This document shows, piece after piece, positions 1-38,554 of a DNA stretch of 38,554 nucleotides. The notes beneath the pieces were generated by a model. That model was not told the DNA's origin and searched no databases. It saw only the letters and a list, made by a program, of their open reading frames with translations. How positions within the stretch are numbered: position 1 is the first letter of the stretch; every line of letters begins with the position of its first letter. Source of the stretch: Candidatus Hinthialibacteria bacterium OLB16 (GTDB lineage Bacteria > Hinthialibacterota > Hinthialibacteria > OLB16); NCBI GenBank assembly GCA_001567115.1, contig LMZT01000071.1:1-38554 (forward strand). The letters run 5' to 3'. Made by a program: the position numbers and the translations under genes.

Positions 1-70
1 CTGCCTGTTATCCTTCATGGGTCATCCCGGAATTATTTGACATTGTTCCCTCGGATGCTCCCGAGGATAT

Positions 71-487
71 ATGTCCGGCTATCAGTCGCTTCTCTGTTTG
101 ACAAATCCTGCGCACCCCGGAATGCGCGGGTCGTCGAGCCTGATTACATTTACTGCGTCTGTCATTCAAACTGTGCGTGAACGCTCTCCGATTGAATGTT
201 CCGGGGATCTCTCGATTCAGATCAATCACCGTGATGCTGACAATGCCTGGATCATCGGCCTGTACAATCCCTGGGGGGCCGAAAGAGGGGATGTCTACGG
301 CACCGGCAGTGTGCTCGACCCCCAGTCTGCCCGGCATGGAGTCCTACGCCCGAAATTCGAATTTTCATCTGCGAAGGTGATTCATGCCTGGCCTGAGGAA
401 TGCAAGCTGGAGGCGAGCGAGATGCATCTGGAAGTCACTGTTGGCCCGGGCGGCACGATGATTCTCGAAATCCATCCGAAAGTGTAG
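71..487 (+). CDS. C-terminal part of a probable glycoside hydrolase (5' end missing or frameshifted)
   Basis: The reading frame encodes a beta-rich tail containing ADNAWIIGLYNPWGAERGDV and ends with a strand-like stretch around GPGGTMILEI. This resembles the C-terminal beta-sandwich of exported glycosidase-like proteins, in which a 'WIIGLYN' strand is typical. The frame is closed upstream by TGA at 38-40, so the ATG at 71 is only the first available start and I doubt it is real. Bases 3-98 in another frame read as plausible protein (WVIPELFDIV, then SDAPEDICPAISRF) and stop at 99-101, which suggests that the gene enters from the left and is shifted into this frame near 95-160. The stop at 485-487 lies 8 bases before the GH5 start at 496, so the two are probably co-transcribed. 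The family assignment is inference; the catalytic part is outside the window. Confidence 0.5.
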   Translation: MSGYQSLLCLTNPAHPGMRGSSSLITFTASVIQTVRERSPIECSGDLSIQINHRDADNAWIIGLYNPWGAERGDVYGTGSVLDPQSARHGVLRPKFEFSSAKVIHAWPEECKLEASEMHLEVTVGPGGTMILEIHPKV

Positions 488-495
488 ATTCAGCC

Positions 496-1842
496 ATGAA
501 TAGAAACCTGTCGGTCCTCTTCACCCTGCTGATGTGTGCCTGCTGCTTCGGTTTTGCAGAAGATAAGTCCATTCCCCATCCCGGAAAATCCAGACTGAAT
601 CACGGCCGGGTGACTGTTTCAGGGACACAATTCCGCGATGGTGCCGGCAAGCCGCTCCTGCTGCATGGCATCAATGTCATCAATAAATCAAAGGCTGAGG
701 GATATACCAGGAATATCGAGCGTTCCGATTTCGCCGATATCCGCTCCTGGGGGATGAACTGTGTCCGGCTCGGCATCTTCTGGGATGGATTGGAGCCGGA
801 ACCGGGGAAAATCGATGAGGGCTACCTGGGTCGGATTGCCCAAATCGTCGACTGGGCAGAAGCCGAGGGGCTTTATGTCATTCTTGATATGCACCAGGAC
901 CTGTTCAGCGAGAAATTCTCTGATGGTGCACCGGCCTGGGCCACACTGGATGAAGGCAAACCCCACACAAAAACTGCTGTTTGGAGTGATGCTTATTATG
1001 CCAGCGAGGCGGTGCAAACGGCATTGGATCATTTCTGGGCCAACACCCCTGGCCCCGGCAATGTGGGGCTTCAGGATCGCTATGCCCATGTATGGCAGGC
1101 AGTGGCCCTGCGGTTTCGTGGCAATACTGCTGTCATTGGCTTCGATTTAATGAATGAACCATTTCCCGGAGCGGATGCTGCACGAATGCAGGGAGCCTCC
1201 CTGACCCGTCTGGCCGAATTGCTTCACAGCCAGCTGGGAGACCAGGCCCCTCAGCCTGAAAAACTGTTTGCGATGGTGAGGACTTCCACCGGCAGAAGGC
1301 AAATCACCGAATGGCTCGGAGATATGGAACTGTTCAAGTCGATGGTGATGGCAGGAGAACCAATCATGGCCGATTTCGAGCGTGAGCGGCTTATGCCTTT
1401 CTACCAGCGTGTGCGACAGGCCATCAGGCAAGTGGATGCCGATTCGATTCTCTTTCTGGAACCGTGCATGTCGGCCAATATCGGCATTCCGAGTTCTCTC
1501 ACTCCGCTCCTGGATGAGCATGGACACCGCGATCCACAACAGGCTTATGCTCCTCATGGTTACGACATTGTTGTGGATACGACCGCCACCGATCTGAACA
1601 GCAATGCCCGGGTGGAGCTGATTTTCCGCCGCCATGCCGAGACTTCTCGGAAGCTGGAGATGCCCATGCTGGTGGGTGAGTGGGGTGCATATTATGAAAA
1701 TCAGGATTGTGTAGAAGCTGCCCGGTATGTTGTGAAACAATTCAATGCAATTGGATGCGGCGATACCTACTGGGCCTATTCGCGAAGGCTTGGCAGCCAG
1801 CCGCTGCGAAAGGCTCTTGAAAGATCTCACACGGGAGGGTGA
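496..1842 (+). CDS. GH5 family glycosidase, endoglycoceramidase-like, exported
   Basis: This is a 448-residue TIM-barrel glycoside hydrolase. An N-terminal hydrophobic stretch (about residues 4-22, with Cys14, Cys16 and Cys17) looks like a signal peptide, possibly a lipoprotein-type one. Barrel landmarks in order are WGMNCVRLG (about 85-93), YVILDMHQD (about 127-135), the acid/base motif GFDLMNEPFPG with Glu221, YAPHGYD (about 351-357) and the nucleophile strand MPMLVGEWG with Glu395. The LDMHQDLFSE and DLMNEPFPG wording is typical of the endoglycoceramidase-like branch of GH5, which cleaves glycan from glycosphingolipids or related glycosides; the true substrate is not evident here. The C-terminal beta-sandwich seen in many endoglycoceramidases appears absent, because the protein ends about 20 residues after TYWAYS. 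I chose ATG 496 over the longer frame from 400 because the hydrophobic leader begins there and because upstream residues overlap the preceding gene. Confidence 0.82.
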   Translation: MNRNLSVLFTLLMCACCFGFAEDKSIPHPGKSRLNHGRVTVSGTQFRDGAGKPLLLHGINVINKSKAEGYTRNIERSDFADIRSWGMNCVRLGIFWDGLEPEPGKIDEGYLGRIAQIVDWAEAEGLYVILDMHQDLFSEKFSDGAPAWATLDEGKPHTKTAVWSDAYYASEAVQTALDHFWANTPGPGNVGLQDRYAHVWQAVALRFRGNTAVIGFDLMNEPFPGADAARMQGASLTRLAELLHSQLGDQAPQPEKLFAMVRTSTGRRQITEWLGDMELFKSMVMAGEPIMADFERERLMPFYQRVRQAIRQVDADSILFLEPCMSANIGIPSSLTPLLDEHGHRDPQQAYAPHGYDIVVDTTATDLNSNARVELIFRRHAETSRKLEMPMLVGEWGAYYENQDCVEAARYVVKQFNAIGCGDTYWAYSRRLGSQPLRKALERSHTGG

Positions 1843-1969
1843 ATGTGATTGCCATTGGGTTTCGCACCTGTTCCCGCCGCTCTCCCCAGCCCACCGGCAG
1901 AATGTGTTGAAAGAGCTTGTTGTAGGGGCGACATTCATGGCGCCCGAAAATCCCAACCCACAAACTGTC

Positions 1970-2026
1970 ATCCGTGCGAAAGCGGGGATCTATTCCCGCT
2001 GCCACTGGATTCCCGCTTTCGCGGGA
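1970..2026. repeat. REP/REPIN-like inverted repeat
   Basis: Two imperfect inverted copies face each other. The left arm contains GCGAAAGCGGGGATC (about 1975-1989) and the right arm contains GATTCCCGCTTTCGC (2008-2022). The right arm also forms its own hairpin, TCCCGC-TTTC-GCGGGA (2011-2026). The sequence strongly resembles the GCGAAAGCGGG palindromes dispersed in many bacterial genomes and mobilised by RAYT (REP-associated tyrosine) transposases. No RAYT gene is visible in this window. It lies in the non-coding spacer after the GH5 gene. Confidence 0.6.
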
Positions 2027-2104
2027 AAGACGATGAAGGAAGCGGGAAAGACGATGAAGGGAGCGGGAAAGACGATGAAGGGAGCGGGAAGGATGATGGA
2101 GAGA
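2021..2104 (+). repeat. Four tandem copies of a 21-bp repeat
   Basis: Units begin at 2021, 2042, 2063 and 2084. Each starts GCGGGAAAGACGATGAAGG; the second and third copies are identical, the first differs at one base, and the fourth is diverged. The unit starts inside the right arm of the inverted repeat, so the array probably arose by expansion of the REP flank. All frames across it are low-complexity (for example GKTMKGA repeats), and I regard it as non-coding. The rest of the 1843-2203 spacer shows no convincing gene. Confidence 0.85.
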
Positions 2105-2203
2105 GCAGGAATGGCAATGGAAGCGAATGCGAATGGTGTTGGTGGATGATGGCTCCGCCGGGCAGCAACAGGCCCCGCGGCTTCACCCCCCCTCTTCCAT
2201 CGG

Positions 2204-3319
2204 TCAGGACAATCCCAGGCCAAGCACCTCCCGGCAGTAGCTGAGGCTCTGCTCGAGATCAAAGGACTGCTTCAAGCGTGAAGTTTCCTGTTCATCTTTC
2301 CCGGAGGGCGTCCCCTCAGGTTCCACTGGGGGCTTGCCGTTCGCAGCCATCCGCACGAATCCAGCCAGATCCCTGGCGCGTGCTTCCGGAAAAGCCTGCC
2401 AGAACTCGGGCTTGTAATAATCAAACCCCCTTGGGCCTCCGGAAATAATTTCCAGCTGAAAAGCAACACCCGGACACAGCTCCTGGAATCGATCCATGTA
2501 ACGATTCCAGTCAACCTGCCCGCGCCCCATATTGGTCCATTGAACCTGTGCCCCATCGGGACTCTGCCAGACAGCGCTGTCACGCATCCCGGTGGTGGCT
2601 GCATAGGGTCCCAGTATCTCCAGGGCCGCCAGGGGGTCTTCCAGTGTCCAGACTGAATTGCCCGAATCCATTGTCGCACCGACAAAATCCTTCCCGGCTT
2701 TCTCGATCAACTCAGCCAGCTCCCAGGCCTGAAGATCCCCCGCATGATTTTCAATCGCAATTTTTACCCCGGAACGCAGCGCCTGGTCTTTTCCGGTTTC
2801 GATGACCTTTATCATGTTGTCGATATGGACACGGATTCCGCCACCTTTTACCCGGTCTCCTCCATGACCCAGGTAACACCTTGCCACAGGGGAGCCGACC
2901 TTTTCAGCGACCCGTAGCAGCAGGGAGAGATGTTCTTCCGCACTTCCAAACTTTGGATTGAATGCTTCTGAACTGGGGCAGAGGCTGACAGTTCCAACCT
3001 GAATTTTTATCCCCCGCGCTTCTGCTCGATCCCTTAACCCTCGAAGGTATGGATCCTCGAATGAATCAAAGACCTCGAGGTTGGAAAACAGAACCGAATC
3101 GACCTTCAGCCGGATGGCATAGTCGAGAAGCTGATCGGCATTCCACCCCCATGCACGGACAGAAAAATTATCAAATCCGAGTGGGATATTCCTCTTCGGG
3201 GGTGGTTTCTGCCCGCCATTTTGAACTGGATTTTCACTGCTCGCAGCCCCGGAGAGGAGGGTTCCTCCGAGCGCAGTCAGCATCCCTGTGGTAAAGTCAC
3301 GGCGGGAAAGACCGATCAT
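2204..3319 (-). CDS. Tat-exported sugar phosphate isomerase/epimerase-like TIM barrel
   Basis: This is a 371-residue protein with a twin-arginine leader: LSRRDFTTGMLTALGGTLLSG at about residues 4-24 contains the S-R-R-x-F motif followed by a hydrophobic stretch. The mature part matches the xylose isomerase-like (AP endonuclease 2 type) barrel: IAIENHAGDL and GATMDSGNS supply the usual Glu and Asp metal-site positions, and FQLEIISGG gives the last-strand Glu. Such exported barrels in carbohydrate-rich bacteria act on sugars or sugar acids, but the substrate cannot be read here. ATG 3319 is preferred over the longer frame from 3358 because AGGAG lies about 8 bases upstream of it and the Tat motif is then near the N terminus. 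It is divergent from the secreted protein at 3537. Confidence 0.8.
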   Translation of the reverse strand: MIGLSRRDFTTGMLTALGGTLLSGAASSENPVQNGGQKPPPKRNIPLGFDNFSVRAWGWNADQLLDYAIRLKVDSVLFSNLEVFDSFEDPYLRGLRDRAEARGIKIQVGTVSLCPSSEAFNPKFGSAEEHLSLLLRVAEKVGSPVARCYLGHGGDRVKGGGIRVHIDNMIKVIETGKDQALRSGVKIAIENHAGDLQAWELAELIEKAGKDFVGATMDSGNSVWTLEDPLAALEILGPYAATTGMRDSAVWQSPDGAQVQWTNMGRGQVDWNRYMDRFQELCPGVAFQLEIISGGPRGFDYYKPEFWQAFPEARARDLAGFVRMAANGKPPVEPEGTPSGKDEQETSRLKQSFDLEQSLSYCREVLGLGLS

Positions 3320-3536
3320 AATCGATATCTCCTGAGGGTGTTTTTTCAAGAAATCCAATCATCGTGCCGAAAATACGATGGAATGGCAATTCCTGAGCCG
3401 GAAACGAATAGATTGAGTTCTGAAGCGTCAGAGGATTGTAGAAAGATGTAAAACCAGAGTCACGCAAGGGCTTCGCCGGGTATTACCATTGGCGAAGAAG
3501 CGGGCTGTACAGGGGATTTCAGGGAGGATATGAGCG

Positions 3537-4417
3537 ATGTCTATCAAGCAGAGTCTGCGATTAATTCCGGTATTACTCCTCTTTGCAGGGGTGGCCGGCG
3601 CTCCGGCGATTAAGCTGATGCCGAAGATTGGTGGCGGCTCCGGCCAGGCCCCCAGCGGTTTGATTTATCCATACTGGCTGATGTCCGGGGGAAGTGCGGT
3701 CGGTTTCAAAGTCAAAGTGGCTATCAATGGCCAGAACATCACAACCATCAAAAAGCCTGGTGAAACCATGGAGGTGACCAATTATCTCCATCTTGGCCTG
3801 AATACGGTCAGGTTTACAGCGATCGATGAGAAGCGCCAACCCTCCAGTTCCAATTCCCAGAGTGTTTTGAACATAATCATCGGCCTGAATATAAACGGGA
3901 ATCTGTTGGAGCATTCGGGAACCTGTCCATCACTTTGCGTGAAATGGCTGTGGTCTACACACGCCCGATCATCCATCGTGCCGGCGATGGGGTTGTTGAG
4001 ATGCGCTTCACCATCCGTGATGATCCCAATCCGAATAAGCTGGCTAAAAAATATGTCCTTTATGGTTCCGGGCGTTTTACCGGCCATCTCATTCAGGTTG
4101 CAGTCAATGGGGTTCCGGTGGTGGATGTCATGTCACCCGAGTTCCACTGCGACTTGAATCCCTTCCTCGGCAAAGGGCCGAATGAAATCACATTCTCTTC
4201 GGTTCAGCTGGAAGGATATCCTTTCACTGCTACCGAGAGGGGCACCTTCAAGGAAAATGACGGACTGGAAGTGGGTGTGGCCGAGGCTGGCGAATTCGAT
4301 CCGGTCACCTTCGATGAACCGGTCAAACAGGTGTTCCGCCTCAGCCAGCGCTACCTCCAGGCAGGCAATCAGGATCAGCCCGAAGGGCGTGAATCTTTCA
4401 ACCTGATGACTGAATAA
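3537..4417 (+). CDS. Secreted protein with duplicated beta-domain, interrupted by a frameshift
   Basis: I do not recognise a named family. The N terminus is a signal peptide (hydrophobic LIPVLLLFAGVAG, about residues 9-21). Two related beta modules follow: VKVAINGQNITTIKKPG with LNTVRFTAID (about residues 58-96), and IQVAVNGVPVVDVMSPE with NEITFSSVQL in the second half. Both follow an N-G-x-x-V ... L-x-x-G-x-N-x-V/I-x-F pattern, which indicates an internal duplication. The first frame runs to about 3915 (ending in INGNLLE) and the second resumes as FGNLSITLREMAVV to the stop at 4415-4417, so one base appears to be missing near 3910-3930. GGGAGG lies about 10 bases before ATG 3537. It is probably a periplasmic or surface protein; no enzyme signature is visible. 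Confidence 0.6.
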
Positions 4418-4428
4418 ATTGTCAACTC

Positions 4429-4454
4429 AAGGGCGGGTCTGGCAGCCCGCCCTT
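4429..4454 (+). terminator. Terminator-like hairpin after the secreted duplicated protein
   Basis: AAGGGCGGG (4429-4437) pairs perfectly with CCCGCCCTT (4446-4454) around an 8-base loop, 12 bases after the preceding stop codon. The following bases are only moderately T-rich, so it is a G+C-rich hairpin of terminator type rather than a textbook intrinsic terminator. Confidence 0.55.
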
Positions 4455-4574
4455 GCCGCTTCTCAAATCCCTGCAATAAACAGTTGGGAAATTTTTCACG
4501 GTATCCAGCCTTCCCGGGCTGAATCTCTCCTGTTTTCCGGCCTTCCGCGCTTTCAGGAACACCCGACCCCCCTC

Positions 4575-4603
4575 TTGCCAATGAATGAAATCTGGCATAA
4601 AAT
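4575..4603 (+). promoter_or_regulatory. Candidate sigma-70-type promoter for the photolyase gene
   Basis: TTGCCA (4575-4580) and TAAAAT (4598-4603) are separated by 17 bases, and the ATG of the photolyase follows at 4637. The segment is noticeably more A+T-rich than its surroundings. This is pattern matching only. Confidence 0.4.
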
Positions 4604-4636
4604 AACTTGTATTGATCGGGAGGGGGATGCCAGAAA

Positions 4637-6253
4637 ATGGTGAAACGAAACAGCAATGGGAAGACAAATCCCAAAAAACCACTCGGAATCTGGATTCAGG
4701 CCTCCCAGCTGAACCTGAATAATTCCCTTTTCAATGGAATTAATCCGAAGTCGACAGCCCTGTGCCTCATCGAATCACTCCCGACCTTCAGAAAATACCG
4801 CCATCATAAAAAACGCATCATACTGACACTCTCTCTGCTGCGGCATTTTGTGGAGGACCTTCGGAAGCAGGGATTTCAAGTGGTCCATTACAGCCTGGAT
4901 GATGCGGGAACAGCAGAGTTATGTGCGGAGGGGGAGCTGGCCTGCCTCAAAGATTTTGTCCAGACACAGGGCATTGGATCGCTTCGTGTGATGGAAGCCA
5001 CAGAATATGATCCAGATCAGTTTTTGAAAGCGCTCGAAACCGAACTGGGTGTAAAAACCGAAATTATTCCGAATGACCAGTTTATGGTGAATCGGCAGGA
5101 ATTCGCTGAATGGTTCAACAGCGCCGATGACACCTCCATGGAAGCCTTTTATAGGAAAAGGCGGCGCGAGACCGGGGTGCTGATGCAGGAAGATCAACCC
5201 CTCGGGGGGCGATGGAATTATGATGCCGAGAACCGTGTCCCACCAACCGGCAACATGCCGATCCCGGATTCCCCGTCTTTTCCTCCCGATGCAATCACAA
5301 AGCGTGTCATCGATCTTGTCGAGGAATATTGTGCTGACCATCGAGGCAGTTCCGCGGACTTTGACCTTCCGGTCAGCCAGGAGGATATCTCCACCTGGCT
5401 GCAGCACTTCCTCGAGCATCGCCTGCGGCTGTTTGGCATGTACCAGGATGCCATGCTCAGCAAATCGCACCGGATGTATCATTCCTTCCTCTCACCCTAT
5501 TTCAATCATGGTGTTCTATTGACATCGGAGGTGCTCAGGAAGGTCGAGGATGCCTATGACGCAGGCGAGGTTCCGATCAACTCTGCAGAAGGGTTCATTC
5601 GCCAGGTGATGGGGTGGCGTGAATATCTTTACTGTGTCTACTGGATGAGGATGCCGGAATTCCGGGATAACAACTTCCTCGAATTTCATCGCCCCATCCC
5701 GAAACTTCTCAATGATGGCGATACCCATCTGAAATGCCTTGCCTGTGTGGTCCAGCAATCCCAGACTGAAGCCTATGCCCACCATATCCAACGGCTCATG
5801 GTGGTCGGAAATTTCGCCCTTTTGATCGGAATCGAGCCGATGGAGCTGCTGGGCTGGATGATGGAGACATACATCGATGCCGCCGAGTGGGCGGCCGTCC
5901 CCAATGTGCTTGGAATGACTTTGTATGCCGATGGCGGACAGCTTGGCTCCAAGCCCTATGCCGCTTCCGCGCATTACACCGACAAAATGAGCGACTACTG
6001 CAAAGGCTGTTATTACCGTGAACGCAAACGGGTGGGCGAAAAGGCCTGCCCATTCAACTATCTGTATTGGAATTTTGTCGGGACATACCAGGAACAGCTC
6101 AAACACAATCCACGGATGCAGACAGCCATCCAGATGTATCGGCATAAATCCCAGGCCGAAAGAACCCTGATTGCCTCATCCTCGAAAGAATTCCTCGAGC
6201 GGATTGACCAATTCGGGACTGACCGGAAGCTCAAGAAAAAAGTGGTGGCATAA
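4637..6253 (+). CDS. Iron-sulfur bacterial cryptochrome/photolyase, (6-4) type
   Basis: This 538-residue protein of the FeS-BCP (PhrB/CryB-like) group is a flavoprotein expected to repair (6-4) photoproducts in DNA with light, or to act as a photoreceptor. An N-terminal Rossmann-like antenna domain (about 15-150) is followed by the family signature FYRKRRRETGVLM and GGRWNYDAENR (about 171-200). The helical FAD domain includes QVMGWREYLY and AHHIQRLMVVGNFAL. Cys367, Cys455, Cys458 and Cys471 have the same spacing (88, 3 and 13 residues) as the four 4Fe-4S ligands reported for Agrobacterium PhrB (350, 438, 441, 454), which strongly supports the assignment. A purine-rich GGGAGGGGG sits about 8 bases before the ATG. 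The gene is convergent with the glycosidase-like gene; the stops are 3 bases apart. Confidence 0.93.
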   Translation: MVKRNSNGKTNPKKPLGIWIQASQLNLNNSLFNGINPKSTALCLIESLPTFRKYRHHKKRIILTLSLLRHFVEDLRKQGFQVVHYSLDDAGTAELCAEGELACLKDFVQTQGIGSLRVMEATEYDPDQFLKALETELGVKTEIIPNDQFMVNRQEFAEWFNSADDTSMEAFYRKRRRETGVLMQEDQPLGGRWNYDAENRVPPTGNMPIPDSPSFPPDAITKRVIDLVEEYCADHRGSSADFDLPVSQEDISTWLQHFLEHRLRLFGMYQDAMLSKSHRMYHSFLSPYFNHGVLLTSEVLRKVEDAYDAGEVPINSAEGFIRQVMGWREYLYCVYWMRMPEFRDNNFLEFHRPIPKLLNDGDTHLKCLACVVQQSQTEAYAHHIQRLMVVGNFALLIGIEPMELLGWMMETYIDAAEWAAVPNVLGMTLYADGGQLGSKPYAASAHYTDKMSDYCKGCYYRERKRVGEKACPFNYLYWNFVGTYQEQLKHNPRMQTAIQMYRHKSQAERTLIASSSKEFLERIDQFGTDRKLKKKVVA

Positions 6254-6256
6254 AGG

Positions 6257-8628
6257 TCACAACCCCAATTTCTGTTTGATGGCTGGGAGTTCCCGGGAGA
6301 TTTCACCCTCGAGCAGATCGATCTTGGCCTGGATCATTTCTGTTCCATGTGAGAAAGAATGATCTCCTCCGAAATAGAAATCCAGGCGGATATCCTGTTC
6401 CTGCAGCGGCAGAGCTGTCTTCGCATTGTCCAGCTCATCCTTGAGAACTGCCTCCCAGCGTTTCATAAGACCCTGGGCGGATTCCCGCTCCGGCTGGGAT
6501 AACTTTTCCTTTTTGATTGCTTCCCTGAGGGAGTCACGAATCCTGCAGGACTCATAAAAATTCGCTTCGGTCCGGACAGTATGGTAGAACCAGCGGATCG
6601 GGATCTCCTCCGCAAGAAAGGTGTGGCGGTTGCGCTCGGGAACCGAGTCGGAGGCACGATCGATTTCCTCAACCGCCAGTTTCAAATTCTTTTCCATTTC
6701 ACGATACATTTCACCAAAGACCGGGACATTTCCGGTGGGCGAGGTCACAAATGTCGGGCGCAGGGCCAATCCCTCCGATTCTGTCATCTCGGCCAGAAAG
6801 AAATAGCGCCCATAGAAGACCGGGGGTAATTCAGCTTCCGGGCTGACACACATGGGCTGTGCAGGGCCGAGGTAATACGGCCCATTGTAGTAGGAGGGCA
6901 GCTCCGGAGAGAATGGGATGGCTTCCGAGACATGCGCCCAGGCTTTGCGAAGATGAGGACCCGCCTGATCTCCGGCAATCCGTGCTGCGAGCTTTTCAAG
7001 AGTTGTGTCTTTATTGGGAACCGGATCCCACCAGAAGAATCGATTGACTTCAGCCGCGCTGGTTCCATAGTTGGACCGGAAAGCCGGGAAAACCCAGGCT
7101 CCATCTGCACCGCAGGAGGCCAGTGCTTCGGCACGATCGACCCAGCGGTCCAGGCAGGGTACATGGGGCAGACGAGGGGCTTCAAACGCCAGCTCGGGTT
7201 CACTCTTCAGGAAAATTGGAATCCCCTGTTTCCGGCAGGCGGCGATCTGATTTTCCGCACGTGCTCCGGGGCCGATCAGATCGATGCTGTAATCCCACAG
7301 ATGCTTACGGACTCCCTGGCCTTTCTCGACATATTCATCCTTTTCGATTTCGGTAAAGATGGCGGTTCCCGGACCGAGTTTTTCGATCAGGCCAGCCTGG
7401 GCGGGATCGGCTGACCAGACATGCTCGGCGGAATAGGGCCAGGCGACTATCAGAGCTTCCGGATTGGCACGGCGTGCCGCTGCCGCCAGCCGGTTCAGGA
7501 GGTTGGCAACCACTGTCTCGGCTCCAAGAGGCTCGCAGCGGGAGCAGTTGGTATGCCCTTTCTTGACTCCGAATGGGCGCATGTAGCAGTGATAAAAGCC
7601 TTCACCACCGATAATGAGGGTCATCCCCGAAAGGCCTGGTGCCGATCGAAACAGCTCCTCTACACTTTCCTCCAGATATTTCTGAAACAAGGGATGTTCG
7701 GTGCACAGAACATATTCTCCATCGGCTTTCCAGGTGAGTGCCCCGCGCAAATCCGGGTATTTCTTAAATAGTGGGTCATCAGCCGGGAATTTCTGGCGAA
7801 TATCGACCAGAGTGAAAGATTTAAGGTTGTATTCAGAGGCCTGGTTGACCGCCTGGCGAAGGTTGTCGAGGGATGAAGGATCACGGCGGGACACCAGTTC
7901 GGGAATTGCATCGCTCCGGGACAAACCATACAGCTCCCGCCTCCGACAAACACAGTGTTGTAACCCATGAAAACCAGATCTTTGTTGGACCCCATCAGTG
8001 GAACCGCCCCGAGGCGTACCGCAATGCGTGGCCTGGAGGCAGATGTTCCCCGGGCCAGGATGGGAGCTTCCCGGAATCCAATCCTGTGAACCAGCTCCAC
8101 GATCCCATCCCTCAGCCCATCGATATCCTTTCCTTGAACCATGACGGAAGAAGGGCCAACTGCCAGGCTGAATGACCCTTCGGGCTGGCCGGTGTCAGAT
8201 GATTTTTCGAGCAGAATGACCTGTTTATCGCCTTGAGGAGTTTGACCGCCCCAGTCAGCCTCGATAGCCAGATCGGCTCCCATGATCCTTTTTAGAAAAT
8301 CCTGAAGATGAACGGCCATCCGTCGATTGACCTGGGAGGTGTCCGGGGAAAGTTTGATAACCCAGGTTGAATCGATCGCTGTTTCATCCGGGGAGGGAAC
8401 TGCCTTGGGATCCTGGCTGAAGCGCAGGAAGAAATCCTTCGATAAAAATGAGAATGGACTCCGGGTGTAGGCCTCCGAAAACTCGGCAGAAACTTTGGCG
8501 GCTATTTCCCCCAGGCTTTCACCTGAAGCCTTGCCTGGCTGGATCGGGGCTGAACACAAAACCAGCGCCATCATCCAGAGGAGCCAGCCGGTTGCTGATT
8601 CCGGTAAGGTGTGGGCTGTCTTTTCCAT
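6257..8628 (-). CDS. Exported glycosidase-like protein with GH20-type N-terminal domain, interrupted by a frameshift
   Basis: This is a product of about 790 residues when the frame is restored. It begins with a signal peptide (hydrophobic TGWLLWMMALVLCSA). The next roughly 150 residues (for example VNRRMAVHLQDFLKRIMG, LAVGPSSVMVQGKDIDGLRDGI) resemble the alpha/beta domain that precedes the barrel in GH20 hexosaminidases and related exported glycosidases. A long barrel-like region follows (MTLIIGGEGFYHC, ALIVAWPYS, GADGAWVFPAFR). The upstream frame reaches YNTVFVGGG and the downstream frame resumes at ELYGLSRSDAIPELV; one missing G near 7936-7945 would join them. ATG 8628 is preferred over 8658 because AGAGGGGAT precedes it. 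Specificity is unknown, and a classical GH20 Asp-Glu pair was not identified. It may be a fresh pseudogene or an assembly error. Confidence 0.65.
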
Positions 8629-8685
8629 GTGAAGGATCCCCTCTTTCGTCAGATTCATCAGGTGCCATCGACTCTTTGAGTCCTG

Positions 8686-8715
8686 TTCAAAAAATGGAGT
8701 CTATGTGGGTATGAT
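8686..8715 (+). promoter_or_regulatory. Possible promoter for the small-protein/TPR/foldase run
   Basis: TTCAAA (8686-8691) and TATGAT (8710-8715) are separated by 18 bases, about 40 bases upstream of the TTG start at 8755. The spacer between this start and the divergent glycosidase gene is the only obvious promoter position for the four-gene run that follows. Weak evidence. Confidence 0.3.
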
Positions 8716-8754
8716 AAAGTGATTGAGGAAAAGAATCAGCAAGGAGCCGCTTTT

Positions 8755-8923
8755 TTGAATAAAGTTATTCGACAATGGAAACGCTTCCGATCGCGTCTGA
8801 CCACACTTATCGGTGGAAAAAACGTTCCTGTGTGACAGCTGCAAACTGAATTATGGAAGCGCCTGCCGTCGGCGTGAGCGCCCCAATGCGATCATTTGTG
8901 AAGATTACATCAAAAAGTATTGA
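8755..8923 (+). CDS. Small cysteine-cluster protein (about 55 aa), interrupted by a one-base insertion in an A-run
   Basis: AAGGAG (8741-8746) stands 8 bases before a TTG start at 8755. The first frame reads NKVIRQWKRFRSRLTTLIGG, a basic amphipathic helix, and reaches the A6 run at 8817-8822. In the next frame the protein continues FLCDSCKLNYGSACRRRERP and then NAIICEDYIKKY to a stop at 8921-8923. With one A fewer the two frames fuse seamlessly (IGGKTFLCDSCKLNYG). The four cysteines in a C-x2-C ... C ... C arrangement suggest a zinc-binding knuckle. I do not recognise the family. It heads a tightly spaced rightward run with the TPR protein and foldase. If the A-run is correct as given, translation stops at 8833, or the cysteine part would need its own GTG start at 8813. 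Confidence 0.5.
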
Positions 8924-8932
8924 ACCGCCTCG

Positions 8933-9068
8933 ATGAAAGAAGATCCATTTGAGGTGGAAGCCGGCCTGGTATTCTCGACGAAAGGGTCCTGAATCGGCCA
9001 TACTTGCGCTGGCTGCATGGCAATCAGTGACATACCGGCAGGAGCTGTTATTGGAGGGAAATAGGTGA
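8933..9068 (+). CDS. Very small hypothetical protein (about 44 aa), probably frameshifted
   Basis: An ATG at 8933 reads MKEDPFEVEAGLVFS. Dropping one base near 8978 continues as RKGPESAILALAAWQS and VTYRQELLLEGNR, ending in TGA at 9066-9068, which overlaps the ATG of the TPR gene at 9068. The second half looks like an amphipathic helix. Evidence for it being a gene is positional: it fills the space between two coupled genes, shows sensible codon use, and has an overlapping stop/start. Without the correction the ATG frame stops after 19 residues. No family recognised. Confidence 0.35.
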
Positions 9069-9391
9069 TGACAAATCGGATCGAGCTTTTTCGCGAGGCT
9101 TTGAAATCGGATCCGGAAAACGAACTGGCTCACTTTTCACTGGCCAATGAATTACTGGAACAGGAGCTGTTTTCTGAGGCACTCGATCATTATGAAAAAT
9201 GCCTGCTGATCCGCCCCTCATGGATGCGGGTCTTTATTCAGGTCGGACGCTGCTGTTATGAACTGGGTGATTTGGAGCGGGCAGTCGATGTATTAAATCA
9301 GGCAAAGGCTGCCATTCTTCAATCCAATGATCACGAAAATCTCGATGAGGTGAATGACCTGCTGTCACGATGTGAGGAGGAAGGGGACTGA
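9068..9391 (+). CDS. Small TPR-repeat protein
   Basis: This 107-residue all-helical protein contains tandem tetratricopeptide-like repeats. SDPENELAHFSLANELLEQE (about 14-33) with LFSEALDHYEKCLLIRPSW forms one full TPR, and VFIQVGRCCYELGDLERAVDV with LNQAKAAI forms a second; a capping helix follows. TPR proteins are scaffolds for protein-protein contacts, and no enzymatic residues are expected. ATG 9068 overlaps the preceding stop, and GGAGGGAAATAG lies just upstream, so translational coupling is likely. The gene ends one base before the foldase start region, so the TPR protein and the secreted PPIase-like foldase are probably made together. No signal peptide is seen, so it should stay in the cytoplasm. 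Confidence 0.8.
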   Translation: MTNRIELFREALKSDPENELAHFSLANELLEQELFSEALDHYEKCLLIRPSWMRVFIQVGRCCYELGDLERAVDVLNQAKAAILQSNDHENLDEVNDLLSRCEEEGD

Positions 9392-9392
9392 A

Positions 9393-11144
9393 ATGCGAAA
9401 ACTGTGGTTCATTTTGGTATTCATGCAAGTCTGTGGAATTGGCTGGTGCCAGGCCCAGTCCCCGGAAGATGGCCCTGACAAGGTTGTCGCTGAATGTGAC
9501 GGAGAGGTTATCCGAAAGATCGACCTGGATGTCGCCAGGCCGACCCTTCCTGCCGGTGCTACCGATGAGTTTATCATCGAGCAGCTGGCACGGAACCTTC
9601 TGGGCCAGAAAAAAGCGCTCCAGGCCGGAATTGACCAGGAGCCGGATATCAAATGGAGGCTGTGGGCGATCGGAATGAATGCCGCCAGCAGAGATCTTTT
9701 CGAACGCCAGATTATTGCTGGAATCAACCCCTCCGACGAAGAAGTCAAAAAGGCTTATCAGGAACGTATTACGAACTATGTGGTTCCTGGCTCCTTCAGT
9801 TTTCGCTACATCTTTGGGGACACCACCGAATGCACCAGTAAAGAACAGGTCGCCGAAGTTCGCAAAAAAATCGATCAGGCTCATCAGGAACTGCTCAAAC
9901 CGCTTGGCCAGAATGCAGCGCCACCCTGGATTGTCGCGGTGACTCATTTCAACGAAGTCGCTGGAAAATATTCGGATGTCCGGGGAGATCCCACCCGCAT
10001 TGCGGGTCCATTCACTCATAAAGAACCTCTCCAGCCGGTCATCAAAAAGATGGCTTTAAGCTTGGTACCGGGAGAAATGAGTGAGGTTTTCTCGACCCGG
10101 TATGGTTATGAAATCATCCGCCTGGAAACCCGCATCGAAGATGCAACAACCGAATTTGACACGGTAAAGGATACCCTTCGCCAGGAGGTGCTCCGGTCTC
10201 AGCAGAACCAGAAAGCGAAGGACTACATCCAGAAACTCAAGGATGACACAAGCCGTTATGAAATTTATGAGGATCGATTCGCTCAGATCCTGCCGGGGGC
10301 GCATTTTGAGGTCCCCTCGACGACTGCGGCTATCCGGGTTGGCAGGAAACTTTATCCTCCGGGAGATATTGAGGATTACCTGAAGAACCTTTACCGGAAA
10401 GAATGGGTCCGCGCACGAGAGAAAAAAGAGGCAATGAATCTTGCCTGGCAGGCCTTCATTTTACCCCAGCTGCTGCATGAAGAAGCGGAAAAAGCAGGAT
10501 ATACCCGGGAGGCAACAGAGCAGGCACGGATTCGCATCGAGAAAGCTTCCTTCCTTACCAATGCCCTTTTACGCAAAGAAACGGAGAGGCTGGCCGGGGA
10601 GCTTCCAAAGCCCACGACAGATGAGATCGAGGACCTTTATGTCCTTCAAAGTGACAAGCATCGTGTTGCTGCCCAGTACCAGATGACTGTTATCACTCAC
10701 CCCATCGACGAGCTCAAAAACCGCAGCTCAAACCCGGCACGAAATGAATTTCTGTATCGTGAAGGTGAAAAACGGCTTTCAGATATCCTTGCCTCACTGA
10801 TTGCGGGCGCCTCCCCTGATCAGGCTGTTAAGGCAACTCAAAGTGAGAAGACACCTCTGAATAAAGATGTTCGGTGGATCTCAAAAGGCCTCGAATTTCA
10901 GGAAGAAACCTGGTCAAAGCTCGTCAGCTGGCCTGTCGGACAGTGGTACTCCCAACCCATCCGAACTGAAAAAGGGGTTGTCATTGTTCAAGTGCTGGAT
11001 ATGGCGCCCGAGCGCACAAAACCTCTGAGTGAGGTTCGGTCTCAGCTTGAACGAGAATTGAAAAACAGCACTACCCGGGAAATCTTCAGCCGACAGGCCA
11101 GTCAGATGCTGGATGAAGTTCGGGCCTCTCTGAAGATGAAATAG
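9393..11144 (+). CDS. SurA/PpiC-like peptidyl-prolyl isomerase (periplasmic foldase)
   Basis: This is a 583-residue exported protein. A signal peptide (MRKLWFILVFMQVCGIGWCQAQ) is followed by a SurA-type chaperone segment opening with VVAECDGEVIRKIDLD. The first parvulin-like domain includes FSFRYIFGDT and FNEVAGKYSDVRGD and ends with the strand GYEIIRLETRIED (about 130-255). A helical linker leads to a second parvulin-like domain (QMTVITHPIDEL, VRWISKGLEFQEETWSKL, PIRTEKGVVIVQVLDMAPE, about 430-555). Parvulins interconvert prolyl cis/trans bonds and assist outer-membrane or secreted protein folding. The start is ATG 9393, two bases after the TPR stop, with GAGGAAGGGG as ribosome site. It is convergent with the sensor kinase gene downstream. 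The presence of two divergent parvulin domains suggests a chaperone role rather than strong catalysis. Confidence 0.85.
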   Translation: MRKLWFILVFMQVCGIGWCQAQSPEDGPDKVVAECDGEVIRKIDLDVARPTLPAGATDEFIIEQLARNLLGQKKALQAGIDQEPDIKWRLWAIGMNAASRDLFERQIIAGINPSDEEVKKAYQERITNYVVPGSFSFRYIFGDTTECTSKEQVAEVRKKIDQAHQELLKPLGQNAAPPWIVAVTHFNEVAGKYSDVRGDPTRIAGPFTHKEPLQPVIKKMALSLVPGEMSEVFSTRYGYEIIRLETRIEDATTEFDTVKDTLRQEVLRSQQNQKAKDYIQKLKDDTSRYEIYEDRFAQILPGAHFEVPSTTAAIRVGRKLYPPGDIEDYLKNLYRKEWVRAREKKEAMNLAWQAFILPQLLHEEAEKAGYTREATEQARIRIEKASFLTNALLRKETERLAGELPKPTTDEIEDLYVLQSDKHRVAAQYQMTVITHPIDELKNRSSNPARNEFLYREGEKRLSDILASLIAGASPDQAVKATQSEKTPLNKDVRWISKGLEFQEETWSKLVSWPVGQWYSQPIRTEKGVVIVQVLDMAPERTKPLSEVRSQLERELKNSTTREIFSRQASQMLDEVRASLKMK

Positions 11145-11190
11145 AACTGGCCGTGGGACATTGCAATGCCTTGAATGTTTTGGGCAAGGA

Positions 11191-12519
11191 TCATGGCTTT
11201 CGTTGCTCCTCAAGGGCAAAGAGTGCCTGTTTTTCATCCTCTTCAATAGAAACCATGTCCTGGTCCCGAAGATAAATCGTGGTTTCAACAGCCTGAAGCG
11301 ATTGCAGCTTGCGGATCACTTCAGTGATGCGCAGTGCCATATCCCGGATGACTTCAAGAGAATGTTTCTGGGGGCTTGATTCGGACTGATCGAGGAGCAG
11401 CAACTCGCATTTTCCAAGCAAGGCCGCCAGAGGGTTATTGATCTGGTGGGCCAGTGTGACCACAGTCGCTTTCAGTGTCTGCAGCTTGCCGATTTCAATT
11501 TCACGATGCTGGGCTGCCTTGAGCTGCAGCTGTGCCTCTTCGAGGCGTTCCATCAGATGGTTGAATACACCTGCCAGCTCCCCGATCTCATCGTGGCTCA
11601 CAACTCGTGCACGGATTCCATAAGACTCCGGCCCGGTGATTCTTAGCATGGTGCGGTTAAGAACACCCAGCGGACGCAAGACGATATGGGTGGCCCAGGC
11701 TGCCCCGAACAGAGCCGAGAGGATGATGGCGGTCAGAAACAGGGCGGGGAACCATACCAGGCGGGTCTGCAAGCTGTCAAACAAACCCCCTTCCTGGGTC
11801 AGGCGCAGCCGGTAACTGCTGCCGGAAACCAATCCGGGAAATTGTTTTTCAAGACTGATTCCCTCTGCTGTTGATTGTGGCTGAATCGTGGCAGAAAGTT
11901 TTGTGGCTTCCTGCCGGGCATCATCCTCAACCAGAACCAGTTTGTCATTCAGGACTTGCTCAATTCCTGGAAAAAGCGAGGTCTCAACCGCGACACCGAT
12001 AAAGAGCATCCCAGGATCCGGTGTGTTTTTTAATTGCACACTCTGAGCCAGGTAGATGGCCCCATTCACCTTCATGAATCCTGAATACCCCATCCGCCCG
12101 GAATGCATCGCATACCATTCCTGCAGATGAAGCTTCAATCGGGATTGCTCTTCGGTTGCGCCACGGATGGCAATCGGATGGACCACCCCTTTTTCAATCT
12201 GAACAATGAAATCGATCCGGCTGACAGTTTCAAACCATTTTTCGAATTGGATTTCCTTCTCAAAATCGAGCAAGCTGGAAGAGCCAGGGTTCATCGATGC
12301 CTGAACATAGGCTCCAACTTTATCCAGGCTGCTGAGGCGATTCCTGATAATGGCATCCACCTCATAGAGATCATCCTCGAGTGACCGGGTCTGGATTTCT
12401 TCGATCATTGCCAGGCAACGGACGATGAAAAACGCACAAAAAACAAAAGATATTGATGAAGCCAGAAGGATAATGGCCAGGAATTTCTGCCTTAATCTGA
12501 TTTTTGTGATAAATCTCAT
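11191..12519 (-). CDS. Membrane sensor kinase-like protein with HAMP and H-box but no ATPase domain
   Basis: This 442-residue protein has the sensor half of a two-component kinase. TM1 is about 13-35, followed by an extracytoplasmic domain of about 220 residues (possibly CHASE4-like), TM2 about 256-280, HAMP about 278-332, a coiled coil, and a dimerisation helix with the phospho-acceptor motif TLAHQINNPLAALLG (His358). The paired helix continues to about 410, and after a short acidic tail the protein stops at 442. A HATPase_c domain (N, G1 and G2 boxes) should follow but is absent; only 46 bases separate its stop from the convergent foldase stop, so there is no room for it. Upstream lies the PmtA-like gene in the same orientation, 80 bases away. 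It could serve as a phospho-acceptor for another kinase, or be a decayed kinase. The start has only a weak ribosome site. Confidence 0.8.
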   Translation of the reverse strand: MRFITKIRLRQKFLAIILLASSISFVFCAFFIVRCLAMIEEIQTRSLEDDLYEVDAIIRNRLSSLDKVGAYVQASMNPGSSSLLDFEKEIQFEKWFETVSRIDFIVQIEKGVVHPIAIRGATEEQSRLKLHLQEWYAMHSGRMGYSGFMKVNGAIYLAQSVQLKNTPDPGMLFIGVAVETSLFPGIEQVLNDKLVLVEDDARQEATKLSATIQPQSTAEGISLEKQFPGLVSGSSYRLRLTQEGGLFDSLQTRLVWFPALFLTAIILSALFGAAWATHIVLRPLGVLNRTMLRITGPESYGIRARVVSHDEIGELAGVFNHLMERLEEAQLQLKAAQHREIEIGKLQTLKATVVTLAHQINNPLAALLGKCELLLLDQSESSPQKHSLEVIRDMALRITEVIRKLQSLQAVETTIYLRDQDMVSIEEDEKQALFALEEQRKP

Positions 12520-12599
12520 GGTATTTATAAATAACGCTTTCCTGGCACCGGAGGTGACTCAGGCTATTCCCTTTATATGAAAAATTCCGGGAGTCTGTC

Positions 12600-13229
12600 T
12601 CAGACTCTGACTGTGTACACCCAGGCTGGGGGCACATTGGCGAAAATCGGCCTTCTGGACCAGTGGTGCTCAGACAGGTGCTGATCAACAATCTGGCTGA
12701 TATTTTTCATTCTTTCCCGATCGCTCTGCTTCCCGAGATGCTGCCGGATCTCACGAATCCAGATGTACTCAAAAAAGGTGTGGCTTCCCTCAGGACTGAG
12801 GGATTCTATAAACCCTTTGACTAATTCGGAAACCAGTGGCGAGGGGAAGTTGTTCAATGGGAGGCCGGAAACGATAAAATCAAACCGGCCTTCCTCGAAA
12901 AGTTCTCTGACATCCTTCTGTACCAATCGGATCTGGTGTCGTCTGCTGCTCCAGAACATATCCTGATTCAGTCGGTTTGTCAGGTGATCTGCAAAACTGG
13001 GGTTGATTTCACACAGGGTCAACTCATCCTCGGGCTGCAGCTCACGGATGAGCGCATTCGTGACCGCTCCGGTCCCCGGGCCAGCCTCAAGGATTCGTCG
13101 AGGCCCCTGAATATCCCGGATAGGAGCGGCCAGCCCCCGGGCAAGGTGTCTGCCACTCGGAAGAATGGCTCCTGTAGTTGTAAATGTCTGAAAAAATTCG
13201 CGTATAAAAAGGGTTTTGCTGGAATCCAT
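12600..13229 (-). CDS. PmtA-like phospholipid N-methyltransferase / rRNA dimethylase-fold methyltransferase
   Basis: This 209-residue SAM-dependent methyltransferase starts FIREFFQTFTTTGAILPSGRH, the N-terminal helix and 'GA(I/V)xPSxR' motif typical of PmtA-type phosphatidylethanolamine methyltransferases and their relatives. Motif I is RILEAGPGTGAVT (about 45-57), the acidic loop is LTLCEINPSF, and the active-site region is FIVSGLPLNNFP, closely matching the 'SGLPL.NFP' of this family. It probably methylates membrane phospholipid amines, but small-molecule substrates are possible. ATG 13229 gives a family-like N terminus; upstream codons back to 13352 overlap the helicase and are not family-like. 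No strong ribosome site is close (AGGGG is about 18 bases away), so coupling to the helicase stop is likely. Confidence 0.75.
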   Translation of the reverse strand: MDSSKTLFIREFFQTFTTTGAILPSGRHLARGLAAPIRDIQGPRRILEAGPGTGAVTNALIRELQPEDELTLCEINPSFADHLTNRLNQDMFWSSRRHQIRLVQKDVRELFEEGRFDFIVSGLPLNNFPSPLVSELVKGFIESLSPEGSHTFFEYIWIREIRQHLGKQSDRERMKNISQIVDQHLSEHHWSRRPIFANVPPAWVYTVRV

Positions 13230-13272
13230 TGTTTTATTCTGGTGGTTCCCCTGCCGAAATGGCAGTTTTTTG

Positions 13273-15758
13273 TCACCCCTCGAAGCAGAACCAGAGCGCT
13301 CTGCTTTCCATTTGAACCGACCTCGACTGGCGGCCCCACACAGGATGGGCATCCTTTTTCACAGTGACAGTCCTCGATCATCCCCAGAACCGAGGACCAG
13401 ATGGAGTCCCGCAGTTCGGAAAATTTTTCGGGAGATCCCGATCCCCCCAGGATAATAATCATAGAGGTAGATCGTGGCCTTCTGAACAAAAGGGGACTTG
13501 ACCATCGGCACGCTGCGTATATCCCGTGGGTCGCACATGACATGCAGCGGAGCAGCCGATCCGAGCGCGCTCGACAGGGCACGGATGGCCCCGCCGATAT
13601 TCAGGCCCCGTGAAGCCAGGTGGCCCTCCATCCAATCTTCGAATGAAATCCAGTAGGCTTCGGTCTGGAGTTCCTGCTCGGGAAGGTGAACCTCACCGAA
13701 ACCGACATTTTCATGGGTTTCAAAACGAATTTTTTTGTACTTGGTGACCAGTGTCGTGACAGAGACCTCTCCCCAGGTGTGTGTTGCAATCCGGTCAAAC
13801 CGGACCTCTGGCTCCGGGCTGTCTCCATGGAGGTAGATGACATTGTCCACATCACGGCCGGGGGTGTTGAGCACAACATCTTTTCGATGCTCCAGGTGCT
13901 CGATAATATCATTTTTATCAGGCGCTGCTTCAGAGCGCTCTTCATCGGAACTCCCTTCCTGATTCAGGGGAACCCCAATCTCCATGTTGGAGGACAGGAC
14001 TCGGATATCGCGCTTCGTGACTGCATCGGTGTAATAATCCAGTTCGGCCAGCCGGGCATAGGCTTTGCGCCCTTCCCAATCGAGTCTTTCAATCAGATAT
14101 GGGCGAGTCTGATGAAGGTAGACAGCCTCCTCATGAATCATCTCAGGGGCGCTGGCATAATCGATTTCCCCAAGGACATTGTTATTCCGATCCATGTCGA
14201 GAATCACAAAGTTGCAGGGGTCAGCAGTCCTCAGAGACACCTCTTCGGCAGGGTAACGGTCCGAAGTGTAGTAGTAACGGCCGCCTTTCTGCCGGAGGAT
14301 TCGTTCCCCATCCAGATAATCCAGCAGGGGTTGGATTTCCAGTGCTCCGAACTTTTCATCCTTGGAAAAAGGAAGCTCAAATGCTCCACATTTCAAATGT
14401 GCAGTGAGGATAAAAAGGTTGTCCGGATTGATGATCCCATGCTCGGGGGATGCTGAAAAAAAGTATCCAGGGTGGCTGGCGAGATACTGATCGATGGCCG
14501 AACTGTTCATGACAATGACGATCAGGGAAGTGGTGGCTCTTCTGCCGGCACGGCCTCCCTGCTGCCAGGTGCTGGAAACAGTGCCGGGATACCCGGCCAG
14601 CACGGCGGCTTCGAGCTGGCCGATATCGATGCCCAGCTCGAGGGCATTGGTGCTGACGACTCCCCGGATTGTTCCGCTCTTGACTCCCCTCTCGATTTCC
14701 CGGCGTTCAAGAGGGAGGTACCCCCCGCGGTATCCCTGAATAGCCGAAGCATCCTCCCGCAATCGCCGCATCATCCGCCGCAGATAGGTCGTAATGACCT
14801 CAACCCGTTTGCGGCTGCGGGCGAACACAATGGTCTGTGCGCCCTCAACAATCAGCCGTGCAGCCACACGGCTGGCAGCCTTGATCGACGAAGCACGGAT
14901 CCCCAGCTCGGCATTGACCACCGGCGGGTTATAGAAGAGTACATGACGCTCCCCGGATGGTGCCCCGGATTTGTCAACCAGAGTGAATTGTTCGCCCACC
15001 AGTTCTTCGACCAGCTCTTTCGGGTTGGCGATTGTGGCCGAGCAGCAGATATACCTTGGCGAGACGTTGTAAAAATCACAGATGCGTTTCAGCCTGCGCA
15101 GCACATTGGCCATGTGGCTTCCGAAAATGCCCCGGTACTGGTGAACTTCATCGATCACAATCGTTTCGAGATTTTCGAAGAGTTTGATCCAGTTGGTATG
15201 GTGCGGAAGAATCCCACTGTGGAGCATGTCGGGATTTGTCACCACGATGTGGCCGCTGTTGCGGATGGCACGGCGCGCATTGGGTGGAGTGTCCCCATCG
15301 AATGTAAAGACCTTGATATCCCGCTCCAGCTTTTCCGAAAAGGAATGCAGCTCCAGCATCTGATCCTGAGAAAGAGCCTTGGTGGGAAAAATATAGAGCG
15401 CGCGGGCTTCAGGATTCAGGTAAAGCCTCTGCAGCACAGGGATATTGTAACAGAGGGTTTTCCCGCTGGCTGTGGGAGTCACCACCACCACATGTTTCCC
15501 GTCAAGGCTCTGGCAGATCGCTTCGGATTGATGGGAGTAAAGCTGCTCGATGCCCCGGTTCCTCAGGAGCTCCACCATTGACGGATCAAGCCTCTCGGGC
15601 CAGGGGCCATACATTGGCGGCCGTGGAGGAAGCACCTGCCAGTGGACAATGTTCTTGCCAAGTTTCCCCGGATCCCTGAAAAGGCTGAGAAGCTTGTCGA
15701 TGGCGGATTGCCTGGTTTCCCTCAGCTCCGGGTGGAGAGGATCTTTTTGCAGGTCCAT
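13273..15758 (-). CDS. MrfA/YprA-type DEAD/H helicase with DUF1998 cysteine-cluster C terminus, frameshifted near its end
   Basis: The restored product is about 827 residues, normal for this family of DNA helicases implicated in mitomycin-type lesion repair in Bacillus (MrfA). Walker A is TPTASGKT (about 94-101), DEVH is about 203-206, SAT is about 240-242, and motif VI is QQGGRAGRR (about 385). A long C-terminal part follows. The main frame reaches SRKIF near 13430 and then runs out at 13359; with one C fewer it continues ELRDSIWSSVLGMIEDCHCE and KGCPSCVGP, the diagnostic four-cysteine metal cluster. A second single-G change near 13276-13279 would place a stop exactly after ALVLLRG; otherwise the frame runs on to 13019. 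ATG 15758 lies 8 bases after the upstream stop. No MrfB-like exonuclease is adjacent. Confidence 0.85.
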
Positions 15759-15766
15759 TTCGTGTC

Positions 15767-18263
15767 TCAATGTGGAATCCCCAGTGAATGCATCCTCCGG
15801 TGAATCGCCTGGATGGCTTCCCGGAAAGGTTCTTCGAGGAATGCCAGGTGATCTTCCCGGCCATGATGATGCGTGACCGACCCCTTCTGCCATTGAGGGG
15901 AACGGGTATGTATAAAGTCAATGCACCCCTGAATCAACGTCAGCATGTAATTGGCCGTATCTCTGCTGAACATCCACCAGTCCTCACCCACTGCGATATA
16001 GACCGGAGAGGTATGGGCCATGATCCCGCGCTTCCAGGAATCATGATGCGGAACCGCTTCATATCCCGGACCGGAGCAGCGGGCCGCCAGCCAGGAATGG
16101 CGGTCAATGGTGACACGGGACTTCAGGTGCATCTCATGTGTTCCTGCGGATTCTTCCAGGCGATCGACCACCTCGCCATTCCTGATCAGTTCAATGCAGT
16201 GGAATGGCAGGCAGCTTCTGGCCAGAATTTCAACCTCGACTGTCCCACCGCCTCCTGGCAAACGGAGAGTGGAACCCATGGCCTGGCCTTCAACCTGAAA
16301 CCACAGGAGCGGACCACCACTGATGAAGGTATTGCCTGTTTTCAGATTCCTGCACCATGAGTCATAGGAAAATTCCTGATCTGCCGGAATATGAACATAG
16401 GTCCGGTACAGACCGATCGGAACTCCAGAGCACATCTTGTCGGTTCCTCCAACCAGCGGAAGTCGATAACCGCAAGTTCAGGTAACGATAGTATTCCTTG
16501 TGGATATATTCGCTGTGGATCAGGAATTCGACAGCATCCGCCCTTCCGGTTGCGATCAGGGCTGCCGGCTCCCCATTGGGGGTCGGTATATGGGGGATGA
16601 TGACTGTTCCGCCTTGTTTGTGGCAATCATCCGCCCAGCGGGACAGTGTGGCTTCGAGATTCCCTCCCAGGTCGGCCTCATCAGGCCCACCGGAACACCA
16701 TGGCATGATCGGCTTTTTCACCCCGAGGAGGGTCAAATGCCCCAGAAGATGCTGGCGGTTTTCCTGGGTGGCATAAACAATGGTTTCTCCATCGCGTGAG
16801 ACCGATGGCTCCCCGGTGAATTCTTCAGTGCTTGTAAAAAGATGCCCCCACTGTGATTGCAGCAGGTTGACCACATGGACTCCTTCTGCTGAAGCCTCAA
16901 GATGCGCCCCCTGGGTCGAAATGAAATGGACATGCGTGTCTCCGGAAAAATACCGGTCTTTGCGCATATCCGCGAGCCGTTTCAGCCGGAGCGTCAATTC
17001 CTGCTGGCCGGGCTCGATCTGGACCTGGGTCCGCAAAGGTTCATATTCATAACCTCTCGCCACATCCACCAGGACCTCTCCGCGGGGAAGCCAGCCCTGG
17101 CATTCTCCCTGAATGTAGGCATAGGTGATCTGTCCCAGACGGACATCCCCACCGATATCGATATGCCAGGTTCCATTGTTCGAGTTCACATGCGGGTGGT
17201 GGCCATGCGGCTGGTATGGGATGCCTTCGGGAGAGCGAAAATGAATTCGGCAGGGGATCGGCTTTCCGGTGTGGTCATCGACCACTGTTGTGTGAACCCA
17301 GTTCCTGCCTGGATCCACCAGTTCGATCTTGACACGGTCTTCGGAAATGGCGGTTCCCCTGGCCTCAACCTCACCCCAGGAAACAGCCCCGAGTTCTTCT
17401 CCGCCATGTTTGACAGTCACCCTGGCTGAAGGGTTGGCTGCGATTTCAACATAGGAGGGATGAATGGTGTGATTCATCTCCTGCCCCCAGCCTCGATGGA
17501 AATCCTCGATGAATTCGCCCTGGGATTGGCGGGGCAGGGAATAGGGGTAAGTGGCCACCCCGCGGTCGACCTCGATATCCAGATCTCCTTGCCGTTGCTG
17601 GTCTTCCGGGCGAAGCAGGCTGACCTTGACCGGCCGTCTTGCAGAACGTGTCAAAGGATCCTCATCCAGAAATCCCAGCGTAACTCCTGCGATATAAAAA
17701 CGTGGTCCTTTGGGAACAATCGTGATCTTTTTCAGCTCTTTATCCGGGTGCGGGTTAATCCAATACCAGAGGTAGAAAAATTGTGCCCAGGGATGTGTTG
17801 TTTCCAACTGCCGTACACCCGCTTCGCTCCATTTTCCCTCATAACGAGGGTGGAGGCCCTCCTGGACTTCCGGTCTGGCCAGCAATGGCCAGTGTCCCCA
17901 GGGAATCGGGATGCTCCCGATTTCGAACCTCTCCCGAATGGCAACCTCCTCCGTCTCTCCATCCTCGAATGCAAACACATACGACGCACAGGTTTCACCG
18001 ATCGGGGTCCCTCCCTGGTGGAAGTTGGAGTCAATCAACCGATGCGCAAAGGTGACTGTCCGGACTTTCATTCCGACAGTGAGCTCGGCCGGCTCCATCC
18101 GGATGGACTGGCCGAATCCAGCCATCATTCCTTTGCCATCGCCTATCTGGAAAGGAAGGCCATGATAGAGCTGATCGCCGGTCGGAAATTCCCGTTCGTC
18201 TTCGGCCGCCCTGTTGTCGATATTGGCATACAGTGCGATGGAAAGGGGCTGGTAATCTTTCAT
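15767..18263 (-). CDS. CehA/McbA-type PHP-fold metallohydrolase, interrupted by a frameshift
   Basis: The restored protein is about 831 residues. The first two-thirds are beta-rich (for example ARVTVKHGGEELGAVSW and TVVDDHTGKPIPCRIHFRSP). Then comes the PHP-like metal site RYFSGDTHVHFIS with Asp442, His444 and His446. The main frame degenerates after YYRYLNL near 16478; removing one T gives YLNCGYRLPLVGGTDKMCSG, a signature of the CehA/McbA family, and the second frame then runs to the stop at 15767. Named relatives hydrolyse carbamate pesticides, but most members in polysaccharide-rich bacteria have unknown substrates. There is no signal peptide. ATG 18263 has an ideal AAGGAG 6 bases upstream. 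The helicase start follows 8 bases after the stop, so the two are co-transcribed. Confidence 0.8.
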
Positions 18264-18468
18264 GGGATCTCCTTCCTGGCCTTGAACCAATCGAGGAATG
18301 AACTCGAGGATGACAGGAGTTTAGAGAGGGATCCCGAGCTTCTCAATGGTGCAGGCTTTATTGACAACAGTGGCAGATTCAGGGATATCTCAGCCTCTCT
18401 TATAGTTTCTTTTCGCAGTTCAGGAGGGTGATCGGGTGGCCTGTTGAGGCCCTTTCAGGTCGCCTGCA

Positions 18469-18497
18469 TTGAACAGAAGTTATAAGATTGCTATCTT
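18469..18497 (+). promoter_or_regulatory. Candidate promoter of lysC
   Basis: TTGAAC (18469-18474) and TATCTT (18492-18497) are spaced by exactly 17 bases in a locally A+T-rich stretch, about 93 bases before the lysC start. Transcription from here would include the hairpin at 18531-18554 in the leader. Confidence 0.35.
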
Positions 18498-18530
18498 TTG
18501 CCGATCATTTATTGATGGAAGACTGTCTCT

Positions 18531-18564
18531 CCTCTCATTTCCGGGCTTGAGAGGATGAGTTTTT
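18531..18564 (+). promoter_or_regulatory. Terminator-like hairpin in the lysC leader (possible attenuator)
   Basis: CCTCTCA (18531-18537) pairs perfectly with TGAGAGG (18548-18554) around a 10-base loop, and a T5 run follows at 18560-18564, 25 bases before the lysC ATG. No rightward gene lies upstream, so an intrinsic terminator here would only make sense as an attenuator. The stem is short and could be chance. Confidence 0.3.
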
Positions 18565-18589
18565 GAGGGAAAGAAAGGGATTTGTATCC

Positions 18590-19828
18590 ATGCCGATTCT
18601 TGTGCACAAGTATGGCGGAACTTCGATGGGGAACATCGAAAGGATCCTTTCGAATGCCAGAAGGATTGCCGCCGATATCCAGAAAGGATACCAGGTTGCC
18701 GTTGTAGTCAGCGCCATGTCGGGTGAAACCAACAGGCTGCTGGCGCTCGCCGATGAAATCGATCCCCACAGCTCCGGGCGCGAACGGGACATGCTGGCTT
18801 CCGCAGGAGAACAGGTCAGCATCGCTCTGATGGCGATGGCTCTTCATAAGGTTGGAGTCGAGGCTGTCTCATTTACAGCCCTGCAGGCCGGAATTCACAG
18901 CGACCCTTTCCATACACGCGCCAAAATAACATCCATCGACACCAGCCGTTTGCGTGAAGTGCTCGACAGGGGCGGTGTTCCGGTCGTTGCTGGCTTTCAG
19001 GGAGTGACGGATAACATGGAAATTACCACGCTGGGGCGTGGAGCTTCCGATACCAGCGCTGCGGCCCTGGCAGCCGCGCTGGGTGCTGAAAGATGCGATA
19101 TTTACACGGATGTCGATGGAGTCTATGCCGCCGATCCGAGAATTGTTCGCGGCGCAAAGAAAATTGAACGGATTTCATTCGATGAAATGCTGGAGATGGC
19201 CGGTGCCGGCTCGAAAGTTCTCCAGACCCGCTCTGTCGTGTTCGCAAAAAAATATCGGGTGCCTTTGCAGGTTCTCACCAGTTTTGAAGACAAACCCGGG
19301 ACCATGATCTCGGAGGAGGTTAAGGAAATGGAAGATATTCTAGTGACCGGAATCTGCTCGGATAAAACCGAGGCGCGGATTACCCTCTGGGGAATCCCCG
19401 ACCAGCCCGGAATCGCCGCCCAGATTTTTGAAGGACTCAGCAATCAGGGAATTTCTGTGGATATGATTATCCAGAGCAAAGGCCAGGATGGCCTCGCCAA
19501 TATGTCTTTCACTGTCACCAAACCCGACCTGAGTGATGCGGTGCGCGTGACAGAAAAACTCATTGACACCCTGAAGGCCCGCCAGATGGGAGTTGATGAA
19601 AAGATCGCCAAAGTCACTATAGTCGGTGTGGGCATGAAAGCCCATGGGGGGGTGGCTGCCCGCATGTTCCGCTGCCTGGCAGATAAAGGAATCAACATCT
19701 ACATGATCAGCACCTCAGAAATCCGGATTTCCGTCGTGATCGATGAGGATTATACAGAACTGGCAGTCCGATCCCTGGCGAAAGAATTTGATCTGGTCGA
19801 TGAGTCTGTAGAGGAAAAAGGTGCCTGA
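18590..19828 (+). CDS. lysC: Aspartate kinase
   Basis: The 412-residue enzyme phosphorylates aspartate, the first step toward lysine, threonine, methionine and diaminopimelate. The kinase domain opens with LVHKYGGTSMGN (the K-Y/F-G-G-T-S signature), and has TTLGRGASDTSAAALAAALG (about 155-174) and the aspartate-site region DIYTDVDGVYAADPR. Two ACT domains follow (about 255-330 and 340-405; GIPDQPGIAAQIFEGLSNQG and VGVGMKAHGGVAARMFRCLA), so allosteric end-product inhibition is expected. ATG 18590 is chosen because AAAGGGA lies about 9 bases upstream and the KYGGTS motif is then at the usual distance from the N terminus; a longer frame from TTG 18563 is less likely. The last 8 bases overlap the start of the isochorismatase-family gene. 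Confidence 0.96.
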   Translation: MPILVHKYGGTSMGNIERILSNARRIAADIQKGYQVAVVVSAMSGETNRLLALADEIDPHSSGRERDMLASAGEQVSIALMAMALHKVGVEAVSFTALQAGIHSDPFHTRAKITSIDTSRLREVLDRGGVPVVAGFQGVTDNMEITTLGRGASDTSAAALAAALGAERCDIYTDVDGVYAADPRIVRGAKKIERISFDEMLEMAGAGSKVLQTRSVVFAKKYRVPLQVLTSFEDKPGTMISEEVKEMEDILVTGICSDKTEARITLWGIPDQPGIAAQIFEGLSNQGISVDMIIQSKGQDGLANMSFTVTKPDLSDAVRVTEKLIDTLKARQMGVDEKIAKVTIVGVGMKAHGGVAARMFRCLADKGINIYMISTSEIRISVVIDEDYTELAVRSLAKEFDLVDESVEEKGA

Positions 19829-20390
19829 TCAAAAAACTCGGTGCAGCCTGGCTCAACGAAGCCAGACCGCGCTCCTGGTTGTCGATTTTCAGGAAAAGTT
19901 CAGGCCGGTCATTGCGAATTTCGAGGGGATCCTCGAGAAACTGATACTCGCGACCCGCTCAGCTGGTATACTGAAGGTACCGATCATGGTGACCGAGCAG
20001 TATCCGAAGGGATTAGGCCCGACAGTTGAGGAATTGCAACCCTTTCTGGCGGGAGTCGAGCGGATTACGAAAACGGATTTCAGCTGCTTCAAAGAGGGAA
20101 GGTTCCTCGAAGAACTGCGGAAAGTTCAGGTAGACACATTGATTCTGGGGGGAGTCGAGGCTCATGTCTGTGTCGCACAGACTGCGCTTCATGCGGTGAG
20201 TGAGGGATATCAAGTTCATGTTCTCGAGGATGCTGTTGGCTCGAGAAACCCGGAGCATGCCGGCATTGCCTTGAAGCGGCTTCGGGAGGCAGGGGTGGTC
20301 ATTTCCTGTACAGAAATGGCGGTTTTCGAACTGTTGGGATGTGCTGGAACTCTGGAATTCAAGGAAGTCCAGAAGCTCATCAAAACTTGA
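19821..20390 (+). CDS. Isochorismatase-family cysteine hydrolase
   Basis: This is a 189-residue protein with the complete catalytic triad of the family: Asp22 in LLVVDFQEKF, Lys84 in RITKTDFSCF and Cys117 in GGVEAHVCVAQ. The cis-peptide-like GGVEAH preceding the Cys is typical. The closest well-known group is YcaC-like or nicotinamidase-related hydrolases of unknown substrate; the nicotinamidase zinc site (D-x-H) is not seen. A GTG start at 19821 overlaps the lysC stop by 8 bases, with AGAGGA about 8 bases upstream, so translation is coupled to lysC. Any role in the aspartate pathway is only suggested by that coupling. Confidence 0.85.
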   Translation: MPDQKTRCSLAQRSQTALLVVDFQEKFRPVIANFEGILEKLILATRSAGILKVPIMVTEQYPKGLGPTVEELQPFLAGVERITKTDFSCFKEGRFLEELRKVQVDTLILGGVEAHVCVAQTALHAVSEGYQVHVLEDAVGSRNPEHAGIALKRLREAGVVISCTEMAVFELLGCAGTLEFKEVQKLIKT

Positions 20391-20414
20391 GAAGACTGTC
20401 GAGGAGAAAGGGCC

Positions 20415-21737
20415 ATGCAACGGTTCCTGGCGACCTGTATTATCGGGCTGGTAGCACTGGGCAGCAGCTTTAACCTGGATGCAGCCTCCCAACCACTGAC
20501 ATCTCCATCCAGCCCATCGGCTGGACTGGCTCCTCAGGGTTCGTCTGTCGCGATTCTGGACCTTTTCAATCTGTCCAATGATGATCAGTATGACCATTGG
20601 GAGTCCTTGTGGGGGCGTGGATTACGCAGAGTGGTCTTTGCCAGAAAAACCCTGCGGCTGATCGAATTTCCCAGGATTCACGCAGCGCTTCAGGAGCTCA
20701 AGGTCGACACCTATTTTATTTCACCGGACCAGGTTCCTCCGATCGCTAAAAAACTCGGCGCCGACTTTGTGGTTCTTGGGTCATTTAATGTCTCGCAAGG
20801 GGTCATTGCTGCTTCACTGAAGGTGGTCGATGGCAAAACCGGGCGGCTGCTCAAAGATGAAACACGCTTCGGATCGACTGAAAAACCGAATGACTTTACT
20901 GAGGATCTGAATTCCACACTGCTGAAAATCCTCCTGGGAGAGCAGTCGGCTGCAGAGAAAGCCCCTGCTTCCCCAGCCACTAATGAAGTTATATCGGCTG
21001 CGCCCGCAGCACCCGCTGTGCCAGCGCCAACACCAGTTCCGGCTCCCCCTGTTCAGGGAGTTCCCGCTCCGGCCCCACCACTGGAGCCGGGTGAGATTCC
21101 CATCCAGGAAGGCCCGATCGAGGATCTCCCAGCCTCCCCCTCTCCCAAGGTTTTTTCAACAGGCCAGCCTGCTCCATCGGTGCCTCCTGCCATTCAATAT
21201 TCACAACCTGCAGCAGGCCAGCAGCCACTCACTGTGGTCAGTCCGATCGAATCGGAAATCCCCTCACTCCCACGTTCCCAGCAGGCAGCTCCGGCTGCTT
21301 CGCCACAATCTCCATTCCAGCCGATGCCGGTATTGCCGGCTCCACCACCACCAAGGACCAGTTTTGGCCCGCCCCAGCAGTCATTCTCCCAGGTCCCCAT
21401 GAGTGGAGCCAGCCAGATGCCACCCTCAGGCCAGATGTACCGTCCACCTGCTGCGGGAATGCCTCCTCCCCAGCCTCAGATGCCCATGCAACCCGCTCCG
21501 GTCGAGCAGGAAAGTGCATTCCGCAGGTTTACAAACTGGATCACTCGTCCTTTCCGTCCGGCTGAGCAAGTCCAGCAACCTCCTTCTGCGGCAGTTCCTT
21601 ACAGCCAGCCAATGCAGCAACAAGCGATGCAGCCCCAGCCTCAGATGCCCATGCAGCCTGCTCCCACTCCCCCACCGCAAGGGAATGCGGTGACACGCTT
21701 TTTCGGGCGTGTGTTCGGCCGGGATCAGAGCCGGTAG
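20415..21737 (+). CDS. Exported protein with TolB-N/FlgO-like domain and long Pro/Gln-rich tail
   Basis: This 440-residue protein starts with a signal peptide (RFLATCIIGLVALGSSFNLDA). A folded domain follows at about 43-175 (SSVAILDLFNLSNDD, IPP-type PPIAKKLGADFVVLGSFNVS, ISLKVVDGKTGRLL-like AASLKVVDGKTGRLLKD). It has the pattern of the TolB N-terminal, FlgO or CsgG-like alpha/beta domain that occurs in outer-membrane-associated proteins. From about 180 to the end the chain is low-complexity and rich in Pro, Gln and Ala, and includes two copies of QPQMPMQPAP. Two basic aromatic segments lie in the tail, FRRFTNWITRPFRP and VTRFFGRVFGRDQSR, one after each half. AGGAGAAAGGG precedes ATG 20415 closely. 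Its stop overlaps the convergent PH-domain gene by 13 bases. Exact function unknown; a cell-envelope role is inferred. Confidence 0.7.
   Translation: MQRFLATCIIGLVALGSSFNLDAASQPLTSPSSPSAGLAPQGSSVAILDLFNLSNDDQYDHWESLWGRGLRRVVFARKTLRLIEFPRIHAALQELKVDTYFISPDQVPPIAKKLGADFVVLGSFNVSQGVIAASLKVVDGKTGRLLKDETRFGSTEKPNDFTEDLNSTLLKILLGEQSAAEKAPASPATNEVISAAPAAPAVPAPTPVPAPPVQGVPAPAPPLEPGEIPIQEGPIEDLPASPSPKVFSTGQPAPSVPPAIQYSQPAAGQQPLTVVSPIESEIPSLPRSQQAAPAASPQSPFQPMPVLPAPPPPRTSFGPPQQSFSQVPMSGASQMPPSGQMYRPPAAGMPPPQPQMPMQPAPVEQESAFRRFTNWITRPFRPAEQVQQPPSAAVPYSQPMQQQAMQPQPQMPMQPAPTPPPQGNAVTRFFGRVFGRDQSR
21471..21664 (+). repeat. Duplicated 29-base coding segment in the Pro/Gln-rich tail
   Basis: Bases 21471-21499 and 21636-21664 are nearly identical (CAGCCTCAGATGCCCATGCA is common to both; two later bases differ), and encode QPQMPMQPAP twice. 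The low divergence points to a recent internal duplication. Confidence 0.75.
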
Positions 21738-22264
21738 CGTTTCAGGACCTCGAGGAATCTTTCGGGATTGGCCGGGCTTAACAGCAGGCAGTAACCTTTC
21801 TTTGTCGGAAGATGGACTACTTTCTTCTGATCTGTCAGATAGAGCAGGGCTTTTTCCTTGTTCTTGAGGCGAAACCATCCAGATTGGTAACCGGGGAAAC
21901 TGGAGCCACAGGTTTTCCATCTGGGCTTGAATTCTTTATCAACCGAAAGATCGATAATTCTTCCCCGTTCTATCTCCAGGGTTGCTAAAGGAATCAACCG
22001 GCCGAAAAAATCTCCTTTCAACCTCAACCCTTCTGAGCTGATTTCAAAAGTGGCGGATCTGGCTGAACGGAACACCACCGATAAAACTCCCGCCAGAAGC
22101 AGCATGCTCGCAATCAGGATACTGACCGCTAGTGGATCCATGACTTTTTTTCCATCCACAATGAAAAGTGAAATCAATATGGTGAAAGGAATCAGGATCG
22201 CTATGCCGCCAATGATCAGCAGCCATCGAGCCGAAGCGGGAACGATGCGGAAATCATCACTCAT
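21725..22264 (-). CDS. Membrane protein with PH-like domain
   Basis: This 179-residue protein has two transmembrane helices (about 13-35 and 45-65: WLLIIGGIAILIPFTILIS and AVSILIASMLLLAGVLSVVF), then a soluble beta-rich domain (TFEISSEGLRLKGDFFGRLI, GWFRLKNKEKALLYLTDQKK, VVHLPTKKGYCLLLSPANPE, and a C-terminal helix FLEVLKRY). This layout is typical of bacterial PH-domain proteins that follow SPFH genes. The start at 22264 overlaps the stop of the ribbon-helix-helix gene at 22261 by 4 bases (ATGA), so the three genes form a coupled operon. The function of the PH-like domain in bacteria is unsettled; a membrane scaffold role is inferred. Confidence 0.7.
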   Translation of the reverse strand: MSDDFRIVPASARWLLIIGGIAILIPFTILISLFIVDGKKVMDPLAVSILIASMLLLAGVLSVVFRSARSATFEISSEGLRLKGDFFGRLIPLATLEIERGRIIDLSVDKEFKPRWKTCGSSFPGYQSGWFRLKNKEKALLYLTDQKKVVHLPTKKGYCLLLSPANPERFLEVLKRYRL

Positions 22265-22467
22265 GACACATCTCCTTTATCCAGGTCGCCATCAGGCAGA
22301 TCCATCCGTGCGTTTCTGTTCCTCCTCAGGACAGCCTCCCTCAGAAGGAACTCGATCTGGCTGTTGACACTCCGGAATTCCTGGTCAGCCCAACGGTTCA
22401 ATTCATCCCACAACTCAGGACTGATCCGCAAGAGAAACTTCTTCTTCATCGCTTCGTGATTGGTCAC
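22261..22467 (-). CDS. Ribbon-helix-helix (Arc-like) protein
   Basis: The 68-residue protein contains [20 protein letters not shown], followed by [20 protein letters not shown]. This is the beta-strand/helix/helix arrangement of Arc/MetJ repressors, with the 'S-x-N-x-Q-I-E' turn before the second helix. Such proteins bind DNA as dimers. It starts with GTG 22467 overlapping the SPFH stop (GTGA), or alternatively with ATG 22449, which begins exactly at MKKKF. It is sandwiched between SPFH and PH-domain genes, an arrangement seen in other bacteria. This argues against a toxin-antitoxin role and for operon autoregulation or a structural role. A palindrome upstream of the operon is a candidate operator. 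Confidence 0.75.
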
Positions 22468-23366
22468 TGATACAGGGTTCCCGTATTAATGACCGGGTGA
22501 GCCTCTCTCTCACCGCACAGGACTACGAGCAGGTTGCTCACCATCGAAGCCTTGCGTTCTTCATCGAGTTCGACGACATGCTGCTGGCTGAGCCGGTCCA
22601 ATGCCATCTGCACCATCCCGACTGCTCCATCCACAATTTTTGTTCTTGCGGCAACAATCGCCGATGCCTGCTGGCGCTTGAGCATGGCTTCAGCAATCTC
22701 GGGGGCATACGCCAGATGCGAGAGGCGGGCCTCCAGGACATTGACCCCCGCGATCTTCAAACGGTCCTGCAGCTCCTTTACCAGAGCCTCGGACACCTGG
22801 TCGATATCACCACGCAATGATATTGCGGACACTGTGGCTTCTTCCCAGGAGTCATAAGGATATGAACTTGCCAGATGCCGGAGGGCTGTTTCGCTCTGTG
22901 TTTCCACATAGAGGGCATAGTCATCCACCTCCAGGATTGCCGCGAAGGTGTCCGATACCTGCCAGACCACCACCGCCGCGATCTCGATCGGGTTTCCCGC
23001 ATGGTCATTCACCTTGAGTTTCTGTCCATTGAGTGTGCGAAAGCGCATCGATACCTTCTTTTTGATCAGCAGTGGATTCGCCCACCAGAATCCATTCTGC
23101 TTGACCGATCCCTTGTATTTGCCGAATAACAGAAGCACCGCAGCTTCATTCGGTTGCAGCACCAGAAACCCAATCGACAGGAATATCCCGAGCATGAATG
23201 TGAATACCGAAAGGATCACCAGCCAGATCCCCGGTGTGTCCGGTTCGGGTCCATCAATGATTCTGATGCCCGAAATAAACAGATAAACCGCACCGATCAG
23301 CATGGCAATTACGACCGTCAGGAAAAACCACCCGGACAGAGGCTGAACTTCTTTCTCTTGTGACAT
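22464..23366 (-). CDS. SPFH (stomatin/prohibitin/flotillin) domain membrane protein
   Basis: This is a 300-residue protein. Two transmembrane helices (about 12-32 and 45-70) are followed by [20 protein letters not shown], the classic start of an SPFH domain, then [38 protein letters not shown] and the helical part [20 protein letters not shown] with [25 protein letters not shown] proteins oligomerise and organise membrane microdomains or regulate membrane proteases. GGAGG stands 8 bases before ATG 23366. It is first in the operon with the RHH and PH-domain genes. The leader contains a CTATC/GATAG hairpin ending at the ribosome site. Confidence 0.88.
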
Positions 23367-23392
23367 TGAAGACCTCCTATCAGAAAGATAGT

Positions 23393-23412
23393 ATCATGAT
23401 ATCATAATGATG
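23393..23412 (-). promoter_or_regulatory. Palindromic operator candidate upstream of the SPFH/RHH/PH operon
   Basis: ATGATATCAT at 23396-23405 is a perfect 10-base palindrome and overlaps a second one, ATCATGAT (23393-23400); ATAATGATG continues the half-site pattern. It lies 27-46 bases upstream of the SPFH start, where the -10 region for leftward transcription would fall (TATGAT can be read on that strand). Arc-like repressors bind such short A+T-rich repeats, so autoregulation by the RHH protein is plausible but unproven. Confidence 0.4.
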
Positions 23413-23484
23413 TCAGGCGTCAAGGAGATCTTTTTTTCCTGTTTTTCTTCTCGAATGGGGTCGACTGAGGTTAAGGAAGGGAAC

Positions 23485-24240
23485 TCAAAGCCCCTTCTGC
23501 GCCAGGGAATGGGTAATCTGAGCGATGGCCTGGAGATGATCCAGGGGCTTGAAAATGTTGGCTCCCAGATGCAGTCCGATCAACTCGAAATGGTCCCCGG
23601 GCAGGGATCCGAGACATTCCCCCCAATGAGCCGATTGTTCTGTCACCTGGCCATCATTCGCCCCACGAGCCAATTTGAGGATCAGCCAGAAAGGCCACAG
23701 GATCGGGCAGGCACGAATGAATCCGCAGTGGGCCGAGAATGATTGATACAGGACATCATCACGGTCCATGATCGACTGATTGAAAGCGAGGCATTCTTTC
23801 TCCGAAAGATTCGGTATGGCTGGCAGGTGTGAACTCAGGATTCGCTTGAGAACCGGAATCTGCATGAACAGATCCGCCAGCAGAGAGCCATGATGAGGAG
23901 TGGCCAGAGTGGACAGACTGGCGATCCGCTTTTCCGGATCCAGGCGCGATGCGAGGTACCTCCCATCCAATCCACCCATGGAATGCCCGATCAGATTGAT
24001 TCGAGTCTGGCTTAACAGTGGGTGTTGCTCGATGAAGGCCCGGACCTGCCGAGCTCGAAATTCAATGGTATGAACCGGGTGCACTGCCAGAGTGAAAACT
24101 GAATTTCCAGCCTGTTCAAGAAATGGGACCACCTGCCGGAAATAGGAAAACTTCCAGGGACCGATGGAATGTTCACTGAATCCGAACAATCCATGCAGCA
24201 GGAGAAATGGATAGCGGCATTGGGCGGCTGCTTTTGTCAA
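23485..24240 (-). CDS. Triacylglycerol lipase-like alpha/beta hydrolase
   Basis: The 251-residue protein has an alpha/beta-hydrolase fold. YPFLLLHGLFGF near residue 10-21 forms the oxyanion-hole HG motif, and INLIGHSMGGLDGRY carries the nucleophile Ser87. Asp196 in RGANDGQV and His217 in PGDHFELIG complete the triad. The HGLFGF...GHSMGGLD and DGQV...DHFE spacing is that of Proteus/Pseudomonas-type lipases (family I), except that no export signal is visible, suggesting an intracellular esterase. It starts at 24240, overlapping the stop of the response-regulator gene by 4 bases (24237-24240), so the two are translationally coupled. Confidence 0.85.
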   Translation of the reverse strand: MTKAAAQCRYPFLLLHGLFGFSEHSIGPWKFSYFRQVVPFLEQAGNSVFTLAVHPVHTIEFRARQVRAFIEQHPLLSQTRINLIGHSMGGLDGRYLASRLDPEKRIASLSTLATPHHGSLLADLFMQIPVLKRILSSHLPAIPNLSEKECLAFNQSIMDRDDVLYQSFSAHCGFIRACPILWPFWLILKLARGANDGQVTEQSAHWGECLGSLPGDHFELIGLHLGANIFKPLDHLQAIAQITHSLAQKGL

Positions 24241-24629
24241 ACTTCCTCGGTCGGGATCAGCTCCCTGGCACGCTGGACAATCAGCTTCAGATCAAAAGGT
24301 TTTTCGAGGTAAAAATAAGCCCCTTTGTCATAAGACAAAACCTGATCCAGGCGGGACCCTTTGCCGGATATGATAATGACAGGAATCTCCTGTGTGTCGG
24401 GGCTGGCCGCCAGGGCATCCAATGCCTCATGGCCATCCTTTTCCGGCATGACAAGGTCCATGACAATCAACTGAGGGCGGTGCTGCTGAGCCAGCTCAAG
24501 CCCTTCACGGCCATTGACCGCAGTCAGAACTCGAAAGTTCTGTGCTTCGAGATACCCGGTCAGCATGACACGAGTCTGTTCGGAGTCATCCACAACCAGA
24601 ATGGTCGGGCGTTCAGTGGCAGGCGCCAC
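24237..24629 (-). CDS. Single-domain response regulator (CheY-like receiver)
   Basis: The 130-residue protein is a bare receiver domain: acidic pocket ILVVDDSEQTR (Asp14, Asp15), phospho-acceptor Asp58 in IVMDLVMPEKDG, the signalling Ser in VIIISGKGS and the Lys in YFYLEKPFD. There is no output domain. GTG 24629 is the likely start, with AAAGGA about 10 bases upstream. It overlaps the lipase gene by 4 bases. No kinase is adjacent; the hybrid kinase at 28534 and the ATPase-less sensor at 11191 are the other two-component genes in the window. Confidence 0.9.
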   Translation of the reverse strand: MAPATERPTILVVDDSEQTRVMLTGYLEAQNFRVLTAVNGREGLELAQQHRPQLIVMDLVMPEKDGHEALDALAASPDTQEIPVIIISGKGSRLDQVLSYDKGAYFYLEKPFDLKLIVQRARELIPTEEV

Positions 24630-24709
24630 GGCAAGAATATCCTTTCCCCGGATCCGGATTAAATAAATCCTTTGAGCAGTATGAAGCTAAACAATATCCA
24701 GGCTTTCTG

Positions 24710-25770
24710 TCAAGGAATCAGGTCCGAGTGAACTTTGCATGCTCTATGGACGGCCTGGTCGAGTTTTCCATCCAGCCAGCAGTGCACCTGAAATATCCAG
24801 CCACATATCGATTCACGGATCGGCTCTGGTCGGCGGACATAAGCCACAATCTTACAGCCGACTGCTGCCAGAAAAAGCGGCTGGACCAGTTCTAATGGGA
24901 TTGAAAAGTCATTGAAATACTGACGGAGATAAGGGCAAATCGGCTCAAGGAAGCGTTTGTCTGAAAGGACATTCATCCTCAGTTCGGAAAGGTGCAGTTT
25001 TTTTTCAATGCTCTGCCCGAGGTACAGGCCGGAGCTGACCATGAAATGGAAAAGGTCGCACCCGGGTGGAAGCTCCGAATCCACCGGGGACCAGTCGAAA
25101 GCACCGATGGAATCCCCCTGAACCACAAGGTTGGTGGGGGTAAAGTCGCCATGGGGATCAAATCCTGCAACAGGCTTTTCGATGTGGAAGATTGTGCGCC
25201 GCGGATTGCCTCCAGGACCTCATTCCAGTGGGGTGAAAGATCCCGGAGAAAATCATCTGCTTCTTCGAGCGGGCGGATGACCCTGCGCTGCCACCAGTCT
25301 TCATCGAGTGTTCGAGTGTGGCGCGGCTCATCTCGAGAAAACAGGATGTACCAGTCCAGAGCCAGCCCGCAGTGATCTTTCCAGGTCCGCCAGGGATCTT
25401 TTTGGCCATGTTCACGAAGGAGGCGTGAGACCTTCTCACCAGGCAATGCTGTTTCAAGGCTGACAGAACCGGTCTCACGCTCATCGAATGCAATGGGCCG
25501 TGGAAGAGAATACTCCAGCTCAGGAGGAATCCGCTGATGCAGGACTTTCAACCGCTCATATTCCTGGCGGAGTGTCTGATTGCCTTCGGGTGAACGGGCC
25601 GCTTTTGCGACCCAGAGCGGCATGGAGCTGCCAGGGCCAAGGATTTCAAAAATCGCCTTCCCTCCGGAAGAGAGATCACCACCAACCCGTTTGAAGAATG
25701 ACAATCTGCCGGTATCGATCCCCCTCTGCCGGGCATCTTCCGAAAGGGCGTTCCTGATCCATGCGAACAT
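24710..25770 (-). CDS. Aminoglycoside phosphotransferase/choline-kinase-fold protein, interrupted by a frameshift
   Basis: The restored protein is about 353 residues. The N-terminal lobe (SSMPLWVAKAARSPEGNQTL and RQEYERLKVLHQRIP) has the Lys and Glu of a kinase-like ATP site. The first frame reads to AIRGAQ near 25195, after which the correct motif appears only in another frame: IEKPVAGFDPHGDFTPTNLV, containing the catalytic HGDxxxxN. The second frame continues VQGDSIGAFDWSPVD (the metal-binding Asp) to a stop at 24710. One base appears to be missing near 25190-25197. The start at 25770 lies one base after the stop of the methyltransferase gene, so the pair is coupled. Members phosphorylate sugars, choline or antibiotics; the substrate is unknown, and nothing suggests clinical-type resistance. 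Confidence 0.7.
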
Positions 25771-25771
25771 T

Positions 25772-26881
25772 TCAGTGGGCTCCCTTGCGTGCGGTTATCA
25801 GGAGGTGTGGCGCGAGGAACCTGGATGAAAAACCCACCACCGAAGCCGGAGCGGCTTCGACCAGTTTCTGGACAAGCTTCGACCTCCAGCTGAGGCCATT
25901 CGGTTTCTCCGAAAAAAGGACATTCGAGAAACGCTGGAGCGGTATCCCATCACCCAGAGGCCAGTAATTGACCGGGCGGCTGTAAGTGGGCATGACACCA
26001 TAAAAATCGATTTCAGAAAAACCGGCCTGCTTCAGCAGGCTCCGGTATCCGATCGGGCTGTATGTGTAGGTTCTGTAAGGGTGTCCGCTGATCAGATGGG
26101 TCGCCAGATGAGCGAGAGGGCGGGGAAGAAGCGATGTGTAACTCAGATAACTGTGATCCATCGCCCCCAGCCAGTAGCTGATGGCAAAACGATTCTCGAT
26201 TCCGATGTACAGATGCCCGCCTGGTTTGAGCAGCTGAAAGACCTGGCGCAGCAGATCGAGCTGGACCGATCGTGTGTTCAGGGAAAGGTCCGACCAGCCC
26301 AGCCATTCGAGGACTCCATTCATCGTGGCCAGATCGAACCGGTTCGAAGAAAGAGGCGGTGAGGCCAGGTTCCCATGGATCGCACAGACATTCGAGATTG
26401 CATCCTGCTGGATCCGAAGCTGAATGAAGCGGGCCCTCTCCAGCACCGATTCAAGGGCAATGACCTCACGGCACAGGCTTGCCAGCGCCACCGATAAGGA
26501 GCCCCAGCCTGCTCCGATATCCAGGATCCGCCACTCCGGCTGCAATGGGAAAAGAAAGCGCCAGTCGGCCCGGAAGAAATCCCGGATATATCGTGCGCGA
26601 GAAGGGGCTTTGACTGCCACAATGGTCTCGACTGCCTTGCGCCAGCCCTCACTTTGCGCGATATGGTTGATCTTTTCCATCTCCTGCCGGTCAAATTCTT
26701 CTCCCCAGTAGATTTCCGGATCGGAAAAACTCGGTATCCCCTGAAGTATCGGGTAAAAAGAACTGCAATGGGTGCATTGGAACGAATTCCATGCGGATAT
26801 TAAAACGAGGGAGCCTCGGCACTTTGGACAGACAAGGATCTCATCCAGGAGGGAGCATGCGGAAATCCTCTCAGCTGTCAC
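25772..26881 (-). CDS. Class I SAM-dependent methyltransferase with N-terminal zinc ribbon
   Basis: The 369-residue protein starts with a Trm112-like zinc ribbon: ILVCPKCRGSL and FQCTHCSSFYPIL give two CxxC pairs (about residues 17-45). The methyltransferase core follows: motif I ILDIGAGWGSLSVALA (about 119-134), the acidic loop VIALESVLER, and motif IV FDLATMNGVLEW. A helical C-terminal half (about 215-369) contains NYWPLGDGIPLQRFSN. Domain order resembles methyltransferases in cell-surface glycan or small-molecule clusters. The GTG start at 26881 lacks a good ribosome site, so the start is uncertain. It precedes, by one base, the kinase-fold gene and is followed upstream by guaB on the same strand. 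Confidence 0.8.
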   Translation of the reverse strand: MTAERISACSLLDEILVCPKCRGSLVLISAWNSFQCTHCSSFYPILQGIPSFSDPEIYWGEEFDRQEMEKINHIAQSEGWRKAVETIVAVKAPSRARYIRDFFRADWRFLFPLQPEWRILDIGAGWGSLSVALASLCREVIALESVLERARFIQLRIQQDAISNVCAIHGNLASPPLSSNRFDLATMNGVLEWLGWSDLSLNTRSVQLDLLRQVFQLLKPGGHLYIGIENRFAISYWLGAMDHSYLSYTSLLPRPLAHLATHLISGHPYRTYTYSPIGYRSLLKQAGFSEIDFYGVMPTYSRPVNYWPLGDGIPLQRFSNVLFSEKPNGLSWRSKLVQKLVEAAPASVVGFSSRFLAPHLLITARKGAH

Positions 26882-26944
26882 AGCAAACCAGGGGAAGGAG
26901 AGTCGATCATCATGATTCTTCGGGTTGTGTAAATCAGGTTTCTG

Positions 26945-28414
26945 TTACTCTCCGAGACGGTAATTCGGGGCTTCCTTGGTTACTATGATATCATGCGGGT
27001 GGCTTTCGCGAAGTGAAGCTTCTGTGATTTTCACAAATCGCGCTTTCTTCTGAAGATCGTCAATGTCCCGCGCTCCGGCATACCCCATTCCAGCCCGAAG
27101 CCCGCCTACCAGCTGGAAGATATAGTTGCTCAGTGAACCTTTGTATGGCACACGCCCTTCAACTCCTTCAGGCACCAGTTTTCCAACCGCCACTCCAGAC
27201 TGGAAATAGCGTTCTTTTCCGCCTTTCTCCATCGCTCCGAGTGAACCCATCCCTCGATATTCTTTGAAGGTCCGTCCTTCGTAATAGATGGTCTCGCCCG
27301 GGGCTTCCTCAGTGGCGGCAAAAAGGGATCCGATCATGACCGCCGAAGCGCCGGCTGCAATCGCTTTGGTGATGTCACCGCTGTATTTGATGCCACCATC
27401 CGCCACGACAGGAATCGAAAACTGGTGTGCGACCCTGGCCGCTTCCTGTATCGCTGTGATCTGTGGAACACCGGCCCCGGAAACCACCCGGGTGGTGCAG
27501 ATCGACCCGGGTCCAATCCCGATTTTGATAATATCCGTTCCGGCATCGATTAACGCCCTGGCGCCATCTTCGGTAGCGATGTTGCCAGCCATCAGGCATA
27601 CATTCGGATAATGGCTTTTCAGGTATCGGACTGTATCGAGGATGATCTTCGAGTGGCCATGAGCGCTGTCCACCACCAGGAGATCGACTCCCGCTTTGAC
27701 CAGCTCCTCTGCGCGCTCATACGAATCCTCTCCACCACCGATTGCAGCGGATGCAAGCAGCCTGCCTGCCTGATCTTTGGCTGCGCTGGGGAAACGGCGT
27801 TTCTTTTCAATATCCTTGATCGTGATCAGGCCCCGGAGTTCCCCTTTTTCATTGACGATCGGCAGCTTTTCGATCCGATGCCGGCCGAGAATCGCCTGGG
27901 CTTCTTCAAGTGAGGTCCCCTCACGCCCGGTCACAAGATTCCTGCTGGTCATGACATTGGCGATCGGCTGGTCGAAATTCGTTTCAAACCGCAGGTCACG
28001 ATTGGTGAGGATCCCGACCAGCTTTCCTTCGGAGTTGGTAATCGGGACACCCGAGATTTTGTAATGAGCGGTCAGATCGACAGCCGCACGCACAGGGTCA
28101 TCGGGTGAAAGGGTGATCGGATTGGAGATCATTCCACTTTCCGAGCGCTTGACCTGGTCAACCTGGCGGGCTTGTTCGCTGATTGCCATATTTTTATGAA
28201 TGACACCGATTCCCCCTTCCTGGGCCAGGGAAATTGCCAGGCGTGATTCGGTGACAGTATCCATTGCAGCGGACAGGATCGGGATGTTCAACCGGATTCG
28301 AGGCGACAGGCACACAGAGGTGTCCACATCCGAGGGCAGAACTTCGGAATAACCGGGTATGATCAGAACATCATCAAAAGTTAATCCCTCCGTCAAACGG
28401 GATTCTTCAGGCAT
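26945..28414 (-). CDS. guaB: Inosine-5'-monophosphate dehydrogenase
   Basis: The 489-residue enzyme oxidises IMP to XMP, the committed step of GMP synthesis. It begins [20 protein letters not shown]. The CBS pair lies in the usual place ([37 protein letters not shown], about 145-210). The NAD/IMP barrel contains VDSAHGHS and the catalytic loop [15 protein letters not shown] with its Cys, followed by [16 protein letters not shown]. The flap region includes [11 protein letters not shown], with ERYFQ downstream. ATG 28414 is preferred because AAGGAG lies upstream (a little far, about 14 bases) and homologous N termini begin here; a longer frame from 28462 adds an atypical AT-rich segment. Confidence 0.97.
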
Positions 28415-28533
28415 CGTGTTTCGTTCATCTCCTTGGAACAACTTATTTTTATCATACGCCATATCCGAGTGAAGAAAATATCCCCTGCCGGGGAAGCCAG
28501 GCTGGCAGCCGGTTCAATCCTCAAGCAAACGGA

Positions 28534-31500
28534 TCAGGATGTGGAGAGTTTGTTCCGGACAATTTCGAGCAGGCTGGATGGCAGAAATGGTTTCTGAATG
28601 AAGCCGGCCAGGCCTTTGCCGGTAAATCGAGCCGTCGCTTCCTGCTCGGTGTATCCACTGGTCAAAATGACATGCACATCGGGGTTGATCAGGCGCAGTT
28701 CCCGGAATGCTTCTTCACCATCCATGTGGGGCATGGTCATATCCAGAAGAACGAGATCAATGGCTTCCTTCTGAGCCTCATAAGCCTTCACACCTTCCCG
28801 GCCGTCATTTGCAGTCAGAACCTTGAAACCATGGCTCTCGAGGATTCGCTTGCTGATATAGCGGACAGATTCTTCATCATCCACAATCAGGATGGTTCCG
28901 GTCCCCACCCAATCCTTCCGAGTCGATTCCACATGGTTTTCCTGGGTGTCCTCCTGGGAGTCACAACAGGGAAGGAGGATTTTAAAGGTCGTTCCACGCC
29001 CCGCTTCGCTGTAGACTTTTACTGTTCCTTTGTGCCCGCGCACAATCCCAAGTACAGCCGCCAGCCCCAGCCCACGCCCCGTGAATTTGGTTGTGAAAAA
29101 CGGATCGAAGATCCTGGCGCGGGTTTCTTCATCCATCCCGCATCCGGTGTCCGAAACTTCCAGGAAAACATAATAACCACCCGGCAAATCGTCTTTCAGG
29201 TAGGTTGATTCAAGGTAAGTGCTGTCCGTTTCGATCAGGCCGGTCGTGATGGTGATCACTCCGCTCTTGTCACCGATGGCATCGGAGGCATTGGTGATCA
29301 GGTTCATAATAACCTGCCGGATTTGAGTCGCATCGCCTTCGATGGCAGGAAGGTTGTCGGCAAAGTTATAACGAAGAAACACCTTCTTGGAGATCGACAC
29401 CTGGAGAAGGTGGGTCATTTCTTCGACCAGCTTCGAAAGATTGATTTTCTGGATGACGAAACGGCCCTTCCCGGAATATGCCAGCATCTGGCGGGCCAGC
29501 TCCGCTGCTCTCATGGCGGCCTTCTCGATGTGGTTGACACTCTCGCGGGCCGGGGACTCGGGGGGGAGCTCCATCAAAGCCAGGCTGGCATTCCCCAGCA
29601 CCCCCATCAGCAGATTGTTGAAATCATGGGCGATGCCACCCGCGAGAACTCCAAGACTCTCGAGTTTCTGGGTGTGATGGACTTGCGCTTCGAGCTTGCT
29701 GCGGGCTTCTTCACTCCTCCGGCGTTCGATGATATTGGAGAACAGCGAGGCATAAACCGCCAGAAGTTCCTGGCGGGTGGGATCATAAGGTTTTCCACTG
29801 AGTGCCGTATCGTTGAAAAACACCCCCTGCCATTTCTGGCTGGAGGCCACCGGTGTCATGACAACCCAGCCGGAGCCGATCTGGTCCATTTCCCCATTAT
29901 TCCAGGAGTAATGGCCCCCATCGATGTAATACCATTGATAGTTGCTCCCGGTTTCGATTTTGAGGGCTTCGAACCATTTTCTGTCGAACTGTTTTTTGTA
30001 CGATTTCTCATCAATGGTATTTCCCTGAGCATCGGTCCCGTAAGTCCCGAACAATGTTTCATTTTCCATACGGTGGAAAGCCAGCCGTTCCATTCCCAGC
30101 CGTTCCCGTCCAAGTTCTACTGCCATCCGTGTGATGGTGTCCTCATCCGGGCAGTCGAGCAGCTCATCGGCGATTCCAACAATGCTTCTGAGACCATCAA
30201 TCAGGACTTTCTGGTCCTTTTCGATCCGCATTCGATCGGTGATGTCATTCTGTATGCAGATAAAATGTGTCACCTGGTCCATATCGTTTCGGACAGGCGC
30301 GATGAAGATATCGCCCCAGATGGTCTGGCCATCTTTTCTGTTAATCGGTGAGACTGCTTCGGCTGCTGTTCCTTCAGTGAAAGCCCGCCGGATGATATCC
30401 AGCCCTTCCTGATGATCTCCATGCTCGTAGAGAAAATAGGGGGTTTTTCCCGCCATATCCTCCAACTGGTATCCAGTGATCTTTGTAAATGCGGGATTGA
30501 CAAACATGATCGGATTTTCTGGCACCGAGGCATCGGTGATCATGATCCCATTCAACGCGAATGATAGGGCGCGATCCCGGATTCGGATGCTGTCTTCACT
30601 CTTCCTGCGGTCAGTGATATCCATCAGAATTCCCAGGGATCCGATGACATTCTTTTTATCATCCAGGACCTGAACCGCCGAATCCGATATCCAGCGTTCT
30701 TCTCCATGCCTGGTTTTGATTCGGTAGTCGGCACGCCAGCAGCTGCCGATCTCTGTTCTCATCCGGTGCATGGCCTGCTCTCGTGTTAAACCCCTCATTT
30801 CAGCATGAAACACACGATCCAGGATCAATGTCTGAAAAACCTCGGGAGTGAACTCCTTCGAGGAGAAGCCGGTCAGATTCAGAATCCCATCCCCGAGGAA
30901 GTCATACGCCACTGTTCTGTGATTCAGATAATAGGGGACTGCATCGGCGCCCTCGATGGCGCTTCGATACAGCAGATCGGTCTTGCGTATCTCTTCCTCG
31001 GCTTGCCGTCGCAGCGTGATGTCCTGAAGAATTCCCAGGCTGGCAATGAAATGTCCCTGTTCGTTATGGATATCCACAGCCGCATCGGACACCCAGCAGA
31101 TGCTCCCATTCTTATGCCTGAGGGCATATTCGGCGCGGAACTGAGGCTGGATTTCTGACTGCCCGGGAGCAGAGGCTGGGTTGTAACGGATTTCATCGGT
31201 CAGGATTTCTTCGAACAGTTCGAGGGTGAATTCCTCGGGGGTATAGCCGGTGATCCTCTCTATCCCTTTGCCCATGAAGCTGTACCGGCTGCTCAGGATT
31301 TCTCCCCGGGCATCGGTTTTATAATCCCGGTAGTAGGGAACTGCCCCTGCACCATCGATAGCGCTGCGATACAGTTCTTCACTGCGGGCGATGGCCTGCT
31401 CCGATTTTTTCCTTTCGGTGATGTCCTGCAGGATGCCCAGTGAGCCGATCGCATTCCCTTTGCCATCGAGCACCTGGACTGCCGAATTCGCCAGCCAGCG

Positions 31501-32724
31501 GATGTCCCCATCTGGCAGCTGTATCCGGTAGTCGGCATGCCATGGTATTTCATGGTGCTCCCGGACAGTTTCGATCGCATCGTCTGCATTCTTCCCATTC
31601 AATTCGCCAAGGGGATGAATTTCCAAAGTGATATCGGCCAGCTTCTGGTGGTCAAAACGGGAAGCAGGAATGCCGGTCAGCTTGTCGATTCCCTCACCCA
31701 CAAACTCAAAATCTTTTTTTCCATACAACCCGAAGTACGGAACCGCGCCGGCAATCTCAATCGCCTTGCGATAGAGCCTTTCAGTCCGGGCGAGATCATC
31801 GAGGCTCTTTTTACGCTCCGCAATCGAGCCGGCCACCACCAGTGTGGATACATTGGAAATTGCAAGAAATGCCTGCAGGCGGAAGATGGCTTCGGATGCT
31901 GAATGAAAAATGGATGCAAAGGGGCCGAATCCATTCACTGTAAATATCACAGAGGAGATTCCAAATGCGGAGGTGGTCAATGCTGCCCCCCGGACACCAA
32001 AGCGAATGGCTGATATCAGCAGGACCGGCACAAAAGTGAATGGCAATGGTCCCAGGATGCGTGTCGACTCATATCGGTTTCCGAAAATCCCGAGAACCAG
32101 GAGCGAAAATACAGCCAAAAGTGCACATCCTTCCAGTATCCTCGCTCTGTTCATCGACCGGATTTCCCTGTAACCACCTGGGATCAGAGCCAGACAAACC
32201 GGAGTGAAAATCAGGATTCCCATTATATCCGCAGACCACCAGCAGGCCCACAACAGCCAGAAGGATTCCACTGGCTGGTTCAACCAGAGAGTCAGAGCAC
32301 CCCATGTGGCGCATCCGGTGGATATTCCGAAACCGCCCAGTCCAAGGATATGGAAAATTTCACGCAGTGAGTTGAGTGTTACCGGTCTGCCGAGATATCG
32401 GACCGCCAGTTCGGAAAACAAATAGGCAAACCCAAGGTCACCTATAGAAAAAATAAACGAAATTGGAAAAGATTTGCCAATGAGCATATTCGCAACGACA
32501 TTCCCGCAGAAAGATCCTGTCAGAATCCCGGCCCAATGGAGGCGTGGAATCACCATGAGCAGCCCGAACAGGATCCCGACCGGAGGCCAGAAGGCGGAGA
32601 TATTCTCAGGCTGAGTGAGCAGCATGAGCGAAATTCGGGAGCAGGCGAGATATCCAGCAAAAGACGAGATTACGACAAGGATGAATCGAAGAAATGGGTT
32701 CATCGTAGAAGCATGAATTCGCAT
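28534..32724 (-). CDS. MASE1-PAS(x4)-GAF hybrid sensor histidine kinase with C-terminal receiver
   Basis: This is a 1396-residue protein. An N-terminal MASE1-type membrane domain of about eight helices (about 10-305; AFWPPVGILFGLLMVIPRL is characteristic) is followed by four PAS domains. The first three share an unusual opening, LYRKAIEIAGAVPYF, LYRSAIDGAGAVPYY and LYRSAIEGADAVPYY. The fourth is a conventional PAS/PAC with FVNPAFTKITGYQLEDM. A GAF-like domain is followed by the H-box GGIAHDFNNLL (His1033), N-box NLITNASDA (about 1143), G1 DTGCGMDE (about 1192) and a receiver with Asp1328 in LLDMTMPHMDG. The presence of both transmitter and receiver makes it a hybrid kinase. ATG 32724 has AGGGA about 8 bases upstream; longer frames start in A+T-rich spacer. 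No DNA-binding output is attached. Confidence 0.93.
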   Translation of the reverse strand: MRIHASTMNPFLRFILVVISSFAGYLACSRISLMLLTQPENISAFWPPVGILFGLLMVIPRLHWAGILTGSFCGNVVANMLIGKSFPISFIFSIGDLGFAYLFSELAVRYLGRPVTLNSLREIFHILGLGGFGISTGCATWGALTLWLNQPVESFWLLWACWWSADIMGILIFTPVCLALIPGGYREIRSMNRARILEGCALLAVFSLLVLGIFGNRYESTRILGPLPFTFVPVLLISAIRFGVRGAALTTSAFGISSVIFTVNGFGPFASIFHSASEAIFRLQAFLAISNVSTLVVAGSIAERKKSLDDLARTERLYRKAIEIAGAVPYFGLYGKKDFEFVGEGIDKLTGIPASRFDHQKLADITLEIHPLGELNGKNADDAIETVREHHEIPWHADYRIQLPDGDIRWLANSAVQVLDGKGNAIGSLGILQDITERKKSEQAIARSEELYRSAIDGAGAVPYYRDYKTDARGEILSSRYSFMGKGIERITGYTPEEFTLELFEEILTDEIRYNPASAPGQSEIQPQFRAEYALRHKNGSICWVSDAAVDIHNEQGHFIASLGILQDITLRRQAEEEIRKTDLLYRSAIEGADAVPYYLNHRTVAYDFLGDGILNLTGFSSKEFTPEVFQTLILDRVFHAEMRGLTREQAMHRMRTEIGSCWRADYRIKTRHGEERWISDSAVQVLDDKKNVIGSLGILMDITDRRKSEDSIRIRDRALSFALNGIMITDASVPENPIMFVNPAFTKITGYQLEDMAGKTPYFLYEHGDHQEGLDIIRRAFTEGTAAEAVSPINRKDGQTIWGDIFIAPVRNDMDQVTHFICIQNDITDRMRIEKDQKVLIDGLRSIVGIADELLDCPDEDTITRMAVELGRERLGMERLAFHRMENETLFGTYGTDAQGNTIDEKSYKKQFDRKWFEALKIETGSNYQWYYIDGGHYSWNNGEMDQIGSGWVVMTPVASSQKWQGVFFNDTALSGKPYDPTRQELLAVYASLFSNIIERRRSEEARSKLEAQVHHTQKLESLGVLAGGIAHDFNNLLMGVLGNASLALMELPPESPARESVNHIEKAAMRAAELARQMLAYSGKGRFVIQKINLSKLVEEMTHLLQVSISKKVFLRYNFADNLPAIEGDATQIRQVIMNLITNASDAIGDKSGVITITTGLIETDSTYLESTYLKDDLPGGYYVFLEVSDTGCGMDEETRARIFDPFFTTKFTGRGLGLAAVLGIVRGHKGTVKVYSEAGRGTTFKILLPCCDSQEDTQENHVESTRKDWVGTGTILIVDDEESVRYISKRILESHGFKVLTANDGREGVKAYEAQKEAIDLVLLDMTMPHMDGEEAFRELRLINPDVHVILTSGYTEQEATARFTGKGLAGFIQKPFLPSSLLEIVRNKLSTS

Positions 32725-32907
32725 GTTATTCCCTATCTGGTGTGTATTATCTACTTTCCTTGCAGAAATAGTAAATGGGGAATATCTTTCCTTCTTGCTT
32801 TTTTGATCAAAATCTCTGATTTCATTGATCGACTCGAAGATGGCATATCTATGGTATTCTTTTTGTATATGTAAAGGTGATACAAAAAAACTCCTTTGGG
32901 TAACCCC
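32725..32907. promoter_or_regulatory. A+T-rich divergent promoter region
   Basis: This 183-base spacer is much richer in A+T than the genes on either side, as expected of back-to-back promoters for the hybrid kinase (leftward) and the DNA methyltransferase (rightward). For the kinase, TTTACT (complement of 32770-32775) and GATAAT (complement of 32746-32751) are 18 bases apart. No clear rightward promoter was singled out. No strong ribosome site precedes the methyltransferase ATG. Confidence 0.4.
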
Positions 32908-33717
32908 ATGATCGAATCGAACCACATTTATATGGGAGATTGCCTGGAATGGCTGCAGCTTCTCCCGCAGCAGGAAATCCGTTTGATCCTGATCGATCCT
33001 CCATTCTTCACCGGGCAGGATCAGGTTTCCAGTGGTGAGTCAGAAATCAGATACAAAGATTCCTGGAAGGGGGGGCTTCAGGCTTATTTGGACTGGCTGA
33101 TCGAAAGGGTATCGGCCATGCGCGAACTGCTTCTGCCGGATGGTTCCTTTGTCATTCACCTGGACTGGCATGCAGTCCACTCAGTGAAGGTTGAACTGGA
33201 CAAGGTCTTTGGATCCGGCAACTTCCAGAATGAGATCATCTGGTATTATCAGACCGGTGGCGCCACACAACGACGCTTCAGCCGCAAGCATGATTCGCTG
33301 CTCTGGTATACCCGATCGAATGCCTGGAAGTTTTATCCCGAACGCATCCGGGTGCATCGTGCACCCAAAGCACTGGAGCGGGCACAAAACCAGAAAGGAG
33401 CGAGAGTCGCTGCCGATGCCCACGATAAACTCCCTGGGGATGTGATTTTTATCCCTTCTCTCAATCCCATGTCCCGCGAAAGATGCGGATATCCCACCCA
33501 GAAACCCCTCGAGCTGGCTTCCTTGTTCATCGAAAGCATGACCGATCCGGAGGAGATGGTTGCAGACTTCTTTTGTGGATCCGGAACCACTGCTGTAGCC
33601 GCCGCTCAGCTCGGAAGGAAATGGCTTGCATCCGACATTTCGCCGGATGCAGTCCGGATTACCCGGCAGAGGCTTTCCGAGGCCCAATCCAGCCTCCCTC
33701 TCTTTGAAAAGGTATGA
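32908..33717 (+). CDS. Orphan beta-class DNA methyltransferase (probably adenine-N6)
   Basis: This is a 269-residue site-specific DNA methyltransferase. The catalytic motif IV, LILIDPPFFTG, is near the N terminus (Asp30) and the SAM-binding motif I, VADFFCGSGTTAVAAAQLG, is near the C terminus (about 219-236). This order defines the beta class. The DPPF form of motif IV favours adenine-N6 methylation over cytosine-N4, which usually shows SPPY; this is family knowledge, not proof. The target-recognition segment is the central part (about 80-170). There is no restriction endonuclease next to it, so it is an orphan enzyme that may have a regulatory role. ATG 32908 is chosen because the longer frame from TTG 32896 only adds MGNP. 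Confidence 0.85.
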   Translation: MIESNHIYMGDCLEWLQLLPQQEIRLILIDPPFFTGQDQVSSGESEIRYKDSWKGGLQAYLDWLIERVSAMRELLLPDGSFVIHLDWHAVHSVKVELDKVFGSGNFQNEIIWYYQTGGATQRRFSRKHDSLLWYTRSNAWKFYPERIRVHRAPKALERAQNQKGARVAADAHDKLPGDVIFIPSLNPMSRERCGYPTQKPLELASLFIESMTDPEEMVADFFCGSGTTAVAAAQLGRKWLASDISPDAVRITRQRLSEAQSSLPLFEKV

Positions 33718-33767
33718 TATGGTCAAAACCAGCCCGCAGGGCTTGATATAATCTTCTGGAGGAACCA

Positions 33768-34694
33768 ATGAATCCGAAAATTGCTGTAATCGGTGCCGGC
33801 AATGTGGGGGCGACATGTGCTCTCTACCTGGCTCAGCAGGAGCTGGGTGACATCGTTTTAACTGACATCGTCGAGGGAGTTCCCCAGGGAAAAGCCCTGG
33901 ACATCCTTCAGGCTGCCGGGCCGCTGGGGATCAATGTCTCCATCAAAGGAACCAATGATTACGCCGATATCAAAGGTTCGGATCTGGTTCTGGTGACTGC
34001 CGGCCTGCCCAGAAAACCCGGCATGGATCGGCTCGATCTTCTCAAAATGAATGCCGACATCTGCGGAGGAATCGCGAAAGAAATCAAAACCCATGCACCC
34101 GATGCAATTGTCATCGTGGTTTCCAATCCAATCGATGTCATGGTTTACCACACCTTCAAAATCACTGGTTTTCCTTCGCATCGAATAATCGGCCAGGCGG
34201 GTGTGCTGGATTCCTCACGCTGTGCCGCTTTTGTGGCCATGGAACTGGGCTGCAGTGTAAAAGATGTCAATGCCATGGTTCTCGGAGGGCATGGAGATAC
34301 CATGGTGCCTCTTCCGCGGTTCACCACTGTTTCCGGAGTTCCCATCACTGACCTCATCCCGGCGGAAAGAATCCAGGCGATATCCGACCGAACCCGCCAG
34401 GGGGGGGCTGAAATAGTCAACCTGTTGAAAACCGGCAGTGCCTACTATGCCCCGGCAGCTTCCACAGTGAAAATGGCCGCTTCGATCCTCAAAGACAGCC
34501 ACCATGTTCTCCCCTGCAGCGCTTATTTGACCGGCCAGTATGGCCTGGAGGATGTCTATGTGGGTGTCCCCTGTTCCCTGGGCCGAAAAGGAATCGAAAA
34601 AATTATTTCCCTCGATCTCTCTGAAGAAGAGTTGAAAGCCCTTCAGTCATCAGCGGCTGTTTACAAGTCCAGCCTGAAAGACCTGGGGTACTGA
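33768..34694 (+). CDS. mdh: Malate dehydrogenase
   Basis: This is a 308-residue NAD-dependent enzyme of the LDH-like MDH group that interconverts malate and oxaloacetate. The glycine motif GAGNVGAT lies at 9-16, with Asp33 for the NAD ribose. Substrate and catalytic residues are visible: Arg82 and Arg88 in GLPRKPGMDRLDLL, Asn120 in VVSNPIDVM, Asp148/Arg151 in GVLDSSRCAAF and the catalytic His175 in GGHGDTMVPL. Arg82 rather than Gln argues for malate over lactate. GGAGGAACC sits immediately before the ATG. A terminator-like hairpin follows the stop. Confidence 0.96.
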   Translation: MNPKIAVIGAGNVGATCALYLAQQELGDIVLTDIVEGVPQGKALDILQAAGPLGINVSIKGTNDYADIKGSDLVLVTAGLPRKPGMDRLDLLKMNADICGGIAKEIKTHAPDAIVIVVSNPIDVMVYHTFKITGFPSHRIIGQAGVLDSSRCAAFVAMELGCSVKDVNAMVLGGHGDTMVPLPRFTTVSGVPITDLIPAERIQAISDRTRQGGAEIVNLLKTGSAYYAPAASTVKMAASILKDSHHVLPCSAYLTGQYGLEDVYVGVPCSLGRKGIEKIISLDLSEEELKALQSSAAVYKSSLKDLGY

Positions 34695-34713
34695 AACAGA
34701 TTCTCGGATCACT

Positions 34714-34753
34714 GAACCACCGGCGGATTCTTTCCTGCCGGTGGTTCGGTTTA
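34714..34753 (+). terminator. Intrinsic terminator-like hairpin after mdh
   Basis: GAACCACCGGC (34714-34724) and GCCGGTGGTTC (34737-34747) form a perfect 11-bp stem around a 12-base loop, followed by GGTTTATT. The T-tract is short. It lies 20 bases before the glycosyltransferase start, so that gene probably has its own transcription signal or is read through. Confidence 0.6.
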
Positions 34754-34766
34754 TTCCCTCATTGTG

Positions 34767-35734
34767 ATGCAATTTTCGGTCATCATTCCCACCTGTTCAC
34801 CTGCTATCCCCCTCAAGGCCTGTCTGGATTCGCTGCGCCATCAGACACTCTCCCGGGAGAAATATGAAATCATCGTGGTCAACAATGGGGGTGGCGCCCA
34901 TTCAAAAAAATTTCTGGAACCACTTCTCGCGGATTTCTCCGACAGAGTCCGTTTGATTGAAGCCGGTGGCAACCGGGGCTATGCAGGGGGGTGCCGCCTG
35001 GGGGTCGAGCATGCTTCAGGCCAGTACCTGGCCTTTCACAATGATGACTCGCTTGCGGATCCGGCCTGGCTTGCCCTGGCGCTCACAACCCTGGACCAGG
35101 CGCCTGATGCGGGTGCAGTCACCTGCCGTATTGTTTGTATGGACCGCCCTGTGATCCAGCATGAAGGCTCGGCAATGACTCATCCGCATGGATTGTTCTG
35201 GCAGGCAGGGTATGGGCTGCCCGATCGCTCCGAATCCTGCCGTGGAGCCATGGTGGATGATCTCGATTTTTTCGGCGGGTGTGTCTGGGCCACCCCGCGC
35301 AAGGTGTGGGATGAGATTGGAGGCCTCTCTGGAAAATACCATCCAGGTTATTACGAGGACAGTGAATATGCCCTGAGGTGCCGACAGCTCGGATACCGCA
35401 TCCTGTTGCTGAAATCGGTGACCTGCTCGCACATCATGAGTGCCACGCTGGGACCGGATCAGGATCGATTCTGGAAGGTCTTTCACCGTTCCCGCTTCCT
35501 CTTTTTACAGAGAAACCTGACAGGTTACTCGCTTCGGGAAACCATTCAATCGGAATTTGCATGGTGGAGAAATCACCAGCCGGCCACCGCCCCTGGCAGT
35601 GCTGGAGGGGATTTCTGTCAAGCCTTCAGAGACTGCCAGTCTCTTTGCTGGCGCGTTCCCGTTGGAAGAAAAGAATTTTTCGGGCTTCAGAACCCAGCAC
35701 GCGAAAAGAAGACCTCTCTCTGGCCAACTCCTGA
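34767..35734 (+). CDS. GT2 family glycosyltransferase, C terminus displaced by a frameshift
   Basis: The GT-A fold is evident: FSVIIPTCSPAIPLKACLDS, then YEIIVVNNGGG, GGNRGYAGGCRLGVEHASG, the metal-site LAFHNDDSLADP (D-D variant) and FFGGCVWATPRKVWDEIGG with YYEDSEYALRCRQLGYRI. This pattern is typical of rhamnosyltransferase-like GT2 enzymes in cell-surface glycan assembly. The open frame as given runs to 35777 with an unlikely tail. One missing base near 35578-35590 switches to GHRPWQCWRGFLSSLQRLPV and SLLARSRWKKRIFRASEPST with a stop at 35732-35734, which matches the usual basic helical C terminus. The start (ATG 34767, or GTG 34764) lacks a good ribosome site. Confidence 0.75.
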
Positions 35735-35773
35735 AACCAGCCAGCCAGCCAAAGCCATTGACCGGCCTGAAAT

Positions 35774-36883
35774 CTAATCCTTGCCTCTCAACCCCTGTGA
35801 CAATGCGAGAAGAAAATCGCAGTTGTCTGCCGAAAGGTAGCGCATGGTGCCCCCCATCCGTGAAAAGGATTTGTTGTACCTGAGGTAGTAATCCGGGTTG
35901 TCCTCAGGGGGTTCACCCTTCTGCCAGTCCCAGTGCGACTCTGCCAGGTCCACAATGATCATGTGGTGATTTTCGATCCGGCTCCCCATCTGAATGGCCA
36001 GGTTCTGGCTCATCGAGAGAGATTTTTCGAAAATCATCGGCGACATGACCGCAGATCCAATTGAGATATACACCCCGCCATCGAGGTTCGAGACCCCCTG
36101 GGCGAAGGTGAGGAAATCGCGTTGTGCCGCCCGGCCGATTGCAGCACAGTGGTTCATTGGATGAATATAAATGATGTCATGCCCGATCATGGGATGTCCG
36201 GTGAAGGGGATTTTCAGCCGGTAAGCCGCCGCCTGCAGGCCATACTTCTTATAGGGATGCGGAACACTCATCCAGCCCGGTTTCAGAGTGAAAACACGGA
36301 CTGTTTCCAGCAGATCGGCGGCAGCTGCCGCCTGCGCAGCCGATCCATCGATTGATTTCCTGATCTCCTCGATGAGCTGGGCTTCCGAGGGGATGTCAAG
36401 CCCTTCATCTTCGACAAAAGATCCCACCGATTCTCCATAGCCGAATCCACGGTAAGCACCGACCACCAGCGCGAGGTTCAGGTAGAAGCCTGTTTCCTGC
36501 CAGACACCGAACTGGCCTTGCCGGACATTCTCGGCCACATGCTCGCTGCTGCTTCCCTGGAAAGCGAACTCCCAGTCATGAATGATCCCGGCCCCATTGG
36601 TTGCCAGGTGGGTGATCCAGCCTTTCTCGATCAGATCGATCAACACCGGGCTGAGGCCATTTTTAATAGTGTGTGCTCCGAAGACCAGCATCCTCGAGGT
36701 GCCCTGGCGCCGGGCCTGGATAATTTTATCGATGGTTTCATCGATCAGATTCCGGGATTTATCCGGGAATGGCCTGGGGGAGTCGGTAATTGAAACATGG
36801 TCTTTTTCGATGAAAGTGCGGTCTTTGCGGTCCTTGAGGGATTTGAAAACAATCTGATGGCGGTCGAGTTGGTTGTAGGGCAT
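35774..36883 (-). CDS. Deoxyhypusine-synthase-like protein of unknown function
   Basis: The 369-residue protein is not one I can name with confidence. Its central part reads like a distant deoxyhypusine synthase relative: VFGAHTIKNGLSPVLIDLIE, then KGWITHLATNGAGIIHDWEF and AFQGSSSEHVAENVRQGQFG, followed by VWQETG. The 'G-x-x-x-x-x-G-L-x-P-x-L-I-D-L-I-x-x-G' and 'N-G-A-x-x-x-H-D-x-E' patterns match the NAD/spermidine fold region. The C-terminal half (IPFTGHPMIGHDIIYIHPMN, GVYISIGSAVMSPMIFEKSL) would carry the rest of a Rossmann-like domain. Bacteria lack hypusinated eIF5A, so a polyamine- or NAD-linked role in another pathway is expected. ATG 36883 is preceded by ACAGGAAAACC. The next gene on this strand is not close; it faces the GT2 gene across 39 bases. 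Confidence 0.55.
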   Translation of the reverse strand: MPYNQLDRHQIVFKSLKDRKDRTFIEKDHVSITDSPRPFPDKSRNLIDETIDKIIQARRQGTSRMLVFGAHTIKNGLSPVLIDLIEKGWITHLATNGAGIIHDWEFAFQGSSSEHVAENVRQGQFGVWQETGFYLNLALVVGAYRGFGYGESVGSFVEDEGLDIPSEAQLIEEIRKSIDGSAAQAAAAADLLETVRVFTLKPGWMSVPHPYKKYGLQAAAYRLKIPFTGHPMIGHDIIYIHPMNHCAAIGRAAQRDFLTFAQGVSNLDGGVYISIGSAVMSPMIFEKSLSMSQNLAIQMGSRIENHHMIIVDLAESHWDWQKGEPPEDNPDYYLRYNKSFSRMGGTMRYLSADNCDFLLALSQGLRGKD

Positions 36884-37048
36884 GGTTTTCCTGTAAGTTC
36901 TATGGATATGCAAACGCCTTCAAACAAATGGCTGTATGAGATCGTGGAAAGACTAACGCAATCACCCTTGAAAGGAATCCCTCCCGGCAGGCTCACCCGA
37001 TGAGGGACATGAGGACCGATCGTGCTCCTTTTTTTGAACTCGGGGGGA

Positions 37049-37077
37049 TTGAAATCGAATGATCCTTCGGGTATATT
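37049..37077 (+). promoter_or_regulatory. Promoter of the rplM-rpsI operon
   Basis: TTGAAA (37049-37054) and TATATT (37072-37077) are spaced by exactly 17 bases, 32-35 bases before the L13 start codon, which places transcription start near 37084. This is the best consensus-like promoter seen in the window. Confidence 0.6.
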
Positions 37078-37111
37078 TCGGCGTTTGTGTCTATCTGTTG
37101 CGAGGAAGATG

Positions 37112-37546
37112 ATGATCAATAAAACACATTACACCAAACCGGATGAAGTCGACCAGCAGTGGTATGTGGTCGATGCCGCTGGCAAGGTTCTCGGGCGCCT
37201 GGCCACTGAAATCGCCAGAGTGCTGCGAGGGAAGCATAAACCCACTTTTTCACCCAGTGTGGATACGGGCGATTTTGTCATTGTGCTCAATGCCGACCAG
37301 GTGGTTCTCACCGGACGGAAAGCGGATGCCAAGGTTTACCGGACTTACAGCGGATACCCCGGCGGGCTGAAGGAAATTCCCTATCGCCTGATGCTTCAGA
37401 AACACCCTGAGCGGATTATCGAAGCCGCGGTGAAAGGGATGCTTCCGAAGAACCGGCTGGGAAGGGCCCAGATGCGCAAGCTCAAAGTCTATAACGGTTC
37501 CACTCACAAACACGAGGCGCAGCAGCCCAAGCCTCTCGAGATTTAA
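37112..37546 (+). CDS. rplM: 50S ribosomal protein L13
   Basis: The 144-residue protein (normal length is about 142) is an early-assembling large-subunit protein. Family signatures visible are [60 protein letters not shown] and [23 protein letters not shown] codons at 37109 and 37112 are adjacent; GAGGA at 37102-37106 fits either, and I prefer 37112 by spacing. Earlier in-frame starts (from 37022) lie upstream of or inside the promoter. Followed 19 bases later by rpsI, the conserved pair. Confidence 0.98.
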
Positions 37547-37565
37547 TCAAGGAGATCGCATTAAA

Positions 37566-37961
37566 ATGCCTGTTGGAGAATATAATTACGGCACCGGAAG
37601 AAGAAAGACCGCCACTGCGCGTGTTTTCATCAAACCCGGAAGTGGGAAGATCGTGGTCAATGGCCTGGATGCCGACCAGTATTTCGGCCGTTCGGTGCTG
37701 TCCATGATCATCCGCCAGCCATTCGATATCACTGACACGAATGGGAAATATGATGTCATGGCCACCATCCAGGGGGGTGGGAAATCCGGCCAGGCAGGCG
37801 CGTTGAGGCATGGAGTTTCACGCGCTTTGTGTGACCTCAGCATCAACAACCGTGCAGCCCTCAAAGCGGCAGGCTTGCTCACACGCGATCCACGAATGGT
37901 CGAGCGGAAGAAATATGGCCAGCGTGGGGCACGTGCACGCTTCCAGTTCTCGAAACGCTGA
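37566..37961 (+). CDS. rpsI: 30S ribosomal protein S9
   Basis: The 131-residue small-subunit protein begins [20 protein letters not shown], contains [20 protein letters not shown] and ends in the conserved basic tail [14 protein letters not shown], whose C-terminal Lys-Arg reaches the P-site tRNA in ribosome structures. AAGGAG lies about 10 bases before the ATG. It is co-transcribed with rplM and followed by an intrinsic terminator. Confidence 0.98.
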
Positions 37962-37993
37962 TCTGCACGTTTCAAGTTGAATCACTCCACACA

Positions 37994-38022
37994 GGGCATC
38001 CAGAAATGGGTGCCCTTTTTTT
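37994..38022 (+). terminator. Intrinsic terminator of the rplM-rpsI operon
   Basis: GGGCATCC (37994-38001) and GGGTGCCC (38008-38015) form an 8-bp stem with one G-T pair around a 6-base loop, followed immediately by T7. It begins 32 bases after the rpsI stop. Confidence 0.88.
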
Positions 38023-38269
38023 ATGCACCCCGCGGGGCGCATTCACTTCCTGGAATTTCTCTTTTCAGAAGTGGTCGAACATCAACAGGCCGATCACCAA
38101 CTTGTCCCAACCAATCCTGGCCGAGAGCAGCCCCGTTGAGCTTCATTCCTCCGAGATTGTCAGGGACAAATCAGCCAGGTTCTGATTGGAAATGGAGAAC
38201 GTGTCTCAAGGTGGAAAAGGGGGTGTTACTTCTGCAGAAAATGCCGGGAGCTGAGACGGGGGGAATGTC
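38023..38269. other. Non-coding spacer between rpsI terminator and tRNA-Ser
   Basis: No convincing gene is present. Frames that are open here run through the tRNA on the other strand. The only structure noted is an imperfect inverted repeat around CCCCGCGGGG near 38026-38037. Confidence 0.6.
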
Positions 38270-38362
38270 TGGCGGAGAGGCCGGGATTCGAACCCGGGGT
38301 AGAGTTATTAGCCCTACGACGGTTTAGCAAACCGCTGCCTTCAGCCGCTCGGCCACCTCTCC
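38270..38362 (-). tRNA. tRNA-Ser(GCU)
   Basis: On the minus strand GGAGAGG (5' arm, from 38362) pairs with CCTCTCC (38280-38274), followed by discriminator G and an encoded CCA (38272-38270). The D-arm reads TGGCCGAGCGGCTGAAGGC; the anticodon stem-loop CGGTTTGCTAAACCG has anticodon GCU, reading AGC/AGU serine codons. A long variable arm (TCGTAGGGCTAATAACTCTA region) and a T-arm with GGTTCGAATCC complete a type II (serine) tRNA. Confidence 0.97.
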
Positions 38363-38446
38363 GTTCTTTGATGCATCTTTGCGTAGAACCCTCCATCAAG
38401 TCAATCCATACTGCCATGCTGGAAAGAGATCCGCCCTGAAAATCAA

Positions 38447-38477
38447 CCAGCCCGGGAAATACTTCCTCCCGGGCTGG
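38447..38477. terminator. Perfect 11-bp hairpin near the right edge
   Basis: CCAGCCCGGGA (38447-38457) and TCCCGGGCTGG (38467-38477) are exact inverted copies around a 9-base loop. It has no strong T-run on either side (a T-rich stretch on the minus strand and an A-rich one on the plus strand flank it), so it may be a terminator for a gene beyond the window. Apart from it, 38363-38554 shows nothing I can name. Confidence 0.4.
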
Positions 38478-38554
38478 AACAATTCAAAAACCACAGCACA
38501 AAACTTCTGCAAACCTCCTCATCCAGCGGGCGGCTGGTGGGACGCCTGATCAGT

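Follow-up and report, generated by a model that had tools for sequence, protein, structure and literature searches.

A gene of Candidatus Hinthialibacteria bacterium OLB16 encodes a membrane sensor that ends shortly after its phospho-acceptor domain (HisKA/DHp) and has no catalytic domain (CA, or HATPase_c). The gene is real, conserved and not broken. It lies in the window, by which we mean the whole stretch of 38,554 nucleotides of contig LMZT01000071.1 analyzed here. We propose, at a probability of about 0.5, that its product is an intact receptor whose CA-less DHp output would work as a signal-gated phosphatase of a response regulator. Surveys usually file ATPase-less HisKA proteins as incomplete kinases, and hundreds of them have been counted. 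The sensor belongs with a clade of such proteins whose conserved and probably folded C-terminal tail points to a distinct signaling-output class rather than to broken kinases; with the tail, a class known by what it lacks becomes a family united by common features. If these proteins are signal-gated phosphatases, bacteria would possess dedicated sensors for turning pathways off, and annotating them as "histidine kinase" would misstate the sign of their action.

The receptor gene and its close homologues

The features of the gene and of its two neighbors are the following.

11191 to 12519, minus strand: catalytic-domain-less sensor gene (P0001), 442 aa; open reading frame and translation, homologues in two other genera (G001 and G002)
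12415 to 12486, minus strand: putative TM1, about residues 12-35; hydrophobic stretch, helix in the model
11764 to 12414, minus strand: extracytoplasmic sensor region, residues 36-252; segment identities, 17-25% between genera
11695 to 11763, minus strand: putative TM2, about residues 253-275; hydrophobic stretch, start of the HAMP match
11536 to 11697, minus strand: HAMP domain, residues 275-328; Pfam PF00672, E 1.5e-8
11293 to 11457, minus strand: HisKA/DHp domain, residues 355-409; Pfam PF00512, E 8.6e-9, modeled as a two-helix hairpin
11434 to 11448, minus strand: H-box core His358-Gln359-Ile360-Asn361-Asn362 (HQINN); translation, alignment, comparison within the genome
11248 to 11286, minus strand: conserved C-terminal tail, residues 412-424, ETTIYLRDQDMVS; column counts in 59 relatives, AlphaFold2 models
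12600 to 13352, minus strand: methyltransferase (RrnaAD-like / class I); upstream of the sensor on the same strand, 80-base gap
9354 to 11144, plus strand: PpiC-type foldase; convergent with the sensor, near the sensor in G002 too

The first-pass annotation had read from the letters a protein with TM1, sensor, TM2, HAMP and DHp, bearing His358 and stopping at residue 442 without HATPase_c. Translation and Pfam bear out this layout, and the strand, which it had not given, is minus. HAMP and HisKA are the only Pfam matches of the 442-aa protein, with no match to HATPase_c, and according to the translation and the alignment His358 sits in LAHQINNPLAALLG. The 46 bases that it had counted between the sensor stop (11191) and the convergent foldase stop (11144) are confirmed, as is its claim that no ATPase is hidden in a nearby frame: none of the three same-strand frames beyond the sensor stop encodes a catalytic domain, all of them being broken up by stops into short peptides. 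A CHASE4-like Pfam match (E 0.0077, below the cut-off) was obtained for the sensor region of the G002 homologue only.

Full-length relatives of the sensor were found in all three sampled genera of the family and nowhere else among 14 genomes of the class. The homologues in the other two genera (E 1e-72 and 1e-49) are co-linear with the 442-aa sensor, to which the 448-aa protein of G002 is 37% identical and the 464-aa protein of G001 30% identical. Their end points differ from its own by a few residues at most, and neither contains HATPase_c; the refuting case set out by the first-pass annotation, in which all close relatives carry HATPase_c after the same helix, thus does not apply. Since full-length relatives in both other genera end at the same point, the sensor is not a chance open reading frame. 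At 57% and 49% identity, the DHp (residues 331-411) is the best-conserved region, the sensor region reaching only 25% and 17%; this indicates that the DHp is under selection.

In all three genera, a methyltransferase gene is located directly upstream of the sensor, and its product is a possible functional partner. G001 keeps this methyltransferase-sensor pair, and G002 keeps the order helicase, methyltransferase, sensor, one further gene and convergent foldase. The short form with the same neighbors, for which a search of other genomes had been suggested, is therefore present in 3/3 genera of the family. The neighbors of the sensor in the window are not signaling genes, and neither here nor in the other two genera is it linked to a gene for a kinase, hybrid kinase or regulator. 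Two potential partners named in the first-pass annotation, the hybrid kinase (28534) and the bare receiver (24240-24629), are real, but what ties them to the sensor is only the shared window. Elsewhere in the window, two pairs of overlapping minus-strand frames (6257-7924 with 7660-8658, and 15767-16435 with 16362-18290) each look, from their translations only, like a single gene split by a frameshift.

The first-pass annotation had also offered a recently truncated gene as an explanation. Truncation or assembly error is ruled out by the co-terminal relatives and by the lack of a CA domain in nearby frames, and we give it next to no weight: frame-broken kinases do occur in this assembly (C148, C6), but there the catalytic domain is found in the adjacent frame, whereas none lies beside the sensor, and relatives as distant as 30-37% identity share its end point, its lack of HATPase_c, its upstream neighbor and a tail that is a conserved family trait. 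The two frame-broken loci (G000:C148:38815-39521 and G000:C6:2667-3367) are histidine kinases with DHp and catalytic domain in different frames, either pseudogenes or assembly errors.

A tail shared by CA-less DHp proteins

The tail follows the second DHp helix, with the stop codon close behind, and in the family has the motif Y-x(n)-M-[IL]-D-[LI]. The sensor itself keeps Y416 and M422, its Asp position has diverged (DMVSI), and its stop lies 18 residues on. As had been suggested, the C terminus was modeled: AlphaFold2 predicts a beta-hairpin with strands 413-417 and 420-423 (pLDDT about 61-79). In the same model, HAMP and DHp reach a pLDDT of 83-97, the DHp forming a two-helix hairpin at 85-97, and the extracytoplasmic region is poor, mostly below 50. 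For a REC-DHp relative (REC, receiver domain) modeled with a mean pLDDT of 91, the tail hairpin comprises residues 213-217 and 220-223, at about 82-85. Foldseek comparison of the sensor model with the PDB returned histidine-kinase DHp and HAMP-DHp structures as top matches, with weak E-values for a model of which much is poor. No solved structure with the tail was found by sequence and none is apparent among the Foldseek matches.

This tail is common to 59 other DHp proteins, which were chosen by the rule that they have no CA domain and represent about 30 families of several phyla. Its columns are occupied by Tyr in 56/59, Met in 50 (Ile in 7), Asp in 53 and Leu or Ile in 56, counts biased upwards as the search model included the tail. 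The position of the stop was no search criterion, and it falls at most 25 residues after the tail in 56 of the 59; in the other three, 33 more residues, a receiver domain and 196 more residues follow. The protein with the longest extension (L038:5788-6939, also L215) has DHp and tail before these approximately 196 residues, and an overlapping bare receiver gene beside it. Every non-CA protein with a high-scoring match to the tail is separate from 83 CA-bearing kinases. With a 17-row model, such proteins were detected in 40/386 genomes, again of about 30 families, and the named tail records come from Zixibacteria, Planctomycetota, Acidobacteriota, Gemmatimonadota, Nitrospirota, Myxococcota/Deltaproteobacteria, Coatesbacteria and CSSED10-310.

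The genome of the window provides a count less affected by the search bias: among its 30 scanned DHp sites (3 CA-less, 25 CA-bearing and 2 in frame-broken kinases), the tail model is matched to its end in 3/3 CA-less and 0/25 CA-bearing DHps. The other two CA-less DHps are both REC-DHp proteins, one of 226 aa (C15) and one in a 247-residue frame (C41). The latter (G000:C41, L120:1075-1815) ends exactly at its tail, PYTSNTEILDIT, and has an odd H-box, HHFSQ, with His at +1 and Gln at +4.

Three comparisons bear on the origin of the family. Scored over DHp and tail with a model from which they had been left out, the three sensors reach 74-80 bits; the 83 CA-bearing kinases reach at most 60. In a tree built from the DHp core (67 columns, tail left out, many forks unresolved), which takes in the G001 and G002 sensors and not the window copy, the division into CA-bearing and CA-less proteins requires 5 changes, versus 43.7 in shuffles. 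The tree that holds the 59 CA-less rows together has a log-likelihood 31 units above that of the free tree and is not rejected (p-AU 0.78). A single origin of the CA-less tail family is thus favoured by the sequences, not proved.

The 59 relatives have diverse inputs: 32 contain REC, and the others GAF, PAS, HAMP or transmembrane regions. In a more tentative, wider interpretation, they might represent an ancient family of many phyla in which a DHp capped by the beta-hairpin serves as a stand-alone output, phosphatase or phosphotransferase, behind REC, GAF, PAS or HAMP-TM inputs; the sensor would have lost the kinase-only residue and kept phosphatase activity only. Genes for histidine kinases or receivers adjoin 6/43 family members, versus 5/292 control genes (p 9e-4). 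At L035, a histidine kinase gene is followed by REC-DHp, and at L242:88-2954 an apparent operon with gaps of a few bases encodes a receiver protein, a histidine kinase and a REC-DHp-REC protein. On some contigs, several genes for tail-bearing CA-less DHps lie together in a stretch of about 2 to 14 kb, three at L208 and two each at L207, L209 and L210.

H-box residues and possible outputs

In HisKA proteins, an acidic residue at His+1 is required for kinase activity, and Thr or Asn at +4 for phosphatase activity (PMC3510030). Myxococcus xanthus CrdS, which has an H-E/D-x-x-N motif, loses its kinase activity and keeps full phosphatase activity when mutated to E372Q, and its phosphatase activity depends on N375; NtrB with Gln at +1 has a kinase-negative phenotype (PMC3510030). 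In the sensor, His358 and Asn362 at +4 are kept and Gln359 replaces the acid at +1. It has a HisKA with His, without the HATPase_c and +1 acid of canonical kinases, and possesses the Thr/Asn feature of HisKA-type phosphatases. Among the three genera, Gln is also found at +1 in G002 and Glu in G001; the CA-bearing DHps of the window's genome have Glu or Asp, and one Tyr. Loss of the +1 acid is no family rule, because G001 and 52/59 members keep Glu, and phosphorylation by a kinase domain may be possible for most of them. For the sensor, Gln next to His358 argues against it.

The reading as a receptor-gated phosphatase is the best one because the sensor has no CA domain and combines Gln at +1 with Asn at +4, as the CrdS mutant does. 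A signal perceived by the extracytoplasmic domain would shift TM2 and HAMP, and this shift would rearrange a four-helix bundle presumably formed by a DHp dimer. In one of the resulting states, the DHp surface around His358 and Asn362 would bind a phosphorylated response regulator and take off its phosphate. The sensor would thus terminate the signal of a regulator that a different kinase had charged. Against this reading stands the strong boost that DHp phosphatase activity receives from the CA domain in EnvZ and NtrB (PMC3510030). The receiver domains of 32/59 relatives also count against a phosphatase, as they suit a relay equally. The natural HQINN variant permits a direct test, the kinase-only residue being already lost. 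The first-pass annotation had proposed a receptor phosphorylated in trans, a relay or a truncated gene; it mentioned neither a phosphatase gated by a signal nor Gln359, the tail and the wider family. Its first two options retain some probability, set against Gln at +1 and the lack of a CA-only partner. The excess of histidine kinase and receiver genes beside family members speaks for the phosphatase reading and also adds to the probability of these two options.

A phosphotransfer relay, in which His358 takes a phosphoryl group from one receiver, for example that of a hybrid kinase, and passes it to another under the gating of HAMP, in the manner of ChpT or Spo0B, is possible but rather unlikely. 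It would fit the conservation of His in 58/59 relatives and the many REC-DHp proteins, including the REC-DHp-REC protein encoded with a kinase and a regulator at L242. Transfer from a receiver to His should not require the +1 acid, and in P2CS, HisKA proteins that have neither HATPase nor receiver are classed as phosphotransfer proteins (PMC2716373). However, a relay does not need the phosphatase residue Asn at +4, which is kept in 51/59, and the gene lacks a linked hybrid kinase or regulator here as in the two other genera.

Less probable still is a receptor phosphorylated in trans, or a split kinase: an intact kinase would form a heterodimer with the sensor, or reach across with its catalytic domain, and phosphorylate His358. 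Split kinases exist, as CheA3/CheA4 show, and a split EnvZ works (PMC3591291); in the family, the genes of relatives at L035, L219, L222, L242 and L108 either overlap an intact kinase gene or lie directly beside one. No such gene adjoins the sensor in any of the three genera, though, and the HATPase_c matches of the 92.6% complete genome include no kinase-type CA-only protein: those without an H-box are topoisomerase-like, MutL, anti-sigma-factor-like or frame-broken kinases. The effect of Gln at +1, which abolished CrdS phosphorylation and made NtrB kinase-negative (PMC3510030), is also against it.

The DHp might finally be a phospho-independent scaffold whose only role is to dimerise, or to form a heterodimer with a kinase and alter its activity, like RetS or RocA. 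Such pseudokinase receptors are known, and in one CA-less relative the His is replaced by Asp. A pure scaffold is nevertheless quite improbable, because the almost invariant His (58/59) and Asn (51/59) of the family are needless for it.

Comparison with known systems

"HisKA without HATPase" is a recognised class. In SMART, it accounts for 1556/42417 HisKA proteins (3.66%), 711 of which have an HE/DxxN/T motif (PMC3591291). An archaeal census of such proteins proposed a phospho-acceptor or phosphatase role and noted that no receiver-containing member had been studied experimentally (PMC5847659). Like members of this class, called "possible incomplete histidine kinase" in P2CS, the sensor has sensor domains followed by a HisKA that keeps its His, and no ATPase. 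Unlike the class, which is defined by absence, the proteins described here form one clade with a hairpin tail, and the sensor has Gln at +1. Our literature search, with most subscription journals and all preprints outside its scope, found neither the tail nor the clade but just "HisKA without HATPase" as a general class; the clade defined by the tail seems not to have been reported.

Spo0B and ChpT contain a DHp-type four-helix bundle without kinase activity. They are soluble and have a degenerate CA-like domain, whereas the sensor is transmembrane and has no CA remnant. With the bifunctional kinases EnvZ, NtrB and CrdS, the sensor shares the DHp fold, the H-x-x-x-N motif and, for EnvZ, the HAMP/DHp order; it differs from them by the lack of CA and by Gln instead of Glu/Asp at +1. 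In CheA3/CheA4 of Rhodobacter sphaeroides, the phospho-acceptor is likewise apart from the catalytic domain, and CheA3 is also a phosphatase (PMC3591291). Unlike the sensor, for which no partner was found, they have a P1-type phospho-acceptor domain and a known partner. Among solved structures, LvrB of Leptospira (8vc9) is by sequence the closest to the DHp of the family, and it has the REC-DHp layout of many relatives; in contrast to the CA-less family members, it is an active kinase equipped with a CA domain (PMC13269768).
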